Positions 1-64,000 of a DNA stretch of 64,000 nucleotides are shown here, one piece after another. A program made the position numbers and the translations under genes. How positions within the stretch are numbered: position 1 is the stretch's first letter; the number at the start of each line of letters is the position of its first letter. The notes beneath the pieces were generated by a model. It saw only the letters and a list, made by a program, of their open reading frames with translations. It had not been told where the DNA came from and did no database searches. Origin of the DNA: a virus; IMG/VR virus record IMGVR_UViG_3300010397_000041, positions 28,426-92,425 of that record. One strand, 5' to 3'.

Positions 1-75
1 TCGCAGTAGCTCATCCATGACGCGCAGGCGCTCCGCCGTCGCGGCGGGCAAGGGCGGGCGGTCCGCGAGAGCCAT
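1..75 (-). CDS. Partial CDS, unknown function, runs off the left edge
   Basis: Only the first 25 codons are visible, beginning MALADRPPLPAATAERLRVM. The ATG overlaps the stop of the holin-like gene upstream in a TGATG junction, so it is probably translationally coupled and the last visible member of the late operon. In comparable phages endolysin or lysis-accessory genes sit here, but nothing in these residues identifies one. Confidence 0.5.
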   Translation of the reverse strand, partial: MALADRPPLPAATAERLRVMDELLR

Positions 76-425
76 CACGACGCGTTCGCCCTCCGGTTGA
101 GCGCGGCGACGTATTCGCGCGAGATCTCCGCGGTGCGGACGAGGGCGGGAACAACCTCGGCGCGGACGAAATTCTCGGCCTGGTCGAGCTTGGCCCGCAG
201 GGCGATGATCTCGGCGTCCTTCGCGGCGATGACCTGGTCTTTCGCCGCGATCTCGGCGTCGTGTGCCGCGTCCTGTCGGGTCACGACCCAGTAGGGCACC
301 AGCACCCGGAACACGATCATCGCGATGGCGAGACCGGGGATGCCGTAGCCGAGGAGCTGGGCGAGGAGGTCGGGCGGATCGTTGGCCGCGGCCGCGGCGA
401 GTGCCAATACGGACGCGGGCATCAT
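75..425 (-). CDS. Holin-like small membrane protein
   Basis: 116 residues starting at tandem ATGs preceded by GAGG about 10 bases upstream; a TTG further upstream at 455 is a weaker start. The N-terminal third has a hydrophobic Ala-rich stretch and then a clear membrane segment (GIPGLAIAMIVFRVLVPYW). The rest is a charged, probably coiled-coil tail with repeated AAKD motifs. One or two N-terminal membrane helices plus a charged cytoplasmic tail, located after the tail genes, is typical of phage holins or holin-like lysis proteins. A membrane-anchored structural accessory is the alternative. The 257 bases upstream (426-682) hold no convincing gene. Confidence 0.55.
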   Translation of the reverse strand: MMPASVLALAAAAANDPPDLLAQLLGYGIPGLAIAMIVFRVLVPYWVVTRQDAAHDAEIAAKDQVIAAKDAEIIALRAKLDQAENFVRAEVVPALVRTAEISREYVAALNRRANAS

Positions 426-682
426 CGGCGACTGGCCTCGTTCCGCTCGTCGCAATCACAGGCGGACCGCCTGCGGTGGTGGCGCGCGGCTTCCGGTCGT
501 CGCGACAGGAGGCCCGGTCAGGGGCCGGCCGGATGTGGTGAGGTCGCGTCGTGGCGGCAGCGGACAATCACTCGCTCGTCGGCGGATACCAGCGACGGCT
601 GGTGACGGGGGGTCCATGCGCCGCAGGGTTTGCCTCTAACCTGCCAGGGCCGCGGTGGATCCGGTCGGGGTCGAGGATCGGT

Positions 683-3052
683 TTAGGTCGGTAGGACTGG
701 CGACAACTGGCAGGTCACTTTCCACGACTGCGACCCCGGCTCCACCATGATCGAATGGGACAGCGCGTCGACGTAGCCGTTGAACGTCCAGCTGGGTGCG
801 CCGAGCGGGCGGACCACCACCCGATTCAGGTCGGAGATGTCCATCAGGAGTGCGGGGGTAAAAAGCTGCGTCGGGTTAGCCGACGGTTCAAACTGGAAAG
901 CGGCCAGCCTGCTCCGCGGATCTTTATACTGGCGCAGCAACAGGTTCGCCCGGTTCTGTGCTTCCGAGGTGAGGGCGACTTTGATGGTCGCCGTATAGGT
1001 GCGAGACAAATACTGCTGCGCAGACGTGGCGTTAGTCACCCGGAACTGGGGGCCGCCGTCTTGGGTGATGCTGACCGTGTTGTAGATGTACGTCGGATCG
1101 TCATCAATCTGCAACGAGTCCAACTGGTACGGCAGGCCCGCGGTCGGGTCGAAAATGTTTTGCGGCGTGCTTTGGCCTGGCCGCCACTGGTTGTCCTCGA
1201 AACAGGGCGACCCGTCGGCCAGCGAGTAGACCTGGCCGTGTTCGGCGTCGCCCTGGTCCTGGGCGGCGTCCAAGGCCGACTGACCTGCCAGCCCCTTGAG
1301 CCCGTAGCTGTTGGACGCGGAGGCCACCGAGCCGGCGAACACCAGTCCGCCCATGATGCTGCGATAGTTGAACGGCCATCCCCAGTAGTTCAACACCCGG
1401 GCGAACCGCTCACCGGTGGTCTCACTCGCATAGCCGCCGTTCACACCCACCTGGGCGTGGGCCTGAATCCGGGCCAGTGGGAGCACCTGGTTGTAGAACG
1501 CGACATGGCTGACAAAGCCCTGGTAGACGTTGTTGGCGGAGCTGCCGAGCCAGTCGCCACCGACAACAGTGTGTGCGACCGTGGAGCCAAGCGACGGTGT
1601 TCCGGTGTACAGCTGGGTAAGCGACACGCCGTAGGTGCTGTAGTAGAAGGTCACCGTCCCGCCCGCAGAGACGGTGACGCACAGATAGACGCCGAGACCC
1701 AGGCCCGGGAAATACGCCCCCGGACTGGTGTAAACGGTAGTCCCACCGACAACCAGCCGAATGGTGTTCGTTGACCCGGCCCCGATGACGATTTCAATGC
1801 CAGTCGGCGATCCGCCCGAGGTGAGGTGGCAGAACAGTGGCCCGTTGGTCGTTGCTGTCGACCCGTCCTGCGCGGCGAACAGTTCGACTGTGTAATCCTG
1901 GCCGTGGACAAGGTTCGCCCCGGTCGCCGACGAGAAGTCGAGCACATCGCCGTGGGACGACGACACCCCGGACGGGTTCATGTTCACCGACGACGCGCCA
2001 TCGTAGATGATCGACGGTCCGCCGAACTGGGAGAAACCCGGGAACGGGGATGACGAGACGAATGTGGACGTGGCACCGGCGGCGACAATGTCGCCGCCCT
2101 GCGGTGTCGACGCCGCCTCGTCCAGTGGGTAGAAGCTCACCGGGTTGTCGAGGAGAACTTCCTCCTCATAGGTCGTCCGCAGTTCCCCCTGGGACAGGGC
2201 GGCCAGCGAGTCGACACAGGTGATCTGCGGCAGTGACAGTGCCGGGTCCTGCCAGGTCTGCGGCCATCTCTCGACGAACCCAGCCCACAGCGGGTAGGTG
2301 TTGCCCTGCCAAATCGCCTTGATCCGAATCGGGACGATCGGGGCAAGATTCGGATAGTAGGGTCCCGAGGTGTTGTTCGGATCAAACCTGCCACCCGTGT
2401 TGTCCACGGTGAGCGTCGCCGTGCCGGCCTCGAAACGCCCCAGCTCGTACTGCCTCGACGACCGGGTCAGATCCAAACTTCGGACGTATCGGCTGATGTC
2501 TGTCCAGCCGAACCCGGACGCTGGCGACACCGTCGTCACCACGGCGGCAAGCGAATGCAGCTCACCGCCCGAGCAGCCCAGCCACGTGACGAGGAGTTGC
2601 AGCCGCGACGCGCCGAAGCCCGCCGTCGAGGTGATCGTGACCGTGGTCCAGCTCGACGTCCCGTCGAGAAACCCCACCGACGTCGAGTTGATGAGGGTCA
2701 CGCCTGCGGCGTCGTACCACTGGGCGACCGCAGACCCGAATCGGCCCACGGAACCGGCCCGTACCCGCAAGGTGATCGTGTACTGCCCGGTGGGGACGAC
2801 TGTCCCCGGATCGGTATCGACACCAACGGTCATGTTGCCGTTGCTGGCCGCGCCGACGAGGAGACTGTTCCGGTAGGGCAGTGGTGCGAAGTTCGGGTTC
2901 AGCAACAGGTTGGCGTTGCCGCCGTTCTGCCAGTTGCCGATCGACCGGGCGAAGGTGGCGCTGTCGCCGCAGATCGGCGGGTAGGTCAACGGGCTCGCCG
3001 GGTCCAGGCTGAACGCGCACTCGACGGTGATCTGTGGCCAGGTCGCTGACAT
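683..3052 (-). CDS. Minor tail protein with LamG/concanavalin-like domain
   Basis: 789 residues. ATG at 3052 is preferred because AGGGG lies 5 bases upstream; GTG at 3058 would sit on top of it. Residues about 185-290 carry a tail-protein module (DISRYVRSLDLTRSSRQYEL, GTATLTVDNTGGRFDP) seen in actinophage minor tail proteins. The middle (about 300-530) has a LamG-like beta sandwich opening with NPVSFYPLDEA. The C-terminus (IYNTVSITQDGG, RANLLLRQYKDPRSRL) resembles baseplate/tail-tip proteins of siphoviruses. It follows the tape measure gene, the usual place for distal tail and receptor-contact proteins. The lectin-like domain suggests a role in cell-surface or glycan binding; that is inference. 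Confidence 0.8.
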   Translation of the reverse strand: MSATWPQITVECAFSLDPASPLTYPPICGDSATFARSIGNWQNGGNANLLLNPNFAPLPYRNSLLVGAASNGNMTVGVDTDPGTVVPTGQYTITLRVRAGSVGRFGSAVAQWYDAAGVTLINSTSVGFLDGTSSWTTVTITSTAGFGASRLQLLVTWLGCSGGELHSLAAVVTTVSPASGFGWTDISRYVRSLDLTRSSRQYELGRFEAGTATLTVDNTGGRFDPNNTSGPYYPNLAPIVPIRIKAIWQGNTYPLWAGFVERWPQTWQDPALSLPQITCVDSLAALSQGELRTTYEEEVLLDNPVSFYPLDEAASTPQGGDIVAAGATSTFVSSSPFPGFSQFGGPSIIYDGASSVNMNPSGVSSSHGDVLDFSSATGANLVHGQDYTVELFAAQDGSTATTNGPLFCHLTSGGSPTGIEIVIGAGSTNTIRLVVGGTTVYTSPGAYFPGLGLGVYLCVTVSAGGTVTFYYSTYGVSLTQLYTGTPSLGSTVAHTVVGGDWLGSSANNVYQGFVSHVAFYNQVLPLARIQAHAQVGVNGGYASETTGERFARVLNYWGWPFNYRSIMGGLVFAGSVASASNSYGLKGLAGQSALDAAQDQGDAEHGQVYSLADGSPCFEDNQWRPGQSTPQNIFDPTAGLPYQLDSLQIDDDPTYIYNTVSITQDGGPQFRVTNATSAQQYLSRTYTATIKVALTSEAQNRANLLLRQYKDPRSRLAAFQFEPSANPTQLFTPALLMDISDLNRVVVRPLGAPSWTFNGYVDALSHSIMVEPGSQSWKVTCQLSPVLPT

Positions 3053-3067
3053 GGCCACCCCTGCCGG

Positions 3068-5455
3068 TCAGGCGATCTGCAACCCGTTGTTGATGTTGCG
3101 GCGTTGGTTGCGCAAAGCCTGTTTCTGCACGATCCGGAACAGGGTCACACCGTCGACCTGGACGACAATGTCCGGCGGCTGCTGAGACCCGCGACTCCCC
3201 CCGCCGCTGGTCGCCGAGCCCCAGGATGAGGCGGAGCCGACCCAGCCGCCCGATGCCTTCCCGCCGGCGAGGATCGATCGGGTCTGGCTGGCGGTGTGGA
3301 TGTAGGCCGAGCCGCCGAACACCGCCAGCTCCGGGCCGCGCTCGCCGACCAAGACGGCGCGGCCGACCGGTGGGGAACCTCCCTCGGCGAACGGCAGGAT
3401 CTTGTTCGCTTTGCCGATGATCCCGCCGACTTTGCCTGCCGCGGTGGAGATCAGACCGATCCCTTTACCGATCACATCGAAAATCGGTTTCAGGAACTTC
3501 CACGCCACATCGACCGTGTCCTTGATCCCGCGCCACAGGAGATCCCAGCCGGCTTTGAACAGTCGCAGCTGGGCGCCGATGAACAGGTCGAGTCCGGTGC
3601 CGATCAGATGGAACGTCGGCCCGAGCAGGTTTTTCCACGCCCAGGAGACGACCGAGCTTAGAATGTTCCAGCCGATCCGCCAGGCGCCCACAAACAGCCG
3701 CAGCGCGAAACCGAGGATCACATCGAACGCGGCGGCGATCAGATGAAACGTCGGGCTGATGACGGTCCGCCACGCCCACAGCACCGTCGGAATGATCATC
3801 GCACGGAATAGCCAGATCCACATGGCGGCTTGCAGACGCAGCGGGATCAGTAGAATGTTAAGCCCGGTAGCGATGCCGCGAAAGACGGGTTGGAGAAAAC
3901 GCCAGGTGGCCTGCGCCGCGTCGACGATCTGCTTGTGGAAAAATCGCCAGGCCAGCAGGAAAGGTGCTAGCGGCAAGATCAGGATCGCGGCGACGATCTC
4001 CCAGTTTTTCTTCAGCCAGCCAATCGTGTCCCGCCAGCCGACCTTCATCCAGCCCCAGAAATCCGACAGCCAGCGTTTCACCGTCGACCAGTGCTTCACA
4101 ATTTCGTAGATCGCCACACCCAGGGCCACAACGGCGGCGATCACCAGGAACACCGGGTTCACAGCGAACGCCGCCTCGGACTCCTCTCCGGCCAAGATGA
4201 AGTCTTTGGCCGCCAGCAGCACGGCCTTCCCCATCTGGGCGGCACTCTTGGCGACATTCGCCATCCAGACGACGATCGACAGGGCCATCAGCGCGCCGAT
4301 CGCGGCGACCAGACCCTCGGTGATGTTCTTGTGACGGGCGAACCAGTCCCCGAGGGCCGTCAACGGCGGGATCAGTTTGTTTCCGATTTGAATGCCCAGC
4401 GACTCGGCCGAAGCCTTCAAACGGTCGACTTTGTTCTTGAAAGTGTCCTGAGTGGCCGCCCACGACGCGGCGAACTGATTACCGCCCCTGTCGACTTCCT
4501 CATACTTGTTCTGCAACTTGTCGTACTGGTCCATGAGCACATTGACGCCAGTGCCCGCCTTCTTGCCGAACATTGTCGTCAATACGGCGCCAGCCTGGGT
4601 GCCGGTGATCCCAGCCTTCTGCAGTCGGTCGTGCAGGTCGGTCAGCGCCTTGTTCAGGCCACCGGTCTGCATGTCTTTCGCCAGGGTCTTGCTGGTCAAG
4701 CCAAGCGCGGCGAGCTGCTCGCGCGCCGCCTTACCGGCCGCAGGTGTTGCCAGCGCCTGCACGGACATCCGCAACGCGGTACCAGCGGCAGCACCGCGAA
4801 TGTTGTTGTCACCGAAAAGCGCCAACGCGGCCGAGGCGTCGCGCATCGACAGGCCGTAGCCCTTGATGACCGCGATCATGCCGCCGCCCATCGCGTCGGC
4901 AAGGTCTTGCATGTGCATGTCACCGGCGCCGACGGTGGCGTTGAGCATTCCCATCGCCTTGTCAAGGTTCTCGTCGCCAGGTATCTGGGCGGTCATCGCG
5001 GCGCCGAGCGCGTTGGTGACGTCGACCAGGTTCGCGCCGCCGATCTTGGCACCTTCGGCGGACGTTTTGAGCAGCGCCATTGCCTTGGCGCCGGTCAGCC
5101 CTGTGCCGGCGAACTGCGATTCGATGTGGTAAAGCGCCTCGGCCAGCGAGTCGGGGCCTTCACCGACCTGCCCGGCGAGTTTGAGGACGCCGTTGGACAG
5201 GCCCTTGATCTGGTCCTGTGCCACACCGGCCTGGGTGTGAATCATCTCCATGGAGGCGTCGAAGTTCATCGCCAGATGAACCGACTCGGCGCCTACACCG
5301 GCGAGGGCCAGGGCGCCGACTTTGCCGAAGGTGGAGAAAGCCTTGTTCATCGCGCCGAGCCGGCCCTCGGACTCGGAAATGCCCTTGGAAAGCTCGGCCG
5401 TATCGCCCACAAACTTGATCAGTACCGGCGGGAGGAGGCCTCCGAACTCACCCAT
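3068..5455 (-). CDS. Tail tape measure protein (TP901 type)
   Basis: About 795 residues (GTG at 5467 is a possible alternative start). The first 370 residues match the TP901-type tape-measure core: DASMEMIHTQAGVAQDQIKG, alternating helices with Ala/Gly-rich segments, and ALFGDNNIRGAAAGTALR. Several hydrophobic stretches follow (about 390-415, 440-460, 500-520, 560-650). The Gly/Ser-rich C-terminus is preceded by FAEGGSPPVGRAVLVGERGPELAVF, a motif common at tape-measure ends. The protein sets tail length and occupies the tube lumen. It lies downstream of the chaperone and tail tube genes, as expected, but with a gp10-like gene inserted between. Confidence 0.92.
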   Translation of the reverse strand: MGEFGGLLPPVLIKFVGDTAELSKGISESEGRLGAMNKAFSTFGKVGALALAGVGAESVHLAMNFDASMEMIHTQAGVAQDQIKGLSNGVLKLAGQVGEGPDSLAEALYHIESQFAGTGLTGAKAMALLKTSAEGAKIGGANLVDVTNALGAAMTAQIPGDENLDKAMGMLNATVGAGDMHMQDLADAMGGGMIAVIKGYGLSMRDASAALALFGDNNIRGAAAGTALRMSVQALATPAAGKAAREQLAALGLTSKTLAKDMQTGGLNKALTDLHDRLQKAGITGTQAGAVLTTMFGKKAGTGVNVLMDQYDKLQNKYEEVDRGGNQFAASWAATQDTFKNKVDRLKASAESLGIQIGNKLIPPLTALGDWFARHKNITEGLVAAIGALMALSIVVWMANVAKSAAQMGKAVLLAAKDFILAGEESEAAFAVNPVFLVIAAVVALGVAIYEIVKHWSTVKRWLSDFWGWMKVGWRDTIGWLKKNWEIVAAILILPLAPFLLAWRFFHKQIVDAAQATWRFLQPVFRGIATGLNILLIPLRLQAAMWIWLFRAMIIPTVLWAWRTVISPTFHLIAAAFDVILGFALRLFVGAWRIGWNILSSVVSWAWKNLLGPTFHLIGTGLDLFIGAQLRLFKAGWDLLWRGIKDTVDVAWKFLKPIFDVIGKGIGLISTAAGKVGGIIGKANKILPFAEGGSPPVGRAVLVGERGPELAVFGGSAYIHTASQTRSILAGGKASGGWVGSASSWGSATSGGGSRGSQQPPDIVVQVDGVTLFRIVQKQALRNQRRNINNGLQIA

Positions 5456-5480
5456 GGGCCCCGCCACTCTGCGTCGGAAA

Positions 5481-5903
5481 CTACCGGTAGAAGGTTTTCG
5501 CGAAGGCGGCGAGTGCTGCTGTCTGCGCGGGACCGGCCATCACGATCGCCCGTGCGGGTTCCACGTAGGGACGTGGTGGCAGTCGCCGGTAGCCGAGTTC
5601 CTGCGCCCGCGCGTAGACCATTGTCGGGCCGACCTCGACATAGGCCGGCCGTGAGTCCTTGTGCGGCTTGACGATGATCGATCGGCGCAGAGATCCGGAC
5701 ACGATCGCGGGCGGTTCCCCGGGTGGGCTCGGAGTCGGGGTGCCTTTCGGATGGCTGTACCGCGACAACTGCCTTTTGATCTCGGTTTCGCCGACATGGG
5801 CTGCTGCGGTCGCCGCGGCCAGCCCGGCGGCTTCAGCCTGGGCACCGAGCCGTTCCAACGCCCGCAGTGTCGCCTCCATCGAGATGACGAGTCCGCCGGC
5901 CAT
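5481..5903 (-). CDS. HK97 gp10-like head-tail/tail completion protein
   Basis: 140 residues from ATG 5903, which overlaps the stop of the frameshift product upstream. The core has the signature of gp10-like tail-component proteins: an amphipathic N-terminal helix, then LRRSIIVKP, VEVGPTMVYARAQELG and RPYVEPA. Members usually act at the head-tail joint or tail end. In most siphovirus genomes this gene precedes the tail tube gene; here it lies between chaperone and tape measure, which is unusual. Confidence in the family is moderate and based on motif recall only. Confidence 0.65.
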   Translation of the reverse strand: MAGGLVISMEATLRALERLGAQAEAAGLAAATAAAHVGETEIKRQLSRYSHPKGTPTPSPPGEPPAIVSGSLRRSIIVKPHKDSRPAYVEVGPTMVYARAQELGYRRLPPRPYVEPARAIVMAGPAQTAALAAFAKTFYR

Positions 5904-6164
5904 CAGCCATCCCCCTGGCGGGCCTGCTCCATGTCGCGGCGCTGCCGCCGTTCCCGGCCCTTGTCGAGCGCAAGGGCGGCGTGCCGCATCTGATCCGCGA
6001 GGGGCAGCGGCAGCGCATCCACCTCGTTCGGCGTCCAGCGCCAGCGGTCGGCGAACCACACGTAGTCGGCGGCCTCGACCAGCCAGCCCGGCAACGGATG
6101 CTGACCGGGCCCCAGGTCGTAGCCCTCAGCGACCTGGCTTAGGCGGCTGAGGGCACGGAAGGGG
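5903..6164 (-). CDS. Tail assembly chaperone, -1 frameshift extension (gpGT-like)
   Basis: This reading frame lies -1 relative to the upstream chaperone, is open through its last 260 bases, and continues 80 codons past its stop. It encodes GWLVEAADYVWFADRWRWTP followed by NEVDALPLPLADQMRHAAL, the Trp/acidic pattern usual in T-domains of G/GT tail chaperone pairs. There is no convincing independent ATG with a ribosome site; only a TTG at 6094. It is therefore probably made by programmed -1 frameshifting near 6157-6164 (CCCCTTCC, read CCT TCC in frame 0). The slippery site is not a canonical heptamer, so the exact site is uncertain. Confidence 0.6.
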
Positions 6165-6594
6165 ACTGCGGATCGGAGCTTGGCTCCGTGTCGAGCTCCG
6201 CCGTCACGATCTCCATGACGGGGGCGAGGCGGCGCTCGATCGGGTTCGAGACGAGCATGTTCAGCTCGTCGAGCTCGTCGTCGGACAGGTCGCGGGGAAT
6301 CGGCAGCGGCGTGCCGTCAGCGCGGGTCAGCGACCAGGCGACGACCCAGAGGCGGAAGACCGCATCCAGGCTGGCGATGCCAGCACCAGTTGTCACCTCG
6401 TCGTCAACCTTTGACAGGTCGCCGTCGGCCTCGGCCACAGCCCGGGCGGCGCCACGAGACGCTGACATGATCTTCTTGCGGTCGCCGCGGGTGACGCGGT
6501 AGGGGTCGCGGATGTCGGCCCACTGATCTGGGCCGAACTCCCTGGTGGTGGGCAGGGGGACACGGACCAGTGCCGCATGCTGGGTGTTGGACAA
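6139..6594 (-). CDS. Tail assembly chaperone (gpG-like)
   Basis: 151 residues. The start is TTG at 6594, chosen because a perfect GGAGG lies 5 bases upstream and the protein-like sequence begins there (SNTQHAALVRVPLPTTREFG). The gene sits between tail tube and tape measure, the fixed place of the G chaperone. It is acidic at the C-terminus (LSDDELDELNMLVSNPIERR) with an MEIVTAEL helix before a Ser/Pro tail. It is expected to bind the tape measure during tail assembly and not remain in the virion. The last codons overlap the -1 frame that encodes the T-like extension. Confidence 0.7.
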   Translation of the reverse strand: MSNTQHAALVRVPLPTTREFGPDQWADIRDPYRVTRGDRKKIMSASRGAARAVAEADGDLSKVDDEVTTGAGIASLDAVFRLWVVAWSLTRADGTPLPIPRDLSDDELDELNMLVSNPIERRLAPVMEIVTAELDTEPSSDPQSPSVPSAA

Positions 6595-6649
6595 AGAGGC
6601 CTCCGACGGTAAGGCGGTCGAGACCCGCCCCCGGGGGGACCACACAGCC

Positions 6650-6688
6650 GGGGCGGGAAACAGAAGAGGCCCGCACACCGGCGGGCCT
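6650..6688 (-). terminator. Hairpin terminator downstream of tail tube gene
   Basis: On the minus strand AGGCCCGC (6688-6681) pairs perfectly with GCGGGCCT (6674-6667) across a 6-base loop and is followed by CTTCTGTTTC, a pyrimidine-rich run. It lies just after the tail tube stop and before the chaperone ribosome site. It could partly stop transcription so that the tail tube is made in excess over downstream tail proteins, or it could stabilise the upstream mRNA. Confidence 0.6.
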
Positions 6689-6716
6689 TGGGAAGGGGCT
6701 GCGGCGCAGGCGCCGG

Positions 6717-7934
6717 CTACTGGTAGGTGCCGGTCGGTGTAGCCGACTGCAAAGTGACCTTGATCGGGGAGTAGCCGCCGCTGGCCCCGGCGTCGGACGT
6801 GTTGGCGTCCGCTTCCAGGTCGGTTTCGACGGTGAGGTAGGTGCCGCCGCGTCCGAGCTTCGTGTTCTTGTAGACGCACTTGGACATGTGCAGCTTCACC
6901 TGCACCAGCGCACTTCCAGTCCCCTCGGTGAAGTTGATGTCGACCGACGGGATCGTGACGTTCAAATAGCGGCGGACCTCGGTCTCGTCCGCGGCGATGA
7001 ACGTCAACTTGCCGGTGACCTCGACCGGGCCGAGCCACACGTTGTAGGGGCCCTGCGCGCCGTCGGTCGTGTGCTGGACCTTGACGTCGCGTTTGATGCT
7101 GATCTCACCCGACTCGGTGTACTGCACCGCCGAGCCGCCGAGCGTGACCACACCGGTCCACACCGGGATCGGTGTGGTGGTGGATGTCCAGGACGCGGTC
7201 GGCTTGGTGACGATGCCGCTGGGCCAGCCCGTCAGCTTGACGGTGTAGGTGAGAAGACCCTCACTGTTAAACGTGATCGTCAGTTCGCTGACCACATGCC
7301 CCGGGTAGGCGCGGGCAGTGTTCGATCCGGCGAGGCCGGACTGGTAGTCGGTGACGGTGAGCGTCTCGGGCTGGCCGCCGCCGTAGTTCCCCGCAGAGTT
7401 CTTGATCGCGAACGTGTGGGTGTACGGAGCCGACCCACCCGAGCTCGTGTAGTCCCCGAGCAGCGCGCCCAGCCAGAAGCCGAACGACTCGGGGAACACG
7501 TCACCGGAGGCGCCGTACTCGCCGTGGATGACACCCGGCACCGTGCCGTAGTTGACGACCTCCGACCCCCGATAGCCGGTGTCCTTCAGCAGCGTCAGGT
7601 TGTCGAACGGCTCCGGCGGCTTCACCGGGATGAACATCGACGGGGCGTCGGCCGCCGCGGTCACCACGACCAGCACCCCCGCCGTGTGGGCGTTGGCCAG
7701 CGCCGAGCAGGTGATCGTCGTGCCGGCGATCGCAGAGTAGGCCACCGTCTCGGTGAGCGTTCCCGCGGACGACGGGTCGTAGATCGTGATGAAGCCGGAT
7801 GCCGGCCAACTCGTCGTGTCCGACACGACGATCGACGTCGCCGCCGCCGACACGGAGGTAGTCAGCAGCGACTTGTACTTGTCGAGCGCGACGCCGATAT
7901 AGCTGAGATTGGATGCCTGGCCTGGCGCGCCCAT
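6717..7934 (-). CDS. Major tail (tube) protein with inserted beta module
   Basis: 405 residues; ATG overlaps the upstream stop as TGATG. Features of actinophage tail tube proteins: GYRGSEVVNYGTVPGVIHGE near residue 120, DVFPESFGFWLGALLGDY, repeated beta-strand patterns with Thr/Val alternation, and a C-terminal strand-rich region. Residues about 26-90 look like an added module (SIVVSDTTSWPASGFITIYD, then ETVAYSAI and ANAHTAGVLV). A related module appears in the connector protein at 9341-10495. Position before the chaperone pair and tape measure supports the tube assignment. Confidence 0.82.
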   Translation of the reverse strand: MGAPGQASNLSYIGVALDKYKSLLTTSVSAAATSIVVSDTTSWPASGFITIYDPSSAGTLTETVAYSAIAGTTITCSALANAHTAGVLVVVTAAADAPSMFIPVKPPEPFDNLTLLKDTGYRGSEVVNYGTVPGVIHGEYGASGDVFPESFGFWLGALLGDYTSSGGSAPYTHTFAIKNSAGNYGGGQPETLTVTDYQSGLAGSNTARAYPGHVVSELTITFNSEGLLTYTVKLTGWPSGIVTKPTASWTSTTTPIPVWTGVVTLGGSAVQYTESGEISIKRDVKVQHTTDGAQGPYNVWLGPVEVTGKLTFIAADETEVRRYLNVTIPSVDINFTEGTGSALVQVKLHMSKCVYKNTKLGRGGTYLTVETDLEADANTSDAGASGGYSPIKVTLQSATPTGTYQ

Positions 7935-8128
7935 CAGCCCTCACCACCCTCGGAAACAGGCGCCGGAACCTCGAGGGGCTCGGCGGGGTCAGACCCGTCG
8001 GCGGGCTGCCAGCGATGCGGATCGGGCGCGGCCGCCAAGTCGACGACGTCACCGGGTCGTGCGGTCAGCGAGAGGTCCGGGTAGTAGCGCTCCAACCCGT
8101 CGGGCGGGTGGTAACGGAAGGCGGGCAC
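7934..8128 (-). CDS. Small phage structural-operon protein, unknown function
   Basis: 64 residues, GTG start, beginning MPAFRYHPPDGLERYYPDLS and then LTARPGDVVDLAAAPDPHRW. It is a small Pro/Asp-rich soluble protein coupled to the tail tube gene by a TGATG overlap. Short proteins with a similar H-PPDGLERYYPDL start occur between head and tail genes of actinophages, but no function is known to me. It may be a head-tail or tail-tube accessory. Confidence 0.6.
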   Translation of the reverse strand: MPAFRYHPPDGLERYYPDLSLTARPGDVVDLAAAPDPHRWQPADGSDPAEPLEVPAPVSEGGEG

Positions 8129-8137
8129 GGCGACGCG

Positions 8138-8172
8138 GCCCCTCCCTTCGGGCTCGTAATGGTGGGAGGGGC
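8138..8172 (-). terminator. 9-bp perfect hairpin between small tail genes
   Basis: GCCCCTCCC (8138-8146) and GGGAGGGGC (8164-8172) form a perfect 9-base-pair stem with a 17-base loop, between the 59-residue and 64-residue genes. There is no U-tract in either direction, so it may be an RNA stability or attenuation element and not a true terminator. Confidence 0.4.
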
Positions 8173-8185
8173 TGGCTGACGGTGG

Positions 8186-8365
8186 CTACCCGCCGGCGAG
8201 GAAGCTGTCGAAGGCGCGAGCCCAGCCGATGACTACATCGGAGGTCGCCGAGCGGGCCGCCTGGTGTTCGCCAAGCCAGTCCAACGCCCGGTCGAGCGCG
8301 GCCAGCCTGCGCAGTTGCTCGGGCGGCAGGTCTGGGTAGACGTCGCCGGGCTCGTCGTCATCCAC
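8186..8365 (-). CDS. Small acidic protein, unknown function
   Basis: 59 residues from GTG 8365, starting MDDDEPGDVYPDLPPEQLRR and continuing with a helical Leu/Ala-rich stretch (LAALDRALDWLGEHQAARSA) and ending AFDSFLAGG. The acidic helical composition is clearly protein-like compared with the other frames. It lies between the basic protamine-like gene and the 64-residue gene; the opposite charges of neighbours may be meaningful, but this is only an impression. No family recognised. Confidence 0.55.
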   Translation of the reverse strand: MDDDEPGDVYPDLPPEQLRRLAALDRALDWLGEHQAARSATSDVVIGWARAFDSFLAGG

Positions 8366-8371
8366 CGGGCA

Positions 8372-8785
8372 TCACGTCTTCTTTTTGCGTCGGGTGCTCT
8401 TGCGACGATGAGCGGGCTTCTTGTGGTGAACGCCTTTTCGCCGCGGTTTGTGAGATCCCCTGTGATGGTGTTTCAGCCCGCGTCGCCTGTGTTCGTGAAT
8501 CCCCTTGCGGCGGTGGATCGGATGTTTCAGGTGCCGGTGGCCACCCTTACGGCGATGGACGACCGTCCGGCGGTGCTGGTGGCGTAGGCCACGGCGACGG
8601 GTACCGCGTCGTCTCGATGCCCGTGTCCCTCCGCGGTTCCGCTTCGAGTTTTTGATCTCTTTGCGGACATGGAAGGAGCGGCGGAACGACTTGCCCGGGT
8701 TTCGGTTGCGGGACCGGAAGCCGCGGATATGCAGGCCCTTGCGGGCATGATGTCGGACGACGCGGACCCGGTAGTCGCGGGCCAT
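8372..8785 (-). CDS. Extremely basic Arg/His/Lys-rich protein (protamine-like)
   Basis: 137 residues, ATG in a TGATG overlap with the upstream gene. After about 35 residues of mixed sequence (MARDYRVRVVRHHARKGLHI) the protein is almost wholly Arg, Lys and His, with tandem RRKG/HRRRG/HHK motifs and an RRKKKT end. There are almost no acidic residues after the midpoint. Such composition suggests nucleic-acid binding or packing against DNA, RNA or acidic virion proteins. It lies in the head-tail joining and tail-tube segment, so it may be a minor virion component. The assignment as coding rests on the tight coupling to both neighbours. Confidence 0.6.
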   Translation of the reverse strand: MARDYRVRVVRHHARKGLHIRGFRSRNRNPGKSFRRSFHVRKEIKNSKRNRGGTRASRRRGTRRRGLRHQHRRTVVHRRKGGHRHLKHPIHRRKGIHEHRRRGLKHHHRGSHKPRRKGVHHKKPAHRRKSTRRKKKT

Positions 8786-9327
8786 CAGGAGATCACAAGC
8801 TCGGTGGCGGTTGTGACCATGTCGACGCGCACGTAGAACCGGTTGTCCTTCACATCCGGCTCACCTGGGCTGATGTCGATCTCCTCGCCCGCTGTCGAGA
8901 TCGTGTCGAACTTCCGGCCGCCGGTGCCCCATGTCCGGTCCAGCCGGGTGCGGGTGACCAGAGAGTCGAGGAACGTGTCGAAGTCGGCCATCGCGGCCTC
9001 GGTGCGTTGCTGCCGCGAATGAAACTCGATCTCCAGGTAGATCGTGTAGTCGATCTGCTTCTCGCCGCCCGGCGCGATGCCGTCGACACCGCCGCCACCG
9101 AGCGCCCGGCGTCGCTCCTTGGAGTGGACGAGATGCACGGTGCAGACCGCGCCGCTGACCACACCGGAGCCGGGCCAGAAGTCGTCGTCGTTGATCGAAC
9201 GCGGGGGCGCGGTCCACAGGGTGCCCATGAACTGGACGGCGGAGTCGCGGTACATCGTCGGCCGGGTCGGCTGGGCCCGGCCGCCGAACCAGGTGGCGGT
9301 CGCCGCGCGGACGGTGGTGCGGGACAT
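8785..9327 (-). CDS. Putative head-tail joining / tail terminator protein
   Basis: 180 residues; GGGAGG precedes the ATG by 4 bases. Sequence has VVSGAVCTVHLVHSKERR, IDYTIYLEIEFHSRQQRTEA and AMADFDTFLDSLVTRTRLDR, an alternating beta/helix pattern like tail-completion or tail-terminator proteins (Ndp/gpU-like fold), and its place after the connector gene fits. I do not recognise a specific family, so function is inferred from context. Confidence 0.5.
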   Translation of the reverse strand: MSRTTVRAATATWFGGRAQPTRPTMYRDSAVQFMGTLWTAPPRSINDDDFWPGSGVVSGAVCTVHLVHSKERRRALGGGGVDGIAPGGEKQIDYTIYLEIEFHSRQQRTEAAMADFDTFLDSLVTRTRLDRTWGTGGRKFDTISTAGEEIDISPGEPDVKDNRFYVRVDMVTTATELVIS

Positions 9328-9340
9328 GACGCCTCCCGGC

Positions 9341-10495
9341 TCAGATCGCCACGCGGGCGTACCGCTCGAGGATTTCCGCGGCCGCGGCTTCCATGGCCTC
9401 CATGTCCGGGCCGAGGTCCTTGTCGAGCGCGGCCGTGCCGGTGTCCGAGGACTTGCGGACGTAGACGGTCGCTATCTGCCCGACGGCGATCTTGATGTCG
9501 AAGGGGAGCGTGCCTATCCCCGTGCCGGCGCTGTGCGCGTTGACGGTGCCCACGGCGAGCGGCACCGTCCCCGGCCCGACCGCCGGTGTCCAGGTGGAGG
9601 CGACGGTGACCTGCTCCTCGACACCTGGGTCGGTGATGCGCAGCTGCTCACCGGGCTGGATCCCGGTCGTGTCAGCGAGGATCAGACTCGTCACGCCCGC
9701 GGTCGCCGCCGACGTGAGCGCGGAGATCGGGTAGCCGGCGATGTAGTCGAATTCGACGGCGACCGTGCCGCCGGACGGCGGGCCGAACTGGAATCCGCCC
9801 ATCCAGCTGCCCGACGGCGACAACGGGATGATCATCGCCCCGTCTTCGACCCACAGCGCGCCCGGTGTGACCGTGGTCGCCGGCCCGCCGACGGCCGCCG
9901 AGTAGGCGACCCGCGTGCAGGAGATCGGCGGCACATGACCGGAGGTCTGCCGGGGATGTAGCCGTAGGCAGCCGTCGCGGCCGATCCGCGCTGTCTCATG
10001 CTCGGCGAGCACCTGGTGGGCGCCGAGCTGAATGTTGCAGTAGTTGTCCGCCCACCTGCTCGCGCGCAACAAAATGTTCGCGAGCTCGCTGTCGTTCGCG
10101 GCCGCGGACGCGTTGGCGATCAGATCGTCGAAGTTCACACCGGTCGGCATCGCGCGGAACTCGGCGTTGGTCAGGTAGCTACCCGGCCAGCCGAAGATCT
10201 GCCCGGCGTCGCTGCCGACCGACGACGGGAGAACATCGAACTGGCCCTCGTAGGCCGTGTTCGGCAGCGTCGAGACCGCGTGATAGCCGTAGTGCCCGGA
10301 CGCCGGCGGCAGCCAGTCGACGTGGCAGGTGCCGGTAGCGTCGTGACTGACTGCCGGTGTCTGCGTCGTCCCGTCGGGGAGTTTGACAGTGACGACCATC
10401 GTCGCCGGGTCGATCGGCTGCCCGGTCGTCGGATCGGTGACGACGAACGGGCCGAGGCGGACCTCCTGGCCAAACGGGTAGGGCGTCGTCGACAT
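9341..10495 (-). CDS. Head-tail connector protein with Ig-like and beta modules
   Basis: 384 residues. The N-terminal 80 residues form a beta-rich Ig-like segment (LGPFVVTDPTTGQPIDPATM, TVKLPDGTTQTPAVSHD). Residues about 100-165 are helical (LTNAEFRAMPTGVNFDDLIA, ANILLRASRWADNYCN), the pattern of gp6/gp15-type connector proteins. A module at about 255-325 (GVTSLILADTTGIQPGEQLR, EEQVTVAS, AHSAGTGI) resembles the one in the tail tube protein. The C-terminus is helical (MEAAAAEILERYARVAI). Placement upstream of tail genes supports a connector/adaptor role. Confidence 0.65.
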   Translation of the reverse strand: MSTTPYPFGQEVRLGPFVVTDPTTGQPIDPATMVVTVKLPDGTTQTPAVSHDATGTCHVDWLPPASGHYGYHAVSTLPNTAYEGQFDVLPSSVGSDAGQIFGWPGSYLTNAEFRAMPTGVNFDDLIANASAAANDSELANILLRASRWADNYCNIQLGAHQVLAEHETARIGRDGCLRLHPRQTSGHVPPISCTRVAYSAAVGGPATTVTPGALWVEDGAMIIPLSPSGSWMGGFQFGPPSGGTVAVEFDYIAGYPISALTSAATAGVTSLILADTTGIQPGEQLRITDPGVEEQVTVASTWTPAVGPGTVPLAVGTVNAHSAGTGIGTLPFDIKIAVGQIATVYVRKSSDTGTAALDKDLGPDMEAMEAAAAEILERYARVAI

Positions 10496-10513
10496 CGGCG
10501 CCCCACCCGTCTG

Positions 10514-12712
10514 CTACTGATCCAGTCCGGTCATCGACCCTGCAGGCGAGTCGCCGCCCGTCATCCCGCCCGCCGCCATGTCTCCGCCGGTGACATGCGC
10601 CCACAGCGGATAGACCCGCGGCATGACGAGCTGCTGCCCGCGCCGCCACGGCCGCGACGGCGCGCGCCGCGTGGCGATCACCGGGGGTGGCACCCAGATA
10701 CCGCGCGGTCCCTGCGGCCACGGCGGCTCGGCGAACCTGCCCCTGCGGGGCCGGGCCGCAACCGGCCGCCGCGACGATGGCCGCGGCACCGGGCACGGCG
10801 TTGACCACGTGGGCTCGGCGAACCGACCCCGCCGGGACCGGACCGTGCCCGGTCGCCGCGACGCCATCGGCGACGGCGGCCAGGGGGCCGTCCCGCCGAA
10901 CGGGCCGCCGAGGAACCGTCCGCGGCGGACCGGGCGGACCGCAGGCCGCCGGCTGGTCGTGTTGCCCGGGGGGAACAGCGGACCAGGAGGCGGGATGTCG
11001 AAGACCCGTGCCCGGCGGACTACCCGGACCGCGGGCCGCCGGGACGCCGACGGCGACGATGGGACTGGTGGGATGACCTGCGGTGGAACCGTTTCGGCGA
11101 ACCGTCCCCGGCGGGTGGGCCGGGATGGTGCCCGCCGGGTTGCGGCGACCGCCGGAGGCAGCCACAGACCCTGCAACCCTTGCGGCCAGGGCGGTTCGAA
11201 TGAATGCCCGCGCCGCAGCTTCGGCGCCCACCTTGGCCGGTTGCCCGCCGGCGCGACCGCCGGTGGCAGCCACTTGCCCTGAGTGCCCTGCGGCCACGGC
11301 GGGGAAGCGACCTTGCCTCGGCGAGGCAGCGGGAACCAGCGGGGACGGAACCCGGCCGGGTCCGAGATCCCCGGAAACGGCTGGGTTTGTAGGCCCTGTG
11401 GCCACGGCGGCGACCAGCTGGCCCCACGCCGCAACTTCGGCGCCCACCGCGGGCGGGAGCCAGGCTGGTCGTAGATCCCGGGGTACGGCTGCGACTGGAC
11501 GCCCTGCGGCCAGGGAGGCTGGAAGAACCGGCCGCGTGGCTTCGGCTGCCAGCGGGGTTTCGACCCGGGCTGGCTGGTGAAGCTCGGCCACGCCTGCCCG
11601 GTGTTGCCCTGCGGCCACGGGGGCTCGAACAGCCGGCCTCGGCGGGTCGGCCGGGCAGGAGCCCGCCGCATCGCGATGGTCGCCGGTAGGAACGTGCCGA
11701 TCGGCGCCGGCGGGACCGCGATGATCTGCCCACGCCGGGTCGGACGTGCCGGGGCCCGTCGGGCGGGGATCGACTGGCCGACCAGAGCCGGTGGGGTGAG
11801 CGCCGGCCACGGCGGCTCAAACAGCCGGCCCCGGCGGGGCAGCGGGAACCAGCGTGGATGAGTGCCGGCCTGCCGCGTCTGGTCGGGCAGCCACCCACCG
11901 CGGGTCGCCTGCGGCCACGGCGGCTCGGCGAACCGGCCTCGGCGGGTCGGCCGGGCCGGCTGATGCCGGGCCGTGACCGACGGCGGAGGGAACGGGACCG
12001 GCGGATACCACGGCGGCTCGGCGAACCGGCCGCGGCGGGGACGCGGGAACCAGCGTGGATGGCTGCCCGCCTGGGCGGTGACGGTCGGCCAGCGCTGCCC
12101 AACCGGGCCCTGGGGCCACGGCGGCGACCAGCTGGCCCCGCGGCGGAGCTTCGGCGCCCACCGCGGGCGGGAGCCAGGCTGGTCGTAGATCCCGGGGTAC
12201 GGCTGCGACTGGACGCCCTGCGGCCAGGGCGGATCGAACCGGTGGCCACGGGCGATCCGCGGCGCCCAGCGGGGCCGGTAGCCCGCTGGCTCCGTGAAGC
12301 TCGGCCACGCCTGGCCCCGGGTGGCCTGCGGCCACGGCGGCTCAAAGGTCTTGCCACGTCGCAGCTTCGGAGCCCACCGCGGCCGCGACCCCGACTGGTC
12401 GTAGATCCCCGGGTACGGCTGCGACAGCGGCCCCTGCGGCCACGGCGGGTCGAACGACCTGCCCCGCCGAAGCTTCGGCGCCCACCGCGGCCGCGAACCG
12501 GCCGGCTCGATGAACGACGGCCAGCTCTGCCCGGTGTTGCCCTGCGGCCAGAAGTCGAAGTACCGGCCCCGGCGAGGACGCGGGAACCAGCGGGGACGGC
12601 TACCGGCTTGCTTCGGGTCGGTGGGCCACGCCTGGCCTTGATTGGCCTGGAGGAGGTTGGGCTCGAACCTCTTGCTGCGACGCGGCCAGGCGCCGCGCCA
12701 GCGCCGCAGCAT
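10514..12712 (-). CDS. Arg/Pro/Trp-rich tandem repeat protein (about 20 units)
   Basis: 732 residues. Almost the whole protein is about 20 imperfect units of 28-36 residues with the scheme PGSRPRWAPKLRRG followed by FEPPWPQG and a spacer such as QPYPGIYDQ. Units around residues 150-185 and 400-435 are identical over 36 residues and nearly identical in DNA. Later units are shorter (RRAPARPTRRGRFAEPPW). The C-terminal 28 residues change to a Gly/Met/Asp motif (MTGGD). It has almost no Lys-free acidic content and is strongly basic, suggesting extended, polyproline-like structure. It sits between surface-like proteins and the connector. Function unknown; virion tether, decoration or nucleic-acid/cell-wall binding are possibilities. 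Confidence 0.75.
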   Translation of the reverse strand: MLRRWRGAWPRRSKRFEPNLLQANQGQAWPTDPKQAGSRPRWFPRPRRGRYFDFWPQGNTGQSWPSFIEPAGSRPRWAPKLRRGRSFDPPWPQGPLSQPYPGIYDQSGSRPRWAPKLRRGKTFEPPWPQATRGQAWPSFTEPAGYRPRWAPRIARGHRFDPPWPQGVQSQPYPGIYDQPGSRPRWAPKLRRGASWSPPWPQGPVGQRWPTVTAQAGSHPRWFPRPRRGRFAEPPWYPPVPFPPPSVTARHQPARPTRRGRFAEPPWPQATRGGWLPDQTRQAGTHPRWFPLPRRGRLFEPPWPALTPPALVGQSIPARRAPARPTRRGQIIAVPPAPIGTFLPATIAMRRAPARPTRRGRLFEPPWPQGNTGQAWPSFTSQPGSKPRWQPKPRGRFFQPPWPQGVQSQPYPGIYDQPGSRPRWAPKLRRGASWSPPWPQGLQTQPFPGISDPAGFRPRWFPLPRRGKVASPPWPQGTQGKWLPPAVAPAGNRPRWAPKLRRGHSFEPPWPQGLQGLWLPPAVAATRRAPSRPTRRGRFAETVPPQVIPPVPSSPSASRRPAVRVVRRARVFDIPPPGPLFPPGNTTSRRPAVRPVRRGRFLGGPFGGTAPWPPSPMASRRPGTVRSRRGRFAEPTWSTPCPVPRPSSRRPVAARPRRGRFAEPPWPQGPRGIWVPPPVIATRRAPSRPWRRGQQLVMPRVYPLWAHVTGGDMAAGGMTGGDSPAGSMTGLDQ
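10650..12660 (-). repeat. Tandem coding repeat, about 108-bp period
   Basis: DNA underlying the repeat protein. Near-identical segments of about 100 bases occur at about 11410-11518 and 12122-12230, and shorter blocks such as GGCTCGGCGAACCGGCC and GGGTACGGCTGCGACTGG recur. High identity of some units against divergence of others indicates recent duplication or gene conversion. Confidence 0.75.
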
Positions 12713-12797
12713 GGACTACCCCCGACACCGTCGGCGACGACGAGATTCTTCCTCGCCGACGCCGCCCTGCGAGTGGCCAGCGACTACAAAGGGTGAT

Positions 12798-13295
12798 CTA
12801 CTCTTCCCACTCCGCGCTGAGCGTGTACAGGTGCGCCGTGGGCAGCGCGTTGCCGACGTTGATGAACGCGATGCCGTTCGCGGTACCCGACGCGACGATC
12901 AGCTCCTCCAGCAGCTCGAACGGCAGGTCGACGCCGCTCTGCGAGTTGAACGACACCTCGTACAGGTACGGCGCGGTCCACGTCGCGGTGGGTACGGTCG
13001 ACCAGGCGGTGTCCAGGCCGGTGATCTGGCTGGCCGCAGTGTTGGGGTCGAGCTTGTTCCCGGTGCTGGTCGCGGTCGCGGTGCCGCGGGCGGTGGTACG
13101 AACCAGGGCAATGGTGAGCTGCTGCGAGGTCGGCGCGCCGGTACCGGCGCGGACGCCGATCGTGAGCCGGCGCAGCTTGTAGCCGGCCGACGCACCGGCC
13201 TGGAGGCTGCCGAACAGCGCGTTGGCCGTGCCGCCGGACGGGGCGGTCGCGACGATCGCCGTCGCCGACTCCACGGTGATGTTGTAGCGGGCCAC
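12798..13295 (-). CDS. Beta-rich virion surface protein candidate
   Basis: 165 residues from GTG 13295, chosen because GAAAGG precedes it and the protein-like region begins there (VARYNITVESATAIVATAPS). The sequence is rich in alternating Ala/Thr/Val strands, with ANALFGSLQAGASAGYKLRR and an acidic C-terminus (LSAEWEE). It resembles decoration or fibre-tip jelly-roll proteins by composition only; no family recognised. A terminator hairpin precedes it, so it may have its own expression level. Confidence 0.55.
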   Translation of the reverse strand: MARYNITVESATAIVATAPSGGTANALFGSLQAGASAGYKLRRLTIGVRAGTGAPTSQQLTIALVRTTARGTATATSTGNKLDPNTAASQITGLDTAWSTVPTATWTAPYLYEVSFNSQSGVDLPFELLEELIVASGTANGIAFINVGNALPTAHLYTLSAEWEE

Positions 13296-13318
13296 CTGAA
13301 AGCCTTTCTCGAAACAGG

Positions 13319-13344
13319 AAAAGCCCGCCGGATGGTCCGGGCGG
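13319..13344 (-). terminator. Rho-independent terminator
   Basis: On the minus strand GCCCG-C-CCGGA pairs with TCCGG-CGGGC around a CCA loop, followed directly by TTTTCC. Stem with U-tract just downstream of the gene ending at 13375; a good intrinsic terminator or attenuator. Confidence 0.75.
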
Positions 13345-13374
13345 GCAAACGTGCAGGGAACGGCCTCGGTGGGC

Positions 13375-14088
13375 CTAGAAGAAGCTGTTGTACTGGCCGG
13401 TGATCGGCGGGACGACCACACCGCCATAGGGGCCGGGGTATGTGGTGTCTGTCCAGACGACGTCGTCGATGTTGACTGTCGTGTTTGAGGCGCCAGTCGG
13501 CATGCCCACGCGAAGCTGGCTGATTGCGGACGACGAGCCGGTGTTCGTGGCCCCGCTGTTCAGGGTTTCGGCTGGGTTGGTCCCGTCCGGCGCGGTGAAA
13601 ATCTTGAGAGTCGCCGAGCCGTTGGTGCCGGTGCCAGCGGTCGCGCCGAGCTCAAACCTGTACCAGGTGGACGTGGACAGCGTGGTGGTGCTGGTCGTCG
13701 AACCGGTCGTGCCGTTCCACAGCAGGGTGATGGTGCCGGCCGAGTTGAGGCGGATCCCCGCGATGTTGGTAATACCACCGGACATCAACGTCGCGATGAC
13801 AATGTTGCTGCTCAGCGACGATGGGAGCAGGGCGTACACCCGGCAGTAAGTGGTGGTGGCCGAGACGCCGGAGGTCCAGGCGCAGTACGGCGAGCCACTG
13901 ACCCCTGTCGTCGCGTACTGGCCGCTCAGCGTGCCGTGGGCGGCGAAGGTGGAGTCATATTTGGCGGTGCCGATGGTTGTGGAAACCGTGTTCCACTGGT
14001 TGTCGCTGGCGCCTGAGTTGGACGTCGAGATCGCAGTTCCGGAGGACTGGCCGGATTCGTAGGAGTTGGTGAGGGTCGCCACCGGCAC
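13375..14088 (-). CDS. Concanavalin/LamG-like structural protein
   Basis: 237 residues, GTG start with GAAGG 7 bases upstream. Sequence is Ser/Thr/Gly-rich with the pattern of a carbohydrate-binding jelly roll: ANYDSTFAAHG-like opening, TTYCRVYALLPSSLSSNIVI, IRLNSAGTITLLWNGTTG, TWYRFELGATAGTGTNGSAT and VNIDDVVWTDTTYPGPYGG. The last motif (ID-V-W) is typical of LamG-like phage proteins. Likely a virion surface or fibre protein. Confidence 0.65.
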   Translation of the reverse strand: MPVATLTNSYESGQSSGTAISTSNSGASDNQWNTVSTTIGTAKYDSTFAAHGTLSGQYATTGVSGSPYCAWTSGVSATTTYCRVYALLPSSLSSNIVIATLMSGGITNIAGIRLNSAGTITLLWNGTTGSTTSTTTLSTSTWYRFELGATAGTGTNGSATLKIFTAPDGTNPAETLNSGATNTGSSSAISQLRVGMPTGASNTTVNIDDVVWTDTTYPGPYGGVVVPPITGQYNSFF

Positions 14089-14120
14089 CGACCATCCTTC
14101 TCAGGCCAGTTCCCGGACAG

Positions 14121-14387
14121 TCAGCTCACGATGCGGATGATCGTGTCCGTGTCCGGGTCGACCTCGACCGACAGCGGGCCGTGCTCGGTATCCACCGACG
14201 CGGAGGTGTAGCCCGAGTGCGGGACCAGCCCGGCGATGGACTGGCCCACCGCAGGATTGGCCGGGTCGAACGGCGGCGGCGGGGCCGGCGGTATCGGGGC
14301 TGGTGGCGGTGTTGGGGCTGGCGGCGTCGGTTTCGGGGTGGCGGCGGCGCGGGGCTGCCGCGCCGTCGCCGTGTTGGCCCCGGCCAT
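14121..14387 (-). CDS. Small Pro-rich protein with beta C-terminus
   Basis: 88 residues. The ATG at 14387 overlaps the upstream stop by one base (TGATG). Residues 1-45 are Pro/Ala-rich (PTPPAPTPPPAPIPPAPPPP); residues 46-88 form a compact strand-rich end (SIAGLVPHSGYTSASVDTEH, LSVEVDPDTDTIIRIVS). A Pro-rich linker with a small folded domain would suit a virion-attached accessory. No family recognised. Confidence 0.5.
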   Translation of the reverse strand: MAGANTATARQPRAAATPKPTPPAPTPPPAPIPPAPPPPFDPANPAVGQSIAGLVPHSGYTSASVDTEHGPLSVEVDPDTDTIIRIVS

Positions 14388-15250
14388 CAGGTGACGATGA
14401 CCAGCGGAATCGTTCCGACGGTCGTCGCGCCGGTGATCGTCGCCGGGGCGGTGGTCGTCAGCGATGAACCTGACGTCTGCGCGAGGATCTTGTTCCCGGC
14501 GATGACCGCCGCCGACGCCCCCGCACCGGCCCGGCCGGTGCCGGCGAGCGACGGCGGAGTGGTCGCCTTCACCATGATCGCCGCGTAGTACACGGCCGTC
14601 GTGGTGATCGTCTGCGGGGTGGTGAGCGCGACGGTCTTCGCTGTCTCCGCCGCCCACGCCGTCGACGTCTGGTCCGCGGTCTGCGCGAGCAGCGCCGGCG
14701 TCGCGGCCGAGCTGTACAGGGCGAACCACCAGTTGGTGGGCGTGCCCGCCGCCGTCGCACCCGAGACGAAGGTCAAGTTCGTGACGACCGTTCCGGCGGG
14801 CAACCAAATCGCGACCGACGTCATCACCTGCGTCGTCAGCGCGGCCAGATCCGTCCCCGCCTGGCTACGCGCCAGGTTGCTGTAGTTCACGCCAGCCGGT
14901 GACCCGTCGAGGGCGTACGCCTGCTGGGCCGCATAGGCCGCCGCGAGACCACCGGCCGCGTTCAGCGGCGCGTCGATCGGCAGGTAGATCCCGACCGGGT
15001 AGTTGGCCGCGATCAGAATCGAACCGTTGTACAGGTCGACCGCGGCGACGCCGTTCGTCGCGAACTCGGCGAACCCCGAGCCGTCCGTCGTGAACTGGCC
15101 CGACGAGGACAGCACGGTGGTCAGCGTCGGATCGGTGTACAGGGTCACCGTCGTGCTGGTGCCAGGGACCTTGGCGGTGAGGGTCGTCGACCGGATCGGG
15201 TTGACGCCGTCCGGCGCCACGACGCGGGCGAAACGAAAAGCGGTGGCCAT
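14387..15250 (-). CDS. Fibre/decoration-like structural protein
   Basis: 287 residues from ATG 15250 with GAAGGAG 8 bases upstream. N-terminus MATAFRFARVVAPDGVNPIR, then beta-rich region TLYTDPTLTTVLSSSGQFTT, DLYNGSILIAANYPVGIYLP, a mid helical linker and a second beta domain (TNWWFALYSSAATPALLAQT, AVYYAAIMVKATTPPSLAGT). The two-domain beta layout is typical of phage fibre or head-decoration proteins that hold carbohydrate-binding folds. Function inferred from context. Confidence 0.55.
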   Translation of the reverse strand: MATAFRFARVVAPDGVNPIRSTTLTAKVPGTSTTVTLYTDPTLTTVLSSSGQFTTDGSGFAEFATNGVAAVDLYNGSILIAANYPVGIYLPIDAPLNAAGGLAAAYAAQQAYALDGSPAGVNYSNLARSQAGTDLAALTTQVMTSVAIWLPAGTVVTNLTFVSGATAAGTPTNWWFALYSSAATPALLAQTADQTSTAWAAETAKTVALTTPQTITTTAVYYAAIMVKATTPPSLAGTGRAGAGASAAVIAGNKILAQTSGSSLTTTAPATITGATTVGTIPLVIVT

Positions 15251-15252
15251 CG

Positions 15253-15504
15253 TCAGTTCTCCTTCGGGTTGTCGCGCCCGCAGCGGGAACAGCGACGAAA
15301 CAGCGACTTGAAGCCGCAAGGGCACGGAAAGCCGGCCGCGCGCGTCACGCCGCCGACATCGGCAGGGAAAGCGCCCTGGTCGCGAAGCATCCGAATGTGC
15401 CGCCGGTCTTCCACATCGAACGTGCGGCCGTTGTAACGGGCCGTGCCGGTTTCGGTGCGGACGTCGATGCCCCTGCAGGCGCCGTCGGGTACGGCCATGC
15501 GCAT
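15253..15504 (-). CDS. Small zinc-ribbon-like phage protein
   Basis: 83 residues. MRMAVPDGACRGIDVRTETG, then DRRHIRMLRDQGAFPADVGG and a Cys cluster CPCGFKSLFRRCSRCG (C-x-C, then C-x2-C), likely a zinc ribbon. I recall similar short proteins downstream of capsid genes in actinophages with the same VPDG-CRG start and Cys end; function is not known. Stop is just upstream of the next gene's ribosome site. Confidence 0.65.
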   Translation of the reverse strand: MRMAVPDGACRGIDVRTETGTARYNGRTFDVEDRRHIRMLRDQGAFPADVGGVTRAAGFPCPCGFKSLFRRCSRCGRDNPKEN

Positions 15505-15507
15505 CGG

Positions 15508-15789
15508 TCAGCTCCCGGGGGCGTAGGCGTAGGAAATGGTTCCGGTGCCGGCCGACGTGGCGACCAGCTTGGCGCCGCCGAGCAGCCAGGACACGGGCAC
15601 GCCGACGGGCAGCACAAACCCGGTCGGACAGGTCGGGCCGGTCAGGGTGACCGCGGTCGTGCCGGCGATCAGCGTCACCGCGCCCGCGAGCCCCGGCGCC
15701 GGGCGGATGTTCTCGACCGGGATCGACACCCCGCCGACCGTGGCTGTGACGTTGCCGGTGACGAACGGCGGGGTTGGGGCGGCGACCAT
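15508..15789 (-). CDS. Small beta-rich structural protein, unknown
   Basis: 93 residues, ATG in TGATG overlap. Pro-rich start MVAAPTPPFVTGNVTATVGG then strands (VSIPVENIRPAPGLAGAVTL, LPVGVPVSWLLGGAKLVAT). Looks like a small Ig-like or head-decoration protein by composition and position after the capsid gene. Unrecognised. Confidence 0.5.
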   Translation of the reverse strand: MVAAPTPPFVTGNVTATVGGVSIPVENIRPAPGLAGAVTLIAGTTAVTLTGPTCPTGFVLPVGVPVSWLLGGAKLVATSAGTGTISYAYAPGS

Positions 15790-16109
15790 CAGAGGCTCAC
15801 GTTCGCCGCGGTCTGCACGATCGTCGTCAGCGCCGAGATCTGCCCGGCCACGTCGGCGGTCAGCGCCGGGTAGGCGCAGCCTGAGACGTCTACGTGGATG
15901 TCGACGCCGACCTGGCTGCCGGTGAGCCGCAGGATCGACGTCATCTTCGACGAGGTGAGATAGCCGGTGATCTGGGTGAGGACGGCGGCGACGCCGGCCG
16001 CTGTCAGGTTGAACGAGTTCCGGGCGCCCAGGGAGATTTCGACGACACCGGTCGACCCGGGTGACGTTTCGATCAGATATGGGCTGCCGGGGATGGCGTA
16101 GGTCGCCAT
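15789..16109 (-). CDS. Small structural-operon protein, unknown
   Basis: 106 residues; begins MATYAIPGSPYLIETSPGST and includes GVVEISLGARNSFNLTAAGV and ITGYLTSSKMTSILRLTGSQ, with a helical C-terminus (QISALTTIVQTAANVSL). First gene after the capsid and its terminator. Could be a capsid-decoration or capsid-fibre protein; no family recognised. Confidence 0.5.
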   Translation of the reverse strand: MATYAIPGSPYLIETSPGSTGVVEISLGARNSFNLTAAGVAAVLTQITGYLTSSKMTSILRLTGSQVGVDIHVDVSGCAYPALTADVAGQISALTTIVQTAANVSL

Positions 16110-16136
16110 GATGCCCCTTTCCGGGGAAACGCCGAC

Positions 16137-16168
16137 GGCCCGCGTCTCGCAGGAGCAGGACGCGGGCC
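16137..16168 (-). terminator. Hairpin downstream of major capsid gene
   Basis: GGCCCGCGTC (16137-16146) pairs with GACGCGGGCC (16159-16168), 10 perfect base pairs with a 12-base loop; on the minus strand it is followed within 8 bases by GTTTCCCC. Placed right after the capsid stop codon. Confidence 0.65.
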
Positions 16169-16188
16169 GCCGGGAACGGGAAGGGGTG

Positions 16189-17973
16189 TCAGCTCGTCGG
16201 CTGAATCCCGACGATCATCGACGAGCGGTCGGGGGCGTACGCGGCCATCGTCGACGTCCAGTACACGGACGTGTCGTACGACATCTGCATGACGGGCCAA
16301 TCGATGCTCATGTAGTCCTGTGGGCCGCGGATCTCCCAGCAGTTCGCGACGTTCACCCCGGGAACGGTGATCGACGACTGGAGGACGACGGCGTTACCCT
16401 GCGGCATCCAGGGGTGCACCTTGATGTCGACGGAGCGGCCGGTCGTCTCGTTCACGATGCTCGTGACGACGCTGCCGAGCTTGACGCCCATCAGCTGGTC
16501 CTCGGAGATCTCCAACCTGTAGTTGGAGGCGGACTGGCCGCGCAGCGTCGAAGAGATCTGATGCCTGTCCTGACCCGACAGCCAGATCTCCTCGGGATCC
16601 GCCTTCGTCGCCGCGTAGGTCGCGGCGAACGCGGCCTGGAACTCGGCACCCGGGCTTGCCGTGGAGAACGGGGCGTTGAGCCGGCCGACGTAGCCGGTGG
16701 TGGCGGCCTGCGACCAGATCCACGGGATGATCCCGTCGTAGTTGTCCGGCCGGGCCGACACACCGTCACCGGTGGCGAGGTTGACGGTCGCGCCGCCCTG
16801 GATCGGCCAGGCGGCGACGGTCGCCGTGGCGAGGCTTCCCGAACCGGGGGTACCGATCGCGCCCTGCAGGGTGAGGGTCTGCGTCGGGGTGCGGCCCGCG
16901 GACTGGTTGCTCGGAAACGCCGGGCCGACGTACAGGTAGCGGCTCGCGTCCCCGGGGTCCGAGGCGCCGGTGGAGACGAACACCTTGTAGCCGGTGGTCC
17001 CGGTCACCGGGTTCGGGATGGTGATGTCGACGACCTGGCCGGCCGAGACTGCGATACCCGAGGACGCGGACGACGCCTGCGAGACGCCGAACTCGCCGCT
17101 TTCGGCGACGACGCGGACGTAGACGTTGCTGGTGAACCCGGTCAGCGCCGTCTCACCGGTCGCCGCGTTCCGGGCCGCGCCGGTCGGCGTGCCCGACGGG
17201 GCGGCGACGAGGCCGCTGTACCCCTGCAGGGTCCCGCGGCCGTAGAGCATCACCCGCTCCTCGGCCAGCATCGAGGCGTAGAGCGTGGCCATGCGGCTCA
17301 GCTCGCGAGTGTCCTGGAATCCCATCGCGCTGAAATAGGTCCAGAACGACTGTTCATCGCTGGCGCCCATCTGCACATAACTGAGATTGGTGTCGTCACC
17401 GGCGTAGCTGATCTTCTGCGGGCGGTTCCACCACAGCGGGTTCGCCGAGCCCGGGTTCGCGAAGTTGACCTGGGTCGGATCGGTGAATCCGGGGTTGAAC
17501 GCGCCCAGCCCGCCGGTTCCGGAACCGGAAATACCGGTCACCCTCTTGTAGCGGTATGAGGTGCCCATTCCCTGCGTGCGGGGGAACTTGTTCCTCATCG
17601 GCGTCAAGATCGGAGCGAGGAGCAGCGCCGGGGCACGCAGGTCGAAGCCGACGAGACCACCGGGCACGGGCGACGTCGGGGTGATGTCCTTCTGCAGCCA
17701 GTCCGCGCCCAACTGCTGGGCGACCGCCGCCTCGACCGCCGCCATCTTGTCCGCGGACACGCCCAGGTTGCCGTACGCCTTCGTCAGAACCTGACGGGCG
17801 TTGCCGCGGACCGTCGGGACTAGCGCCTTGTTCATGACGTCGAGTTCGACGTCACCACGTTGCGTGTTCGGCGTCGTCTCGACCGCCATCCGGAAATCAG
17901 CGGCGGCCTTGACCAGGTCGGCGTCGGAAAGCTTCGCGCCGAACAGCTCGCGCAGCAGCGTCGTCGAACTCAT
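16189..17973 (-). CDS. Major capsid protein (HK97-fold type, with insertion domain)
   Basis: 594 residues. ATG 17973 has AGAGG 7 bases upstream; the longer open frame is not protein-like. Opening SSTTLLRELFGAKLSDADLV leads to an N-arm, then PAPALLLAPILTPMRNKFPR-like and EQSFWTYFSAMGFQDTRELS (spine helix region). Residues about 310-420 form a beta-rich insertion (VYVRVVAESGEFGVSQASSA, GYKVFVSTGASDP, YLYVGPAF), an Ig-like add-on domain. The C-terminal part includes DPEEIWLSGQDRHQISSTLR and WEIRGPQDYMSIDWPVMQMS, the A-domain. Flanked by protease upstream and strong hairpins both sides, the normal layout for a highly expressed capsid gene. Confidence 0.88.
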   Translation of the reverse strand: MSSTTLLRELFGAKLSDADLVKAAADFRMAVETTPNTQRGDVELDVMNKALVPTVRGNARQVLTKAYGNLGVSADKMAAVEAAVAQQLGADWLQKDITPTSPVPGGLVGFDLRAPALLLAPILTPMRNKFPRTQGMGTSYRYKRVTGISGSGTGGLGAFNPGFTDPTQVNFANPGSANPLWWNRPQKISYAGDDTNLSYVQMGASDEQSFWTYFSAMGFQDTRELSRMATLYASMLAEERVMLYGRGTLQGYSGLVAAPSGTPTGAARNAATGETALTGFTSNVYVRVVAESGEFGVSQASSASSGIAVSAGQVVDITIPNPVTGTTGYKVFVSTGASDPGDASRYLYVGPAFPSNQSAGRTPTQTLTLQGAIGTPGSGSLATATVAAWPIQGGATVNLATGDGVSARPDNYDGIIPWIWSQAATTGYVGRLNAPFSTASPGAEFQAAFAATYAATKADPEEIWLSGQDRHQISSTLRGQSASNYRLEISEDQLMGVKLGSVVTSIVNETTGRSVDIKVHPWMPQGNAVVLQSSITVPGVNVANCWEIRGPQDYMSIDWPVMQMSYDTSVYWTSTMAAYAPDRSSMIVGIQPTS

Positions 17974-17997
17974 GGAAATGCCTCTTTCGGGCATACG

Positions 17998-18028
17998 AAA
18001 AGCCCGCCACCCTGCGGGAGGACGGGCC
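17998..18028 (-). terminator. Terminator between capsid protease and major capsid genes
   Basis: On the minus strand GCCCGTC pairs with GGCGGGC (one G-T), inner CTCCC/AGGGT-type pairing, followed by TTTTCG. It lies between protease stop and capsid ribosome site, like a partial terminator or processing hairpin. Confidence 0.6.
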
Positions 18029-18055
18029 TCGAATGTGGTCTGGGGGGATGCGCCG

Positions 18056-20041
18056 CTATGCGGCGGCGGGCGGGTCCAGCGCGTCGAGCTGCCGCTGAAT
18101 CTCGGCCCGCATCGCCGGGTCGGCGCCGGGGGCGTCACGCATCGCGCGCAGCACGCCCTTCTTCACGTCCGCCTCCGCTGTCTTTGCGAGCTCGGCGGGC
18201 GACACCGGAGGCTGCACTCGCGTCCTGGCAGGGCCGCCCGGCCTCGGCGTCTCGTGCAGCGTGGCCTTCACCTCTGCCAGCCCCTGCGCGAGGGGCTCCA
18301 TGGCCTTCGTGATGGCGTCGCCGAACTGCGCCGCGAGGTCGGCACTCACCCGTGCGGTGATCGCCTTCGTCAGCGTATCGGTGTCGGTGGTGCTGGCCGC
18401 CTTCGCCATGTCAGGCTCGGCGGGGGTCTCGGTGCCGGCCTCGCCGGCGTGGGTCGCGGCCGCGGCCGCGGCCGCCTTCTTCAGGCGCTTCCGCATCTTC
18501 TTCGCGGCCTTTTCGGCGGCAGCCTTCATCAGGTCGGGGGTGCCGGCCTTCTCGGCGCCGTCCTCGGTCGGCTCGGACAGCGCGCCGGCGTCAGGCTCGG
18601 TCATGTGCTTGATCTCCATGGCTTCGTTCCTCATGAACCAGGTCACGAGCTCCGCCGCCTGCGCGAGCAGCGCGATGTCCGCCACCTCGCCGAGCTCGCC
18701 GAGGAACAGGCCCATCGCCTCGGAGCGGATCAGGCACGCCAGGCCCTGGATGACGGCCTTCGCGGCCGCGATGTCGTCCATCTCGGACGCGGCCGCGGCG
18801 TTGTCGGTGAGCTGCAGCCCGCCTTCGTCGCCGTCGTCGGCCTTGACCACGTCGGGCGCCGTAGCCTTCTCCTTCGGCTTGGTGGAGCCGGGCCAGTCGG
18901 CGGGCAGCAGGTCCGTCGCGTCGAGGGCCTTTGCGCGATCGGTGATGTGCTTCTTCGCGGCCGCCGGGTCCTTCGCACGGCCGAACGCCTGGATCGCGTC
19001 GTTGAGCTGGGCCCGGTTCTGGATCGGGAACCCGCCCGACGGCATCGCCTCGCCCGCGGCGGCCGCGTCCTCGCGCTCGCCGGCGGTGAACTTCCGCTTC
19101 TCGAGCTCGGTGGCGACCGCCTTGATCAGCGTGTCGAAGTCGGGCTCGACGGCCTTGCTCGAGGACTTCGCGCTGCCGGTGTCGTCGGCGTCCTCGCTGT
19201 CGGGCTTGCCGTCCCCGTCGTCGTCCTCATCGTCCCGGTTGTGGACACCGTCGCCGTCAGGGTCGGAGCCGCCCTGGCCGCCGTCCTCCGATTGGAAGGG
19301 CTTGGCCTTCCGGCCACCGAACTTGCCGGCCTTCTTCCGCTTCGCCAGCGTCTCCGGATCCGCGGCGTCCGGGTCGTCAGGGTTGGCGACGACGGAGGGG
19401 GCGGTGAGCTGGTCGACCAGGGCGGCGGTCATCGGCAGCACCCGACCATCCGAGGTCTTGAGCAGCATCTGTGGGCCGGGCGCGACAGGGACCGCATCGA
19501 CCGCCTTCTCGACCTCGTCGCCTTCGACGAACTCGGGGCTGTCGACGAGGTCGAGCGAGCCGGTCGCCTTGTTCAGCGCGGCCATGCGAAACAGCGCCGA
19601 CGGCAGCGAGGGCCGGTCGACGGCGCTGACTTCGATCACGTCGCCCCGGCAAACCTTCCCGTTGGGCGCGTCGGTGGCCTTGGCAAGGCCGTAGTTCGCG
19701 ACACCGACCGAGAATCCGGTCAGGATTCCGTGCTCGATCTTCGCTTCGGCGACCGGGTCGACGATCTTCGCCCGCATGTGCCACGAGTGGTCGTCGGTCT
19801 CCCAGACCTCGACCGCCTTACCAATCGGCCGTTGGGCCGAGTGGCCCTCGCGGACATTCCCACCTGACGGCCCGTGCATGTACGCCGGGATCGCGGCCTT
19901 GAGCCACGTCGGGTCCATGCGCTGGCCGTCGGAGTCCAGGTCCGGGCCGGTGAACTTGCCCTCTACCCAGAGGATGCCGGCTTCGTCGCGTTCCTTGCGC
20001 AGGAACGGGGTGTAGATGTCCAGACGCTCAGCAACGGGCAT
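18056..20041 (-). CDS. Capsid maturation protease fused to scaffold-like C-terminus
   Basis: 661 residues. Residues 1-165 resemble XkdF-type/S78-type phage serine proteases: GILWVEGKFTGPDLDSDGQR, EGHSAQRPIGKAVEVWETDD, WHMRAKIVDP and GILTGFSVGVANYG (candidate catalytic Ser in GFSVG). Residues about 255-290 are an Asp-rich calcium-binding-like stretch (DPDGDGVHNRDDEDDDGDG). Residues about 320-390 match a short domain common in actinophages (PSGGFPIQNRAQLNDAIQAF, AAAKKHITDRAKAL). The C-terminal half is helical and Ala/Glu/Lys-rich, as in scaffolding proteins. Position just upstream of the capsid gene fits a combined protease-scaffold. Confidence 0.8.
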   Translation of the reverse strand: MPVAERLDIYTPFLRKERDEAGILWVEGKFTGPDLDSDGQRMDPTWLKAAIPAYMHGPSGGNVREGHSAQRPIGKAVEVWETDDHSWHMRAKIVDPVAEAKIEHGILTGFSVGVANYGLAKATDAPNGKVCRGDVIEVSAVDRPSLPSALFRMAALNKATGSLDLVDSPEFVEGDEVEKAVDAVPVAPGPQMLLKTSDGRVLPMTAALVDQLTAPSVVANPDDPDAADPETLAKRKKAGKFGGRKAKPFQSEDGGQGGSDPDGDGVHNRDDEDDDGDGKPDSEDADDTGSAKSSSKAVEPDFDTLIKAVATELEKRKFTAGEREDAAAAGEAMPSGGFPIQNRAQLNDAIQAFGRAKDPAAAKKHITDRAKALDATDLLPADWPGSTKPKEKATAPDVVKADDGDEGGLQLTDNAAAASEMDDIAAAKAVIQGLACLIRSEAMGLFLGELGEVADIALLAQAAELVTWFMRNEAMEIKHMTEPDAGALSEPTEDGAEKAGTPDLMKAAAEKAAKKMRKRLKKAAAAAAATHAGEAGTETPAEPDMAKAASTTDTDTLTKAITARVSADLAAQFGDAITKAMEPLAQGLAEVKATLHETPRPGGPARTRVQPPVSPAELAKTAEADVKKGVLRAMRDAPGADPAMRAEIQRQLDALDPPAAA

Positions 20042-20099
20042 GGTGAAACCACCTCGCGGGTGTTAGACCAGCCGCGCGAGGGGCTGGGAGAATGGAGAG

Positions 20100-20429
20100 A
20101 TGAGCGACGACAGCCCGCAGTACGAGCCACTCGCGGCCGGCGGCGCAGTGAAAGCGACTGCCTACCTGCCCGACTTCGATCGGTGTGAACTCGCCATCGC
20201 CAACCCGCAGATCAGTGACCGGGGTGTGGTCGATGGCGGCCGGCTCGTAGAGGTCTCGCTACCGAAAGACATCGCGGCGAAGCTGACGCCCGGCCTGCTG
20301 CATGGGCTGTCGGTTGGGCAGACCGCTGATCGGGTCATCCCGCATTGGAACCGCACATCGATGCCGATCGACGCGCCAGCGCTCGGGATGCTGACAGATA
20401 CCGACGAGCCGGAGACGGATCAGCCGTAG
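20100..20429 (+). CDS. Lone plus-strand gene inside the late operon
   Basis: 109 residues, ATG with GGGAG about 10 bases upstream. Sequence MSDDSPQYEPLAAGGAVKAT, ELAIANPQISDRGVVDGGRL, EVSLPKDIAAKLTPGLLHGL, ending in an acidic tail. It is oriented against its neighbours, starts 58 bases from the protease start (divergent) and its 3' end overlaps the next minus gene by 10 bases. The frame looks more protein-like than the antisense frame. A separately expressed lysogeny or moron gene is possible. No family recognised. Confidence 0.6.
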   Translation: MSDDSPQYEPLAAGGAVKATAYLPDFDRCELAIANPQISDRGVVDGGRLVEVSLPKDIAAKLTPGLLHGLSVGQTADRVIPHWNRTSMPIDAPALGMLTDTDEPETDQP

Positions 20430-20686
20430 AGCATCCCGAGTAGCGCCGGATACTCCCCGCCGGTCGGTGCAGGTTCGGTCTCGGCCGGGCCCAGCGCGCG
20501 CTCGACCGCGTCGACGAGCCGGCCGAGCTCCCGCACCCGGCTGAGCGTCGGCCGGTCGGTCAGCGCGGTGGCCGCGACGGTCAGCAGCGCGTCCGCCAGC
20601 GGGACGGCCAGCGGGCTGGGGTCCCGCTGCAGTGCGATGCGGGCCTCGTGGACGCGGGCGCCGAGATCGTCAGGATCCGCCCGCAT
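20420..20686 (-). CDS. Small helical protein, unknown
   Basis: 88 residues from ATG 20686 with GAGGAG upstream; overlaps the end of the ParB-like gene by 17 bases. Helical: ADPDDLGARVHEARIALQRD, AVPLADALLTVAATALTDRP, RVRELGRLVDAVERALG, then an acidic Pro-rich tail. Possible partner of the ParB-like protein; nothing identifies function. Confidence 0.55.
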   Translation of the reverse strand: MRADPDDLGARVHEARIALQRDPSPLAVPLADALLTVAATALTDRPTLSRVRELGRLVDAVERALGPAETEPAPTGGEYPALLGMLYG

Positions 20687-21110
20687 CGGCGCTCTCCTCG
20701 GACTCGGGGGCGTCGAGGCGCATCTGCTTGTCGCGCGCTGCGATCTCCCAGCGGGAGAAGGCGGTATAAACGTCGCGCTCGTCCTTCCACCCGTCCGATG
20801 GGAAGACCATCGCCGGAATCGACGGGTCCCTGCAGAGCACAGCGGCATAGACCCGGTGCTGGCCGTCTATGCCGACCATAGAGCCGCTTTTCCGGACTCC
20901 GACGATCACCCGCTTGGACTGACGGTCGGCCTCGGACAGTTTCATCAGCGCAGCGACCTTGTCAGGGTCGAGTGGGCGCTGGCTGTGGACCCGGTCGAAC
21001 ATGATCAGCTGAGGGTCCAGGTAGACCGGCGACAGCTCGTCGTCGTCGAGGCCCAGGTCGGCGGCGGTGTACGTCGTCGGGTGGTTGTGTTCGCCGTCCT
21101 GGTCAGCCAT
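20670..21110 (-). CDS. ParB/Srx-like nuclease-fold protein
   Basis: 146 residues. Residues 28-90 follow the ParB N-terminal domain pattern: LSPVYLDPQLIMFDRVHSQR, DPDKVAALMKLSEADRQSKR, then VGVRKSGSMVGIDGQHRVYA, where IDGQHR corresponds to the conserved DG-HR box used for nucleotide binding in the ParB/Srx superfamily. The C-terminus is charged (ERDVYTAFSRWEIAARDKQM). In phages such proteins are found near terminase/head genes or as DNA-modification accessories. Here it lies between head genes; a packaging role is a guess. Confidence 0.65.
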   Translation of the reverse strand: MADQDGEHNHPTTYTAADLGLDDDELSPVYLDPQLIMFDRVHSQRPLDPDKVAALMKLSEADRQSKRVIVGVRKSGSMVGIDGQHRVYAAVLCRDPSIPAMVFPSDGWKDERDVYTAFSRWEIAARDKQMRLDAPESEESADAGGS

Positions 21111-21483
21111 CGGCGGGCACCGGGTCGCCGAGGAACGTCACCGTGTTGCCGGCCCTGACGGACCGCTGGTCCGCTTCGGGGATGTCCAGCGGTGGCATGT
21201 CCAGCGCAGCGCGCGCCTCGTTGACCGTCATCCGTCCGGTTCCGACCTCGGCCGCGAGTCGGCGGTCCTCGAACTCGTGCCAGGCACGCCACTGGGCGTC
21301 CGACATGGGGACGAGCGAGTAGGCGATCTGGTTCTGATCGTCCGGGTTCGGCAGGGTGACGATCAGGTCGACGGTGACAGCCGTGCGGTTGGGCCACGCG
21401 ATAGTGAGAGTCACCTCGCCGGGGGCGACGGCTATCCCGGTTGGCCGAACCGGCGAGACGCTGATCTCAGGCAGGTCAGACAC
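21103..21483 (-). CDS. Protein with portal-like C-terminal motif
   Basis: 126 residues from GTG 21483 (GGAGG 5 bases upstream). N-terminal half is a beta domain (PEISVSPVRPTGIAVAPGEV, LTIAWPNRTAVTVDLIVTLP). C-terminal 45 residues (RMTVNEARAALDMPPLDIPE, then VTFLGDPVP) closely mirror the portal sequence RRTLNEARDEMGLPPLPIEE of this same phage. So a portal-derived segment seems to have been joined to another domain. It may contact the portal/head-tail vertex; unproven. Confidence 0.55.
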   Translation of the reverse strand: MSDLPEISVSPVRPTGIAVAPGEVTLTIAWPNRTAVTVDLIVTLPNPDDQNQIAYSLVPMSDAQWRAWHEFEDRRLAAEVGTGRMTVNEARAALDMPPLDIPEADQRSVRAGNTVTFLGDPVPADG

Positions 21484-21817
21484 GGGGACCTCCGAAGCCG
21501 GGGCCGTTGCGCAGCCTCTGCCGTTGGATCTCTTGCCACAGCCGCTGGCCGTCGATGTGAACCGGTGTGCCGTCGGGGAGGGAACCGATCGGGGCGCGCC
21601 GCTGGATCGCGTCGACCTTGGCGTGCAGCGCGGCGAGGGCCTGCTCGTGGGCGTCGTGGCGAGCGTGCAGCTCGTCGCGATGCCGGGCGAGGTGTACACG
21701 CATCCGCCAGACGGCGAGGGCGCCGGCGGGGGCCGCCCAGATCGCCGAGGCGATCAGGTTCGACCAGATGCCGCCAGCCGGCCACGCGAAGAACACGTCG
21801 AGAAGATGCACAGGCAT
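21476..21817 (-). CDS. Small membrane protein, unknown
   Basis: 113 residues from ATG 21817; the GAGGAG touches the ATG, so a TTG at 21862 may be used instead. One membrane segment near the N-terminus (SNLIASAIWAAPAGALAVWR) followed by a charged helix (HLARHRDELHARHDAHEQAL, LHAKVDAIQRR) and a polar tail. A membrane protein within the head-gene cluster is unusual; holin-like or superinfection-related roles are possible. Confidence 0.5.
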   Translation of the reverse strand: MPVHLLDVFFAWPAGGIWSNLIASAIWAAPAGALAVWRMRVHLARHRDELHARHDAHEQALAALHAKVDAIQRRAPIGSLPDGTPVHIDGQRLWQEIQRQRLRNGPGFGGPRV

Positions 21818-21827
21818 CTCCTCACGG

Positions 21828-22103
21828 TCAGAACCTGGCGCCAGGCGGGGCGTCGCTCTCAAGGTCGAACACGGGTGGGGATCCGGTCGGGGTCATGCCC
21901 TTGCTGGCCAGCCAGAGGAACACGGTCGGCTCGTCGTCGAGGGCGAGCGGAACGCGCGGCCCGGTGGCGGTATATCGGACGAGGACGCCGCGGGCAGCTT
22001 CACGGCGAGCGCGGATGGTGACGGGCTCCGGCCAGTCGACAGGGCCGCCGTCCCAGCGCAGCGTGCGATGCCGCCCGTACAACTCCCCCGCCATCTCCCA
22101 CAT
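21828..22103 (-). CDS. Small head-operon protein, unknown
   Basis: 91 residues: MWEMAGELYGRHRTLRWDGG, EPVTIRARREAARGVLVRYT, FLWLASKGMTPTGSPPVF. Soluble, mixed alpha/beta composition. AAAGG is only one base from the ATG; a second in-frame ATG four codons on could be used. It follows the MuF-type protein. If that protein is a toxin-type fusion, a small neighbour like this could be an immunity partner, but there is no direct evidence. Confidence 0.5.
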   Translation of the reverse strand: MWEMAGELYGRHRTLRWDGGPVDWPEPVTIRARREAARGVLVRYTATGPRVPLALDDEPTVFLWLASKGMTPTGSPPVFDLESDAPPGARF

Positions 22104-22107
22104 GCCT

Positions 22108-23919
22108 TTACAATACCGCCCAAAGGCCGAGAATGAAATACAGATAATCCTCGTCCTGCGCGAGCATCATCGGGTCATCTGATGATCCGATAAGCATTTC
22201 CGAGCCCATCGACGCGACTTCCCAACCGTCCGAGGGCGAGTCGCTGTAAACCCTGCCGATGTAGGGGTCTTTGAACTCGTCGGGGCGGGACATTTCGTCC
22301 GCGTCGTAGGGTTCAGGTGACAGCGCCCGCATGGACCTTTTACGGCCCAACCGGGTCCACGTTCGGACACCATCGACGAGGTGGCTGTTCCGGTCGGCCC
22401 AGAACACCCATTGGGCGCCGACGATACCTGGCACGGCCCACTCCATCATGTGGGCCAGCTCGTGAACCGCGATCACGTCGCTGTCCATCATCGCAACGAC
22501 GATCTTAGGGGTTTTCCCTTTCGCGCCAGCCGAGAAGTAGGCCCGGCCGCGCTGCTTCATTGCCGCGCGGAGCGGTGCCTTGTCGGAGGCGCGCCGCACC
22601 CAGTCTGACGGAAAATGGCGCAGCATCCGGGAGATCCGTCGCTGTGCCGCTTCGGCCGACGACTCGGTGAAGGCGATCTGGCCGCCCATGGGCCGCAGGT
22701 CACCGAGGACTTGAAGCCGGACGTCGGCCAGACGGCCGGAGATCTGGTCACGGCGCTGCTCGGCGGCTTGCAGGTCGTCCAACGCCCGCTCGTATCGCTG
22801 GCGCAGGTCGTCGACGTGCGCCTGATCGGGCGTCGCCTCAGCGGCGGCCTGCTCGAGCTGGTCGCCGAGACGTTCGGCGTCGGCTTCCAGTGCCGCGATC
22901 CGCTGGGCCAGCGCTTCCTGTTCGGCGAGCTGCACCGCCAGTCTCTGCCGCGCTTCCTGTTCGATCTGCTTTCCGACGTCGCGCAGGACGTTGACCTTCG
23001 CGATCGACGCTTGGTCGGGTAGCCCCTGGGTGTCGGCGTCGTACACCGGTTTGCCGTCTTGGAGGATCGTGCCGATCCGCTCCGGGTCGCCGATCTCGCT
23101 TCGGGCGTTGTTCACAGCGTCCTGGAGCCGCCCTGTCGACCTGTGGGGGGTCGGCGACGCGGCTGGGCGGGGGCTGTCGACGGCGTCGGGTGGCATGCTG
23201 GCATGCCGCGGCGTCGGCTCGTCCGCCAGGCCCGTCTCGTCGTCGGCCGTCTCGTCGTCGGACTCTGCGCCGGCGTCGTCCTCGGCGATGTCGTCGTCTT
23301 CGAGATCGTCGGCGGCGTCCAACTCGCCGCCGGCTTCGCCGTCCAGGCCGAAGTCGGACAGGCTGTAGCCCATCGAGGTCAGATCCGCCGGGGTCAGGTA
23401 ATCCGCCGTTACTGCGCACCGGCATTTCGGATGGGTCGGCGGCCAGCCATTAGGTGGTTCATCGTTCACGGGGATCGGCCCGGCGTCCTCGTTCTCCTGG
23501 CAAAGAGCACACACGCGAAGATCGTTGGAGCTGAGCACCGAGGCGGCGGGGAATCCTGCATCCCGGTAGGACGCGAGACTGGCCGCCGTCATCGCCCGGG
23601 CCATCTCAGTGGTGGCAACCATCTCCGCCCACGCCGGGTCGTCCAAAACTCCTTGCAGCGTGCGGGCAAGCTCGTCAGACGAAGCGCCGCGGGCAACAGC
23701 GTCCGACACAGCGCCTGACAGCTTGTCGAGCCGGTTGTCTTCGATCGAGGCGAGCAGGCTCCCGCGTTGCGCGGCCCGGTCGGACCAGGAGGCGTCGCGG
23801 CCTACGGCCTGGGCGATGAGCTGGTCCTGCTGGCGGGCGAGACGTGCGGCTGGCTCGTGGCCCGGCGTCCAGCTGTCCCAGTCGATCGAGGACTCGACGA
23901 TGGGCGCGGCCACGGTCAC
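22108..23919 (-). CDS. MuF-type minor head protein fused to HExxH zincin
   Basis: 603 residues, GTG start directly after the upstream stop. Residues 60-175 match the Mu gpF / SPP1 gp7 head-morphogenesis domain, including MVATTEMARAMTAASLASYR, VCALCQENEDAGPI and PPTHPKCRCAV (Cys/His metal site). Residues 196-235 are an acidic linker. About 310-405 is coiled coil (EQEARQRLAVQLAEQEALAQ). The C-terminal domain has a zincin signature VIAVHELAHMMEW (H486, E487, H490), with E567 in GWEVASMGSEM as likely third ligand. MuF proteins fused to C-terminal enzymatic or toxin domains are known in temperate phages; this zinc-protease version would be carried in the virion. Confidence 0.8.
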   Translation of the reverse strand: MTVAAPIVESSIDWDSWTPGHEPAARLARQQDQLIAQAVGRDASWSDRAAQRGSLLASIEDNRLDKLSGAVSDAVARGASSDELARTLQGVLDDPAWAEMVATTEMARAMTAASLASYRDAGFPAASVLSSNDLRVCALCQENEDAGPIPVNDEPPNGWPPTHPKCRCAVTADYLTPADLTSMGYSLSDFGLDGEAGGELDAADDLEDDDIAEDDAGAESDDETADDETGLADEPTPRHASMPPDAVDSPRPAASPTPHRSTGRLQDAVNNARSEIGDPERIGTILQDGKPVYDADTQGLPDQASIAKVNVLRDVGKQIEQEARQRLAVQLAEQEALAQRIAALEADAERLGDQLEQAAAEATPDQAHVDDLRQRYERALDDLQAAEQRRDQISGRLADVRLQVLGDLRPMGGQIAFTESSAEAAQRRISRMLRHFPSDWVRRASDKAPLRAAMKQRGRAYFSAGAKGKTPKIVVAMMDSDVIAVHELAHMMEWAVPGIVGAQWVFWADRNSHLVDGVRTWTRLGRKRSMRALSPEPYDADEMSRPDEFKDPYIGRVYSDSPSDGWEVASMGSEMLIGSSDDPMMLAQDEDYLYFILGLWAVL

Positions 23920-24174
23920 CTACCCGGGCAGCAGCTCGCGGGACGACACCCGCACCTCGCCGGTGCTGTGGTCCTTCTCCAGCCAGACGCCGACCTTGCG
24001 GCCCTCAAAGTCGGCCGGAGCATCGTCGTCCTCGACGACCGTCGTTCTGCTGGCATGGCCGCCATCGGCCGGGCCGTGCCAGCGCGGGCCGGCTTCGATG
24101 AAGCGGAAGCCGGCGGGGAGTTGCAGGTCCTGGTCGAGGATCACTTCGGCTACGTCGACGAGGTACCGGGTCAC
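23920..24174 (-). CDS. Small head-operon protein, unknown
   Basis: 84 residues, GTG start with GAGGTGA 4 bases upstream: MTRYLVDVAEVILDQDLQLP, GFRFIEAGPRWHGPADGG, and FEGRKVGVWLEKDHSTGEVR. Beta-rich, ends in VSSRELLPG. No family recognised; abuts the MuF gene. Confidence 0.5.
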   Translation of the reverse strand: MTRYLVDVAEVILDQDLQLPAGFRFIEAGPRWHGPADGGHASRTTVVEDDDAPADFEGRKVGVWLEKDHSTGEVRVSSRELLPG

Positions 24175-24234
24175 AGGTCACCTCAGTGGTGCGTGCTGGC
24201 GCCGGGACCGCCTCAAGGACCGGCGCCAGCACGG

Positions 24235-24501
24235 TCAGTCGGCCGGCGGCGTCCACCCCAGTTGGATCAGCGCTTCACGGGTCGTATCGGGGAGGACCAC
24301 CCGGGCCTCGTCGACCTGGACGTCGACCGCGCCGAGCAGGACCAGATCGACCGTCAGCGTGGGCAGCTGCTGCGGGTCTGGAGCCGCCAGGGTGAAACCG
24401 ACAGCCGCATCGGCGAGGTCGATGTCGTCGTCGACAACCAGCCGGCCGCCGGGTTTGCCCGGTCCGGGCAGGTGGATGCGGGCGCGATGCTGGTTGGCCA
24501 C
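24235..24501 (-). CDS. Small head-operon protein, unknown
   Basis: 88 residues, GTG start behind AAGGAGG. Sequence ANQHRARIHLPGPGKPGGRL, VDDDIDLADAAVGFTLAAPD, LTVDLVLLGAVDVQVDEARV, ending IQLGWTPPAD. Strand-rich and acidic; no recognised family. Short proteins of this type are frequent between portal and MuF genes in actinophages. Confidence 0.55.
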   Translation of the reverse strand: MANQHRARIHLPGPGKPGGRLVVDDDIDLADAAVGFTLAAPDPQQLPTLTVDLVLLGAVDVQVDEARVVLPDTTREALIQLGWTPPAD

Positions 24502-24511
24502 GGCCGCCTCC

Positions 24512-25045
24512 TTAGAAGATGCTGCGGCCGCCGCGTGGCGCGCCGGGCGCTTCTCTCATCAGCTGGTCGAGGCCGCGTCGCTCCCGGTGCCGTTTCCGGT
24601 GCTGCCGATCGTCCTGGCCGCCCGGCGTCGCTGCCTTGACCGCCGGTGCCGGCTGGTGGTGCAGCCTCGGCGGATCGAGCGGCACAGGCTTCGGCGCGGC
24701 TTTGGCCTGCGCTCGCCGCACTGCGTCGTCGGCCGCCAGTTCCCCGGCCGCCCAGCCGGCCCGGTAGCAGTCCCTCAGAGCCGGGCCCAACGCGCCTTTG
24801 CGGGCGTGTTGGTCGAGGATCAGCCGGATCTCGTGCCGCAGGATCTGCGGGTCGGTGGTCGTCCCGCCGGGCCAGCGGGCCGCGAGGACGCGGGCGACGG
24901 CTTCCGGGTCAATAAGTCGGCTGGCAGCCTGGGATACCCGCTCGGCGTAGCGCGGGTTCAGCGCGTCGTGCGCCTGGAAGCCGATCCACTGCGCCCGCTC
25001 CCTGGTCAGGTCGCGGGCTTGCGGCTCGCCCCCCGCCACCACCAC
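24512..25045 (-). CDS. Portal C-terminal extension or separate small protein
   Basis: 177 residues in the +1 frame relative to the portal gene, overlapping its last 137 bases. Here the protein-like sequence (ARDLTRERAQWIGFQAHDAL, RYAERVSQAASRLIDPEAVA) is in this frame, while the portal frame turns into low-complexity Arg/Pro sequence. Either translation restarts at GTG 25042/25045, which has GAAGG nearby, or the portal reading frame was broken by one extra base in the six-C run at 25029-25034. If repaired, the portal would be about 945 residues. The C-terminus is Lys/Arg/His-rich. Confidence 0.55.
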   Translation of the reverse strand: MVVAGGEPQARDLTRERAQWIGFQAHDALNPRYAERVSQAASRLIDPEAVARVLAARWPGGTTTDPQILRHEIRLILDQHARKGALGPALRDCYRAGWAAGELAADDAVRRAQAKAAPKPVPLDPPRLHHQPAPAVKAATPGGQDDRQHRKRHRERRGLDQLMREAPGAPRGGRSIF

Positions 25046-27218
25046 CAGCCTTCGCCAGCTCGGCTACGGCCGCTTTGGCTCTCAGGGCGGCGAGCCCCGG
25101 CTGGTTGTCCTGCACCATGACGTTCAGTTCGCGGGCCAGCTGCTCCGGCACTGCAGTGAACGTGAACGCGCGGGACCTGCCACCCGACTTCTCCAACCGG
25201 GTTGCGTAGCGGGCGAACGCACCCAGCTCGGCCGCGACCGCCTTCGCCTCGTCCTTCGGACGGTGCGGAAAGCCATCCTCGGCCAGCCCGTAGGCCAGAC
25301 AGCCCGGCTCGCCGTCCGTGGGGACGAACCGGTGCTGGATGTCCTGGGCGTCGCCGGCGGTGCCGTCGATGCCCTGCGCCTGGCGGGCCGCCTCGCCAGC
25401 CTCCTGGAAGGCCTGCGTGGTGGCGGTCTTGGCTACGGCCGTCTTCTGGCCCGAGCCGTCCGAGGCGGACGCCGGCTTGGGCGGCGCAGCTTCCTCGCCG
25501 GCGTCGGAATCGTCGCCGGAGTCGTCGTCGGATTCTTCGGACTCGTCGGCCTGCTTCCCGCGGGCCGGTCGCTGCGCGGGCGCGGCTTGGAAACCCGCGA
25601 CGGCGGCCTGCGAGCCGGCCCTCGCCGCGGCCCCCTGCGCCTCCTGGATCGCCTTCTGGCCGTCGAGGAACAGGACGCCGCGGCCGTAGGCGACGAACGG
25701 CTCGTCGGCTTCTTCGATCGGCAGCGGCGGCAGGCCCATCTCGTCGCGGGCCTCGTTCAGCGTCCGCCGGCCGCCTTTGACCTGCGTGTCCAGCACCGCA
25801 TCGGCCGATGCCTGGTCTTCTTCCTCGAGGCCGAGGAATTTGAACTCGACGGCGGGGTGGACACCGAGGTAGCGGTGGTTGATGTCGTTGAAGATCGCGG
25901 CGAGCCATTTGCACCACGGGTGGATCAGCTTGCGGTACTGGATGTTCTCCTGGCCCTCGTGGTAGCTGCTGCCCCCCAGGCCGCCGGACTCGATGAAGCC
26001 GATCTCCGCCGGGGTGACACCGAACGCGGCGGCGATCAGCTTGACCAGGAACAGGTCGTACTCGGGCTTGTACTTCTGCGCGTTGTCCGTGAAGGTTGCC
26101 AGCTTGCCGCCGGGCAGGCCGATCTGGATCCGCTGCCGTTCGGAAAGGTTCCCCGACAGCGTGTTGTTGATCTCGGCGCGCCAGCGGCGGACCTCGGCCG
26201 GGGTCATACCCTTCGCCGACTCAGGGACCTCGAGGAACGCCATCGGCAGCGACGAGGCGTCGAACTCCTGGGTCAGCCAGTCGGCGCGTTTCAACCACAG
26301 GTTGATCTCGATCAAGGCTTTTTCGACGGGGCTGATGCCGTAGGGCGAGATGGTACGGACCTCGCGGCGGCAGTAAATCAGCTCGTCGGCGGTCAGCCCG
26401 CCGTCGATCGTGCCGTCCTTCCCGATCGCCGCGGTGAACTCGCCACGAGGGAAGCCGTACATGATCTGCTGGAACGCGGGATCGGGCGGCAACGGCCGCC
26501 GGCCGCGGTTGTCCAGAAGCGGCTTCACGAACTCGCCTGCGATGATCTCGCAGGCCAGGTCGTTGCCGTACGACCAGCGCGGATTGATCGCCAGCGCGTC
26601 GAGGACCAACGACTCTTCGAGCGCCATCCCGAGCCAGTCGACGAAGTTGTAGCCGCCGAACCGGTCGGGCCGCTTCCAGAACGCACGCGCCTTCGCGATG
26701 TCCGGTGCGAGCTTCTCCCGCAGCGCCGACTTCGCCTGGACCTTGCGGATCCCGTCGAGTTCCATCGCGGTGGTGACGGCATCCTCGGACACGGTGGTCG
26801 CCCAGTCGAGCCCGCAGATCTCCGATTTGATCAGGGAGATGCAGTAGCGGACGATCCCGACGTCGGCTGCCTTCCGCAGCGTCTCGAACGGCACATGCCG
26901 CCGTTCACCGCCGGGGACGTTCCAGCCGACCGGATATTCCCAAACCCTGGGGTCCGTGCGGCCGTCGGGGCGAAGCGGGTCGATCGCGTACGGCCCGGGC
27001 GGGGTGAGCGGGCCGAACGGAGCCGTGTAAGGAAGTTCGCGGGGCAGCGGCTCGTAGGCGCCGATCGCCACACCCGACTGCACCGCGCCCGCCGCGGCCG
27101 CGGCCGCCTGCGCGGACATGTCCCGGGTCTGACCGCCGGCGGCACGGGCCGCCGCCGCGTACGACGCCTTGTCGAGCTGGCGGCGCTTACGGTTGCGGGC
27201 ACGGCTGCGAGACGACAC
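24909..27218 (-). CDS. Portal protein
   Basis: 769 residues from GTG 27218, behind GAGGTGG. N-terminal 100 residues are Ala/Arg-rich; from about 100 it follows actinophage portals: LPRELPYTAPFGPLTPPGPY, LRKAADVGIVRYCISLIKSE, WKRPDRFGGYNFVDWLGMAL, LIYCRREVRTISPYGISPVE, LTQEFDASSLPMAFLEVPES and AAFGVTPAEIGFIESGGLGG. RRTLNEARDEMGLPPLPIEE then precedes an acidic linker (SEESDDDSGDDSDAGEEA). Lies immediately after terminase. The last 45 codons are probably out of frame, see the overlapping downstream gene. It forms the dodecameric DNA channel in the capsid vertex. Confidence 0.9.
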   Translation of the reverse strand: MSSRSRARNRKRRQLDKASYAAAARAAGGQTRDMSAQAAAAAAGAVQSGVAIGAYEPLPRELPYTAPFGPLTPPGPYAIDPLRPDGRTDPRVWEYPVGWNVPGGERRHVPFETLRKAADVGIVRYCISLIKSEICGLDWATTVSEDAVTTAMELDGIRKVQAKSALREKLAPDIAKARAFWKRPDRFGGYNFVDWLGMALEESLVLDALAINPRWSYGNDLACEIIAGEFVKPLLDNRGRRPLPPDPAFQQIMYGFPRGEFTAAIGKDGTIDGGLTADELIYCRREVRTISPYGISPVEKALIEINLWLKRADWLTQEFDASSLPMAFLEVPESAKGMTPAEVRRWRAEINNTLSGNLSERQRIQIGLPGGKLATFTDNAQKYKPEYDLFLVKLIAAAFGVTPAEIGFIESGGLGGSSYHEGQENIQYRKLIHPWCKWLAAIFNDINHRYLGVHPAVEFKFLGLEEEDQASADAVLDTQVKGGRRTLNEARDEMGLPPLPIEEADEPFVAYGRGVLFLDGQKAIQEAQGAAARAGSQAAVAGFQAAPAQRPARGKQADESEESDDDSGDDSDAGEEAAPPKPASASDGSGQKTAVAKTATTQAFQEAGEAARQAQGIDGTAGDAQDIQHRFVPTDGEPGCLAYGLAEDGFPHRPKDEAKAVAAELGAFARYATRLEKSGGRSRAFTFTAVPEQLARELNVMVQDNQPGLAALRAKAAVAELAKAGGGGGGRAASPRPDQGAGAVDRLPGARRAEPALRRAGIPGCQPTY

Positions 27219-27240
27219 GGGGCCACCTCGCGCGCCTTGG

Positions 27241-27423
27241 TTAGTCGTGCCGCGGACAGCCGCCCATGACCACCAGGCCGTAGGTCGGATGCCAGTGGCA
27301 GCCGCATCCCAGGCCGCGGCGAAGCCACACGTGGGCGATGAACAGGAAGCGCCGCGGGCCGGGCCTGTACCCGGCCTCACGCCAGAGGGGACGCATGAAC
27401 CGGACGTAGCCGATCAAAGTCAC
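27241..27423 (-). CDS. Small Cys/His-containing protein between terminase and portal
   Basis: 60 residues from GTG 27423, overlapping the terminase stop as GTGA. VTLIGYVRFMRPLWREAGYR, RFLFIAHVWLRRGLGCGCHW, ending MGGCPRHD. Aromatic and basic with CGCHWH and GGCPRH clusters that could bind metal. Coupling to terminase supports expression; function unknown. Confidence 0.55.
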   Translation of the reverse strand: MTLIGYVRFMRPLWREAGYRPGPRRFLFIAHVWLRRGLGCGCHWHPTYGLVVMGGCPRHD

Positions 27424-29054
27424 AGGGTCCGCCTCCAACCCTGCGCGGATTCGCCCCCGCCGAACCAGGCCGACATGTCGACCGCCGCAGGCTCCCGCGC
27501 TTCGGGCGGCGGCTGCTGGTGCGCGTTGGCGTCGGATTCGGCGATCAGCTGGTCCATGAAGCTGGCGAAATCACCCCGCAGATCCACGAAGGCGAGGATG
27601 AGCGCGTCGGCGTTGTCGGGCGACCGGCCGAGCCGCTCCCGTTGATCGTCCTTCGGCTCGACCTGGATCTGCCCGCGGCTGTTCGGATGCCACTTCGCGG
27701 TCAGCAGCTGATTGCAGGCGTCGTCAGGATTCTCCGCGCCCGACTGCCACACACCGTCAGCGTTGTAGACGGCCGGGGAGAGGTCCCACGCCTGCTGCTC
27801 GGACTGGAGCCGGCCAACCTCCCACCAGATCTCCGACCGCAGGTTCGCGAACCGCTTCGAGTCGGTTGCCTGCTGGCCGACGTTCACCCCGGTCACCGTC
27901 GCCGTGTGGGTGCCGTCGCCGCGGAGCTCCTTCAGCCGGTCGGCTACGCCGGCGCCGATACCGATGCTGTCGACGTTGACGGCCGTCGCCCCGGTGATCT
28001 CAATCGCTTTGAGGACCAGGCGGACGACGGACATGGTGTCGTCGTCGCGGTCCCGCCACTCCCGGCCGACCATCCGGCCGCGCCGCTCCCGGATCACAGT
28101 CTCATCGCCGCCGCCACCGACGTCGACACCGAGGACAACCGGGGTGAGCTCGTCCGGGGTGTACTCGCGGTCGGTGGGCTGCCGGCACTTCGCCAGGTCA
28201 GAGGAGCGCACGACCTGATCGGAGGCGTCCAGCGGGAACTCGCCGAGAACCTTCTCGAACCAGAGCGGAGAGCCCTCACCCCAGTCGGCGCGCTTCTCCT
28301 CCACCCACGTCTTCGAGACCAGCGCGCGGCGCAGCAGATCCGGGACCCGTTCGCCGGTCAGGTTCGGCGTGTCGAACGCGGAGATGGTGATGACGTGCCA
28401 GCCCGAACCGGGACGGCAGACCTGCGCGAATTCGCTGGAAGGGTCGGCAGGGTTGCCGATCGCCAACAGGGCGCAGCCCTCGTTGGTCATGAGCGCGTCG
28501 GCGGCGGTCCACAGCCAGCCGGGGATCCCGCTCGCCTCGTCCAACGCAACCAGAACGCCGTCGGGGGCGTGGATGCCCTGAAAGGCGGTGCGGCCCTGCT
28601 CCGTGTCGGGCGGTTTCCGGCCGAAGCCGATCAGCTCTTTGCCGAGCTTCCACTCCGTGGTGAGCACCCGGCCGGGTAGGGGCGTGCCACGTTCCGCGGC
28701 GACCGCCGCGGCCTGGCCGATGTAGCGCCACAGGATCGCCTGGACCTGGGCAGCCGACGGCGCGGTCGTGACCGCGAACGCCTGACCGGGAGTCCGGGTC
28801 GCAAGCCAGTGGGCCACGACCCGAGAGGCAGTGTGGGACTTTCCGCAGCCGTGTGCCGACTTGACCGCGACCTTACGGTGCCTGGTCAGCGCGGTGACGA
28901 TCTCAACCTGCTTGGACCACAGATGCTCGCCGAGCACGTCCGACACCCACAGCGCGGGGTCGGTGCGGTACTGCTGCTGGCGGGCCTCGCTGTCGAGCCG
29001 GTCGAGAGCGGCGAGCAGGTTGGATGACAGCCGGTCGGGCAGCGCTACCACCAT
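27420..29054 (-). CDS. terL: Terminase large subunit
   Basis: 544 residues. Walker A VKSAHGCGKS (64-73), Walker B VLVALDEASG (167-176, D172 E173), coupling motif LLAIGNP (196-202), and an RNase-H-fold nuclease with VVLGVDVGGGGDETV (first acid D311) and AVNVDSIGIGAGV. C-terminal acids are in DNADALILAFVDLRGD. The protein pumps DNA into procapsids and cuts concatemers. It lies between the small terminase and the portal, as usual. ATG has GGAG 7 bases upstream. Length is in the usual range. Confidence 0.95.
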   Translation of the reverse strand: MVVALPDRLSSNLLAALDRLDSEARQQQYRTDPALWVSDVLGEHLWSKQVEIVTALTRHRKVAVKSAHGCGKSHTASRVVAHWLATRTPGQAFAVTTAPSAAQVQAILWRYIGQAAAVAAERGTPLPGRVLTTEWKLGKELIGFGRKPPDTEQGRTAFQGIHAPDGVLVALDEASGIPGWLWTAADALMTNEGCALLAIGNPADPSSEFAQVCRPGSGWHVITISAFDTPNLTGERVPDLLRRALVSKTWVEEKRADWGEGSPLWFEKVLGEFPLDASDQVVRSSDLAKCRQPTDREYTPDELTPVVLGVDVGGGGDETVIRERRGRMVGREWRDRDDDTMSVVRLVLKAIEITGATAVNVDSIGIGAGVADRLKELRGDGTHTATVTGVNVGQQATDSKRFANLRSEIWWEVGRLQSEQQAWDLSPAVYNADGVWQSGAENPDDACNQLLTAKWHPNSRGQIQVEPKDDQRERLGRSPDNADALILAFVDLRGDFASFMDQLIAESDANAHQQPPPEAREPAAVDMSAWFGGGESAQGWRRTL

Positions 29055-29120
29055 CGGTCACGCTCCGTCGACCACAACCGCCATCCGTGATCTTAATCCA
29101 GGGGTTATGGCTACGAAGCG

Positions 29121-29684
29121 TCACGCCGCTGTGAGATGCCGGCGCGCGGACTCGATGAACGCCTGCCGCTGCTCCGGCGACATGCCGATCTGCGGGTCGT
29201 TGAGCACGGCACGCAGGAAATCCTCGAGGAGGCTCGTTTCCCGCTCGGCCATCTGGACTCGCCGTTCCTCGATGCCGGCGGCGAGCGCCAGCCGGGCGAA
29301 GTTCGCCGCCCGGTCGCGCTCCTCGGACTCCAGCTGCGCGAGGCCGCGGATGTACTCGCCCTGCGCGCCACCCTCGCCGAACGCGACACCGACGGTCGCC
29401 TTCTCCAGTCCCAGCTCTTCGACCTTCTCCTGCAGCTCGGCGGCGTAGACGTTGGCGCGGCGTGCGGCCTGGGACAGCAGACGCAGGAGCGTCTCCCCGG
29501 GGTCGACTTTTTCGTCGGTGATACCCCAGTCGGCGAGTTCGGCGCGGACAGCGGCTTTGTTGGCGACTTGCGGCGCTGCGGCGCCGTGTTTCCAGCAGAC
29601 GGTGGCACCTTTGACGGCCCACTGGGTGCAGCGCTTCTTCGTGGATTTCGCGATCGCAATGCATTTGCGTCGTTGCACTGCCAT
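29121..29684 (-). CDS. Terminase small subunit candidate
   Basis: 187 residues from ATG 29684 (a TTG four codons upstream is possible). N-terminus MAVQRRKCIAIAKSTKKRC, then QWAVKGATVCWKHGAAAPQV, a Cys/His cluster with WKHG that is typical of small proteins next to terL in actinophages and soil prophages. The rest is helical (GETLLRLLSQAARRANVYAA, LQEKVEELGLEKATVGVAF). Small terminases recognise pac/cos DNA. The assignment rests on the motif plus position one gene before terL. Confidence 0.75.
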   Translation of the reverse strand: MAVQRRKCIAIAKSTKKRCTQWAVKGATVCWKHGAAAPQVANKAAVRAELADWGITDEKVDPGETLLRLLSQAARRANVYAAELQEKVEELGLEKATVGVAFGEGGAQGEYIRGLAQLESEERDRAANFARLALAAGIEERRVQMAERETSLLEDFLRAVLNDPQIGMSPEQRQAFIESARRHLTAA

Positions 29685-29754
29685 GGGGTTGTCCAACGTT
29701 CTGTGGGTCGGTCGGTCGGCTGGCTGCCGGGAGAGGTCGAAGTTCCCGGCGGTG

Positions 29755-29916
29755 CTACTGGCAGGCGGCGCGGTGGGCGTCGATCTGTCGGCGTACCGCG
29801 GCCGTGTCGAGCTCGGCCGACAGTGCCACTTGCGTGCCGCGCGGCGGGCCCCAGGTCACTGGGATGTTCACAGTGACGGTGTGGCCGCAGTCGAGATGCA
29901 GGTCGAGGTCGAGCAC
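29755..29916 (-). CDS. Small protein, unknown
   Basis: 53 residues starting GTG at 29916: LDLDLHLDCGHTVTVNIPVT, WGPPRGTQVALSAELDTAAV, RRQIDAHRAACQ. The frame is clearly protein-like (DCGHTVTV typical of a small C-x-H module) but the ribosome site is weak and an earlier start is not visible. Lies between two small genes just downstream of the late promoter. Confidence 0.5.
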   Translation of the reverse strand: MLDLDLHLDCGHTVTVNIPVTWGPPRGTQVALSAELDTAAVRRQIDAHRAACQ

Positions 29917-29947
29917 GGCGGGCAGAGCGACCCTGCGGGATGCCTGC

Positions 29948-30217
29948 CTACTCGACGTCGTTGGCGGCGCGGGGGCCGTCGGCCAGCCGCTTGTACTTCT
30001 CGGCGGTCGTGTGGCCGTCCCAGTCGTTCGGCTTGACCTTCAGCGAGTCCGGGAACAGTTCGACGTCGGCTTGGGCTATGTGCCAGCACATCTGCCCACC
30101 CGGTCCGTGGATGCAGATCACCGGCCAGTCGGGTTCGTCCGGATCGACGGCCCAGTGGGCGTCGTACAGCCGGGCGAGATGGGCGACGAGGTAGGCACGC
30201 TCGCGGTAAATGTCCAC
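29948..30217 (-). CDS. Small protein, unknown
   Basis: 89 residues: MDIYRERAYLVAHLARLYDA, AVDPDEPDWPVICIHGPGGQ, MCWHIAQADVELFPDSLKVK, ending in a charged tail. The pattern (E-A-V-CIH-PGGQMCWH-A) is the kind of small conserved protein with CxH metal residues often found in actinophages. No function known to me. Confidence 0.6.
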   Translation of the reverse strand: MDIYRERAYLVAHLARLYDAHWAVDPDEPDWPVICIHGPGGQMCWHIAQADVELFPDSLKVKPNDWDGHTTAEKYKRLADGPRAANDVE

Positions 30218-30220
30218 GGG

Positions 30221-30436
30221 TCAGTCCAGATCGTGGGAGGCGGCGCTGGGGGCGAGATGCGCGAGCGGCGCCAGGTCGGCGAAGCGCCACAGCGACGGGA
30301 TGCGCTGGTGGCCGCGTACTACAGGTTTGATGCCCTCTCGGGCCAGCAGCTTGTGTGTAGCGCGGCAGCGGTTCGCCGTCGACCGGCCGAGCCAGGCTGT
30401 GATCTCCCAGATATCAACAAGCCCGGTAGGCCGCAT
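30221..30436 (-). CDS. Small HTH protein at the head of the late operon
   Basis: 71 residues, ATG with GGAGG 6 bases upstream. MRPTGLVDIWEITAWLGRST, then ANRCRATHKLLAREGIKPVV, LWRFADLAPLAHL. The IWEITAWLGRS and recognition-helix-like segment resemble an excisionase/MerR-type winged helix. First gene after the candidate promoter at 30470-30497, so it could be a late regulator or DNA-packaging accessory. Confidence 0.6.
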   Translation of the reverse strand: MRPTGLVDIWEITAWLGRSTANRCRATHKLLAREGIKPVVRGHQRIPSLWRFADLAPLAHLAPSAASHDLD

Positions 30437-30469
30437 GGCGACCTCCGGGCAATCTCGTGGCTCCCTGCC

Positions 30470-30497
30470 ATTATGCGCCCTACGCTGTCGACTGCAA
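30470..30497 (-). promoter_or_regulatory. Candidate late promoter
   Basis: On the minus strand TTGCAG (30497-30492), 16-base spacer, CATAAT (30475-30470), close to the sigma-70-type consensus. Reading leftwards, the first gene (ATG 30436, with GGAGG) starts 34 bases after the -10 box. A promoter here would serve the HTH gene, terminases and the head genes. It overlaps the end of the upstream small gene. Confidence 0.6.
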
Positions 30498-30725
30498 GCA
30501 TGCGGTTGATCGCGGCGCTTCGCGGCGGCAGCGGGAGCACAGGTGCCGGGCCCGTCGTCGGACCATGACCGCGCAGTCGTCGAGTTGCGCGCCGCAAACG
30601 GTGACCACGGGGCCGATAGGAATCGTGTTCCAGCCGGCCGGTTCGGGTGGCGGGTCGGCGATCAGGGTGAGGTGTAGCTGCTGCTCGAGGCGGCCGCGGA
30701 GCACGGCCCGAAGCTGGTCAGGCAT
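30480..30725 (-). CDS. Small zinc-ribbon protein
   Basis: 81 residues from ATG 30725, 8-base overlap (ATGCCTGA) with the upstream gene. Starts MPDQLRAVLRGRLEQQLHLT, ends with VVTVCGAQLDDCAV and CSRCRREAPRST. The CG...C...CxRCRRE pattern is shared with the 30980-31534 protein (ACGIGIP...CSRCRRE), so the two are paralogues. Probably zinc-binding; function unknown. Confidence 0.55.
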   Translation of the reverse strand: MPDQLRAVLRGRLEQQLHLTLIADPPPEPAGWNTIPIGPVVTVCGAQLDDCAVMVRRRARHLCSRCRREAPRSTACLQSTA

Positions 30726-30987
30726 CGTCGCCGAGTAGTGCGGCCAGCTTCCCGTGGGCCACCGAGGTTTCCAACGGTACGACCGCCCTGCCCGCGAGGA
30801 TCGCCTTGCCGAGGGAAACCGCAAACTCGCGGGCTGCGACCTCGACAGCGAGGAGCTGGCCGAGCCATCCGTACTCCGGGCCGATGGCGTGGTCGGACAG
30901 CTCCTGGAGCCATTCCGCGCCTGGCCGTCGGTGGTCGCGTTCTCCGGGCATGCCGCACAGCTCGTACCAGTCCCCGCTGTCACCCAT
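30718..30987 (-). CDS. Small helical protein, paralogue of 31.5-32.0 kb gene
   Basis: 89 residues: MGDSGDWYELCGMPGERDHR, HAIGPEYGWLGQLLAVEVAA, REFAVSLGKAILAG and AHGKLAALLGDDA. The central block matches HLVGAEYGPYGRLLAIEAAA in the gene ending at 31531, so the two are tandem paralogues. No known function. Ribosome site is weak; overlap with the upstream stop suggests coupling. Confidence 0.5.
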   Translation of the reverse strand: MGDSGDWYELCGMPGERDHRRPGAEWLQELSDHAIGPEYGWLGQLLAVEVAAREFAVSLGKAILAGRAVVPLETSVAHGKLAALLGDDA

Positions 30988-31534
30988 CGAGGGGGCCTGC
31001 CCTCTTCCCGGCGCTCGGCTGTGCAGCACGGAGCATCGCCAGGAACTCGCCGCGGGTCTCGGCGCCGTGCGTGTTCCGGCCGTGCAGCCACAGCGCGTTC
31101 TCGACTCGCCGCTCGTAGAGCAGGTCGACGGCGCCCGGCAGGCCAAGCTCTGCGGCGTACGACGCGAGGTTGGGGGGATGTTCGTACTCCCAGCCGCACA
31201 GCGGGCAGATCGACACGGTCGCGCCTGGCCGGTGCCGGTGGATCTGACCCGGCATGCCGGCGGTCTCACGGCGGCAGCGGGAGCATGCGCCCTTGGATCG
31301 GCGGCGGGTCAACACCGCGGAGGGGATCCCGATGCCGCAGGCGGTGCGGACCGGGCCGACCGCGCGGTCCCGGTTGGCGATCAGGATGTCCGAGGGCCAG
31401 CGAGGATTGGGATCGTCCATGTTGGCCGGGGCTTTCGCGGCCAGGTGGGCTGACAGCCAGGTGAGGTGGATCTGTCGGCGACGGTCGGCCGCGTACGGCC
31501 GGCAGACCGCGCGCAGGACGAGGAGTTCGCTCAC
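30980..31534 (-). CDS. Two-module zinc-binding protein
   Basis: 184 residues from GTG 31534, which overlaps a stop as GTGA. Module 1: LHLTWLSAHL-type start (RQIHLTWLSAHLAAKAPANM), TACGIGIPSAVLTRRRS and CSRCRRETAG, like the 30480-30725 protein. Module 2: SICPLCGWEYEHPPNLASYA, then helical ALWLHGRNTHGAETRGEFLA. Both have CxxC-type metal sites. Probably a phage accessory protein; specific function unknown. Confidence 0.5.
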   Translation of the reverse strand: MSELLVLRAVCRPYAADRRRQIHLTWLSAHLAAKAPANMDDPNPRWPSDILIANRDRAVGPVRTACGIGIPSAVLTRRRSKGACSRCRRETAGMPGQIHRHRPGATVSICPLCGWEYEHPPNLASYAAELGLPGAVDLLYERRVENALWLHGRNTHGAETRGEFLAMLRAAQPSAGKRAGPLDG

Positions 31535-32005
31535 CCGTTTCTCCCGGTGCCCCTGCAGCGGTCGACGCAGTCCGACGACACATAGCAGCCGCCGTCGAGG
31601 TCGAAGCTGGACGGCGGGGCGATCCAGCAGGGGTGACGGCGGACACGCAGGATCGAAGTCGGGTGCGTCTGAGGATTGCGCGGGCTGGGCGTGCGCCTCG
31701 CCGAGCAGTACGGCGAGCTTCTCGTGGGCCTCGGCCAGCCGTTCGTGCAGCTTCTCGCCGTCAGCCCCAGCGTGGGTGTCGATCTCCCAGGCGGACCAGT
31801 ACGGGGAGACCGTCTCATCGTCCACTAGGGGAGCGACCGCGGCGGCCAGCTCGCGTGCTGCGGCCTCGATGGCGAGCAGTCGGCCATAGGGCCCGTACTC
31901 GGCTCCAACGAGATGGTCTTCCGCGAAGTGCTCGACGTCGTCCTCGGCGAAGTGGGATCGGGGAAACCAGTCCCGGCAGAGCGCACACGACTCGCCCTTG
32001 ACCAT
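31531..32005 (-). pseudogene. Zinc/helical protein with probable +1 frameshift
   Basis: Frame from ATG 32005 gives MVKGESCALCRDWFPRSHFA, EYGPYGRLLAIEAAARELAA and HERLAEAHEKLAVLLGEAHA, clearly coding. Near 31630 coding character moves to the +1 frame, giving HPCWIAPPSSFDLDGGCYVS and SDCVDRCRGTG, which ends in TGA overlapping the next gene's GTG (GTGA). No start codon exists in that frame, so a single gene is implied. One surplus base in the four-G run at 31630-31633 would explain it. Confidence 0.5.
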
Positions 32006-32008
32006 CGC

Positions 32009-32425
32009 TCAATTCCCCGTTCGCAGACGCAGCCACCGGGCCCGGTAGTCCGGGTGGTGTTCCCAGATCTTCATGGCGGTCCGTACGTCCATGCAGGGGT
32101 AGGCGGCCCATTCGCAGCCACGGCAGCGGACCCAGATTTCGTCGTCGTCGTGGACAGCGCCCGGCCCGTGTGGACGCAGGATCGTCGCGAGGGCCTCGGT
32201 GACCTCCACATCAAGCTGGGCGGGGGTACGGGCGGTCAGCTCGGCGAGACGGGCTTCGAGGAAGGCGGCAAGGTCGGCCTTCTGAGCGGCGAAGCGGACC
32301 GCACGGGCCCGGGGCTGCGGGTAGCAGGCGTGCCAGGTTGCGCCGCCTTCCCGTGCCGCCGCGGCGTCGGCGATACGCACCAGCTCGTCGCAGCGGGCGA
32401 CGATCGCGGCGCGAAGGTCAGGCAC
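32009..32425 (-). CDS. Zinc-binding small protein
   Basis: 138 residues from GTG 32425, with an 8-base overlap with the upstream gene (GTGCCTGA). PDLRAAIVARCDELVRIADA, RAVRFAAQKADLAAFLEARL, then RCRGCEWAAYPCMDVRTAMK and IWEHHPDYRARWLRLR. The CRGCEWAA...C...H motif resembles small zinc-ribbon proteins of phages. Function unknown. Confidence 0.55.
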   Translation of the reverse strand: MPDLRAAIVARCDELVRIADAAAAREGGATWHACYPQPRARAVRFAAQKADLAAFLEARLAELTARTPAQLDVEVTEALATILRPHGPGAVHDDDEIWVRCRGCEWAAYPCMDVRTAMKIWEHHPDYRARWLRLRTGN

Positions 32426-32834
32426 GACGCCGCCCCTCGAACCCCGCGACCACCCGGGCAACGTTCGCGTCGATCACGGCCCGCGTCTCGGCGACACGCG
32501 CCAGGTCCGGCGGTGGCACCTCGACGCCCAGCGCGGCGTGGATCTCCTGCCACAGGCCAGACTCCGTCAGGTCGATGCCGACCTGTTCCCACGGTGTCGG
32601 GCCGACGAGCGCCGTCCAACGGGCGATGCGGAGCACCGCCGAGTCACAGCCCATCGACCACACCCCGTTGGCCGCCAGGTTTCGGGCCGCGGACAGGTCG
32701 TGCCACAGGCAGATCAGTTCGGTCCGGGCGGCTTCTTCCCAGCCGGATGGTTCGTCCGCGAGCTCGGCCAGCGCCCGGGCGGCGGAGGCGCGTGCCTCCC
32801 GCTGGGCGGCGGCCAGGCTGCCGGGCTCAGCCAT
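32418..32834 (-). CDS. Helical protein, unknown
   Basis: 138 residues; GGAGGTGA 6 bases upstream of ATG. AEPGSLAAAQREARASAARA, TELICLWHDLSAARNLAANG, VWSMGCDSAVLRIARWTALV, WEQVGIDLTESGLWQEIHAA. Nearly all helical with several Trp; no recognised family. Confidence 0.6.
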   Translation of the reverse strand: MAEPGSLAAAQREARASAARALAELADEPSGWEEAARTELICLWHDLSAARNLAANGVWSMGCDSAVLRIARWTALVGPTPWEQVGIDLTESGLWQEIHAALGVEVPPPDLARVAETRAVIDANVARVVAGFEGRRRA

Positions 32835-33180
32835 CGGTGTTCACCTCCAGCCGGGCCGCGGCATCGGCCATCGGCTCACACGGCCACGAATCCACCCAGG
32901 CGTATCGGGCGCGTCGGCGACCTGCTTGGCGATCGCGGTCAGGGCCTTCGCGATGCTGCGCGCCGTTCGGCGGTTGAATCCGGCGGCGATGCGCATGGCG
33001 GCGAGGACAGCGGCGTCGGGGAGGTCTTCGGCTTCGGCGGTGAGCACCGGGTCGACGCGGCCGAGGACCTCGAAGTCGCCTCGGCAGCCGCAGGGGGATG
33101 TCGGCGGCCTTCCGCACTCGGGCCGGGTTCCCGTCGGCGATCCAGGCGGCGAGCGGCGCGCCGAGCGTCGGAGTGTTCAC
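32827..33180 (-). pseudogene. Zinc-binding protein with two compensating frameshifts
   Basis: Starts GTG 33180 (NTPTLGAPLAAWIADGNPAR). Near 33093-33097 (run of five G) coding shifts +1, giving PCGCRGDFEVLG and VDPVLTAEAEDLPDAAVLAA, RIAAGFNRRTARSIAKALTA. Near 32907-32909 it shifts back, ending ARYAWVDSWPCEPMADAAAR, LEVNTDG, with the stop overlapping the next ATG. Deleting one G and adding one G would give a continuous 117-residue protein. Either sequencing indels in G/C runs or a decaying gene. Confidence 0.5.
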
Positions 33181-33281
33181 CGCTGCCACCGGTCCCGCTC
33201 GAAGTAGACGCCGAGGGTGAAGCCGAGCAGACCGGAGGCGAGGGCGGCCAGCACGATGATCAGGATGGTGCTCGCGGTCAT
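33177..33281 (-). CDS. Very small membrane protein
   Basis: 34 residues: one membrane helix (TASTILIIVLAALASGLLGF) followed by VYFERDRWQR. Its stop overlaps the next GTG as GTGA, and its start lies 4 bases inside the upstream gene end, so it fits the operon pattern. Function unknown; small phage membrane proteins like this may affect superinfection or lysis. Confidence 0.5.
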   Translation of the reverse strand: MTASTILIIVLAALASGLLGFTLGVYFERDRWQR

Positions 33282-33730
33282 GATGTTGACTCCGCTGCGA
33301 GCAGGAACCGCATCGCCTCGTCGCGGCGGAACCCTGCCTGCAGGTGCGCGGCGAGCGTCTCGTACCGGGCCCTCGCAACCGGGTCAGGAGGCAGGGCTGT
33401 CGGCCCGGTGACGACCGCCGTGGCTGACGGCAGCCAGTTGCACGTCAGGATCGGCACACCCCGGCCGGTAAGCGGATGGGCCACCGTCTCGATAAATGCG
33501 GGCTTGTTCAAAGCATCGTCGTAAGTCCGAGGCGGCCGGACCGCGACGGCAAGCACCGTTTGCGCCGTCGACGACATGTAGATCCCGGCCGGTTCGCCAC
33601 CCCAGTCCCGGACAATCGTTTCCAGGGCGTCGAACAGCCGGTCTGGTGCTGCGACCCTACTGACGTCGATTTGGCGGAGTTCGCCGGTCTCGCCGTCGGC
33701 CCAGTAGATGTGGGTCAGGTCGCCGGTCAT
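33278..33730 (-). CDS. Hypothetical protein
   Basis: 150 residues, ATG at 33730 with GGAGG 4 bases upstream. TGDLTHIYWADGETGELRQI, RLFDALETIVRDWGGEPAGI, then ARARYETLAAHLQAGFRRDE. Mixed alpha/beta, no family recognised. ATGA overlap with the upstream gene. Confidence 0.6.
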   Translation of the reverse strand: MTGDLTHIYWADGETGELRQIDVSRVAAPDRLFDALETIVRDWGGEPAGIYMSSTAQTVLAVAVRPPRTYDDALNKPAFIETVAHPLTGRGVPILTCNWLPSATAVVTGPTALPPDPVARARYETLAAHLQAGFRRDEAMRFLLAAESTS

Positions 33731-34530
33731 GAGGCCTCCGCGAGGCGCATCGTCAGCGCGTGCAGCTGGTCGTTGCCGAGGCGCCAGGCGTGGCGCATCG
33801 ACCGGTCGTTGACCCGGCAGCTGACGGGTGGATTCCCCCAGCACCAGGGGCAGTCGGGGTTGCGCGCGTCTCCGCAGCCGCCGGTCTGGGTTTCGGGGTC
33901 TCCGAGGCAGAGCATGCGGCAGGACGGATAGTTGTGATCGTCGTGGCAGCCGTTCGGGCCGCCGGTGCCGCAGTAGATCAGCCCCGTATCCGGGGAGATC
34001 ATCAGCGAGGGTTGTTTGCAGGCGTCGCACGTCGCCGCCGCGAGGCGCAGCGGGTAGGGCGCGCGGATCAACCCGAGTTCGATCTTTGTCCGACCGTGGT
34101 AGGAGCGAAGGTCGGCGAGGACTTCCTCGCCGAGGGGATGGTCTGCCGCGAGCTCAGGGAGTAGGGCCAATGCCCGGTCGAATGGGATCGCGAGGGCCCT
34201 GACCCGCCGGCCGTCGGGGGTTCGGCCGCGGTCGAGTGCCGGGTGGACGACCGGCAGCCAGTAGGTCACGGCCTTGCGTATCTCGCTCGCGAGGGACAGC
34301 GGGTAGTCGTCTGTCGGCGGCTGCGAATGCGGCTTCGACGACGAACCCGATACCTGCTCGACGACAGGTCGCTGCTCGTACTTCTCGGCGAGGCGGTCGA
34401 GGAGGCTTGGGTGCGCTTTCTTCCCGGGCGCCAGTTGCTCGGCCGGCGGGTCGTCTCGGTGTTTGAACTCGACGTGTTGTTCGTGGAGCAGTGCCCGAAG
34501 TTCTTCAGCGATCGCGTCGTTCGCTGTCAC
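33727..34530 (-). CDS. Cys-rich zinc-binding protein
   Basis: 267 residues from GTG 34530. Helical N-terminus (NDAIAEELRALLHEQHVEFK), a central domain with IRKAVTYWLPVVHPALDRGR and LALLPELAADHPLGEEVLAD, then several CxxC motifs: CDACKQPSL, YCGTGGPNGC, CRMLCLG, CGDARNPDCPWCWG. The Cys clusters should bind two or more zinc ions. Likely DNA- or RNA-interacting accessory protein; no family recognised. Confidence 0.6.
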   Translation of the reverse strand: MTANDAIAEELRALLHEQHVEFKHRDDPPAEQLAPGKKAHPSLLDRLAEKYEQRPVVEQVSGSSSKPHSQPPTDDYPLSLASEIRKAVTYWLPVVHPALDRGRTPDGRRVRALAIPFDRALALLPELAADHPLGEEVLADLRSYHGRTKIELGLIRAPYPLRLAAATCDACKQPSLMISPDTGLIYCGTGGPNGCHDDHNYPSCRMLCLGDPETQTGGCGDARNPDCPWCWGNPPVSCRVNDRSMRHAWRLGNDQLHALTMRLAEAS

Positions 34531-34570
34531 GGTTCCGACCGTACCCGGACCATCGGGACGCCCGGTGGCC

Positions 34571-34891
34571 CTAACGGGACGAATCGGGTGGCGTGTCGCC
34601 GGGCCGGACGGCGCGCAGCGGCCGGCCGGCGGGCGGCTGGGCTGAGGGGTGCCCGACGGCGGCGGCGGTGTCGGCGGCAACGTTGCGGGTCGCGTCGCGC
34701 CACGCTTCCTTGATGGCGCCCCAGGCGTCGCCGATGGCGGACATCGCGCGGCTGGCGAGGGCGGTCGAGAGCCGGTTGGCGTCGTCATCGGTGATCTTGC
34801 GGCGGTCGATGCGGGTGACCAGCTCGTCGACGAGGAGCGCGGTCGGCAGGTTGTCGAGGTCGGGCGGCGCGCTGGTCATGTGGATCAGCAT
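34571..34891 (-). CDS. Small helical protein
   Basis: 102-106 residues (ATG 34891 overlaps the preceding mini-ORF stop; ATG 34879 is also possible). DNLPTALLVDELVTRIDRRK, ANRLSTALASRAMSAIGDAW, GAIKEAWRDATRNVAADT, then a Pro/Arg tail. Likely a small helical protein; unknown. Confidence 0.5.
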   Translation of the reverse strand: MLIHMTSAPPDLDNLPTALLVDELVTRIDRRKITDDDANRLSTALASRAMSAIGDAWGAIKEAWRDATRNVAADTAAAVGHPSAQPPAGRPLRAVRPGDTPPDSSR

Positions 34892-34926
34892 GCCGTACCC
34901 GGCAGGTCGCGGCGCGAGTACGTCAT
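34885..34926 (-). CDS. 13-codon mini-ORF linking two genes
   Basis: ATG at 34926 overlaps the previous stop as ATGA; encodes MTYSRRDLPGTAC; its TGA overlaps the next ATG (ATGCTGA). This could be a real tiny protein or only a relay for coupled translation between flanking genes. Very short, so low confidence. Confidence 0.25.
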   Translation of the reverse strand: MTYSRRDLPGTAC

Positions 34927-35117
34927 GGCGGCGCCGGCCGGGGGGCTGGGCCGACCAGGACGGTCCGGACTGAGCGCCAGTTCACGAGCATGCCGCGGCC
35001 GTCGGCGAGGTGCAGCAGTTCGACTTCGCTGCGGGCGAGTGCCTGCGCGACGCGGCGGTGAAGCTCGTCGGTGTCGGTGTCTCGGGGAATTCGTACGGCT
35101 CGCCCGCCGCGAGTCAT
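34923..35117 (-). CDS. Small protein with nucleic-acid-like fold, unknown
   Basis: 64 residues: MTRGGRAVRIPRDTDTDELH, RRVAQALARSEVELLHLADG, RGMLVNWRSVRTVLVGP. Compact alpha/beta composition, GGAGC 8 bases upstream. It follows the PLD-DnaB fusion gene closely. Unknown. Confidence 0.5.
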   Translation of the reverse strand: MTRGGRAVRIPRDTDTDELHRRVAQALARSEVELLHLADGRGMLVNWRSVRTVLVGPAPRPAPP

Positions 35118-35153
35118 GGCCGGTTGCTCCGCTCTCTGACGACGGTTCGGAGG

Positions 35154-36605
35154 TCAATTCACCATGTCGACAAACCGGCTGTAGTGCCCTTGGAATGCCA
35201 CGGTGATCGTGCCGGTCGGGCCGTTGCGGTGCTTGGCGACGATCAGATCGGCCTCGCCGGCCCGCGCTGACTCCTTCTCGACCATGTCTTCGCGGTACAG
35301 CAGGATCACGATGTCCCCGTCCTGCTCGATCTGGCCAGAATCACGCAGGTCGGCCAGCGTCGGGCGCTTGTCCGCGCGCAGGTCGGAGGCCCGGTTGAGC
35401 TGGCTGACGACCACGACTGGGATCTCCAGCTCCATCGCGAGCGTCTTCAAGCCGCGGCTGATCTCGCTGATCTCCTGGACCCGGTTGTCGCGGCGGCCCG
35501 CCGTCATCAGCTGCAGGTAGTCGACGAGCAGCAGTCGCAGGTCGTTTCGCTCGTAGAGACGCAGCGCCGCAGCGCGCAGCTCCTGCACGGTCAGGCGAGG
35601 CCAATCGTTGATGAACAGCGGCGCCTCGGCGACCTCGCCCATCCGCCGGGCGAGCCGGCCCCAGTCGTCCTCGGTCAGCCGGCCGGTGCGCATGTTCTGC
35701 AGCGAGACTCGCGCCTCCGCGGCCAGCAGCCGGAGCGTCAGATCGACCCCGGGCATCTCCAGGCTGTACAGCGCCGTCGTCATCCCGTATTTGATCGCCG
35801 CGGCGCGGGCGATGTCGAGACACAGCACCGACTTTCCGACGCCCGGCCGGCCCCCGACGACGACCAGCTGGCCGGGCTGCAGCCCATTCGTCAGGTCGTC
35901 GAGCTCGGCGAACCCGGTCGGCACCCCGGTGATCCCACCTTCGTGGGCAGCGATGGCCTCGATCGCGCCAAGCGCCGAGCCGAGCAGGTCTCCCAGGGGT
36001 CGGGATGGCGGCAGCTTCGTCGATCCGGACAGCCGGGCCGTCGGTCGGGCCACAGACGGCGCTTCGAGGACGACCTGGTCGAGGGTTCTCTCGGTGACCC
36101 GCCGGGCCGGCCGGTCGAAGTCCGCCCACGCTCGGACCGCGGCTAGCACCTCCCTGCAGGGGGCGTCCGGCGTGACCCGGGTGTCCAGGATGATCGCCGA
36201 CTCGTGGTTGCCCCGCAGGCCGGAGAATGTCAGGTTCGCCGACCCGGCCAACACGGTCTCGGACCCGTCGCCGCGGCGGATGTAGTAGCTCTTGGCGTGC
36301 ATCAGCGGTTGTTCGTCGTCGCCGTCGACGAGCAGTAGCGTCGCCCGCGAGCCGTGCGGCTCGAATAGCGCCGCGACTGCAGCCAGGTCGGCCGCGGAGA
36401 CCTGCTCCTCCCGGGCGCCGGTGACCAGGTGGACTTCACCGCCGCGGTCAAGGATGGCCGCCAGGTGCGGCTGGATCAGCTTCAGTCCGTGCTCGGTCAG
36501 GTAGCCGGTTTGGGCGGCAAAGACTCGCGCTTCCTTGAGCTCGGTGAGCATCCATCGCTCGACGGTGTGGTCGGGGCCGCCGGCGGCGGTGTCGAGATAG
36601 CGCAC
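35154..36605 (-). CDS. PLD-type nuclease fused to DnaB-type replicative helicase
   Basis: 483 residues, GTG start. N-terminal ~170 residues have the phospholipase-D-like nuclease pattern: LMHAKSYYIRRGDGSETVLA (HxK: H103, K105), then GSANLTFSGLRGNHES (121-136), preceded by FAAQTGYLTEHGLKLIQPHL. From residue 225 it matches the DnaB C-terminal helicase: GVPTGFAELDDLTNGLQPGQ, Walker A GGRPGVGKS (251-259), YSLEM, Walker B LLLVDYLQLM (358-367), VVVVSQLNR, RDSGQIEQDGDIVILLYRED. The DnaB N-terminal domain is absent, replaced by the nuclease. One gene could give strand unwinding plus nicking/repair or a defence function. Promoter region shared with the divergent PIN gene. Confidence 0.85.
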   Translation of the reverse strand: MRYLDTAAGGPDHTVERWMLTELKEARVFAAQTGYLTEHGLKLIQPHLAAILDRGGEVHLVTGAREEQVSAADLAAVAALFEPHGSRATLLLVDGDDEQPLMHAKSYYIRRGDGSETVLAGSANLTFSGLRGNHESAIILDTRVTPDAPCREVLAAVRAWADFDRPARRVTERTLDQVVLEAPSVARPTARLSGSTKLPPSRPLGDLLGSALGAIEAIAAHEGGITGVPTGFAELDDLTNGLQPGQLVVVGGRPGVGKSVLCLDIARAAAIKYGMTTALYSLEMPGVDLTLRLLAAEARVSLQNMRTGRLTEDDWGRLARRMGEVAEAPLFINDWPRLTVQELRAAALRLYERNDLRLLLVDYLQLMTAGRRDNRVQEISEISRGLKTLAMELEIPVVVVSQLNRASDLRADKRPTLADLRDSGQIEQDGDIVILLYREDMVEKESARAGEADLIVAKHRNGPTGTITVAFQGHYSRFVDMVN

Positions 36606-36863
36606 AGGAAGGGGCCTTCGTCCGGAACGGGTGGAGATCGCCTACCGTAGCCGCCGGGCTCGACACGTCCAGACCCGCACTGCCAACTACCCCTGGGAAG
36701 ATTCGCCAACCATCGCTCGAACCTGAGTCGAGTCCCAGGCCACGAAAGATCATCGCCGTTTATCGTTGGTGGTTACACGAGGCGGCGGTGTCGCTCTCGT
36801 CGTCGACCCGGCCTTCCCGGAGGGTTTTGGTCGGCGCCGCCCGGGCGGGGTTACGGTGTTCAG
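36606..36863. promoter_or_regulatory. Divergent intergenic region between helicase fusion and PIN gene
   Basis: 258 bases that must carry both start signals. For the PIN gene, TTGGTC (36827-36832) and TACGGT (36852-36857) stand 19 bases apart, with the -10 about 6 bases from the GTG, so a leaderless message is possible. No clear promoter for the helicase is seen. No gene found here. Confidence 0.4.
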
Positions 36864-37358
36864 GTGCCCAGACGCTTTGTGCTCGATTCCAATTTCTTTG
36901 ACGAGCTGGTGAAGTCGCCCGAGGCCTACCAGGCCACCAGAGCCGCGGTCGAGGGAGCCGCCACCGAGCTGCTCGTCGACACAATGGTGCTCGGCCAGCT
37001 CGGCGCCACCAAGGACATCGCCAAGCGGACTCAGATGCTGGCGTATGCCAATGAGCTGTGCCGCCGGGTGGAGCACGGCGGCGCTGGGTATGGCATCGGT
37101 CCGTACGGTGCAGGCCCGTACGGCGGCGCCCGGCCCGCCGAGATGCCGATCGCGACCGCCGTGATCGGCAACGCCACCAATAACGGCACGATGGCCGACT
37201 CCGCCATCGCCGCGACCGCACACTACGAAGGCGCCGTCCTCGTCACTCGCGACGGCGCGCTCCGGAAGAAGGCAACTGCAGAGGGCGTGGAGGTTCTCTC
37301 GCCTGCGGAGTTCTTCACCGAGATCGGTTTCGACACTGCGGAGGCCGCCTCGCCGTAA
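36864..37358 (+). CDS. PIN-domain ribonuclease (VapC-like)
   Basis: 164 residues. RFVLDSNFFDELVKSPEAYQ carries the first acidic residue (D8), ADSAIAATAHYEGAVLVTRD the second and third (D112, D130), and GVEVLSPAEF is the typical last strand. Residues 72-90 form a Gly/Tyr-rich insertion. PIN proteins cleave RNA and act mostly as VapC-type toxins. No obvious antitoxin gene adjoins it; the divergent partner is the PLD-helicase fusion. Alternatively it is a repair or RNA-processing nuclease. Confidence 0.75.
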   Translation: MPRRFVLDSNFFDELVKSPEAYQATRAAVEGAATELLVDTMVLGQLGATKDIAKRTQMLAYANELCRRVEHGGAGYGIGPYGAGPYGGARPAEMPIATAVIGNATNNGTMADSAIAATAHYEGAVLVTRDGALRKKATAEGVEVLSPAEFFTEIGFDTAEAASP

Positions 37359-37477
37359 ACGGGCCGGTTGTCAGCCGCAGGCACCGTGGCGTCTCTCCCG
37401 ATGGAGCCGGGCGTCGAGTCGGAGGCCGGGGCACAGCTGCGCGAGCTGCTCGCCCGGGTCCACCGGATGCCCGGGTG

Positions 37478-37518
37478 ACCGGCCTCCGCCTGCCGTCGTG
37501 CGGCACGCGGAGGCCGGT
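37478..37518 (+). terminator. 12-bp perfect hairpin after PIN gene
   Basis: ACCGGCCTCCGC (37478-37489) pairs perfectly with GCGGAGGCCGGT (37507-37518). It closes the plus-strand unit that includes the PIN gene. A short possible reading frame of 31 codons at about 37386-37481 precedes it but cannot be called. Confidence 0.55.
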
Positions 37519-37569
37519 CGTCGGCCCGGCTGGAAGGTGAGGCGGTATTCGTGGGACCATCTCCGGGAC

Positions 37570-37600
37570 GGCCCCGGGGTGCTTCTCTCACCCCGGGGCC
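37570..37600. terminator. 12-bp perfect hairpin between convergent units
   Basis: GGCCCCGGGGTG (37570-37581) and CACCCCGGGGCC (37589-37600) with a 7-base loop. Strong stem just before the stop of the minus gene at 37607; with the hairpin at 37478-37518 it would insulate convergent transcription. Confidence 0.6.
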
Positions 37601-37606
37601 TCCTGG

Positions 37607-37804
37607 TTACTGGCCCCTCTCGTGCTCTGCGGCCAGGAGGTTCGCGGTGTCCTCCTCGATGTTGACGAAGGTCCGCTCCCACTCCTTGCAGGAGCAGTTG
37701 AGGTGCCAGGTGGCCGTGGTTCGCAGGTGGCGGCCCCGACGGTCAGTTTCAACCTTTTCGGTGCCGGGGACCTGTCGGACCAGGACCACGTGGCCTTCTT
37801 CCAT
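37607..37804 (-). CDS. Small Cys-containing protein
   Basis: 65 residues, ATG with AGGGGGTGAG upstream. EEGHVVLVRQVPGTEKVETD, RRGRHLRTTATWHLNCSCKE, WERTFVNIEEDTANLLAAEH. A single CSC motif and an acidic C-terminus. It has its own upstream promoter candidate (TTGCCT/TAGTAT), divergent from the regulated gene at 37933. Unknown function, possibly linked to it. Confidence 0.55.
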   Translation of the reverse strand: MEEGHVVLVRQVPGTEKVETDRRGRHLRTTATWHLNCSCKEWERTFVNIEEDTANLLAAEHERGQ

Positions 37805-37829
37805 TTCTCACCCCCTCTCCGTCGGTGTC

Positions 37830-37862
37830 TCTATACTAGCATCGCGATACCAGTAAAGGCAA
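37830..37862 (-). promoter_or_regulatory. Candidate promoter for the 65-residue gene
   Basis: On the minus strand TTGCCT (37862-37857), 18-base spacer, TAGTAT (37838-37833); alternative TTTACT with TATAGA 16 bases apart. Both are upstream of the good ribosome site for ATG 37804. Confidence 0.45.
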
Positions 37863-37907
37863 ATCGCGGGAGTCATGGACGGCTCGAATTTTGGCCTTTT
37901 CTTCACA

Positions 37908-37942
37908 CTGCCATCATGCGTATAGTGGATGCATGATGGCAG
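37908..37942 (+). promoter_or_regulatory. Perfect 12-bp inverted repeat overlapping -10 box and start codon
   Basis: CTGCCATCATGC (37908-37919) and GCATGATGGCAG (37931-37942) are exact reverse complements around an 11-base spacer that contains TATAGT (37921-37926). The ATGs at 37933 and 37936 lie in the right arm, so transcription could begin at the start codon (leaderless) and be blocked by a dimeric repressor. This is one of the clearest operators in the window. Confidence 0.7.
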
Positions 37943-38490
37943 TAGACATGAATGCTGATGCGGTACGCGCCAGCTACGACGCGGCCGACCCGATCACCTG
38001 GCGGCGAGCCGTCGCCGACGCTCGAGCACTCGACATCGCCGACGCCGCCGCCCGCCACGGCCGTGAAGCGGTCCGGATCGCGCTCGGCCACGCCGACGTG
38101 TCCGGCGTCGACAAGCTGATCCGCGCCGCGAAAGACACCCGAACCGACCCGGCACGCCTGGCCCTCGCCCTAGCCATCCGGCCGGCGCTCCTACGCGCCG
38201 CGCTCATCAACGCCGCGCCTGGCTGGCACGTCGACCCGCCGAGCGGGCTCGTCTACCGGCTCTACGACGCCGACGGCCAGGAGCTCGCGGACGAAACCGC
38301 GGCCGTGTACCGGCGCGCCGCGTTCGTCGATCTTGGTCGCTTCTGCTGGGGCGTCGCCCGGGTTGACCTCGCAGGCCGGCAGGGCCGGGTCGTGCACGGA
38401 ATGTGCGACGACCCGGCCGAGGCGATCCGCGCCGTGCTCGCCGAGCCGTTCACGTCGGCGCCGACCGAAACCCTCCCGCCGGTCCGCTGA
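37933..38490 (+). CDS. Operator-controlled plus-strand gene, unknown
   Basis: 185 residues from the leaderless ATG 37933 (or 37936). MMAVDMNADAVRASYDAADP, IADAAARHGREAVRIALGHA, DVSGVDKLIRAAKDTRTDPA, then APGWHVDPPSGLVYRLYDAD and an acidic tail. Helical N-terminal half with HTH-like rhythm (LDIADAAARHGREAVRIALG), beta-rich C-terminal half. It may be its own regulator. Set in a block otherwise transcribed the other way, it looks like an independently expressed lysogenic gene. Confidence 0.65.
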   Translation: MMAVDMNADAVRASYDAADPITWRRAVADARALDIADAAARHGREAVRIALGHADVSGVDKLIRAAKDTRTDPARLALALAIRPALLRAALINAAPGWHVDPPSGLVYRLYDADGQELADETAAVYRRAAFVDLGRFCWGVARVDLAGRQGRVVHGMCDDPAEAIRAVLAEPFTSAPTETLPPVR

Positions 38491-38652
38491 GTGCCCGCCG
38501 ACGAGGGCGACGGTCATCCTGGCATCCGGCTCGCCCGCCAGGGTTCCGTGAGCATCCAGCGGAACGGCACCCCGGCGACTGCCCGCGCACGTGATGGTGT
38601 GTCGGGTCATCGGGGTTCCAGCGTTTTGACACGAGCGAGAAGGTCACGCAGG

Positions 38653-38985
38653 TCAAGGGCGCGGCGTTAGCGGTGGCCGTGGCCGCCAGCCGAACCGTGG
38701 ACGGCGTAGCTGGGCGCCGCAGTCGCCGCACCATCCCGGGTCGTCAGGGTCGCGGCGGTGCCGGTGCTGACCGGCTGTCGGCGGCGCCGGGATCGGCCTG
38801 CGCGCCGGCCACGGCGACCGCCAGCGCCGGCCGCGGTGGAACTTCGGGCAGTCGCAGCGGCTCAGCCCGACGACTGGCCGGCCGGCCTCGTCGAAGCCGA
38901 TCGGCATCGGCGCGATGCAGCGGCCGGAGAGGCGGCGGCGATGCCAGAACCGTTGGTGGCCGCAGGTGCAGCGGGCCCGGTTCAT
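38653..38985 (-). CDS. Zinc-ribbon protein
   Basis: 110 residues starting MNRARCTCGHQRFWHRRRLS, with CIAPMPIGFDEAGRPVVGLS, RCDCPKFHRGRRW and a C-terminal WCGDCGAQL. Two Cys clusters suggest zinc binding; RCTCGHxxxxH is a common small-phage-protein start. Ends before a stretch (38491-38652) that overlaps the convergent end of the plus gene and holds no callable gene. Confidence 0.6.
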   Translation of the reverse strand: MNRARCTCGHQRFWHRRRLSGRCIAPMPIGFDEAGRPVVGLSRCDCPKFHRGRRWRSPWPARRPIPAPPTAGQHRHRRDPDDPGWCGDCGAQLRRPRFGWRPRPPLTPRP

Positions 38986-39167
38986 GTCTGCGCCTCAGCG
39001 GCCGTGTCGGGGGCCGACTCGTGCTCGGCGGCGGATATGCCGCAACGCAGGCAGCTGTCGTCGTCCTCGTCCCGGTCGGCCGCGATGAAGTCGGCGCACG
39101 GGTCGCTGGTGCATAGGTACACGGTGTTGGTGTTGCCGCGTCGCCGCGGCTGCTTCGTACTGGTCAC
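38982..39167 (-). CDS. Small zinc-binding protein
   Basis: 61 residues from GTG 39167: TNTVYLCTSDPCADFIAADR, DEDDDSCLRCGISAAEHESA. Two Cys pairs (C-x4-C, C-x2-C). It could also be the C-terminal part of the 39387 gene if one base is removed in the five-G run at 39179-39183; the two frames join smoothly at that point. Confidence 0.55.
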   Translation of the reverse strand: MTSTKQPRRRGNTNTVYLCTSDPCADFIAADRDEDDDSCLRCGISAAEHESAPDTAAEAQT

Positions 39168-39387
39168 GGTGTCCTCGCGGGGGTGGGCCGTACGGGGATT
39201 GCCAGCGGGGCCGGTCCGCCGGCCGGGTGAGCGCCTCTGCGAGTGCGTCCCACGCGGCGACCTGGGCGAGCAGCGCCTCAGCTATCCGCCCGAAGGCCTC
39301 GACGAGGGCCGGTGCGGTCTCGGTGAGCTTCTGCCAGGCGGCGGCGGGCGTTCCCAGGTCGAACGACGCCGGCTCGTCGTCGGTCAT
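38995..39387 (-). CDS. Helical protein, C-terminal frame uncertain
   Basis: Starts ATG 39387: TDDEPASFDLGTPAAAWQKL, TETAPALVEAFGRIAEALLA, QVAAWDALAEALTRPADRPR, all helical. After RWQSPYG the open frame continues another 60 codons as basic low-complexity sequence overlapping the zinc protein, which is improbable. A one-base error in the G run at 39179-39183 would either fuse it to that protein or end it nearby. Treat the C-terminus beyond about 39190 as unreliable. Confidence 0.5.
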   Translation of the reverse strand: MTDDEPASFDLGTPAAAWQKLTETAPALVEAFGRIAEALLAQVAAWDALAEALTRPADRPRWQSPYGPPPRGHRDQYEAAAATRQHQHRVPMHQRPVRRLHRGRPGRGRRQLPALRHIRRRARVGPRHGR

Positions 39388-39653
39388 GGGTCGACCAGGC
39401 CGGGTGTCCGGTCGGCGGGGGGCAGGTAGTTGACGAACGGCCCGGGTGAGGTCGGTGCGGGGTCGATGGAGTCGGCCCAGCCGTCGCCGTCCTGGTCGGG
39501 CTGGCACGCTGCCGACGTGGCGGTGGCCACGACGACCTGGCCGGCGGGGCAGTCGACGGGCCACGGTGTCGGGACGAATCCGCTGAGGGCGAGGGCGACA
39601 CCGCCGCCGGCGGCGGCCAGGCCGACGATGGTGATCAGGTTGCGGATGTTCAC
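39384..39653 (-). CDS. Membrane-anchored or secreted protein with Asp-rich calcium motif
   Basis: 89 residues, GTG 39653. MNIRNLITIVGLAAAGGGVA with LALSGFV is a signal-anchor-like stretch, followed by VDCPAGQVVVATATSAACQP and DQDGDGWADSIDPAPTSP, a DxDxDG calcium-binding loop. Likely exported or membrane-bound. In a prophage it could alter the cell surface; no family recognised. Confidence 0.55.
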   Translation of the reverse strand: MNIRNLITIVGLAAAGGGVALALSGFVPTPWPVDCPAGQVVVATATSAACQPDQDGDGWADSIDPAPTSPGPFVNYLPPADRTPGLVDP

Positions 39654-39657
39654 CGGG

Positions 39658-40005
39658 TCACCGGGTCAGCTCGAGGATGGTGATGCCGGCGGCGAGGCCT
39701 CCGATGGCGGCGAGTGCGATCAGGCCGAGGGCTGCCGCGAGCCGGCGGCGCCACCCGGGCCGTGGCGTGCCGGTTGGGGCTTCGGTGTCGGGTTCGCCGC
39801 GCTGTCTGGTGATCGTATCGGCGGCGAGGTGCGCGAGTTCGACCGTCGACCCGTCGTCTGCGGCTGGCCATAGCGACGCGAGAACAGCCCGGACCTGGTC
39901 GAGTTCGGCGCGGGTCTGGTCGTGGCTGGCGCGTTCCGCGATGCGCGCCCGCGTAAGAGCTGTGATCATTTCGAGGGCGCCGTCGATTGGCCGGGCCGTG
40001 GTCAT
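39658..40005 (-). CDS. Coiled-coil protein with C-terminal membrane anchor
   Basis: 115 residues: MITALTRARIAERASHDQTR, AELDQVRA, then WRRRLAAALGLIALAAIGGL and AAGITILELTR. Cytoplasmic helical body with one C-terminal membrane segment. ATG has normal overlap with upstream gene. Function unknown. Confidence 0.55.
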   Translation of the reverse strand: MTTARPIDGALEMITALTRARIAERASHDQTRAELDQVRAVLASLWPAADDGSTVELAHLAADTITRQRGEPDTEAPTGTPRPGWRRRLAAALGLIALAAIGGLAAGITILELTR

Positions 40006-40376
40006 CGCGGCCCGGTTTCCGCGTCGCCGCCGGCCGGGGCGGCGCAGGACGTGCAGAGGACGACGGGGCGGACGTCGCTGGGCGGGATGCCATCGACGAT
40101 CATCCGGGCCGTCTGGGCTCGGTAGGTGTCGAACGGGACGCTGGCCCCGCAGGCGGAGCAGGTCGCCGCGCAGTGGAGCGGGGCCGCGGCGAGCTGCCGG
40201 GCGAGCTGGGCGACGGATTCGAGCGTCGGGTAGTTGCCTTCGTGGCTGGCGATGAGCGCGGCGTCGCGGGCCTTCTCGCGTCGTTCGAGCTCGTCGACGA
40301 CGGCGGCGGCGAGGTCGGCGATGACGCCCTTGTCGAGGGTCACGACCATGTAGTTCGGGGTTGTGTCGGTGGCCAT
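40002..40376 (-). CDS. Zinc-finger protein
   Basis: 124 residues from ATG 40376 with GAAAGGG 7 bases upstream. MVVTLDKGVIADLAAAVVDE, LERREKARDAALIASHEGNY, then HCAATCSACGASVPFDTYRA and VVLCTSCAAPAGG. Two CxxC pairs framing a helix fit a small zinc finger. Function unknown. Confidence 0.6.
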   Translation of the reverse strand: MATDTTPNYMVVTLDKGVIADLAAAVVDELERREKARDAALIASHEGNYPTLESVAQLARQLAAAPLHCAATCSACGASVPFDTYRAQTARMIVDGIPPSDVRPVVLCTSCAAPAGGDAETGPR

Positions 40377-40402
40377 GGGTAGGCCCTTTCCATCAGTGGT
40401 GG

Positions 40403-40606
40403 TCAGAGAAGTCCGGTCTGGTGGAGCAGGAGGGCGATGCCGGCGCCGACGGCCAGGCCGAGCGCGGCGGCGCTGGCGAGGTGGGCGCCGAGGACCGCCA
40501 TGCCGTGCCGCCAGGACCGCCGCCCAGGTGCGGGACGGCCGGGCTGGCGGCGGCAGGGGCGTCGGCGGGCGCCGATGCCGATGAGGGTGACCACGAGGGC
40601 GATCAC
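40403..40606 (-). CDS. Small two-pass membrane protein
   Basis: 67 residues from GTG 40606: MIALVVTLIGIGA, basic middle (RRRPCRRQPGRPAPGRRSWR), second membrane segment GAHLASAAALGLAVGAGIAL. Probably two transmembrane helices with an Arg-rich loop. Unknown. Confidence 0.5.
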   Translation of the reverse strand: MIALVVTLIGIGARRRPCRRQPGRPAPGRRSWRHGMAVLGAHLASAAALGLAVGAGIALLLHQTGLL

Positions 40607-41715
40607 GGCTGCTCCGGTCCCATGGCCGCTTGCCGGAGCGTGCCGACGCCATCGGCCCAGCGGTAGTCGCCCTCCGCGTGCTCGCCCTCGTGGCCGCGAG
40701 GGAGCCGACAGGCCCAGCGAAATGCCGACAGGGCGTAGCTGGTTTGGCAGCGCGTTGGATCGTCGAGGTCGAGCCCTAGTGATCTACCAGGTTTGGCGGA
40801 GCTTGGCGCAGGCTGGGAGTTGAGGGTCTCCAGCGGAGGCGGCGGCCACAGGGTCCCGGCGATCATTCCGGCGACGTCGGCGAGGTCGTCGAGGCGGGCC
40901 GGGTTGAAGCCGGTCCAGTCGAGGCCGCGGAGCGCGTCGACGACGGCGAAGATTTCGGGGCGCCAGGAGCCGTGTTCGGCGGTGCCGGGTTCGCGGTCGA
41001 GTACGAGCCGGCCGTCTGCGGTTCTTGGACTACTTGCAGCCCTACTCGAAAGATCGCTTGGACCTTCTGCCTGCGGTTCCAACGGCTTGGCCTGGTTACT
41101 TGGAACTTCGAGCGCCCGCTCGACGTGGGCGACCTTGACGATCTGCGTCGGGCAGATGCCGGTATGCCCGAGGCTGCCGCGGCCGGAGCAGCGGCAGGGC
41201 CGGCCGGTGAGTAGCGCCCGCACCCGGGCCGTCTGCGCCTCGGCGGTCTCAGCCCGTTCGCGCCAGTGAAGTGCGTCCTGCCCGCGGTCGGCGGCGGTTT
41301 CCTCTGCGCTGGCGAGCGCGGTTTCAAGCTCGGCCGCCCGTGCCTCGGCGGTCTCGGCGTGCCGGGTCATCTCGGTCAGCTCGATGGCGACCTGTTCGAC
41401 GGCCTGTTCCTCAGTGGCGTGGATCGTGACCCACATGGACGGGTAGCCGTGCTGGTTGACGGAGCGGTGCGCCTTGTCGTGGCCAGGCTGCCGCGTGCAG
41501 CAGACGTTGTGCCAGCCGCGCGACAGCTTGCCGATCTCGGCGAGCAGCGCGGTCCGGCCCGCTTCCAGCGCGGCGACGCGGGTGCGCAGCTGCTCGACCT
41601 CGGCCCCGACTGCGGGAGGTGTGGGGTTGGTGTCGGCGGGAACCGGTTCGTCGACCTCGCGGGCCTCTCGGGCGCTGAGGCCGCAGTTGCAGGGACACAT
41701 CTCGTCGTCGATCAC
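40603..41715 (-). CDS. Long coiled-coil protein with Cys motifs
   Basis: 370 residues from GTG 41715. MIDDEMCPCNCGLSAREARE, then a coiled coil (VEQLRTRVAALEAGRTALLA), CCTRQPGHDKAHRSVNQHGY, a second long coiled coil (HAETAEARAAELETALASAE), GRPCRCSGRGSLGHTGICPT, and a C-terminal RTADGRLVLDREPGTAEHGS with RWACRLPRGHEGEHAEGDYR (H..H/C motif). Likely a multi-domain zinc-binding protein. Same motif C-RLP-GHEG-H is common in phage and prophage hypotheticals. Confidence 0.6.
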   Translation of the reverse strand: MIDDEMCPCNCGLSAREAREVDEPVPADTNPTPPAVGAEVEQLRTRVAALEAGRTALLAEIGKLSRGWHNVCCTRQPGHDKAHRSVNQHGYPSMWVTIHATEEQAVEQVAIELTEMTRHAETAEARAAELETALASAEETAADRGQDALHWRERAETAEAQTARVRALLTGRPCRCSGRGSLGHTGICPTQIVKVAHVERALEVPSNQAKPLEPQAEGPSDLSSRAASSPRTADGRLVLDREPGTAEHGSWRPEIFAVVDALRGLDWTGFNPARLDDLADVAGMIAGTLWPPPPLETLNSQPAPSSAKPGRSLGLDLDDPTRCQTSYALSAFRWACRLPRGHEGEHAEGDYRWADGVGTLRQAAMGPEQP

Positions 41716-42137
41716 CGCATGCCGCCTGGTCGGCGGCCGGCCTCGTACGCCTCGGCGATGAGCGCGGGATTGATCGGGGCTGGTGGAGGGCTGTCGCTGG
41801 CCTGGATGTGGACGTGCGCGCGGCCGTCGGTGCGGAACTGGCCGCAGCTGCCGCACCGGTCCTCGGCGAGCGCCGCGTCGAGGAGCGTGAGGAACTCGCC
41901 GGCGGTCGGCGTGCGCTCCGTCGACCGCCACAGCCGGTAGGCACGGACCAGTTCGGGGATGCCCGCGGCCAGGCGGGCGACGTGCTCGTCGTCGGACTCG
42001 GCGAGGAGCTTGAGGACTTTGCCGGTCCACGAGTCGGGGCTGCCGCCGAGGGCGAGGGCGAGGTCGCCTGTAGCGTCGAGCGGATGGTCGTCGGCTACGG
42101 CGCACGGCTTGCGTTCGCTGCGCCTGATGGCGGTCAT
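41712..42137 (-). CDS. Small protein with CxxC motif
   Basis: 141 residues: TAIRRSERKPCAVADDHPLD, TGKVLKLLAESDDEHVARLA, IPELVRAYRLWRSTERTPTA, AEDRCGSCGQFRTDGRAHVH. Helical with one CxxC site. GTGA overlap with the next gene. Unknown. Confidence 0.55.
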   Translation of the reverse strand: MTAIRRSERKPCAVADDHPLDATGDLALALGGSPDSWTGKVLKLLAESDDEHVARLAAGIPELVRAYRLWRSTERTPTAGEFLTLLDAALAEDRCGSCGQFRTDGRAHVHIQASDSPPPAPINPALIAEAYEAGRRPGGMR

Positions 42138-42138
42138 C

Positions 42139-42453
42139 TCAGAACTCCGGCTGGTCGTCGTGGTTGTAGGTCGGTGCCTCCAGCTCCCACGGCCGCACTG
42201 GCTCAGGCCGCCATTTCCCGGCGGCTGTCCGCGCGGTCGCCTCGGAGGTGGGCGTCAGCGCGTAGATCGCCTTGGGGTTGAGGAGCTGGGTGATCCAGCC
42301 GTCGCCGTCGGGGATGTCGAGGCGGATGAAGCCGGCGCCGGCGACGTCCTGTTCGCGGACGCGCCCGGCGCGGCGGATGTGGCCGAAGAGTTCGACGATT
42401 GCCCAGATGTCCAGCGGGCCATCCTCAGCGCCGGTTGGCGCGGTGTCGGTCAT
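42139..42453 (-). CDS. Hypothetical protein
   Basis: 104 residues: TDTAPTGAEDGPLDIWAIVE, LFGHIRRAGRVREQDVAGAG, FIRLDIPDGDGWITQLLNPK, AIYALTPTSEATA. Mixed alpha/beta with a DIPDGDG loop. IWAIVELFGHxRxAGxV-E is familiar from actinophage small proteins. Unknown function. Confidence 0.6.
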   Translation of the reverse strand: MTDTAPTGAEDGPLDIWAIVELFGHIRRAGRVREQDVAGAGFIRLDIPDGDGWITQLLNPKAIYALTPTSEATARTAAGKWRPEPVRPWELEAPTYNHDDQPEF

Positions 42454-42683
42454 CGGGCTGCCTGCCCGGTGCGGATCCGCCGGGCGCCGCCGTTCCGGGG
42501 TGGGACGGCCGGCGGCTGGTAGCCGGACCGGTTGGAGCCGCAGCCGTCGATGTGGGGGACGACGAGCGCGCCGGGGTGGCGGTAGTCGTCGATCGCGGGC
42601 CGGCGGCAGGACGGGCACGTCCAGGCGAGAAGTGGGATCGGCCCGTCGAGCGGGGTATAGCCGGAGGCGGTTGGGCGGATCAT
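42450..42683 (-). CDS. Small zinc-binding protein
   Basis: 77 residues: MIRPTASGYTPLDGPIPLLA, WTCPSCRRPAIDDYRHPGAL, VVPHIDGCGSNRSGYQPPAV. CPSC...H...C fits one zinc ribbon. Unknown. Confidence 0.55.
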   Translation of the reverse strand: MIRPTASGYTPLDGPIPLLAWTCPSCRRPAIDDYRHPGALVVPHIDGCGSNRSGYQPPAVPPRNGGARRIRTGQAAR

Positions 42684-42988
42684 CGGCTGGCGGCCTCTCG
42701 GGGTCGTTGGGCGTGGGCGTTGCAGGTCGGGCACTTCGCGGCCGCGCCGTCGGGGGCCGCGACGCCGGAGGTCTGGACCGCGGGCCCGTGGACGCCGGGT
42801 GTGGTCGCGCCGGGTCTGGGCTGGGTCCAGCCGTGGTCGCAGCCAGGCCCGTCGGTGGGTGTCCAGGCGGGGTTGTGGTGGCAGGGGCAGCGGTCGCCGG
42901 GCCGGTCTGCGTAGCAGCGCGCGACGAACGGGGCGCGGCGCTGCGGCAGCGCGGCGGGATCGGGGTGGAGGTCGGTCATGCCGATCAC
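42680..42988 (-). CDS. Cys/His-rich protein
   Basis: 102 residues from GTG 42988 (GTGA overlap). FVARCYADRPGDRCPCHHNP, AWTPTDGPGCDHGWTQ, then AAKCPTCNAHAQRP. At least two metal sites. Unknown. Confidence 0.55.
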   Translation of the reverse strand: MIGMTDLHPDPAALPQRRAPFVARCYADRPGDRCPCHHNPAWTPTDGPGCDHGWTQPRPGATTPGVHGPAVQTSGVAAPDGAAAKCPTCNAHAQRPREAASR

Positions 42989-43311
42989 CGGGTGCCGTCG
43001 GGGTCGGTGATGGTGAGGACGACGCCGGGGCCGAGCCGGTGTTCACCGGCGCCGAGGCGGGCGCACCACCAGGCGAACTCGACGTGAAGTCCGGTTTTGA
43101 GGAGGTGGATGACGCGGACGACTGCGATCCCTTCGGCGACGTCGTAGGTGCGGATGTGGCCGCTGCCCCTGCCTGCCTGGTGGGCGTGGATGCGGCCTGT
43201 GCGCGTCCAGTGGTCGATCTGCCGGTAGGTCGCGCCGAGGGCGACGAGGTCGGCGGCGACGAGCCGGCCGGTACGGGCGCGGAGTTCGGCGAGGGACGCC
43301 TGGGTGGTCAT
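42985..43311 (-). CDS. MerR-like winged-helix protein
   Basis: 108 residues. TTQASLAELRARTGRLVAAD, LVALGATYRQIDHWTRTGRI, HAHQAGRGSGHIRTYDVAEG, IAVVRVIHLLKTGLHVEFAW. The YRQIDHWTRTGRI-H segment is the MerR/Xis-type HTH. Likely a DNA-binding regulator in the early operon, next to an XRE-type regulator. Confidence 0.7.
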   Translation of the reverse strand: MTTQASLAELRARTGRLVAADLVALGATYRQIDHWTRTGRIHAHQAGRGSGHIRTYDVAEGIAVVRVIHLLKTGLHVEFAWWCARLGAGEHRLGPGVVLTITDPDGTR

Positions 43312-43317
43312 CGCCGA

Positions 43318-43557
43318 TCACCGCCCGGGTTCGAGGTCGCGGAGCAGTTCAGCGAGCGGGCAGCCGACCGCGCGGGCCAGCGCGGGCAGGCGGGCGACGG
43401 CGGGATCGTTTCGGCCGGTCTCCCAGTTCGCGATGACGTGGCGGCTGACGTCGAGCGCGTCGGCGAGTTCGAGCTGGGTGAGGCCGGCGATCCGGCGGTG
43501 GTGGGCGATCGCGCGGCCGAGGGTGACCAGGACGTGGTTGCGTTCGCGGCTGGTCAT
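43318..43557 (-). CDS. XRE-family (Cro/CI) regulator
   Basis: 79 residues. ALVTLGRAIAHHRRIAGLTQ-like start (LGRAIAHHRRIAGLTQLELA), DALDVSRHVIANWETGRNDP, AVARLPALARAVGCPLAELL. A complete Cro/C1-type HTH. One of four such regulators in this element. Confidence 0.85.
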   Translation of the reverse strand: MTSRERNHVLVTLGRAIAHHRRIAGLTQLELADALDVSRHVIANWETGRNDPAVARLPALARAVGCPLAELLRDLEPGR

Positions 43558-44072
43558 GGCGTGTCACCTGCTGCGGTGTCGGCGAACAGGCCGTCCTGTC
43601 CGTAGGAGCGGGCCGCCAACGGCTTAGGCGAGGGTCTGGCTGCGGGTCCGGCCGGTTCCGGCGTGGCGAGCTCGGCCCGGCTGGCCGGGTGGATAGCCGG
43701 TGGCATGGCGACGGCCCGCGGCGCTCCCGCCTGCCGGCCGGCCCGCGCGACGGCGGCGACCGGGCAGGGCGCGCACACGTCGGCGACGGGCAGCCGGTCC
43801 AGGCCGGCGATGTTGACGACGCGGCCGTACCAGCCGCCGGCGGTGCAGCGCCAGGCGAGGCGCCGCCCGGCCCGCTGGCGGGCTGGCCACGCAGCTTTCG
43901 ACCGGCCGGTTACTCGCGGATCCCGTAGGTGCGGGATGACACGGCCTGGGCCGCCGTGGCGGCGGGTCGCGGGCAGGATCCGCCCGCAGTCCTCGCACAG
44001 CGTCCAGGTGATCCCGTGGGCGTCGACGCGGACGGGGATGACCCGCGGCGTTGGGAGGTCCTTGTAGGTCAT
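43554..44072 (-). CDS. Zinc-binding protein, WhiB-like spacing not certain
   Basis: 172 residues: TYKDLPTPRVIPVRVDAHGI, TWTLCEDCGRILPATRRHGG, then RRLAWRCTAGGWYGRVVNIA, VADVCAPCPVAAVARAGRQA. Two Cys pairs; VCAPCPV resembles a WhiB-type CxxCP motif but the whole pattern is not complete. Probably metal-binding; regulator or structural zinc protein. Tail Pro/Ala-rich. Confidence 0.5.
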   Translation of the reverse strand: MTYKDLPTPRVIPVRVDAHGITWTLCEDCGRILPATRRHGGPGRVIPHLRDPRVTGRSKAAWPARQRAGRRLAWRCTAGGWYGRVVNIAGLDRLPVADVCAPCPVAAVARAGRQAGAPRAVAMPPAIHPASRAELATPEPAGPAARPSPKPLAARSYGQDGLFADTAAGDTP

Positions 44073-44356
44073 GGGGTACCTGCCCGGAGGATCGCGCGGG
44101 CCCAGGTCAGGGCGACGGGTAGCGGCCGGTAACAGCGGGCACGGAGTGCGTCGTCGCGGTAGGAGGGGATCGGTTCGATTTCCCAGCCGCCGCCGTGGTT
44201 GCGGATGCGGCGGCCGCGGGTGACGGCCCACAGGTCGTCGCGGCGCCAGGCGACGGTGATGGACGCGGTCGGGTCGAGGGAGTTCCGGTCGCCGAGGATG
44301 AATTCGGTGGCGTGTTCGGCGGCGGAGCGGGCGGCGGCGAGGTCGGCGGCGTTCAT
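44069..44356 (-). CDS. Hypothetical protein
   Basis: 95 residues: NAADLAAARSAAEHATEFIL, GDRNSLDPTASITVAWRRDD, LWAVTRGRRIRNHGGGWEIE, RARCYRPLPVALTWARAILR. Soluble alpha/beta. Unknown. Confidence 0.55.
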   Translation of the reverse strand: MNAADLAAARSAAEHATEFILGDRNSLDPTASITVAWRRDDLWAVTRGRRIRNHGGGWEIEPIPSYRDDALRARCYRPLPVALTWARAILRAGTP

Positions 44357-44670
44357 GAATCGCCTCGCTGTCGCGCGGCGTCGCGCCGGTCGGCGGCCCG
44401 GGCGTAGCACGCGTTGTTGAGGGCCCGGTTGCGGCCGGTGCGGCATTCGTCGTTGGTGTGCCACCAGGTTTTGCCGACGCCGCGGCCTCGCCCGGGGTTG
44501 ACGGGCCTGCCGCAGTGGCCGCACGGCTGGGCGCTGGTGCGCCGCCGACGCTGGCGGTATCCGGCGACGCATGCGGGCCGGTCGCGGTGCCACCAGGTCA
44601 ACCCGGGGACGCGTCCGGGCCCGGCCGCGACGGGTTCCCCGCAGTGACCGCAGGGCTGGGGGGCGTTCAC
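44353..44670 (-). CDS. Protein with two tandem zinc-ribbon repeats
   Basis: 105 residues from GTG 44670. Two copies of the same ribbon: PQPCGHCGEPVAAGPGRVPG with LTWWHRDRPAC, and SAQPCGHCGRPVNPGRGRGV with GKTWWHTNDEC. CxxC, then WWH-x5-C gives a C-C-H-C site. Internal duplication is evident. Possibly nucleic-acid binding, as in HNH-associated ribbons, but no nuclease residues seen. Confidence 0.65.
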   Translation of the reverse strand: MNAPQPCGHCGEPVAAGPGRVPGLTWWHRDRPACVAGYRQRRRRTSAQPCGHCGRPVNPGRGRGVGKTWWHTNDECRTGRNRALNNACYARAADRRDAARQRGDS

Positions 44671-44996
44671 GGCGTGGGGTCCTCTCCGGTGGCGGCGAGG
44701 ATCGCGGCGGTGCGGGCGGCGGCCCAGCCAGCCCGCCACCAGGCGAGCCGTTCTGGGTGGTCGGCGAGGCCGCCGGGCGCAGGCGGCGCGGCGGCGAGGT
44801 CGACGACGGCGGCCAGGCGGCGGCGCAGCTCGCCCTCGGGTGGCCGTTCTTCGCGGCGGCCGGGCTGCCAGCCGGGGCAGACGCCGTCGTCGGTGCCGCC
44901 GCGGCTCCGCCCGTCGGTGCGGATCTTGTGCTCAGTTTCGAGGCGGCCGCACTCGGGTCGGGCGCAGTGGACGACGACGGGCCAGCGAGCGGTCAC
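44667..44996 (-). CDS. Small Cys-containing protein
   Basis: 109 residues: TARWPVVVHCARPECGRLET, EHKIRTDGRSRGGTDDGVCP, GWQPG, then helical AAVVDLAAAPPAP, HPERLAWWRAGWAAARTAAI. C-x4-C with a third Cys. Unknown. Confidence 0.55.
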   Translation of the reverse strand: MTARWPVVVHCARPECGRLETEHKIRTDGRSRGGTDDGVCPGWQPGRREERPPEGELRRRLAAVVDLAAAPPAPGGLADHPERLAWWRAGWAAARTAAILAATGEDPTP

Positions 44997-45304
44997 AGCG
45001 GAAGCACCCCCTGGCCGCGGTTCGTCCAGACGACCCCGCCACGGCCGGCGACGCCCGGATGAAGGTCGATGACCTCGACCGCGCCGCAGCGCAGACAGCC
45101 GGAGGCGCTGTAGCGGCCGTGCCGGCCCCAGCTGTGCTCAACCCAGCCCGGCGACCACGCGCCGCCGTCGGTCGCGCCGCAGGCCGGGCATTCCCATGGC
45201 AGGTGGGTGACGTGCGGGTGCCGTTCCCACGGCGTCCAGGTGACTGGCTGGCCGGCGACATCGGCGGGGAGTTCGAGGCCGGCGAGAGTGGCGCTGGTCG
45301 TCAT
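44993..45304 (-). CDS. Zinc-ribbon protein
   Basis: 103 residues from ATG 45304. VTWTPWERHPHVTHLPWECP, ACGATDGGAWSPGWVEHSWG, YSASGCLRCGAVEVIDLHPG. CPACG...CLRCG makes a clear ribbon. Such proteins recur in actinophage early operons. Unknown role. Confidence 0.6.
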   Translation of the reverse strand: MTTSATLAGLELPADVAGQPVTWTPWERHPHVTHLPWECPACGATDGGAWSPGWVEHSWGRHGRYSASGCLRCGAVEVIDLHPGVAGRGGVVWTNRGQGVLPL

Positions 45305-45747
45305 GAGGCCCCCAGTTCGGCGAACAGGTCGGCCTGGCCGGCGAGCTCGGCCGGGCCTTCGGGGAGCGGCTCGGCGGCGGCCGGCCGCGGCGCTGCGGCC
45401 GGTACGCGGGCGGCGTCGAGCGCGGCGGCCCACGCGCCGGACCGGTTGTACTGGATGAAGATCCGAACTGGGGCGCCGGATCTGGGGATGCGGAACTCGG
45501 CGCGGACCTCATAGGCGTCGCCGTCGTGGACGGCCTGGGCGTAGATGAGGTCTTTCGCTGCGGTGATGGTGACGTTGGCGAGCCAGGCGAGGGCGCGGTC
45601 GACGCCGTAGACGACGCCGAGGCGGAGGTTCCAGGTCTCGCCGGCGACGCAGTGCAGGGTCTCGAAGGGGTGGCCGTAGGACGGCAGCCCGGTGAGCCAT
45701 TGGGCGACGGCGGCCATGTCGGCGGCGGACTGCTGCGTGATGTTCAT
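45301..45747 (-). CDS. Hypothetical protein
   Basis: 148 residues: MNITQQSAADMAAVAQWLTG, LPSYGHPFETLHCVAGETWN, LRLGVVYGVDRALAWLANVT, AEFRIPRSGAPVRIFIQYNR. Alpha/beta protein with no recognised family. Confidence 0.55.
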   Translation of the reverse strand: MNITQQSAADMAAVAQWLTGLPSYGHPFETLHCVAGETWNLRLGVVYGVDRALAWLANVTITAAKDLIYAQAVHDGDAYEVRAEFRIPRSGAPVRIFIQYNRSGAWAAALDAARVPAAAPRPAAAEPLPEGPAELAGQADLFAELGAS

Positions 45748-46049
45748 CGACGCCGCCCGCGGGTCGGGATCGCGGCGGCGAGCCTCGCCATCGTCATCGG
45801 GTCGCGCATGGCGGCAGGGAACGCGGCGGCGAGCGCCTCGGTGCCCGGCAGGATGCCCGTCTCGGCCGCGGGGTCAGTGGCGATCCGGCGGACGGCGCAC
45901 GGGCCGCAGACCCGGGTCGTGTTCTCGGCGCGCTGCCCTTCGACCGACAGCATGATCGGCTGGGTGCAGTCGGCGCAGTGGGCGTTGATCGCTCCTGCGG
46001 GGCGGATGGGGGCGTCGGCGGGTGCGCAGATCAGGATTGGCATGGTCAC
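45744..46049 (-). CDS. Small zinc-binding protein
   Basis: 101 residues from GTG 46049: TMPILICAPADAPIRPAGAI, NAHCADCTQPIMLSVEGQRA, ENTTRVCGPCAVRRIATDP. Two CxxC pairs. Helical tail. Unknown. Confidence 0.55.
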   Translation of the reverse strand: MTMPILICAPADAPIRPAGAINAHCADCTQPIMLSVEGQRAENTTRVCGPCAVRRIATDPAAETGILPGTEALAAAFPAAMRDPMTMARLAAAIPTRGRRR

Positions 46050-46291
46050 CACCCGGCCCAGGTGGCGAGGGCATTCGCGGCGCGGGCCGACAGCTCGGGT
46101 GATCGGTGGACGGCCCGGTACGGCTCAGTCGGCGTGACACCAGCCTCTGCGGAGACGTCCAGGTAGTTGATGTTCCGGCGCAGCGCGACGGTCACGACCC
46201 GGCCGCCGAGGTCTTCGAGTGCACGCATCGCGCGGACCCGGCGCCAGGCCGCCCGGCGGCGTGCCCAGTAGGCGGCAGCTTCGCTCACCAT
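46046..46291 (-). CDS. Mini-HTH protein, tandem paralogue 3
   Basis: 81 residues. VSEAAAYWARRRAAWRRVRA, LEDLGGRVVTVALRRNINYL, DVSAEAGVTPTEPYRAVHRS, PELSARAANALATWAGW. The C-terminal block repeats in the two genes immediately upstream (NALARWARW, AKLASWAGW). HTH-like helix pair; divergent at the N-terminus. Confidence 0.55.
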   Translation of the reverse strand: MVSEAAAYWARRRAAWRRVRAMRALEDLGGRVVTVALRRNINYLDVSAEAGVTPTEPYRAVHRSPELSARAANALATWAGW

Positions 46292-46617
46292 CGGGCCCAC
46301 CTCGCGAGCGCGTTCGCCGTCCGGGCGCGGGCGTTCCACGGCTGCTGGAGCACGGCCGACACGTCGGCCATCCGCACGCCGGCGACCGACGCGATGTCGC
46401 GCATCGACTCGCCGGGCCGCCGCAGGACGGCGACCGCGCCGGCGAGTCCCTCGAGGAACGGGCAGGCCTCGGCGGCGAACCGTTCGGCGGCGGCCCGGGC
46501 GACGGTCCGGATCGCTTCCTCGGCGGCGTGGCTTAGCGGGCCTGTGCCGTGGACGATGACGGTGATGCCGTCATCGGCGTTGACTACGCGGCAGACTTGC
46601 CGCTCCCGGCCGGTCAT
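46285..46617 (-). CDS. Mini-HTH protein, tandem paralogue 2
   Basis: 110 residues. TGRERQVCRVVNADDGITVI, then AVAVLRRPGESMRDIASVAG, VRMADVSAVLQQPWNARART, ANALARWARW. IASVAGVRMADVSAVLQ is an HTH-like segment. Same layout as the upstream gene. Confidence 0.55.
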   Translation of the reverse strand: MTGRERQVCRVVNADDGITVIVHGTGPLSHAAEEAIRTVARAAAERFAAEACPFLEGLAGAVAVLRRPGESMRDIASVAGVRMADVSAVLQQPWNARARTANALARWARW

Positions 46618-46973
46618 GCCTGGGCCCCCGCGCTCGGTGGCTCGTCGCTCCAGCCGGCCCAGCTGGCGAGCTTCGCCGCAGCCTGGGGGTCCAACCGGGG
46701 CGACTGGAGCCGGAGCCGTGTGATGTCACGCCGGTTGACGCCTGCGGCGTCGGCGACGGCGACGGGGCTGAGCCCGCGGTCGATCCCGGCGACGGTGACA
46801 GCGTTCGCGAGGCCGAGAAGGTGGGGATCGATGGGCTGAATGCCTGCGATGAGGGTGACGACCCTTGCACGCTGGTGAAGGGCGTCGGCGGCTTGGCCGG
46901 CGGCTTCGGCGCGGACGGTGAGGCCGCCGCCGAGATCGACCCGCTCGCCGACTTCCCGCTCCGGCCCGGTCAC
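46614..46973 (-). CDS. Mini-HTH protein, tandem paralogue 1
   Basis: 119 residues. TGPEREVGERVDLGGGLTVR, then IDPHLLGLANAVTVAGIDRG, LSPVAVADAAGVNRRDITRL and KLASWAGWSDE. VAVADAAGVNRRDITRLRLQ is a helix-turn-helix signature. First of three tandem copies. Confidence 0.55.
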   Translation of the reverse strand: MTGPEREVGERVDLGGGLTVRAEAAGQAADALHQRARVVTLIAGIQPIDPHLLGLANAVTVAGIDRGLSPVAVADAAGVNRRDITRLRLQSPRLDPQAAAKLASWAGWSDEPPSAGAQA

Positions 46974-47485
46974 CGGGCACGCTCCGACGTCTCGCCGCGG
47001 TCCGAGCCGCCCGGGTCACGGAACGGCCGGACGGGCGCCGGGCCGCCTTCGACGATGTGGTCCCACCAGCCGGCGCACACCATGTAGCCGAGTGGGAGGC
47101 CGCCGGCCCAGGCCGCTGGCGCGTAGCCGACCTCGCCGGCCTCGTTCTCCAGCCGGTGCATGCCGTGGTGGCAGAAGAACGGCGTGCCGGCGTCGTCTGG
47201 CCGGCCGCTGTCCGGGACGTCTTCGGGTGAGCCGAGCCGGTAGGCGCAGTCGACGCATGAGGCCTTCATGACCGCGGGCGGCCGAGGGAGCTTGACCGGG
47301 CGATCCGGATGGCCCGGGCCTGGATCGTGGACGTCGTCGACGAGCTGTGTGCCGGCGCAGCGGTAGCAGCGGCCGCCGTCGCCCGGGTCGCGGCCGGTGC
47401 CGTCGCAGCCGGGGCACACGTAGCGGTTGATCGTCGCGCGGGCGGTGCTGCGGGCCTGGCCGTCGCCGCAGATGTGCACGCTCAT
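46970..47485 (-). CDS. Zinc-binding protein with DnaJ-like first cluster
   Basis: 171 residues. RYVCPGCDGTGRDPGDGGRC, YRCAGTQ resembles one DnaJ Cys repeat (CxxCxGTG...CxxC). Then CVDCAYRLGSPEDVPDSGRP, PFFCHHGMHR, AWAGGLPLGYMVCAGWWD, a conserved pattern in actinophage small proteins with two more Cys pairs. Unknown role. Confidence 0.65.
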   Translation of the reverse strand: MSVHICGDGQARSTARATINRYVCPGCDGTGRDPGDGGRCYRCAGTQLVDDVHDPGPGHPDRPVKLPRPPAVMKASCVDCAYRLGSPEDVPDSGRPDDAGTPFFCHHGMHRLENEAGEVGYAPAAWAGGLPLGYMVCAGWWDHIVEGGPAPVRPFRDPGGSDRGETSERAR

Positions 47486-47820
47486 CGCAGCCGCCGGTGC
47501 TCGTCAGCGTTCGGGCAGGTCGTGAAGTGCGAGACCCACCGCGTGCCAGCTCGCTCCCGGTCCGCCGGGATCACCCGGGCGACGACGATGCCGCCGGTCC
47601 GGGTGCAGGCGACGTTGCCGGTGGGCGTCGGGTCGCGGTCGATCGGTATCCACTCCCCCTTCGGCCAGGTCAGCGCCCAGCGGATCGATGCGCGGCAGGA
47701 CTGGCACGTCGGCCGCTTCTGGCCGTACTCGGCCCGCCAGCGGGTCGTGAGCGCGTCCAGGAGGGCCGCGTCGAGCTGCGCAGCGACCTGCGGGATGTCG
47801 ACGAACAGGTCGGCGCTCAC
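47482..47820 (-). CDS. Zinc-binding protein
   Basis: 112 residues from GTG 47820. SADLFVDIPQVAAQLDAALL, GQKRPTCQSCRASIRWALTW, PKGEWIPIDRDPTPTGNVAC, VSHFTTCPNADEHRR. CQSC...CP...H fits a phage zinc ribbon seen with IDRDP. Unknown. Confidence 0.6.
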   Translation of the reverse strand: MSADLFVDIPQVAAQLDAALLDALTTRWRAEYGQKRPTCQSCRASIRWALTWPKGEWIPIDRDPTPTGNVACTRTGGIVVARVIPADRERAGTRWVSHFTTCPNADEHRRLR

Positions 47821-48191
47821 CAGCGCTTCTCCAACGCGAAGTCCCGGTGGAAGCCGGAGTGGCCGGCCGCGAGACCGCAGGTCGCGCGGGTCCACGTCGG
47901 CGGCGGCCCGGCTGCGACAAGCGGCGCGACGTCGGCCTTCATCGCGCAGCGCCAGTGCTGCTCGCCGAGGAGCCAGCCGGGCGACACGGCGAGCGCCTCG
48001 GCCAGCTTGATCAGGTTGGGGATGGTGATTGCCCGGTGGCCGTGTTCCCAGAGGCTGATCGTGTGGCGGCTGACGCTGACGGCGTCCGCGAGCTCCGCCT
48101 GCGTGCGGCCCTGCTGGCCGCGTTCGGTGGCGATGCGGGCGCCGATCGTCTTGAGGAGTTCGTCGCGCGGGTCTGGGCTTGGCGCGGTCAT
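47817..48191 (-). CDS. XRE-family regulator with C-terminal Cys/His tail
   Basis: 124 residues. LKTIGARIATERGQQGRTQA, ELADAVSVSRHTISLWEHGH, RAITIPNLIKLAEALAVSPG is a complete Cro/CI HTH. The C-terminal 45 residues (HWRCAMKADV, ATCGLAAGHSGFHRDFAL) carry Cys/His of zinc-ribbon type. One of four such regulators. Confidence 0.85.
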   Translation of the reverse strand: MTAPSPDPRDELLKTIGARIATERGQQGRTQAELADAVSVSRHTISLWEHGHRAITIPNLIKLAEALAVSPGWLLGEQHWRCAMKADVAPLVAAGPPPTWTRATCGLAAGHSGFHRDFALEKRW

Positions 48192-48709
48192 GTCAGTCCT
48201 GCCAGCCGGTAGGCGACCAGCGACCCTGCCACCGCGACGTTCAGCGAACTGCCGACCCCGGCCATCGGGATCTCGACCAGCTCGTCGAACAGGTGGAACG
48301 CCGACGCGGGGATGCCGTGGCCCTCGTTCCCGAGGACGATCACTGTCGGCCCGGTCGCCGGTGCCAGCTCGCCGAGCGGGACCGCGCCGTACGCGAGCTC
48401 GACGCCGACGACCCGGGAGCCCGCCGCCCGGGCGCCGGCGATCCAGGCGAGCACGGACGGCTGCAGGTCCGCCAGGTCGAGCGCGAACTTCCCCCGGTCA
48501 CCTTTTCGCAGGGCCTGGATCGCGGTCGAAGTGGACGGGACGACGAGCCGGGCGTGGAGCGCGTCGCACGTCCGGGCGAGCGTGCCGAGATTCAGCCCGT
48601 TCTTCACCCACGGCATCGCGATTGTCAGGAGGCCGTCGACGGCGACCTGGCGGAGCCGCTCGCCGCGCAGCTCCTCGCGGCTTTTCGGCCGGATCTCGAT
48701 GGTTGTCAT
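48188..48709 (-). CDS. SpoU/TrmH-type RNA 2'-O-methyltransferase
   Basis: 173 residues. Motif 1 NGLNLGTLARTCDALHARLV (N40-R46), motif 2 TVIVLGNEGHGIPASAF, motif 3 LVEIPMAGVGSSLNVAVAGS, all characteristic of the SPOUT class (TrmH/SpoU). The knot uses SAM to methylate ribose 2'-O of tRNA or rRNA. It is short, without the N-terminal substrate-binding domain of many family members. Presence in a phage early operon between a regulator and a hypothetical gene is unusual; it could protect or change tRNA or be a moron. Confidence 0.85.
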   Translation of the reverse strand: MTTIEIRPKSREELRGERLRQVAVDGLLTIAMPWVKNGLNLGTLARTCDALHARLVVPSTSTAIQALRKGDRGKFALDLADLQPSVLAWIAGARAAGSRVVGVELAYGAVPLGELAPATGPTVIVLGNEGHGIPASAFHLFDELVEIPMAGVGSSLNVAVAGSLVAYRLAGLT

Positions 48710-49023
48710 CGGCCGGCTCCGTCCAGCGTGGCCGGGTCGAGGAGCCGCGGACCGGCGTCCTGCTGGAGGCCGGCCGGCGCCGGCCGCGGCGGGAGCGCCC
48801 TACGTGCGGCGTCAGCGCCGCGGACGGCCGCGTCCCGCTGCTGCTGCCGCAGGGCGGCCTGGGCCTGCTCGTGGCGCTTCTGGCGGGCAGCGAGACGCCG
48901 GGCGCGGGTCTCCGACGGCGGGACAGTCGTGATCTCGCCGGTCGACTCGTTGACGTAGGTGTTCGAGCCGTCGGGGATCTCGCGGCCGAACACGTGGCCG
49001 GGGAGCGGCGGCGGGGTGCTCAC
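48706..49023 (-). CDS. Small Ala/Arg-rich coiled-coil protein
   Basis: 105 residues from GTG 49023 (GGAGGTCC upstream). STPPPLPGHVFGREIPDGSN, TYVNESTGEITTVPPSETRA, then RRLAARQKRHEQAQAALRQQ. GTGA overlap with the initiator candidate. Unknown. Confidence 0.55.
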   Translation of the reverse strand: MSTPPPLPGHVFGREIPDGSNTYVNESTGEITTVPPSETRARRLAARQKRHEQAQAALRQQQRDAAVRGADAARRALPPRPAPAGLQQDAGPRLLDPATLDGAGR

Positions 49024-50165
49024 GCGGACCTCCTGCACGGCTCTGTGCGCGCGCTCTGGCCGATGACTGGTCGCGGGCCGGCTGGGTGCTGGTCCGTGTG
49101 CCTGTCGTCGGTTTCGAGGCGTCTGAGGGCTTCGGTGAGGGCTGGGGCGTCGTCTCCGTGCCGGGTGGCTGTGTCGGGGCAGTGGCAGGCGCCGTGAAGC
49201 GCGCAGTGGCCGCTACAGCCGCGGAGTCCTCGGAGGTGGGGGGTTTGTCCGGTACGCGGGGGGTGCGGGGGGCGCGCGTTTGCGCCCCCCGCGGTGGGCT
49301 GGGTGGTGGGCATCGGGACCTCGTGCGCGCCTGCTCGCGCGCTGGTGAGTGGTCGCTGGGGGTGGCTGGTCTGGGTGGGTGGCTGGTCCAGCCCAAGCGG
49401 GTCCGTTGGTTCGGTCGGGTGCCGCTTCGGGGGGCCGAGACGCCGGCCCCCCGCACCCCCGGCGTCTCGGGACGTTGGCTCGCTCTGCGTGGTGGGTTGC
49501 GGGGCGTGCCGGGTCGCGCTGTCGGCCGGCGGGTCCGCTGGGGTGGCGTCGGTGGTTGCGTGGCGTCGGGGTCGGAGGGGGATCACCTTCGCGAGGCCGG
49601 GCTCAGCTTGGGTGGGTGGCTGCGCCGCGCGGGGCGCGTCGCCGCGGCTGGCGTCGTGGCCATGTCGCCGGTCGCGGTCCGGGTCTACTGCTCCGACCTC
49701 GCTGCGCGAGGACTGGTTTTTATAGCGGGCCACAGGGTGGCTCACAACTTCGGCGAGTTGGGTACGAGTGGCTGGCTCACAACTTCCGGGAGTTGTGAGC
49801 CGTTCGTGGCTCACAACTCGGGGAGTTGTGAGCCGAACTTGGCTCACAACTTCACCGGGTGGGACCTTCGTCGTCCATCCTCGGAACGCCTCCCAGCGGC
49901 CGAGGCGGCCATTCCCGCCTTCCCTCGTGTTCTTCATCCAGCCGTGTTCGGCGAGCCAGGTGAGGTGGCGGCTGAGGCTCCGCTCGGGCATGCCGAGCGC
50001 TGCGGCGAGGTATGGCCGGCTTCTTTCCAGCGTGCCGTCAGGCTTCATGAAGGCGACGACCTCGAGTGCTGTCGCTTTGTAGGTGCGGGTCGCGGTCGGC
50101 CAGGTCGCGGCCTTGATGGCCCGCTGCCATCCGGCCCTGTCGACGCGCGTCTGGTCGTCACTCAC
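49020..50165 (-). CDS. Winged-helix replication-initiator candidate
   Basis: 381 residues (GTG 50165 or 50180). Residues 15-100 are a winged helix: RAIKAATWPTATRTYKATAL, EVVAFMKPDGTLERSRPYLA, AALGMPERSLSRHLTWLAEH, GWMKNTREG. The C-terminal 240 residues are Thr/Pro/Arg-rich and disordered-looking with one Cys cluster (GCSGHCALHGACHC). Iterons lie inside codons 105-143, the organisation seen for lambda-type O proteins whose origin is within their own gene. A plain transcriptional regulator is the alternative. Confidence 0.6.
   Translation of the reverse strand: MSDDQTRVDRAGWQRAIKAATWPTATRTYKATALEVVAFMKPDGTLERSRPYLAAALGMPERSLSRHLTWLAEHGWMKNTREGGNGRLGRWEAFRGWTTKVPPGEVVSQVRLTTPRVVSHERLTTPGSCEPATRTQLAEVVSHPVARYKNQSSRSEVGAVDPDRDRRHGHDASRGDAPRAAQPPTQAEPGLAKVIPLRPRRHATTDATPADPPADSATRHAPQPTTQSEPTSRDAGGAGGRRLGPPKRHPTEPTDPLGLDQPPTQTSHPQRPLTSARAGAHEVPMPTTQPTAGGANARPPHPPRTGQTPHLRGLRGCSGHCALHGACHCPDTATRHGDDAPALTEALRRLETDDRHTDQHPAGPRPVIGQSARTEPCRRSA
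49739..49851. repeat. Four iterons with inverted partners, candidate origin
   Basis: GGCTCACAACT occurs at 49739-49749, 49774-49784, 49808-49818 and 49841-49851 (spacing 35, 34, 33). Inverted copies AGTTGTGAGCC lie at 49791-49801 and 49824-49834, so the middle two units are near-perfect palindromes. An AT-rich patch (GGTTTTTATAG, about 49715-49725) is adjacent. This lies inside the winged-helix gene and fits initiator binding sites at a replication origin; transcription-operator use is the alternative. Confidence 0.75.
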
Positions 50166-50451
50166 CGTTGACGTGCTCACGGCGGGTGGAGCTGTGTTCG
50201 GCGCCCGCGGCCTTGGCGGATTCCTCTGCGAGGAGTCGGAGGTACTGCTCGCGGTGGGCGCGGGCGAGCCGGGCCAGGGCGCGCCACTGGGCGGTGCGGC
50301 GTTCGGCGCGGGTCAGGCGGAGGTTGTCGGCGGCGGCGCGAGGCATCGACAGCGGCGGCCGGCGGGCGGTGGCCCGGTCGGCAAGTTCACGGTCGAGCTG
50401 GTCGCGGCGTTCGGCTGGCGTGCGGCCCGGGGTGTTGGGGTCAGGTTTCAT
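50158..50451 (-). CDS. Small Arg/Ala-rich helical protein
   Basis: 97 residues: MKPDPNTPGRTPAERRDQLD, RELADRATARRPPLSMPRAA, TRAERRTAQWRALARLARAH, REQYLRLLAEESAKAAG. Highly helical and basic. The overlap with the winged-helix gene suggests a replication-related partner, but no family is recognised. Confidence 0.55.
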   Translation of the reverse strand: MKPDPNTPGRTPAERRDQLDRELADRATARRPPLSMPRAAADNLRLTRAERRTAQWRALARLARAHREQYLRLLAEESAKAAGAEHSSTRREHVNGE

Positions 50452-50458
50452 CGGACGC

Positions 50459-50983
50459 CTACCGGCTCTTCGCGTCGACGCGCCGGGCGGCGACCTGCTC
50501 GCGGGTCCAGCCGGTAACGGCGGCGAGATCGGCGTGGGAGGCCTGTTCCAAGGCCCAGCGCCAGAGCACCGCGGCGAGGCTCGCGGGTAGATGTCCTGGC
50601 TCGGGGTCGGCGATCAGCTCGGGCCGCGCGGCGCGTAGCTCCCGTTCGACGTCGCGAATGTGCCGGGCGTTGATGCTGGCGAGGGCGCGGTCGAGCTGCC
50701 GGATCGCGAGATCGCCGGGGCGGCCGCCGCCAGCGGCGAGCGGCTCGCCGGTGCGCCAGTGGGTGATCGCCCAGTGGGCGTCGAGCCTGCTACCGCCGAG
50801 GCCGCCGTCGATGACCTGCAGGTCGGTGGTCTGTTCGATCTCGCGGACCCGCGCGGCGAGGGCCGCATGCCAGGCGTCACGCCGGTCGAGGACGGTCCGG
50901 ACGTAGCCGGCGATGGCGTCACCGAGGGTGGTTGCTGGCGGGTTGCCGGTCCCGACTGAAGAATCGCATGCCAAAATGAGCAC
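50459..50983 (-). CDS. Hypothetical protein with possible HTH end
   Basis: 174 residues from GTG 50983 (GAAGGG about 9 bases upstream); an upstream extension to 51208 is not protein-like. LILACDSSVGTGNPPATTLG, DAIAGYVRTVLDRRDAWHAA, LAARVREIEQTTDLQVIDGG, DRALASINARHIRDVERELR, AALEQASHADLAAVTGWTRE-like end (ASHADLAAVTGWTREQVAAR). The last part resembles an HTH. Preceded by a region with a TACTGCAGTA palindrome. Confidence 0.55.
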   Translation of the reverse strand: MLILACDSSVGTGNPPATTLGDAIAGYVRTVLDRRDAWHAALAARVREIEQTTDLQVIDGGLGGSRLDAHWAITHWRTGEPLAAGGGRPGDLAIRQLDRALASINARHIRDVERELRAARPELIADPEPGHLPASLAAVLWRWALEQASHADLAAVTGWTREQVAARRVDAKSR

Positions 50984-51301
50984 TGCGTCATTCCCTTCTG
51001 TTACTGCAGTAGGGGTGGTGCGTGCGCCGGACCGGTGCCCGCCGGAAAGGCGCCTCGTCCGAGCGGCGAGGTCGGACCGAGATGCTGAACCCATCTCGGT
51101 CCGGCGCCGCTGGACGTCTCCCAGCCTAGGGCCTTCGGTTGGATATGTCCTGGCCAGGAGGCGTGTCGTTCCGTCCACAGACGGTTCCTCATTTCTCAAC
51201 GTCGGCACGATTCCAAGCCACCGGTGGTGGCGGACTGGAAACGCGGGCAGGCTGGAATGGCCGCTTGTCGGCGGCCCTCCAGCGAGAAATGTGATAGCCG
51301 T
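50984..51301 (-). promoter_or_regulatory. Regulatory intergenic region
   Basis: 318 bases without a convincing gene. It holds a 10-base perfect palindrome TACTGCAGTA (51002-51011) just upstream of the gene starting at 50983, suitable as an operator, and a strong hairpin at 51074-51102. A transcription start for the leftward genes (origin and regulators) is expected here but no clear -35/-10 pair is seen. Confidence 0.4.
51074..51102 (-). terminator. 11-bp perfect hairpin
   Basis: GGACCGAGATG (51074-51084) pairs with CATCTCGGTCC (51092-51102), loop CTGAACC. Downstream of the gene ending at 51302 on the minus strand. No U-run, so terminator or processing signal is uncertain. Confidence 0.5.
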
Positions 51302-51781
51302 CTACTGGCCGTTTCTCACCGCCGTCTCCAACGCAGCCTCGGGAATCAACGGGCAAACATGGGGCAGCCATATGACGGCGCCTGATGTCGGCTGGGCGGC
51401 GATCGCGACGACGAGCCGGCCGCTGGCCTCGTCATCGACGGCCAGGCCCCATTCGCCGGTCAGCGTCAGGAGGCCCTTCGCGAGCGCCGCCCCCGCCTGG
51501 CCGCGCCACGATTGGAGTTCACCGCAGAACCCGCAGCGGGCCACGCCGCGCAGCGGGTCGAACGCGAACCGGTCGGCGCCCGGCAGGCCATCGAGCGTGC
51601 TCGCCGCCTGAGTTGGCGCGGGCGGCGGCGGCCCGTCGACGAGCTGTCGGGGTGTCACCTCGCGGGCCGAGCCGGCGCACGTCGCCACCGTCCCGCGGCC
51701 CTGGTGGGAGACCATCCGGCCGGTCGCGGTTACCGCGTAAATGTCGCCGCAGACCCTGCAGCAGGCACGTTGCAACGTCAT
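51302..51781 (-). CDS. Zinc-binding protein
   Basis: 159 residues from ATG 51781. TLQRACCRVCGDIYAVTATG, RMVSHQGRGTVATCAGSARE, then GVARCGFCGELQSWRGQAGA. Two CxxC groups around a beta domain (IYAVTATGRMVSHQ-style zinc motif is common in phage proteins). Unknown. Confidence 0.6.
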   Translation of the reverse strand: MTLQRACCRVCGDIYAVTATGRMVSHQGRGTVATCAGSAREVTPRQLVDGPPPPAPTQAASTLDGLPGADRFAFDPLRGVARCGFCGELQSWRGQAGAALAKGLLTLTGEWGLAVDDEASGRLVVAIAAQPTSGAVIWLPHVCPLIPEAALETAVRNGQ

Positions 51782-52032
51782 CACCCGCCAGCCTCGGTGG
51801 GCGTGTCGGCCAGCTCGCGGAGCCATTCGTCGATGAGCGTGAGGAGGTCCACGCCGAGCGCGTCGGCCAGCGCGGGGAGGCGCGGCAGCGTGGGGGCGAG
51901 CGCGCCGGCCTCCCATCTGCGGTACGTCATGAAGTGGATTCCGGCGGCATCCGCGATCTCCGCTTGCGTGCGGCCGCCCCGGTGGAGTCGGATCACCCGG
52001 CCGAACGTGGTCAGCGCGACGTCGCGGTCCAT
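51781..52032 (-). CDS. XRE-family regulator
   Basis: 83 residues: LTTFGRVIRLHRGGRTQAEI, ADAAGIHFMTYRRWEAGALA, PTLPRLPALADALGVDLLTL. Complete Cro/CI HTH. A further open frame upstream to 52194 (MDHDLFTPKTPAGPVLSTGI) continues in phase, see next entry. Confidence 0.8.
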   Translation of the reverse strand: MDRDVALTTFGRVIRLHRGGRTQAEIADAAGIHFMTYRRWEAGALAPTLPRLPALADALGVDLLTLIDEWLRELADTPTEAGG

Positions 52033-52194
52033 CAGGCACCGTCCGGGTTCTCGGTCTGCCCGTCGGGCTCGGCCGGCCGCTCGGTCAGCTCTCGTCGCGA
52101 GGCCCGAGTGGTTGTGGCCCGCCGGCCCGGGTGCGATGCCCGTCGACAGAACCGGGCCGGCGGGGGTCTTCGGTGTGAACAGGTCGTGGTCCAT
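52029..52194 (-). pseudogene. Small protein with probable frameshift
   Basis: ATG 52194 overlaps the upstream stop (TGATG). In phase with the XRE gene it gives MDHDLFTPKTPAGPVLSTGI, APGPAGHNHSGLATR and then low-complexity Arg. The +1 frame over the last third reads ELTERPAEPDGQTENPDGA and ends at a TGA overlapping the XRE ATG. A one-base surplus would give one 55-codon gene; alternatively this is an N-terminal extension of the regulator. I favour the first. Confidence 0.4.
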
Positions 52195-52424
52195 CACCGG
52201 GTCCGCGCCATTCGGGAGCGTGCGGCCCGTTCCTCGGCGAACAGGACAGCGAACCGGCCCTCGTGCTCGGCGGCTAGACGGCGGTAGGCAGCCTGCCGGG
52301 CGGCGTTGTAGACCCGGTTCCCGTCGCCGCAGGAGCCGGCCCTGTAGGCCGCCTGGGCGGCGTTGCAGCCGTCGCAGCCAGCGGTGTAACGGCGATGGTC
52401 GGCACAGCGGTGCATGGTCGACAC
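52194..52424 (-). CDS. Small Cys-containing protein
   Basis: 76 residues from GTG 52424 (GGGAGGTG upstream): VSTMHRCADHRRYTAGCDGC, NAAQAAYRAGSCGDGNRVYN, AARQAAYRRLAAEHEGRFAV. C-ADH-x8-C-x2-C motif followed by helices. A small zinc-finger-like protein. First gene after a hairpin-rich gap (52425-52549). Confidence 0.55.
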   Translation of the reverse strand: MSTMHRCADHRRYTAGCDGCNAAQAAYRAGSCGDGNRVYNAARQAAYRRLAAEHEGRFAVLFAEERAARSRMARTR

Positions 52425-52511
52425 CGGCCTGGCACCTCCCTTCTGTCTGGTACGCCCCACCCCGGGCCGCTGTGAACTTCCAGCCCGAGGCGGGGCGGTT
52501 CTTTCGGGCCC

Positions 52512-52534
52512 GGCCGCCGCGGGGGACGGCGGCC
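52512..52534 (-). terminator. GC hairpin between minus-strand genes
   Basis: GGCCGCCG (52512-52519) and CGGCGGCC (52527-52534), 8 perfect base pairs, 7-base loop. Lies between the mini-HTH gene ending at 52550 and the gene starting at 52424. No U-run seen on the minus side except the CCGAAAGAACC context. Confidence 0.4.
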
Positions 52535-52549
52535 GGGCGGATCGGGGGG

Positions 52550-52747
52550 TCAGAACGGCGGCAAGCTGCGGACCCAGACGTCGAGCGCGCCGAGTGCCGC
52601 TGGGGCCACACCGGGCCGGCCGGCGAGGACCCGTTCGACGTCGGAGCGGAGGACACCGGCCGCACGGGCGACCGCGCCTATGGGCAGGTCTCCAGCGACG
52701 GCCACGAGCCGATCCGCCAGGCCGGCCCCAGGCCCGGGCGGCGTCAC
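52550..52747 (-). CDS. Mini-HTH protein, pair member 2
   Basis: 65 residues from GTG 52747. TPPGPGAGLADRLVAVAGDL, PIGAVARAAGVLRSDVERVL, AGRPGVAPAALGALDVWVRS. Paralogue of the gene immediately upstream (VGAVADAARVSADDVARVLN). HTH-like. Confidence 0.55.
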   Translation of the reverse strand: MTPPGPGAGLADRLVAVAGDLPIGAVARAAGVLRSDVERVLAGRPGVAPAALGALDVWVRSLPPF

Positions 52748-52944
52748 GGCTCGCCGTCCAGACGGCGACGCATCCATCCGTCGAGCGCGTCCACGGCGGT
52801 CTGCCGAACGCCGCTCTCGCCGTTGAGGACGCGGGCGACGTCGTCGGCGGACACACGCGCGGCATCGGCGACCGCGCCAACGGTCATCCCGCCCGCGGCG
52901 CGCATCAGCCGGCCGGCCAGCGAACTGCTGGGTGGCGGCGTCAC
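52744..52944 (-). CDS. Mini-HTH protein, pair member 1
   Basis: 66 residues from GTG 52944. TPPPSSSLAGRLMRAAGGMT, VGAVADAARVSADDVARVLN, GESGVRQTAVDALDGWMRRR. Same architecture as its neighbour and similar to the three proteins at 46.0-47.0 kb. Helix-turn-helix type, possibly DNA binding. Confidence 0.55.
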   Translation of the reverse strand: MTPPPSSSLAGRLMRAAGGMTVGAVADAARVSADDVARVLNGESGVRQTAVDALDGWMRRRLDGEP

Positions 52945-53879
52945 AGCTTCCGCTCCCGCACCCGGCCTCCGACGGCGGGAGGGACGAGGCCGGTGCCGCG
53001 GCAGTGGCCGCACGGCGTCTGTTCGACGACCTGGCCGACCGCGTCGAGGATCTCGGCGGTCAGCGTGCCGAGGTAGGCGACCGCGTCGGCGAGGTTCGGC
53101 GCTTTGATCGCCCGGCCGAGATCGACTTTGAAGTACCAGGTGTGCTCGTCCGGCTTTTGGGTGACCTTTCGCCGGCCACGGCGGTCGCGTTCCTGGACGG
53201 GACGCATAAGGACGGGCTGGTACGGCCGACGAACGCTGATCTTGATCTGGCCGGGTTCGTGGCTGTACCAGCTGGTGTCGACGTGCGGCCACCGTGCCTT
53301 GACCGCGTTGGCGATGCCGTTCTGGTAGCCCGTGAGCTCGCCCGGAAACAGGTGCCGATACTCGGCCCGGGTCGACAACTCCGACGGAAGCGTCGCCGTC
53401 CACGTGCAGCCGGGCGGCGGCTCGGGCATCTCTCCGTCGAGGTCGAGCCACGACGACACGTCCACCGGGACGACGGCCGGAGCGGTTTCCTCGGTGACCG
53501 GCCGGTAGAGGCCGACGACAGCGGCATCGTAGGTGTCCGCGACGTGATCGTCGGTCCGGAGCTCGTAGTCGCCGATGTCGAGGGTCGCCGGGTAGCGGGC
53601 AGATGCCGCTTCCGGATGGTGCAGCTCGTAGCGGACGACTTCTCGACGGCCGGCGATTGTGGCGTGGAGGGTGTTCACGCGGCCCGGGGCGGCGTGCCAG
53701 CGGTGTTGGAGCGGTTCGAGCGGGGTTCCGTCGGGAAGGGTCCAGCTGATGGATCCCCAGACGCCCTTCGGAACGTCCGCGCCGAGATCGACGAGGCCGC
53801 CGGAGGCGTACGTGTCGCTGGGCAGGTAGTAGGCGGCCCGCCCGTCAGGCAGGTTGACCACGAAACGAGATTTCGTCAC
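52941..53879 (-). CDS. Hypothetical protein with C-terminal zinc motif
   Basis: 312 residues. SRFVVNLPDGRAAYYLPSDT, GVWGSISWTLPDGTPLEPLQ, ATLDIGDYELRTDDHVADTY, a large beta-rich body, then RRPYQPVLMRPVQERDRRG and PCGHCRGTGLVPP near the end (CxxCxGTG single zinc module). No family recognised. Largest hypothetical gene of this operon part. Confidence 0.6.
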   Translation of the reverse strand: MTKSRFVVNLPDGRAAYYLPSDTYASGGLVDLGADVPKGVWGSISWTLPDGTPLEPLQHRWHAAPGRVNTLHATIAGRREVVRYELHHPEAASARYPATLDIGDYELRTDDHVADTYDAAVVGLYRPVTEETAPAVVPVDVSSWLDLDGEMPEPPPGCTWTATLPSELSTRAEYRHLFPGELTGYQNGIANAVKARWPHVDTSWYSHEPGQIKISVRRPYQPVLMRPVQERDRRGRRKVTQKPDEHTWYFKVDLGRAIKAPNLADAVAYLGTLTAEILDAVGQVVEQTPCGHCRGTGLVPPAVGGRVRERKL

Positions 53880-54430
53880 CGCGCACCTCCGGCGGCTGTG
53901 TCGTCGTCGTCCAGCGCGATCCCCGACCGGAGCCGGAACGCCTGCATCGCGACGTAGTCGGTGAGTTCGCCGAAGATCCGGCCCAGGGACGGAACTCGCG
54001 CCCGCTCGGCCGCAGTGGACCGCTCGCCGCGGGCGTTGCGCTCGTGCGCGGTCCGGAGCAGAAGCAGGCGGGCGACGAGCAGGGCCTTCTCGGCAGCCCA
54101 GGCGTCCGCTTCCCGCAGGTGGCGGTCCCGCTCGGCGGTCTGCTGCTCGCGCAGCTCCCGGACCGTCTGGGCATGGCCGTCGGCGTCGGCGCGGGCCTGC
54201 TGCACCTCGTCGGCCAGGCCGCCATTCCTGCCCCGTAGGAAGGCCGTCTCCTCCCGGGCGGCGGCGAGCGCAGCGCGCGCGTCGTCGCGCTCCCGGCCGA
54301 GCCGCTCGATACCAGCCATCACGGTCGGCGCCTGTGCCTCGGACAGGCCGAGGAGCCGGGCGAGCAGCAGCGGCGCGTTCGCCGCCTCCACCATCAGCGC
54401 GAGCGTCCGCGCGTCGGCCCGGTCAGCCAT
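53876..54430 (-). CDS. Long coiled-coil protein
   Basis: 184 residues from ATG 54430. RADARTLALMVEAANAPLLL, LARLLGLSEAQAPTVMAGIE, RLGRERDDARAALAAAREET, continuous heptads to LRTAHERNARGERSTAAERA. Ends in GIFGELTDY-like region (RIFGELTDYVAMQAFRLRSG). Structural or scaffold-type; unknown. Confidence 0.6.
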   Translation of the reverse strand: MADRADARTLALMVEAANAPLLLARLLGLSEAQAPTVMAGIERLGRERDDARAALAAAREETAFLRGRNGGLADEVQQARADADGHAQTVRELREQQTAERDRHLREADAWAAEKALLVARLLLLRTAHERNARGERSTAAERARVPSLGRIFGELTDYVAMQAFRLRSGIALDDDDTAAGGAR

Positions 54431-54842
54431 GACGCCTGCCCAGGCAGTAATCGGCACAATCGGCGACCTCGTGATGGGTGCGGACCACGGTGCGAAGCTC
54501 CGCGTCGTCCAGCTCCTCGAGCGCGTTCTCCGCGGCGTAGACATCGCCAGCAGCAAGCGCCGCGAGCACACGGCCGACGGCCCGCTCGAGACGCGGCCGC
54601 TCAGCCGCGTCGACCAGCTCGGGCACCGCGTTCAGCGCCGCCGCGATGAGCCGCGCGAGCGACCAGGCAAGCGGGCTGGTCGCGGCGCCGACCATGCACA
54701 CGGCCCGCACGCCGACGACCTCACGGCTGACGACGACTGACTTGCCGACCTGCCGGGCGATGACGTTCTCGGCGTCGTCTGTTCTGGAGCGCACGTCGTC
54801 GAGGAGCGCGCGCAGCTCGCCCGCCGCCGTCAGGGCGGTCAC
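54423..54842 (-). CDS. Helical protein, unknown
   Basis: 139 residues: MTALTAAGELRALLDDVRSR, TDDAENVIARQVGKSVVVSR, LARLIAAALNAVPELVDAAE, AENALEELDDAELRTVVRTH. GTG start. Unknown; small overlap with the coiled-coil gene. Confidence 0.55.
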   Translation of the reverse strand: MTALTAAGELRALLDDVRSRTDDAENVIARQVGKSVVVSREVVGVRAVCMVGAATSPLAWSLARLIAAALNAVPELVDAAERPRLERAVGRVLAALAAGDVYAAENALEELDDAELRTVVRTHHEVADCADYCLGRRHG

Positions 54843-55072
54843 GGGAGTCTCACCTTCGCGATGCGGGCGGGCCGGCCGGTGTACCGCTCGATGACGACGT
54901 GGCCGTCGTGGTCGAGCTGGCGGAGAATCTGCAGCGCTCGCTGCGGCGTGACGCCAGCCGCGGCGGCCACAACCGTGGTCACAGCGCCCGCGTGGGACGG
55001 CGCCAGACCGCCGCGGTTGCGGATGAGGTCGAGGACCTCCTTCGCCTTGCCGGCGGGCTCAGTCGTCGTCAT
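54839..55072 (-). CDS. Winged-helix protein
   Basis: 77 residues: EPAGKAKEVLDLIRNRGGLA, PSHAGAVTTVVAAAAGVTPQ, RALQILRQLDHDGHVVIERY. The AAAAGVTPQRALQILRQLDHDGHV part is a winged-helix DNA-binding motif (GntR/MarR-like size). Probable phage regulator. Confidence 0.65.
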   Translation of the reverse strand: MTTTEPAGKAKEVLDLIRNRGGLAPSHAGAVTTVVAAAAGVTPQRALQILRQLDHDGHVVIERYTGRPARIAKVRLP

Positions 55073-55772
55073 CGGTCTGGTCTCCCGGCGCGATCCGCAT
55101 CTTCGGCATGCATTCGGTCTCCGACGCCTCGGTGATCGCGTCGGCGAGCCGGCCGATCAGCGCGGCCTCGGCGGCGGTCAGCGGCATCACGACACGGGTC
55201 TTGTCGTCGCAGCCCGAGACGGTCACCGTGTGCGGCACCGCCGGCTCCGTGCCGGCCCCGGCCTGCTCGGCGAGCCAGCTGCGGTACACCTCAAGCGCGT
55301 CGGTCACGCCGGCGCCGTCGTACTCGTCGCCCGGGCCGGCCAGCGCGTACGCCTCCCCCGCCGCCTCGACCACACCGCCAGGCGGCGCCGGCGGGTTCGC
55401 GAGCGCAGCCTGGAGACGTGCGACCTCAGCGAGCAGGACGTCGACGTACTCCCACGACCGGGCGAGGAAGTCGGCGTCCGGATGGCGAACGCCGATCACA
55501 TCGGCCCGGTAGACCCGGCTGTCCCAACGGGAGATGGCGGTCGGCGCGACCTCGAACACGGGCAGCTCGACGGCCTTGACCATCAGCCGGTTCACCGGGA
55601 ACCGGGGCTGCGCGCGCGCCGCACCCCAGCGGACGAAGTCCATGACGACGTTCCGGCCGCGCCGCGACGCGAGATACAGGTTCTGAACGTCGAGGTTGCC
55701 GAACCATCCCCACGGGCCTGGGGTGACCGACCGGTGGTGGGCCCGGATCTCGGGCACAGTCGGCTCACTCAT
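55059..55772 (-). CDS. Ead/Ea22-like phage protein
   Basis: 237 residues from ATG 55772. SEPTVPEIRAHHRSVTPGPW, GWFGNLDVQNLYLASRRGRN, VVMDFVRWGAARAQPRFPVN, DARVYRADVIGVRHPDADFL-like SRVYRADVIGVRHPDADFLA. The IRAHH...TPGPWxW start and HPDADFLAxSWEY motif are typical of phage ead/Ea22-type early proteins. Unknown molecular role. Confidence 0.6.
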   Translation of the reverse strand: MSEPTVPEIRAHHRSVTPGPWGWFGNLDVQNLYLASRRGRNVVMDFVRWGAARAQPRFPVNRLMVKAVELPVFEVAPTAISRWDSRVYRADVIGVRHPDADFLARSWEYVDVLLAEVARLQAALANPPAPPGGVVEAAGEAYALAGPGDEYDGAGVTDALEVYRSWLAEQAGAGTEPAVPHTVTVSGCDDKTRVVMPLTAAEAALIGRLADAITEASETECMPKMRIAPGDQTDDDD

Positions 55773-56052
55773 GGCGACCACCGACCGGAGTCGGCGGCAC
55801 CTCGAAGGCGTGCCACATGCGCGACCCGGCGAGCCAGCTACCGAGGTGCGTACCGCCTGGAAAGGGCTCGGCGGTCTGCACGACCACGAAGGAACGCGCC
55901 GGGGCCGCTGGTGCGCCTTCCCGGTGGACCTCCCAGATGCAGGGCAAGCCGTCTGGGTCCAGGCCCGCGTGGATGATGCTGGCGCCTACTGGCAGTTTGA
56001 GGGCCGCAGCAGGAATGCGGTGCTTCCAGATGACATTCGGAACCGCGCTCAC
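55765..56052 (-). CDS. DUF7352-like small phage protein
   Basis: 95 residues: VPNVIWKHRIPAAALKLPVG, ASIIHAGLDPDGLPCIWEVH, ARSFVVVQTAEPFPGGTHLG, RMWHAFEVP. The pattern IWK-x-LP-GA-I-H...PCIWE...F-V-GT...WH-FE resembles small phage proteins I know under this DUF. Function not known; often beside recombination genes. Confidence 0.6.
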   Translation of the reverse strand: MSAVPNVIWKHRIPAAALKLPVGASIIHAGLDPDGLPCIWEVHREGAPAAPARSFVVVQTAEPFPGGTHLGSWLAGSRMWHAFEVPPTPVGGRHE

Positions 56053-56609
56053 CGCGGATCACCGCCTGCCGGCGCCGTGGTGGTGCCAGTCGTGGCAGCC
56101 GGCGCGCCCGGAGTCACGCCCGACGACATGACGAATGGCGCGCACGCAGCGGCGAACAGCAGTAGCGCAACCACGACGACGACCACCGCGAAGCCGATCG
56201 CCATCCGTCGGCCCGACGGCGGCCGAAGCGCCTCCGGCGGGCCGACCGGCTTGGTCAACGCCATCCAGCGGGCCGGCCGTACCTCCGCCGTCGGCTCAGG
56301 CGCCGGCGCCGGCTCGGGCTCCGCCGGCGGGAGCGGCACAGAGATGGTCGCTGGCGTCGGGTCCGGGCCGAGCGGCAGCCGCGCCGCGAGAAGCACCCGC
56401 GGAATCCGCACCGTCGAGGTCGAGTCTTCCCCCGGAGGCCGGGACGGCGGCAGCGGCGGCACCCAGCTACCGCGCGGCGGAAACGCCAGGTCCTCCGGCA
56501 GTGCGGCCGGGACGGCGGCCGGAGGCAGCCCGGACACGCCGTCCCGCCAATCCGGGATGTCCTGAGTCGCCTGAATACCGGCCTTCCTGACGCTGTGGCG
56601 GCCGCTCAT
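56049..56609 (-). CDS. Pro-rich membrane protein
   Basis: 186 residues from ATG 56609. SGRHSVRKAGIQATQDIPDW, long Pro/Ala region (PEPAPAPEPTAEVRP), then one membrane helix MAIGFAVVVVVVALLLFAAA with a short external tail. Type-II membrane topology is likely. Possibly involved in exclusion or host envelope change; unproven. Confidence 0.55.
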   Translation of the reverse strand: MSGRHSVRKAGIQATQDIPDWRDGVSGLPPAAVPAALPEDLAFPPRGSWVPPLPPSRPPGEDSTSTVRIPRVLLAARLPLGPDPTPATISVPLPPAEPEPAPAPEPTAEVRPARWMALTKPVGPPEALRPPSGRRMAIGFAVVVVVVALLLFAAACAPFVMSSGVTPGAPAATTGTTTAPAGGDPR

Positions 56610-56857
56610 CGGGCGCACCTTTCTGCGGTGAGACCCAGCGCGGCCAGCAGCTCACGCAGGTCATCCGGCCCGGTGGCGGCCCGAGCGCAAGCCAGCGCCG
56701 CCGCCCTGTCCTGGCCCCGCGTCGTCTCAATCACCGGGCCGACCAGTCCGAGCGTGTCCACAACGCTTCCGCCGAAGGCCTGGTTCGTGGGGTCGCCCGT
56801 CGGCCGGGTGTGGTCACGGCGAAGGCGACTGTCGGGCTTCCACGCACGGGCGCTCAT
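56606..56857 (-). CDS. Small hypothetical protein
   Basis: 83 residues: SARAWKPDSRLRRDHTRPTG, DPTNQAFGGSVVDTLGLVGP, VIETTRGQDRAAALACARAA, DDLRELLAALGLTAERCAR. Unknown; conserved-looking helical C-terminal half. Confidence 0.5.
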   Translation of the reverse strand: MSARAWKPDSRLRRDHTRPTGDPTNQAFGGSVVDTLGLVGPVIETTRGQDRAAALACARAATGPDDLRELLAALGLTAERCAR

Positions 56858-57063
56858 GCCGCTGCCCGCCGCTCCGTTGAGCCGGTGAGCTGGCCGTTCC
56901 GGTCGGCGTAGGCATCCACGACCATCTGGTGGAGCGATTCGATGAACCGGCTCAGGTCGCCGACCTCCTGGTGCAGCACGTCCATCCGCCGCCGGCCTGT
57001 ATCGCCGTACACGCTGTGCTCGGCGGGCCGGCCGGCGCTGACGCGGAGCGGGGTCGCCGTCAT
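56854..57063 (-). CDS. Small hypothetical protein
   Basis: 69 residues: TATPLRVSAGRPAEHSVYGD, TGRRRMDVLHQEVGDLSRFI, ESLHQMVVDAYADRNGQLTG. Helical; directly coupled to RecT (ATG overlaps its stop). Unknown. Confidence 0.5.
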   Translation of the reverse strand: MTATPLRVSAGRPAEHSVYGDTGRRRMDVLHQEVGDLSRFIESLHQMVVDAYADRNGQLTGSTERRAAA

Positions 57064-58361
57064 CGCATGCTCTCCGCGATCTCGTCGGGCGACCGCAGGT
57101 CGGTCCAGTCCTCGTCGTCCGGGCTCGCGCCGCCTGCCTCATCGGCCGGCTCCGTGTCCGCGACATCGCCGGCCGGCGCCAGAGGGAAGAGGGCGGACAT
57201 GGCGCCGGTCTCCATGGCCTTCGCAGCGGCCTTCCACACCTGGTCGACCTCGGCGCGGGTGAGGTCATTCGCCGTCGTGATCGGCCGGCCCACGACGTTC
57301 GTCATCGCCTTGTGCCGGTCCGCATCTGCCGTGATCTTGAGGTCGGAGAGGTATTTGTGCATCCGCCGCATCTCGTTCTCCGGCGCCGGAAGCTGCCAGA
57401 GGCGGACCCGTAGCGCCTCGTCCATCGCCGCGGCGATGTCTGCAGGCAGGCCCTGCCGCTTCGCGTGCGCGACCTGGCCGTTCAGCTCCCGCCAGGTGTC
57501 GACGTCCGCCGCTGGAATCGCAGCGAGCGTCTTCTCGATCCACCGCCGGTCGTCGTCCGCCATCGCACCGTCAGCCGGCGCGTCCGCGCCATTGCCGACG
57601 ATCACGGTCGTCTGGTCTGCGATCCGCTGGCGTGCGGTCGGCGGACCTGCCTGCCGCGACTCCGAGTCGAGATGGTCCATCTCGCCCTCGTAGAAGACGC
57701 CGGAGAAGTCCTCCGGGTAGGCCATCCGCAGCGCCAACGCCTCGCAGCATTTGGAGAGCATCTGGTCGCCGCCGCCTTTGCCCCACCGGCCGGTCGGCGT
57801 GCCGGAGCTGTTCGTCTGGACGTAGGCCGCCCAGCGGCAGACCGCGACGAACTCCTCGACCCGTCCAAGCCGGTCAGTGCGGATCACGGTGAAGCGGGCG
57901 GCGTGCGGGTTCCCGTCGCCGAGCCAGACGTCGCGCCAGACGCCGTCCTTGCCGCACCATTCGGCGGCTGGGATCTTCCGCTCGCGGTCGCCGTAGCTGT
58001 AGGACGAGCCGTCGAGGCGGGCGGCACGGCGGCCGATGAGCCGGTAGCCGTCGATCCCCGTCTGGATTGTGTACTTGGTGACGTACACGTCGCGCCACTG
58101 CCCATGCTCGTCCTGACGCCGTTCCTTCGACTGCCGGCCGATCATGTAGATCTGTTTGGTGAACGGATCGAGGCCGCGGCGCTGCGACTGGTGCAGGAAC
58201 ACGGCGAGATCGCCTTCGGGGGCGTCCTTGAGGCCGAGCTGCGCGAGCGCGGCCCGCTGGTGCGGCAGCCATGTCGTCTGTGCGTCCGAGATCGCGAGGA
58301 CGCCGCCCGCGCGCGGTTCGGCGACCGCGACGGCGGCGTGGTCGGTGGTAGCGACGGTCAT
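57060..58361 (-). CDS. recT: RecT/Bet-type single-strand annealing protein
   Basis: 433 residues from ATG 58361. Core matches phage Bet/RecT: LAVFLHQSQRRGLDPFTKQI, YMIGRQSKERRQDEHGQWRD, TIQTGIDGYRLIGRRAARLD, and EFVAVCRWAAYVQTNSSGTP, then DQMLSKCCEALALRMAYPED, FSGVFYEGEMD. It anneals complementary single strands during recombination and replication restart. It is coupled to the exonuclease gene upstream (ATG overlaps its end), as expected for a RecE-RecT pair. Confidence 0.88.
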   Translation of the reverse strand: MTVATTDHAAVAVAEPRAGGVLAISDAQTTWLPHQRAALAQLGLKDAPEGDLAVFLHQSQRRGLDPFTKQIYMIGRQSKERRQDEHGQWRDVYVTKYTIQTGIDGYRLIGRRAARLDGSSYSYGDRERKIPAAEWCGKDGVWRDVWLGDGNPHAARFTVIRTDRLGRVEEFVAVCRWAAYVQTNSSGTPTGRWGKGGGDQMLSKCCEALALRMAYPEDFSGVFYEGEMDHLDSESRQAGPPTARQRIADQTTVIVGNGADAPADGAMADDDRRWIEKTLAAIPAADVDTWRELNGQVAHAKRQGLPADIAAAMDEALRVRLWQLPAPENEMRRMHKYLSDLKITADADRHKAMTNVVGRPITTANDLTRAEVDQVWKAAAKAMETGAMSALFPLAPAGDVADTEPADEAGGASPDDEDWTDLRSPDEIAESMR

Positions 58362-59230
58362 AGGTCGTAGTCCTCGTCTGGGATCCACGTCGCGTAGGAC
58401 GGGAGGGAAAGCGGCTGGATGTCGACCGGGTACCCGGGCCAAAGGCCGGTCGCCTGGCAGTCGCGGAATGTCTTCAGCGCCTTCGTGACGCGAGCGTCGC
58501 CGACCTCGCACGCCAGCCGGTCGAACTCGTAGGCCGCAGTGAGGTATGGCGGCGTCTTCTCGACGACGAGATGGATGAACTCGGGCTCTACGTCGTCGTC
58601 GATGCCGAGCTGCGCGCGTAGCGCTCTCACGCCGCGCAGGTAGAGCGCGTACTGGTCGTGGTAGCCGTAGTTCGCGGCGTCACGCCGGAAAGCCTCCTTG
58701 GAGGCGTTCTTCGACGTCTTGAGGTCGACGATCGTGGCCTTGTTCGACAAGTCGAGCCGGCCGCGACACCAGACGCCCGTCTCCTCGTCGCGCCAGAACA
58801 TCGACCGCTCCGCGATGCCACCGTCGAGGAGCGCGGAGAGAGGCGACGCCCGGAATCCGGCGACCATCGCCTGGACCTGCGCCCACTCGCTCGTCTTCAG
58901 CGGAGTGAGACCGGCCTGGAGCGCCTGAGCGCGCGCGGCCTTGGCGTCCTTGGTCGTCCAGGCGTCGAAGGGCAGGGGAACGTACTCGGCGCCGGTTCCG
59001 AGCACGATGGAGTGAAAGACCCGGCCGAGCTCGAAGTCGGTCTTGTCGGGCCGTCCGTGCTCCCGATACCAGGCGAAGTGCGCCGGAGTTCGGAGGATTT
59101 CCTTGACGCCGGTCGAGGAGATCGACCCTTCGGCGACAGGATCAAGGTGGTACAGGTCCTCCGGCATGCCGTCGACGAGGCATGGTTCAGTGATGATCGC
59201 CGGCACGGCTGGCGCCGTCGGGGCGGTCAC
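58358..59230 (-). CDS. PD-(D/E)XK exonuclease (RecE/YqaJ-like)
   Basis: 290 residues from GTG 59230. EDLYHLDPVAEGSISSTGVK, EILRTPAHFAWYREHGRPD, FELGRVFHSIVLGTGAEYVP (H73), then CRGRLDLSNKATIVDLKTSK with acidic/basic catalytic residues D160, D169, K171, and ANYGYHDQYALYLRGVRA (Q193). This is the RecB-like nuclease fold used by RecE/lambda-exo partners of RecT. It would resect double-strand ends for annealing by the next gene product. Confidence 0.85.
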   Translation of the reverse strand: MTAPTAPAVPAIITEPCLVDGMPEDLYHLDPVAEGSISSTGVKEILRTPAHFAWYREHGRPDKTDFELGRVFHSIVLGTGAEYVPLPFDAWTTKDAKAARAQALQAGLTPLKTSEWAQVQAMVAGFRASPLSALLDGGIAERSMFWRDEETGVWCRGRLDLSNKATIVDLKTSKNASKEAFRRDAANYGYHDQYALYLRGVRALRAQLGIDDDVEPEFIHLVVEKTPPYLTAAYEFDRLACEVGDARVTKALKTFRDCQATGLWPGYPVDIQPLSLPSYATWIPDEDYDL

Positions 59231-59526
59231 AGGAGTCCGTCCCGATAGCGCTGCCGGTAGAACCGCAACGCGCTGTGCTGCTCGACGAGCAGATCGGCCA
59301 GGTCGCTGTGCGGCATCCGCCGGATGAGTTCCTCGGCGAACGCCTTCCACCGGTCCCGCTCACCGCGCAACTCGGCGACGTCCTCGGCGTGCATCGCCTC
59401 TCGGCAGTCACACGCGGGGTGGTGGTTGCCGCAGAGCGCGGCCCGCAGGTCGCCGGTGTCCCGCGGCGCCGTGTAGGCGACGGTCGATCCGTCGAGAAAC
59501 CGGATCGTGGGCAGGAGCGCCTTCAC
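59227..59526 (-). CDS. Small hypothetical protein
   Basis: 99 residues from GTG 59526. KALLPTIRFLDGSTVAYTAP, LRAALCGNHHPACDCREAMH, ELRGERDRWKAFAEELIRRM, EQHSALRFYRQRYRDGLL. Has a CGNHHPACDC cluster and a charged helical tail. Unknown, coupled to the nuclease. Confidence 0.55.
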   Translation of the reverse strand: MKALLPTIRFLDGSTVAYTAPRDTGDLRAALCGNHHPACDCREAMHAEDVAELRGERDRWKAFAEELIRRMPHSDLADLLVEQHSALRFYRQRYRDGLL

Positions 59527-60002
59527 CGGCCACCGCCGAGCGCGCCCGGCCCGCCGAGTGCGGCGACGTGCGCCCGGGCGGCCGTCTCGACGTCCTCGCA
59601 CGCTGCCGCGTACGAGGCGAGGGACGCCTGCGACGGCTCCTCGAACGACTCGGCCGCAGCACGGACCGCCGCCCCGATCAGCGCCTGGAGCGTCTCGCCG
59701 GCCGCACGGGGCGCCGCCTGCGCTGGTTGCGAGGGCTCGACGCAGACGGGCAGCGGCTTCCCAACGATCCGGGCGCCCACGTCGAGGAGATCGTCGGTGT
59801 CCAGCGGAGCGCCGGAATGGGCACCCCAACCGTCGGTCGCGCGGCGGAAGCGAAGGCCGCCGTCCGTCTCGACGACCGTGTCCACGGGCGCCGAGTCGAG
59901 CTGCTGGCGGGTCGCGTGCCGCTCCGGATCGGCCATGATCCACGGGTTCGCGGCCAGCCACGCGGCGGTGATCTGCGGCGCGGGCATGGCGATGTTGACC
60001 AT
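59523..60002 (-). CDS. Hypothetical protein
   Basis: 159 residues from ATG 60002 (TGATG). VNIAMPAPQITAAWLAANPW, ADPERHATRQQLDSAPVDTV, VETDGGLRFRRATDGWGAHS, then a helical C-terminal half (ETLQALIGAAVRAAAESFEE). No family recognised. Confidence 0.55.
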   Translation of the reverse strand: MVNIAMPAPQITAAWLAANPWIMADPERHATRQQLDSAPVDTVVETDGGLRFRRATDGWGAHSGAPLDTDDLLDVGARIVGKPLPVCVEPSQPAQAAPRAAGETLQALIGAAVRAAAESFEEPSQASLASYAAACEDVETAARAHVAALGGPGALGGGR

Positions 60003-60550
60003 CAGGCCACTGCCACGGAAATCTCGCCGTTTCGGATCCGCTGCGAGGCGTCGGCGATCACGCGGGCCTGCCTGCCGCCGCGGACGAGGAGCATCAGCCG
60101 CTGCGAGGGGAGGAGCTGGCCGCGGATCTGATCGAGCGTCAGGAGTAGCGGGCCGGGCCAGTTCCCACCGCCGGCGTGCCAGCCGCCTGCGTCGCCGTCG
60201 TACAGCCAGACGCGGGCGTCGCCGTCGTCGCCGGTCGCGATGAGGTCGCCGTGCCGTTCGGCGCCGTCGTAGAGCGGCGGCACGTCGAGCAACTGGTGTC
60301 CGGCCGGGCCGACGAGCAGCCCGCCGCCGTCGGCGGGCTCGGTGGTCTGGGCGGTCCGATGCCAGGCGGCGAGGCCGGCGAGGAGCTGGCCCATCGCGGC
60401 CAGCTCGGCGGCGTCGGGATGCTCGACGAGCGACAGCTCGTGGAGGCGCGCGACCATGCGGCCGGCGGCGCGGTCGGCGGTGTCGACGAGGTTGCCGGCC
60501 CACTGGGTCCGTGGGATCGGCCTCGTCTCGGCCGGTAGGGTAGTGGTCAA
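60002..60550 (-). CDS. Hypothetical protein
   Basis: 182 residues from TTG 60550, preceded by AGGAG at 5 bases. TTTLPAETRPIPRTQWAGNL, MVARLHELSLVEHPDAAELA, GLAAWHRTAQTTEPADGGGL, WLYDGDAGGWHAGGGNWPG, SQRLMLLVRGGRQARVIADA. Mixed; first of the recombination operon after the switch. Unknown. Confidence 0.55.
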   Translation of the reverse strand: MTTTLPAETRPIPRTQWAGNLVDTADRAAGRMVARLHELSLVEHPDAAELAAMGQLLAGLAAWHRTAQTTEPADGGGLLVGPAGHQLLDVPPLYDGAERHGDLIATGDDGDARVWLYDGDAGGWHAGGGNWPGPLLLTLDQIRGQLLPSQRLMLLVRGGRQARVIADASQRIRNGEISVAVA

Positions 60551-60584
60551 CAGGACTCCTGCAGAGGACTTGTTGGTGTGCGGG

Positions 60585-60607
60585 CCCCGGCCGGGCAGCG
60601 GCCGGGG
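60585..60607. terminator. GC-rich hairpin near start of early operon
   Basis: CCCCGGCC (60585-60592) pairs with GGCCGGGG (60600-60607), followed on the plus strand by TTTCGTGCTTTCC. The U-run is on the plus side, although no plus-strand gene lies just before it; on the minus strand it could act as an attenuator. Confidence 0.4.
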
Positions 60608-60663
60608 TTTCGTGCTTTCCGGGCCGTGTCGCCAACGCGACATCCCGGGGTGAAGCAGTGGCG

Positions 60664-60990
60664 TCAGACAGCCGGGTTGGCGCCCGCCTTCGTCCGCCGT
60701 CCCCGGCCGGGCCGCTTCTCGGCGGCGCTCAGGTCCTCCCGCCGCTTCTGGTACGCAGCGAGAACGGACCTTCGGACAAAGCGCTTCGCCCTGGGCCCGT
60801 CGCTGTTCTGGTAGGAGGCCAGGAACGCCGGGTCGCTCGGGTCGCGGCCGATCAGGTCGAAGACCTTCCAGCGGCTGACGCCGAGGATCTGGGCCACGTC
60901 ATCGATGCCGAGGGCCTCGTCCGGAGAGCCGTCCGCGGTCACACCGGCCGCGCCTGCGGAGTCTTTTACGGTCGTGTTCGACGTGGCCAT
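60664..60990 (-). CDS. Excisionase-like HTH protein
   Basis: 108 residues. N-terminal tail (ATSNTTVKDSAGAAGVTADG), then EALGIDDVAQILGVSRWKVF and DLIGRDPSDPAFLASYQNS, RAKRFVRRSVLAAYQKRRED: the excisionase/HTH-17-like pattern (VAxxLGVSxxxVxxLI...RRxxxxAYxxxR). Divergent from the repressor candidate. A TAGAGT about 7 bases from the ATG suggests a leaderless message, with an operator-like CTAGACC overlapping it. It likely controls excision and the early operon. Confidence 0.7.
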   Translation of the reverse strand: MATSNTTVKDSAGAAGVTADGSPDEALGIDDVAQILGVSRWKVFDLIGRDPSDPAFLASYQNSDGPRAKRFVRRSVLAAYQKRREDLSAAEKRPGRGRRTKAGANPAV

Positions 60991-61109
60991 GAACGCACTC
61001 TAGACCAGACAAGACCGTGTCTGTCCAACAACGGGTCGTCTACGACCGTCCCGTGCGTCTAGTGCGGTCTTGTTGGGTCTAGGTGGTCTGTTGTGGCACC
61101 ATCTGGCCT
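60991..61109. promoter_or_regulatory. Divergent control region with CTAGACC sites
   Basis: Between the divergent excisionase and repressor genes. CTAGACC at 61000-61006 overlaps the minus -10 candidate TAGAGT (60997-61002); GGTCTAG at 61076-61082 lies before the repressor gene. Further copies are at 61498-61504 and 63134-63140/63161-63167. CTAG is rare in bacterial genomes, so repeated copies here are notable. Confidence 0.6.
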
Positions 61110-61511
61110 GTGGCAGAGGAACCGACGCTTGAGGACCGCCTGCGCCTCGCCGCGCTCGTCGAGAGAGATCGAGACCGGCTCGGCAAGAGCATCGTTGAGG
61201 TCTACGGCCAACACGAGACGAAAGATCGTTTCGTCGCGGGCGGCAAGGCCCAGGTCAAGACTCTCCGCCGCATCGAGAGGGCGTTGGAGTGGGCAGATCT
61301 CGCAGCGAACGAGATCCTCGCGGGCGCCGCCGAGCCGCGCCTGCGCGACGACGACGCCGAGGGCAGAGCCAAGACGAGGAAAGTCTGGTACGCCGAGGGA
61401 GCGCAGGTGCTGGAAGCCCTCGCGTACACGAGCCCCGAGGAGCACGCGCAGATTATGGCGATCTTGGATGCGGCTCGGCGGCGTGAACAGGGGCATACTA
61501 GACCTAACTAG
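61110..61511 (+). CDS. Immunity repressor candidate (degenerate XRE HTH)
   Basis: 133 residues from GTG 61110. DRLRLAALVERDRDRLGKSI, VEVYGQHETKDRFVAGGKAQ, VKTLRRIERALEWADLAANE, ILAGAAEPRLRDDDAEGRAK. The segment KTLRRIERALEWADLAANEILAG matches the last helices of actinobacterial XRE proteins (RIExALGW...iLAG). Divergent from the excisionase gene and next to the integrase, the usual place of the repressor. The HTH first half is not typical, so a different DNA-binding role is possible. Confidence 0.55.
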   Translation: MAEEPTLEDRLRLAALVERDRDRLGKSIVEVYGQHETKDRFVAGGKAQVKTLRRIERALEWADLAANEILAGAAEPRLRDDDAEGRAKTRKVWYAEGAQVLEALAYTSPEEHAQIMAILDAARRREQGHTRPN

Positions 61512-61514
61512 GTC
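61498..61514. promoter_or_regulatory. Palindrome-like CTAGACC-TAA-CTAGGTC
   Basis: Overlaps the stop of the repressor candidate. Contains the CTAGACC 7-mer found in the switch region and upstream of the attP candidate. May control the downstream genes (61631 and integrase). A TAATAT follows about 10 bases on, a possible -10. Confidence 0.45.
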
Positions 61515-61630
61515 GTGTAATATCCCATCAAAGCCAACGATGAGCCAACGCCCTAGACAGTGGTGCGACAACCGCGCAGTGTGCCTTGCTGCGCAACAAC
61601 ACTGCACCGCTGTACAGCAAAGGGGCGCTC

Positions 61631-61813
61631 ATGAAGATCCACGTCTCCAAGGCTGACCTACCTGGCCGGGCGTGGCTGGCGGGCGAGACATACGCCGACG
61701 CTGGGGACCCACATGCCAACGTCGTGGTCGACCCATCAAAGATCCCACTTGATCCGGTCGACGCGATCTTTGCCGCAGTCACCCTCGGCATGATCATCTC
61801 AGGGTCCATGTAG
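61631..61813 (+). CDS. Small protein upstream of integrase
   Basis: 60 residues from ATG 61631, AAAGGGG 7 bases upstream: KIHVSKADLPGRAWLAGETY, ADAGDPHANVVVDPSKIPLD, PVDAIFAAVTLGMIISGSM. Short and ends in a hydrophobic segment. Ten bases before the integrase start, probably cotranscribed. Unknown. Confidence 0.55.
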   Translation: MKIHVSKADLPGRAWLAGETYADAGDPHANVVVDPSKIPLDPVDAIFAAVTLGMIISGSM

Positions 61814-61822
61814 GGAGAAAGC

Positions 61823-63097
61823 GTGGCCCACATCCGTGGCCTCGGTCCGCCGAACCCGCACTATCCCAAGCGGGGCAAGAAGAACCTAGGCCCATACAAG
61901 ATCACGGTTAAGCGGAAGGGCTGGGACGACCGCTTCTTCACCCGCGACACCCTGGCCGCCGCAGAAAAATGCGCTCTGCACGCGGAGGAGGACCTCGACA
62001 ACGGGATCGACCCCTACGACCGGTACAAACAGAAGCACAGCGCCGACACCACCACGCTCGAGGCGTTCGCGGAACTGTGGCTCGCCGCCCACTTCCACGA
62101 ACCCAGCACCCGCTACAACGCCGAGCTGACCGTCGCCAAACACATCTTGCCGGTCTTCGGGACACGCGAGCTGACCGACGGCCAGCACCGCATCCGCCCC
62201 ATGGAGATCGACGCCTGGCTGGGGCGGCTCCGGCGCGACCGCGTCCCGAAGACCGGCCGGCCACTCGCGAACGCCACCATCCGCAAGATCTTCGGGCACC
62301 TTGATGGACTCCTCACCGCGGCCGTCCTCGAGGGCCACCTGGCCAAGAACCCCTGCGTCGGCATCGTTCCCCCAAGGGTGCCGAAACGTCCCAAGGTTCG
62401 GCCTGGGCACATCCTGACGCCGGCGCAGGTCATCGCCATCGCCGAGGTGATCCAACGCCCCCGCAAGGGCGCAAAGCCCGGTGCTCCCGTCCTAGAGCGC
62501 AGGCGCCGGTTCGCGATCCTCGTGATCGTGCTCGCGTGGTCCGGGTGTCGGCCGGAGGAGCTGCGGGGGCTGCGCCGCGACGAGGTCCACCCTCTGCGCC
62601 GGCCGGCGCCGACGCTGACAGTGGTCGAGCCGGTGAAGCGGGGCCTGGTCGCGAATCCCACGGAGAACGGGCCGAAGACCGAGCTCTATCACGGCTCGCC
62701 GAAATCGGACGCCGGCCAGCGGGATGTCGAGCTGATCCAGCCTGTCTGGCTGCTGATCGCCGAGCTGATGGCGAACAAGCGGCGGTATGTGTTCGGCACC
62801 CGCAACCAGACGCCCTTTCAGGCGCCGGACTTCCAGGAGATCTGGGACGAGGCGGTGACCTCGCTCGGGCATCCGGAGTGGAGGCCCTACGACCTACGCC
62901 GGTCGCACGCCACCTGGCTGAAGCGGGCGCCGCGGCGTGCGCTGCAGGAGCGGCTCGGGCACGAGCCGCAGGACGTCACCGACCTCTACCAGGACGTGGA
63001 GCCGGAGGACCGCGCGGAGATCCTCACCGTGCTGAACCGGCTCTGGAAGGAGGGCCAGGCCGGCGCGGCGCTGGTCGCGGCGGCCGCCGCACAGTGA
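61823..63097 (+). CDS. int: Tyrosine integrase
   Basis: 424 residues, GTG start with GGGAGAAAG upstream. N-terminal arm- and core-binding parts (GPYKITVKRKGWDDRFFTRD, FHEPSTRYNAELTVAKHILP). Catalytic domain: SGCRPEELRGLRRDEV (R243), SPKSDAGQRDVEL (K294), RPYDLRRSHATWLKR (R359 region), LGHEPQDVTDLYQDV (H380, nucleophile Y389). The protein inserts and excises the prophage at attP/attB. Tyr position and motif spacing fit actinophage integrases. Located next to attP-like repeats. Confidence 0.92.
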   Translation: MAHIRGLGPPNPHYPKRGKKNLGPYKITVKRKGWDDRFFTRDTLAAAEKCALHAEEDLDNGIDPYDRYKQKHSADTTTLEAFAELWLAAHFHEPSTRYNAELTVAKHILPVFGTRELTDGQHRIRPMEIDAWLGRLRRDRVPKTGRPLANATIRKIFGHLDGLLTAAVLEGHLAKNPCVGIVPPRVPKRPKVRPGHILTPAQVIAIAEVIQRPRKGAKPGAPVLERRRRFAILVIVLAWSGCRPEELRGLRRDEVHPLRRPAPTLTVVEPVKRGLVANPTENGPKTELYHGSPKSDAGQRDVELIQPVWLLIAELMANKRRYVFGTRNQTPFQAPDFQEIWDEAVTSLGHPEWRPYDLRRSHATWLKRAPRRALQERLGHEPQDVTDLYQDVEPEDRAEILTVLNRLWKEGQAGAALVAAAAAQ

Positions 63098-63101
63098 TCG
63101 A

Positions 63102-63123
63102 CTCTGGCCCCCGTACGGCCCCC
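63102..63123 (+). repeat. Direct repeat copy 1 (attP-region)
   Basis: CTCTGGCCCCCGTACGGCCC plus CC; a second copy with one mismatch (G to A) lies at 63285-63306, 183 bases away. Contains the palindrome CCGTACGG. Right after the integrase gene, this may be an integrase arm or accessory site, or the remains of a transcription terminator. Confidence 0.5.
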
Positions 63124-63124
63124 T

Positions 63125-63284
63125 CGGGCCAATCTAGACCCGTCCAGTTGACTCTAAAACGGTCTAGTCTTACGGTGGAACACGACCGCACACGACCGTT
63201 TCCGCAGGTCACGGGAGTTGCCTTACAACCTTCTCAGGTTGTCGAGGAATCGCCTCTGCCTGCCGGGACGGTTGCCACATATCG
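63125..63284 (+). other. Candidate attP core and arm sites
   Basis: Contains an inverted pair ACAACCT-TCTC-AGGTTGT (63225-63242) suitable as a tyrosine integrase core with a short overlap; a doubled ACACGACCG-like motif (63179-63198); and inverted CTAGACC...GGTCTAG (63134-63140, 63161-63167). The sequence is gene-free for 220 bases between integrase and next gene. No bordering host gene fragment is visible, so the crossover cannot be fixed. Confidence 0.5.
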
Positions 63285-63306
63285 CTCTGGCCCCCATACG
63301 GCCCCC
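63285..63306 (+). repeat. Direct repeat copy 2 (attP-region)
   Basis: Second near-identical copy (CTCTGGCCCCCATACGGCCC plus CC) of the repeat at 63102-63123, 13 bases before the ATG of the last gene. Confidence 0.5.
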
Positions 63307-63318
63307 GGCAGGGAGACG

Positions 63319-64000
63319 ATGACCACTGACCCCACCGCGCCCAACGGCGCGGTCCCCATCGGCCCGGACACTAGCCGGACCGATCACCACACGAGCGACA
63401 GCCCCGAAGAGCTGGCCATCGAGGTCGACCCGGGCCCGTGCGCCCGCTGCGAACAGCCCCACGCCGCGCACACGCCGCGCGTGCGCTTCTGCCCCGGCTC
63501 CTCGCACGAGACCTACCTCATCCCCGCCGAAATCGCCGACGACGGGGCCGCTGGTGGGAGTGCGCCGACGCCGTCCGCCCAGACGGCGACCGACGACCTC
63601 GCCGACTGGCTGGCCAGCGTCCAGCAGACCGTCTCGGCCGCCCTCTGGTCGCTCGCGAAGGGCGAGAGCGCGGAGGCGATCCAAGCCGACACGCTGACCG
63701 ATCTGTACGCCGCGCTCACCGAGCTCGGAGGGACATCGCCGGCCCCCGGCAGCTCGACCGCCACCGAGAGGCCTATCTCGCTCGACCAGGTGCTCGTTGA
63801 AACCGGCCACCGCCGGGACGAGATCGATGCCGGCCGCGAGTCGGCCTTGGCGGACATCGTAGCCGGCGGCCTCGCCGACGACGAGGCGATCACGAGCCTC
63901 CTGATCTACATCACGGCCCGCGCGACCACACTTCTGCGCGACCGGCGGGACGGCCTTCATACCGGCACGATCGCCGGGCTCCAGGAGATCGCGAGCCTGA
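63319..64000 (+). CDS. Partial CDS, zinc-binding protein, truncated at the right edge
   Basis: At least 227 residues, ATG with GGGAG 5 bases upstream, open to the window end. N-terminus TTDPTAPNGAVPIGPDTSRT, then CARCEQPHAAHTPRVRFCPG (C-x2-C-x2-H type metal site), a Pro/Thr linker, and helical C-terminal part (LADWLASVQQTVSAALWSLA, DEIDAGRESALADIVAGGLA). Not obviously a phage structural or host household gene. It follows the attP region, so it may be phage-encoded or the first host gene. Confidence 0.6.
   Translation, partial: MTTDPTAPNGAVPIGPDTSRTDHHTSDSPEELAIEVDPGPCARCEQPHAAHTPRVRFCPGSSHETYLIPAEIADDGAAGGSAPTPSAQTATDDLADWLASVQQTVSAALWSLAKGESAEAIQADTLTDLYAALTELGGTSPAPGSSTATERPISLDQVLVETGHRRDEIDAGRESALADIVAGGLADDEAITSLLIYITARATTLLRDRRDGLHTGTIAGLQEIASL

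Follow-up and report, generated by a model that had tools for sequence, protein, structure and literature searches.

Among the known restriction and defence enzymes are fusions of a PLD nuclease with a superfamily 2 motor. In Nhi and other immunity proteins a nuclease and a helicase are combined in a single chain, and T7 gp4-type primase-helicases possess a DnaB-type motor with an extra N-terminal enzyme domain. In DnaB the N-terminal domains assemble as a trimer of dimers, with the linker helix packed onto the adjacent motor (PMC4705694). The PLD domains of SauUSI, a type IV ATP-dependent restriction endonuclease, dimerise, and the catalytic site is pre-formed by both HxK motifs (PMC7913695). 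The gene analysed here encodes a PLD-superfamily domain fused to a DnaB motor and is located in a stretch of 64,000 nucleotides (the window), which belongs to a 92,425-base IMG/VR record. This record encodes a terminase, a portal protein, a tape measure protein, an integrase, RecT and a relative of exonuclease VIII and was therefore regarded as a temperate phage or prophage.

Domain architecture and predicted structure

The features of the fusion gene are listed in Table 1. Homologues of the ORF share its start Met (MRYLD / MRVVD). The motifs ascribed to the protein in a preliminary description of this DNA, namely HxK (H103/K105), GSANLT and NHES in the N-terminal part as well as Walker A, Walker B and RDSGQIEQDGDIVI in the motor half, were all found at their places. 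A PLD profile match had been anticipated within residues 1-170 and was obtained for residues 47-143 (Pfam PLDc_2, E 2e-9) with 37.8 bits, the gathering cut-off being 27 bits. The DnaB_C domain is complete (residues 227-479, E 4.8e-95). In phmmer comparisons with solved DnaB structures most alignments start at residue 200-220, i.e., at the linker helix, and none was seen before about residue 149 of the fusion protein. Since the matches mostly begin at 200-220, the helical N-terminal domain of DnaB is missing and the linker helix is kept, so that the proposed replacement of the former by a PLD-superfamily domain was borne out. With 354.4 bits the fusion misses the curated DnaB score of NCBIfam TIGR00665 (cut-off 385.25).

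Table 1. Features of the PLD-DnaB fusion gene (positions in the window).
Feature	Position	Strand	Remarks
PLD-DnaB fusion gene	35154..36605	(-)	483 aa, GTG start
PLD-superfamily domain, residues 1-165	36111..36605	(-)	Pfam PLDc_2; AlphaFold2 fold similar to SauUSI and BfiI
HxK motif H103-A-K105	36291..36299	(-)	sequence motif
GSxN motif GSANLT 121-126	36228..36245	(-)	invariant across all four lineages
Connector, residues 166-203	35997..36110	(-)	low-confidence, probably flexible; pLDDT <50 up to residue 199
DnaB linker helix, residues 204-220	35946..35996	(-)	phmmer alignment to Bst DnaB from residue 203; predicted helix
DnaB_C superfamily 4 motor, residues 227-479	35169..35927	(-)	Pfam; matches Bst DnaB 4esv
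Walker A, residues 251-259	35829..35855	(-)	sequence motif
Walker B, residues 358-367 (D362)	35505..35534	(-)	sequence motif

At the acidic position of the classical HxK(x)4D/E motif the fusion carries Arg110, and the nearest PLD-DEAD helicases are likewise devoid of the acidic residue. A superfamily 2 motor with a target-recognition domain as in SauUSI is absent according to Pfam; the fusion protein ends with DnaB_C. None of the PADLOC defence families matched the protein over its full length, and the weak matches obtained comprise one half of the fusion each (DrmC 3e-7, PbeA 1e-6, ZacB 2e-6, mad8 2e-6). Primase/helicase families of PHROGs were matched as well. No sigma-70-type promoter was found near the gene. 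Directly upstream and in opposite orientation, a gene encoding a PIN-domain-like protein is located (window 36879-37358, plus strand; PF01850, E 2e-4, just under the cut-off), for which no antitoxin partner was recognised.

The PLD part was modelled with AlphaFold2 from a five-row alignment, which yielded a model of moderate confidence (mean pLDDT 63). Its top PDB match is SauUSI (E 1e-6, TM 0.57), followed by BfiI (4e-4), both of them restriction enzymes; the predicted N-terminal fold is thus that of a PLD protein, as had been assumed. The motor is confidently predicted in the full-length model and superimposes on Bst DnaB 4esv (rmsd 1.8, 285 columns). Confidence is low for residues 114-199, and a helix predicted for residues 204-220 corresponds to the linker helix.

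Distribution of the fusion and separate histories of its halves

A search in other genomes recovered the same fusion repeatedly. Frankia sp. AiPa1 carries a full-length copy which is 82% identical to the window protein. More distant copies were found on two Pseudonocardia megaplasmids derived from Apterostigma ants, where they are annotated just as 'DnaB-like helicase C-terminal domain-containing protein', and a further divergent lineage is present in the actinobacterial genome G1006. These four lineages (window, Frankia AiPa1, Pseudonocardia and G1006) were compared. An assembly chimera or chance was ruled out by the independent copies, the 82% identical one deriving from a separate Frankia assembly. 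The PLD-DnaB fusion is a real, conserved architecture. The preliminary description did not recognise the combination as known, and no description of a PLD-DnaB protein was found in the openly licensed papers searched.

The fusion is rare. It occurs in 1/35 genomes sampled in the Frankia order, in 1/395 and 1/397 genomes sampled from the class and the phylum (always the same Frankia), in 1/347 genomes of another order and in 0/229 of one family, which amounts to two of about 1,000 sampled genomes overall. The PLD part had no match among 50,697 phage records. Viral contigs scanned with the complete protein, with its PLD part and with three alignments yielded no further fusions, and the PLD motif is absent from 45 viral DnaB relatives wherever an ORF could be picked by motif. 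The next-nearest PLD domains are part of open reading frames about 1,050 aa long that also encode DEAD-type helicases, and such frames are found in many Actinobacteria.

The supposition that the fusion would be conserved with intact motifs applied in part: GSxN is retained in all four lineages, but the His of HxK in two. HxK is intact in the window and Frankia copies; in the copies of Pseudonocardia and G1006 the catalytic His is exchanged for Asn (NxK). The Pseudonocardia copy additionally shows an exchange of the Walker A Lys for Arg. With the His intact in 2/4 lineages, nuclease activity is not constant across the fusion family; judged from its motifs, it is plausible for the window protein. 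Comparison of the window and Frankia genes resulted in a dN/dS of 0.23 for the whole gene (PLD part 0.18, residues 151-205 0.41, motor 0.22). Purifying selection acts on both halves in this lineage.

The PLD domains of the four fusions form one clade (support 99/98), whereas the motor halves do not in DnaB trees calculated from cleaned sets. In cleaned sets without long rows, the window and Frankia fusion motors group with the chromosomal DnaB of Frankia with 99-100% support, and the same grouping reaches 93/86 with the Pseudonocardia copy in the tree. A single motor clade including the G1006 fusion was rejected by the AU test, with p 0.005-0.006 in three versions from which the long-branched Pseudonocardia copy had been left out and with p 0.014 in the one version that contained it. 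An earlier DnaB tree, in which intein stretches had been left, did not reject one clade (AU p 0.62) and was superseded after intein removal. The fusion motor is about 71-74% identical to Frankia DnaB. The motor of the G1006 fusion shares 61.5% identity with the DnaB of its own genome versus 55-56% with the Frankia-type fusions; its grouping with the DnaB of its own order does not appear in the best tree, yet was not rejected (AU p 0.11-0.15). The window/Frankia motor half derives from the Frankia-type DnaB lineage, and the fusion motor seems to follow the local DnaB. With one PLD clade and motors of different affiliation, the simplest reading is that fusion to the resident dnaB, or recombination with it, took place repeatedly.

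The chromosomal dnaB genes of Frankia and G1006 are apparently split by intein-like stretches near Walker A, that of G1006 near DLRESG too; the fusions are free of such stretches. Second, divergent DnaB-family proteins with DnaB-like N-termini, which form a branch of their own, were observed in actinobacterial genomes (G1006:C6, G755 and G037).

Genomic context

The genes near the fusion in the window are phage genes. The Frankia order contains a relative, 57% identical, of one protein from the left arm of the record, in line with a Frankia-like soil bacterium as host of the putative phage. The portal protein of this phage was not found in the Frankia AiPa1 genome. DNA similarity between the window and Frankia is limited to the fusion gene and about 50 bp upstream, as expected of mobile cargo and as if the gene moves alone.

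In Frankia a GajA/GajB pair (E 1e-185 and 1e-139) is encoded 9.4 kb from the fusion, with a gene for an Mrr-type nuclease in between. At 3.0 kb from the Pseudonocardia fusion lie a gene resembling GajA and a short one resembling GajB next to an IS21 element. This GajB-like gene encodes 290 aa and abuts IS21, so the Gabija-like pair may be broken (locus L005, positions 8091-11157). Among the tested neighbours of the G1006 fusion no defence gene was recognised. Gabija is a common system, and with just three bacterial loci available the neighbourhood may be due to chance.

Left of the window, at record positions 13479-15634, a radical SAM/SPASM protein is followed by a PCMT-type methyltransferase; both resemble a peptide-modification pair. 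A related methyltransferase (28% identity) is encoded near the Frankia AiPa1 fusion. The early region of the window (about 39-64 kb) holds a long series of small genes on the minus strand that match no family. Of 49 early-region proteins scanned, HTH regulators, one SpoU-type methylase and a weak match to the replication-initiation family phrog_270 (E 5e-5) were the only ones named.

Proposed function and comparison with known systems

The presence of the same fusion beside anti-phage genes in two other bacteria suggests a defence or competition enzyme over an ordinary replication protein. We consider it quite possible, if short of probable, that the fusion is a mobile cargo gene for an anti-invader nuclease-helicase which mimics DnaB to reach replication forks, a mechanism we infer. 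This reading is favoured by the domain content, the intact motifs, the fold matches to restriction enzymes, the Gabija-type neighbours, purifying selection, the sharing of little more than the gene itself and the single PLD clade on motors of different affiliation. Against it stand NxK in two of the four lineages, the lack of a recognised defence neighbour in G1006 and the phage genes around the window copy.

A fork-targeting nuclease-helicase is suggested by the symmetry of the DnaB collar and the SauUSI dimer together with the match between motor and local DnaB. As in DnaB, the linker helix would pack the fusion motors into a hexamer, and PLD dimers would replace the dimerising collar with its symmetry kept. 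PLD nucleases of this type are dimers whose active site is contributed by both protomers, so the six PLD domains of a ring could provide up to three nuclease sites at the collar, where primase would otherwise dock. Host loading factors or forks could accept the fusion, since its motor resembles the resident DnaB, and this similarity suggests that the motor must fit host partners. Single-stranded DNA threading the ring would come upon nuclease sites in the place of primase. Phages or plasmids relying on host-type forks would be cut or stalled, and a prophage with the fusion gene would exclude competitors. More far-reaching, and rather doubtful as a whole, is the idea of an immune or competition family in which one PLD clade was repeatedly joined to the resident replicative-helicase motor, a trimer-of-dimers nuclease collar takes the place of the primase collar and the forks of invaders are reached via normal helicase loading.

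The strongest rival, which we regard as somewhat unlikely, is a DnaB decoy for which cutting is dispensable: the protein would join or replace host-type DnaB rings, bind no primase and block the replication of competitor or host, with the PLD domain mainly serving as an oligomerisation or DNA-binding collar. A motor that follows the local DnaB and the loss of the primase-binding N-domain agree with this, and the NxK members, one of which has lost the Walker A Lys too, favour the decoy for their branch; in the window and Frankia, however, HxK, GSxN and the low dN/dS of the PLD part argue for a working active site.

The preliminary description had named phage replication beside defence or exclusion. 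Defence was a reasonable guess; a replication or recombination helicase of the phage itself, with a PLD domain trimming DNA, is the weaker reading and appears unlikely. It is true that the fusion is the sole DnaB-family match in the record, and the scanned early proteins included none assigned to another helicase, primase or polymerase family. But the RecT and exonuclease genes are about 20 kb away, the phage records screened contain no counterpart, the primase-docking domain is lost, and the notion of a phage-specific enzyme is contradicted by the other three lineages, which reside in bacterial loci where no phage module was recognised and which in two cases have Gabija-type genes nearby.

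A host-derived repair or fork-processing enzyme acquired by mobile elements is very unlikely: the motor is close to chromosomal DnaB, but the gene is rare and resides on a megaplasmid as well as in a phage. A chance or decaying fusion devoid of function, as its rarity and the degenerate look of both active sites in Pseudonocardia might suggest, is extremely improbable and already disfavoured by purifying selection over the whole gene and by the PLD clade common to four lineages.

Should the anti-invader nuclease-helicase act in the proposed way, imitation of DnaB would be its route to replicating DNA, and since the motor repeatedly matches the local DnaB, its specificity for partners (DnaB, loader, primase) lends itself to direct tests. 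The nuclease-helicase chain of Nhi-type proteins shares the mode proposed here, action on phage replication intermediates, but its nuclease and helicase families are unrelated to those of the fusion. The PLD proteins DrmC of DISARM and DpdK of Dpd gave weak matches to the PLD domain, far under the curated cut-offs, and the scanned genes included none recognised as DrmAB or Dpd. With replicative DnaB the fusion has the linker helix and the complete C-terminal motor in common; where DnaB carries the helical collar and primase-docking domain, the fusion carries PLD. In T7 gp4-type enzymes the added N-terminal domain is a primase, whereas that of the fusion is a nuclease-type PLD domain. SauUSI represents the closest fold, and the PLD-DEAD helicases of about 1,050 aa from Actinobacteria contain the closest PLD sequences outside the fusion family. 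Like the fusion, both are composed of an N-terminal PLD domain, a linker and an ATP-driven nucleic-acid motor. SauUSI has a target-recognition domain, which is not seen in the fusion, and the motor of SauUSI and the PLD-DEAD helicases belongs to superfamily 2 (DEAD/helicase). The motor of the fusion is of the DnaB ring type and belongs to superfamily 4, which makes the protein a novel variation on the PLD nuclease-motor theme.

Follow-up and report, generated by a model that had tools for sequence, protein, structure and literature searches.

A probable lambda-like replication origin formed by alternating 11-bp half-sites within the candidate initiator gene of a high-GC temperate phage

The stretch of DNA analysed here (the window, 64,000 bases in length) spans positions 28426-92425 of a virus record that totals 92,425 bases, and its AT content averages 29.7%. 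Judging from its gene content, which includes a tyrosine integrase, RecE- and RecT-type genes, a DnaB-type helicase, a terminase large subunit, a portal and a Mu-F-like head gene, the source is a high-GC temperate tailed phage, and the relatives of its terminase in named phages were identified to be mostly actinophages (Microbacterium 33, Arthrobacter 29 and Streptomyces 22 of 161 records). A candidate initiator gene is placed between the integrase, RecE and RecT genes on one side and the DnaB-type helicase gene on the other. Scans of the window for tRNA genes and Rfam families returned nothing. The genes considered in the following are:

35154-36605, minus strand: phage DnaB-type replicative helicase with an N-terminal PLD-like domain (PF03796, E 4.8e-95; PF13091, E 2e-9; PHROG 19, E 4e-77)
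49020-50180, minus strand: candidate replication initiator, 386 aa, GTG start (PHROG 270, E 4.9e-5; PHROG 391, E 0.0084; winged helix in the AlphaFold2 model)
57060-58511, minus strand: RecT-type annealing protein of the early region (PF03837, E 2.3e-13)
58358-59350, minus strand: RecE/exonuclease VIII-type nuclease (PHROG 412, E 3.1e-80)
61823-63097, plus strand: tyrosine integrase (PF00589, E 3.8e-9)

In the helicase, the usual DnaB N-domain is replaced by a PLD-like nuclease domain (HAK...GSANLT motif), and for this N-terminal stretch no relative was found by tblastn in phages or viral contigs. The early region furthermore contains a gene for a SpoU/TrmH-type RNA methyltransferase (48188-48709, minus strand; PF00588, E 3.2e-20), which is located approximately 300 bp downstream of the initiator gene.

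The product of the candidate initiator gene consists of a winged-helix N-terminus (approximately residues 15-100) and a C-terminal half of low complexity. Its match to PHROG 270 ("replication initiation protein") is weak and covers residues 44-154, that to PHROG 391 ("O-like") covers residues 31-89, and Pfam revealed sub-threshold helix-turn-helix matches only. The AlphaFold2 model of residues 1-113, which was derived from a 13-sequence alignment, possesses a mean pLDDT of 78 and the helix/strand order of a winged helix. Comparison of this model with viral models by Foldseek identified 28 matches at E <= 0.001; one of these, at rank 24, is protein O of Escherichia phage Min27 (E 7.1e-4, TMq 0.58). 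When compared with the PDB, the best Foldseek match reached an E of only 8.8e-3 and many of the matches were transcription regulators, the list also including "Structure of initiator" (4pt7) and a Rep-DNA complex (5kbj). Sequence search of the PDB with the initiator returned generic winged-helix regulators, and the search with the 13-member profile placed a "chromosome replication initiation protein" (2vn2) eighth (E 1.1e-4). Considering the weak profile match, the predicted fold and the genomic context, the gene probably encodes a replication initiator. The preliminary description of this DNA had placed the repeats within a winged-helix, initiator-like gene, a view which is supported by the PHROG 270 match, the AlphaFold2 model and the viral structure matches.

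Inside this gene the 11-mer GGCTCACAACT is present in six exact copies within 113 bp, four of which are located on the plus strand and two on the minus strand. The plus-strand copies follow each other at steps of 35, 34 and 33 bp, and the two copies on the other strand are their inverted partners. Taken together, the copies form a series of slots that alternate in orientation at steps of 16-18 bp, whereby the sole gap in this series is filled by a seventh, eroded slot that is found in the expected orientation:

49739-49851, not assigned to a strand: iteron array of six exact 11-bp half-sites and one eroded half-site, alternating orientation, period 16-18 bp (array count reached in 0/1000 synonymous shuffles)
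49739-49749, plus strand: half-site 1, GGCTCACAACT, 0 mismatches
49756-49766, minus strand: half-site 2, eroded (AGTTGGGTACG, 7/11 match), in register
49774-49784, plus strand: half-site 3, exact
49791-49801, minus strand: half-site 4, exact, inverted partner of half-site 3 with a 6-nt spacer
49808-49818, plus strand: half-site 5, exact
49824-49834, minus strand: half-site 6, exact, inverted partner of half-site 5 with a 5-nt spacer
49841-49851, plus strand: half-site 7, exact

With one mismatch permitted, the whole window still holds just these six copies of GGCTCACAACT, the chance level being 0.77 copies on average and 3 at maximum (100 shuffles), and in the complete 92,425-base record all six exact copies reside inside the array. 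A whole-window scan identified the array as the sole six-copy cluster, and the part of the record that precedes the window (28,425 bases) contains no cluster with four or more copies. The next-largest cluster of the window is formed by the 9-mer CGGAGGCCG, four copies of which are located within 178 bp (37339-37516). The preliminary description had counted four copies at intervals of 35, 34 and 33, which is correct with respect to sequence, coordinates and inverted partners but not with respect to the number of exact copies, which is six. Its further suggestion that the spacing would place the sites on one face of the DNA does not hold, as the mean step of 34 bp corresponds to 3.24 turns at 10.5 bp per turn, which is not a whole number and leaves the sites out of helical phase.

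The array occupies codons 110-148 of the 386 codons (nucleotides 329-442 of the gene), and its copies are read in all of the frames 0, 1 and 2. When the codons were shuffled synonymously, none of 1000 shuffles contained more than three copies of any 11-mer, as compared to the six observed. The use of three reading frames together with the outcome of the shuffles documents that selection acts on the DNA and that the array is not a peptide repeat; coding-only repeats, raised as an alternative in the preliminary description, are excluded on the same grounds. What is found within the gene is hence an array of seven alternating slots that includes two exact dyads and is selected at the DNA level. 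Beyond the array, the 3' part of the gene contains two strong G-rich palindromes (49265-49292 and 49428-49453, with 11- and 10-bp arms and 6-nt loops).

Next to the array, on the gene's 3' side, the following element was identified:

approximately 49715-49725, not assigned to a strand: short A/T run GGTTTTTATAG, a weak candidate unwinding element

Within the gene, the 15-mer of lowest stability is found at 49709-49723, which puts it in the bottom 0.04% of all window positions, whereas at 25 bp the region belongs to the least stable 2% of the window only. In the 40 bp that adjoin the array on its 3' side, the AT content amounts to 40%, which is to be compared with the window average given above and with 77.5% for the lambda tract, and of the AT-rich patch described earlier just this short run remains. 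Also the suggested GC-skew check did not yield a switch, as no sign change is found at the array, which is weak counter-evidence because skew may follow gene orientation here. The initiator gene lies within the region of most negative AT skew (-0.28 to -0.32) in the window, at 48000-51000. DnaA boxes (consensus TTRTCCACA) are absent from 48500-51500, the array included.

The replication origin of phage lambda is a textbook case. According to PMC5043065 and PMC7466680, it is located in the middle of gene O, dimers of the O protein bind to its inverted repeats and O binding opens an adjoining A+T-rich region of 40 bp. PMC7466680 also describes a plasmid-based origin test of Stx-phage iterons. 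The annotated iterons of lambda occupy nucleotides 348-432 of gene O, starting from codon 117 and being read in frames 0, 2, 2 and 1, and with steps of 20, 24 and 23 bp they are not evenly phased either. As in ori-lambda (and the Stx phages), the iterons of the window are dyad-symmetric, lie midway in the gene of a winged-helix initiator and are read in several frames, the array starting at codon 110 here; the lambda-like placement proposed for the repeats thus agrees with lambda O/ori in both position and layout. Differences concern the sequence and length of the half-sites, the unit steps (33-35 bp here, 20-24 bp in lambda) and the 40-bp AT-rich tract, which is missing here. Unlike in the lambda O/P module, a P-like helicase loader gene is not found next to the initiator gene; its downstream neighbour (48706-49038) has no family match, and the helicase gene is 13 kb away. 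Lambda O matches PHROG 277, whereas the window protein matches PHROG 270 and, weakly, 391, but not 277, and the hhalign profile comparison of both proteins yielded a probability of 14%, which is not significant. The locus appears to resemble ori-lambda in its working, yet on the level of sequence its protein stands outside the lambda O family proper. A plasmid-type iteron origin, with monomer binding to direct repeats in helical phase and with DnaA boxes, does not agree with the inverted alternating half-sites, the 34-bp mean step and the lack of a DnaA box.

Close homologues of the initiator were found neither in viral contigs or genome contigs nor by tblastn in phages, and comparison of its N-terminal part with phages and plasmids gave chance-level matches only (lowest E values 0.5 and 0.8). 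The strongest matches among 396 actinobacterial genomes (E 0.001-0.01) were mostly other DNA-binding regulators or unrelated genes, with L130 as a useful exception. The 18-bp palindrome core is absent from these 396 genomes, and in viral contigs two lone copies were found (L009 and L010), which is about the estimated chance number and neither of which is part of an array. As no close initiator relative was available, relatives were sought through the neighbouring genes RecT (21 viral and 4 genome loci) and terminase (40 viral loci). Among the RecT relatives, L031 carries GTTGTGCAC palindromes just 3' of its winged helix. This O-like gene of IMGVR_UViG_3300037485_001666 (L031/L047), whose contig encodes the related RecT, resembles the window in that its half-sites form palindromes and in its first unit steps of 35 and 33, which are followed by steps of 23 and 22; it differs in its GC content of 47%, in its 21-bp units and in the half-site itself beyond GTTGTG. 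The nearest relative found is L185 (record G422, 1 of 26 terminase-locus records), the initiator of which is 31% identical to the N-terminal part of the window protein (E 8.8e-6). From codon 113 onwards its gene contains CGCTC-N8-GAGCG palindromes (0/300 shuffles), as judged by a palindrome statistic that was chosen afterwards and that, when applied to the window gene, takes its top score from the two G-rich palindromes and not from the array. With respect to exact 9-mers L185 is borderline (5/300, or 3/300 as L195), and as the five main ones among its palindromes share a single frame, part of this repeat is also a peptide repeat. Another initiator-like gene, that of L191 (490-1992, minus strand), possesses very long palindromes with 18-19 bp arms and GTCCGCC/GGCGGAC units.

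Initiator loci were surveyed for 9-mers present at least three times within 200 bp on either strand at no more than 3/300 synonymous shuffles, an exact detection which misses degenerate arrays. As controls, the lambda O iterons were detected by this test (0/300 shuffles) while gene P was not flagged (198/300), and 0/55 other genes of the window were positive (200 shuffles). Twelve of the 28 surveyed PHROG 270 initiator loci were positive and 16 were not. This sample consists of L042, L044-L047, L049 and L101-L122, with L043 (L042's match, a genome record), L048 (no ORF at the centre) and all weaker hits having been dropped; L101 (5/300) and L105 (9/300) were scored negative, L104 and L121 are one gene and both count within the 28, and as the ORFs were chosen mechanically, a few wrong genes are included (e.g., L102 resembles RadC and L122 a GntR regulator). 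For the terminase-related phages, 5/11 PHROG 270 loci were positive and 6/11 were not, L192-L194 being left out and L195 being the same gene as L185. Seven genes of named Gordonia and Mycobacterium phages, which are annotated initiators or DNA-binding proteins or genes in that position, yielded a single positive (prophi62-3_22, 1/300). The respective locus (L038, 10164-10961) is an annotated RepA-like initiator of the Mycobacterium prophage prophi62-3 and contains three GTCACGTGA copies at 11-12 bp steps; in this named phage, it may be regarded as a candidate for an intragenic origin. The layout is hence common, yet far from universal, in the surveyed initiator genes. It recurs in distant relatives with other repeats (the positives of both surveys, L031 and L185); as far as the sequences compared reveal, it is the layout that recurs and not the repeat sequence, the window's repeats being seen in no relative.

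The PHROG 270/391-type actinobacterial arrays (L110, L185, L187, L191, L181 and others) share with the window the location of the repeats just 3' of the winged-helix part, and several of them are palindromic as well, whereas their repeat sequences are different and many of them have steps of approximately 22 bp. Unlike the window array, those of L185, L187 and L119 contain exact DnaA boxes, i.e., 3 of 18 array genes, with two boxes in L185 (gene 1459-2310). Array regions totalling 4,426 bp contain exact TTRTCCACA 4 times, as compared to 8 occurrences in phage loci totalling 791,567 bp, and 2 copies in 4,023 bp remain when L185 is excluded; here, the 18 array-bearing genes had been chosen after the repeats were seen, and the count was made after the boxes had been noticed in L185. 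As a lead and not as a test, the DnaA boxes may point independently to an origin function of this class of arrays. A literature search for actinophage origins, covering mainly openly readable papers, gave only PMC7157519, which deals with plasmid-like prophages. Its authors suggest a RepA-type origin upstream of or within the gene for extrachromosomal mycobacteriophage prophages, and they report that no repeated motifs were detected in the regions they examined. The RepA-type prophages resemble the window in possessing a helix-turn-helix initiator and a possible intragenic origin, but they are plasmid-like with parABS, whereas the window encodes an integrase.

Based on this characterization, it is very likely that the phage uses the array as its lytic replication origin, the intragenic iterons of which would be bound by the gene's own product in an ori-lambda-like manner. 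The suggested mechanism assumes that dimers of the winged-helix initiator occupy the inverted 11-bp half-sites distributed over 113 bp of their own gene and that the bound initiator wraps or bends the array DNA. Next, the adjacent DNA would become destabilised, perhaps at the short 3' A/T run, and the initiator would help to load the phage's own DnaB-type helicase, whereby replication would start at the array. Counted in favour of this assignment were the half-sites with their symmetry and register, their independence from coding, the winged-helix model with the initiator and O-like matches, the agreement with lambda, the recurrence of the layout (L185 included), the DnaA boxes in other arrays and an early region that also encodes RecE/RecT, an integrase and the helicase. 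Counted against it were the lack of a GC-skew change, a 40-bp AT-rich tract, a DnaA box and a P-like neighbour, the weak initiator match and the non-significant profile comparison with lambda O, the fact that the same repeats were found in no relative, the negative loci of both surveys and the single positive among the seven actinophage genes.

It is improbable that the half-sites serve solely as operators, at which the initiator itself or a regulator of the phage would repress or block transcription of the early operon, with no role in an origin. Perfect dyads would suit any dimeric winged-helix or helix-turn-helix regulator, and a helix-turn-helix regulator gene is located nearby (47817-48191), but the array resides mid-gene with no promoter-like site in 49000-50600 (as scanned with a sigma-70-type consensus only), its seven slots over 113 bp exceed what is usual for an operator, and the layout recurs in other initiator genes, some of them with DnaA boxes. 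Quite improbable is also the idea that the palindromes function as hairpins of DNA or RNA, be it for single-strand initiation, as a primase-assembly signal or as a structured mRNA segment. The array does comprise two palindromes of 27-28 nt with 11-bp arms, and the single-strand DNA fold of its minus strand amounts to -35.7 kcal/mol (z -6.8, 0/200 shuffles); the equal steps of 16-18 bp, however, suit repeated protein sites better than independent hairpins, half-sites 1 and 7 are exact yet without an exact hairpin partner, and no T run follows the hairpins, the sole terminator-like match (49697-49711) being at chance number. That the repeats are due to chance, to a mobile REP-like palindrome or to a repeated peptide can practically be dismissed, for although mobility is possible for palindromic repeats and conservation of the linker is poor, no further exact copy is present in the 92-kb record, the 18-bp core is missing from the genomes searched and occurs in viral contigs just as two single palindromes, and the reading frames and synonymous shuffles exclude a peptide repeat.

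Going beyond the assignment of the array as a lytic origin, a wider class may tentatively be considered, although its existence appears rather doubtful. Within this replicon-specific class, high-GC actinophages would possess intragenic origins made of palindromic iterons for their own winged-helix initiator, optionally interleaved with host DnaA boxes, with DnaA helping to melt GC-rich origins that are without a long AT tract; the window would then represent the DnaA-box-free form with an alternating 17-bp half-site lattice and a helicase carrying a PLD-like domain instead of its usual N-domain. The DnaA boxes in the arrays of three relatives raise the question whether host DnaA may be a direct partner at such origins. 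As a methodical outcome, intragenic iteron arrays can be found by a simple synonymous-shuffle test. Essentially, the window locus together with L185, L187, L191, L181 and L110 provides concrete and directly testable candidate origins for integrating actinophages.
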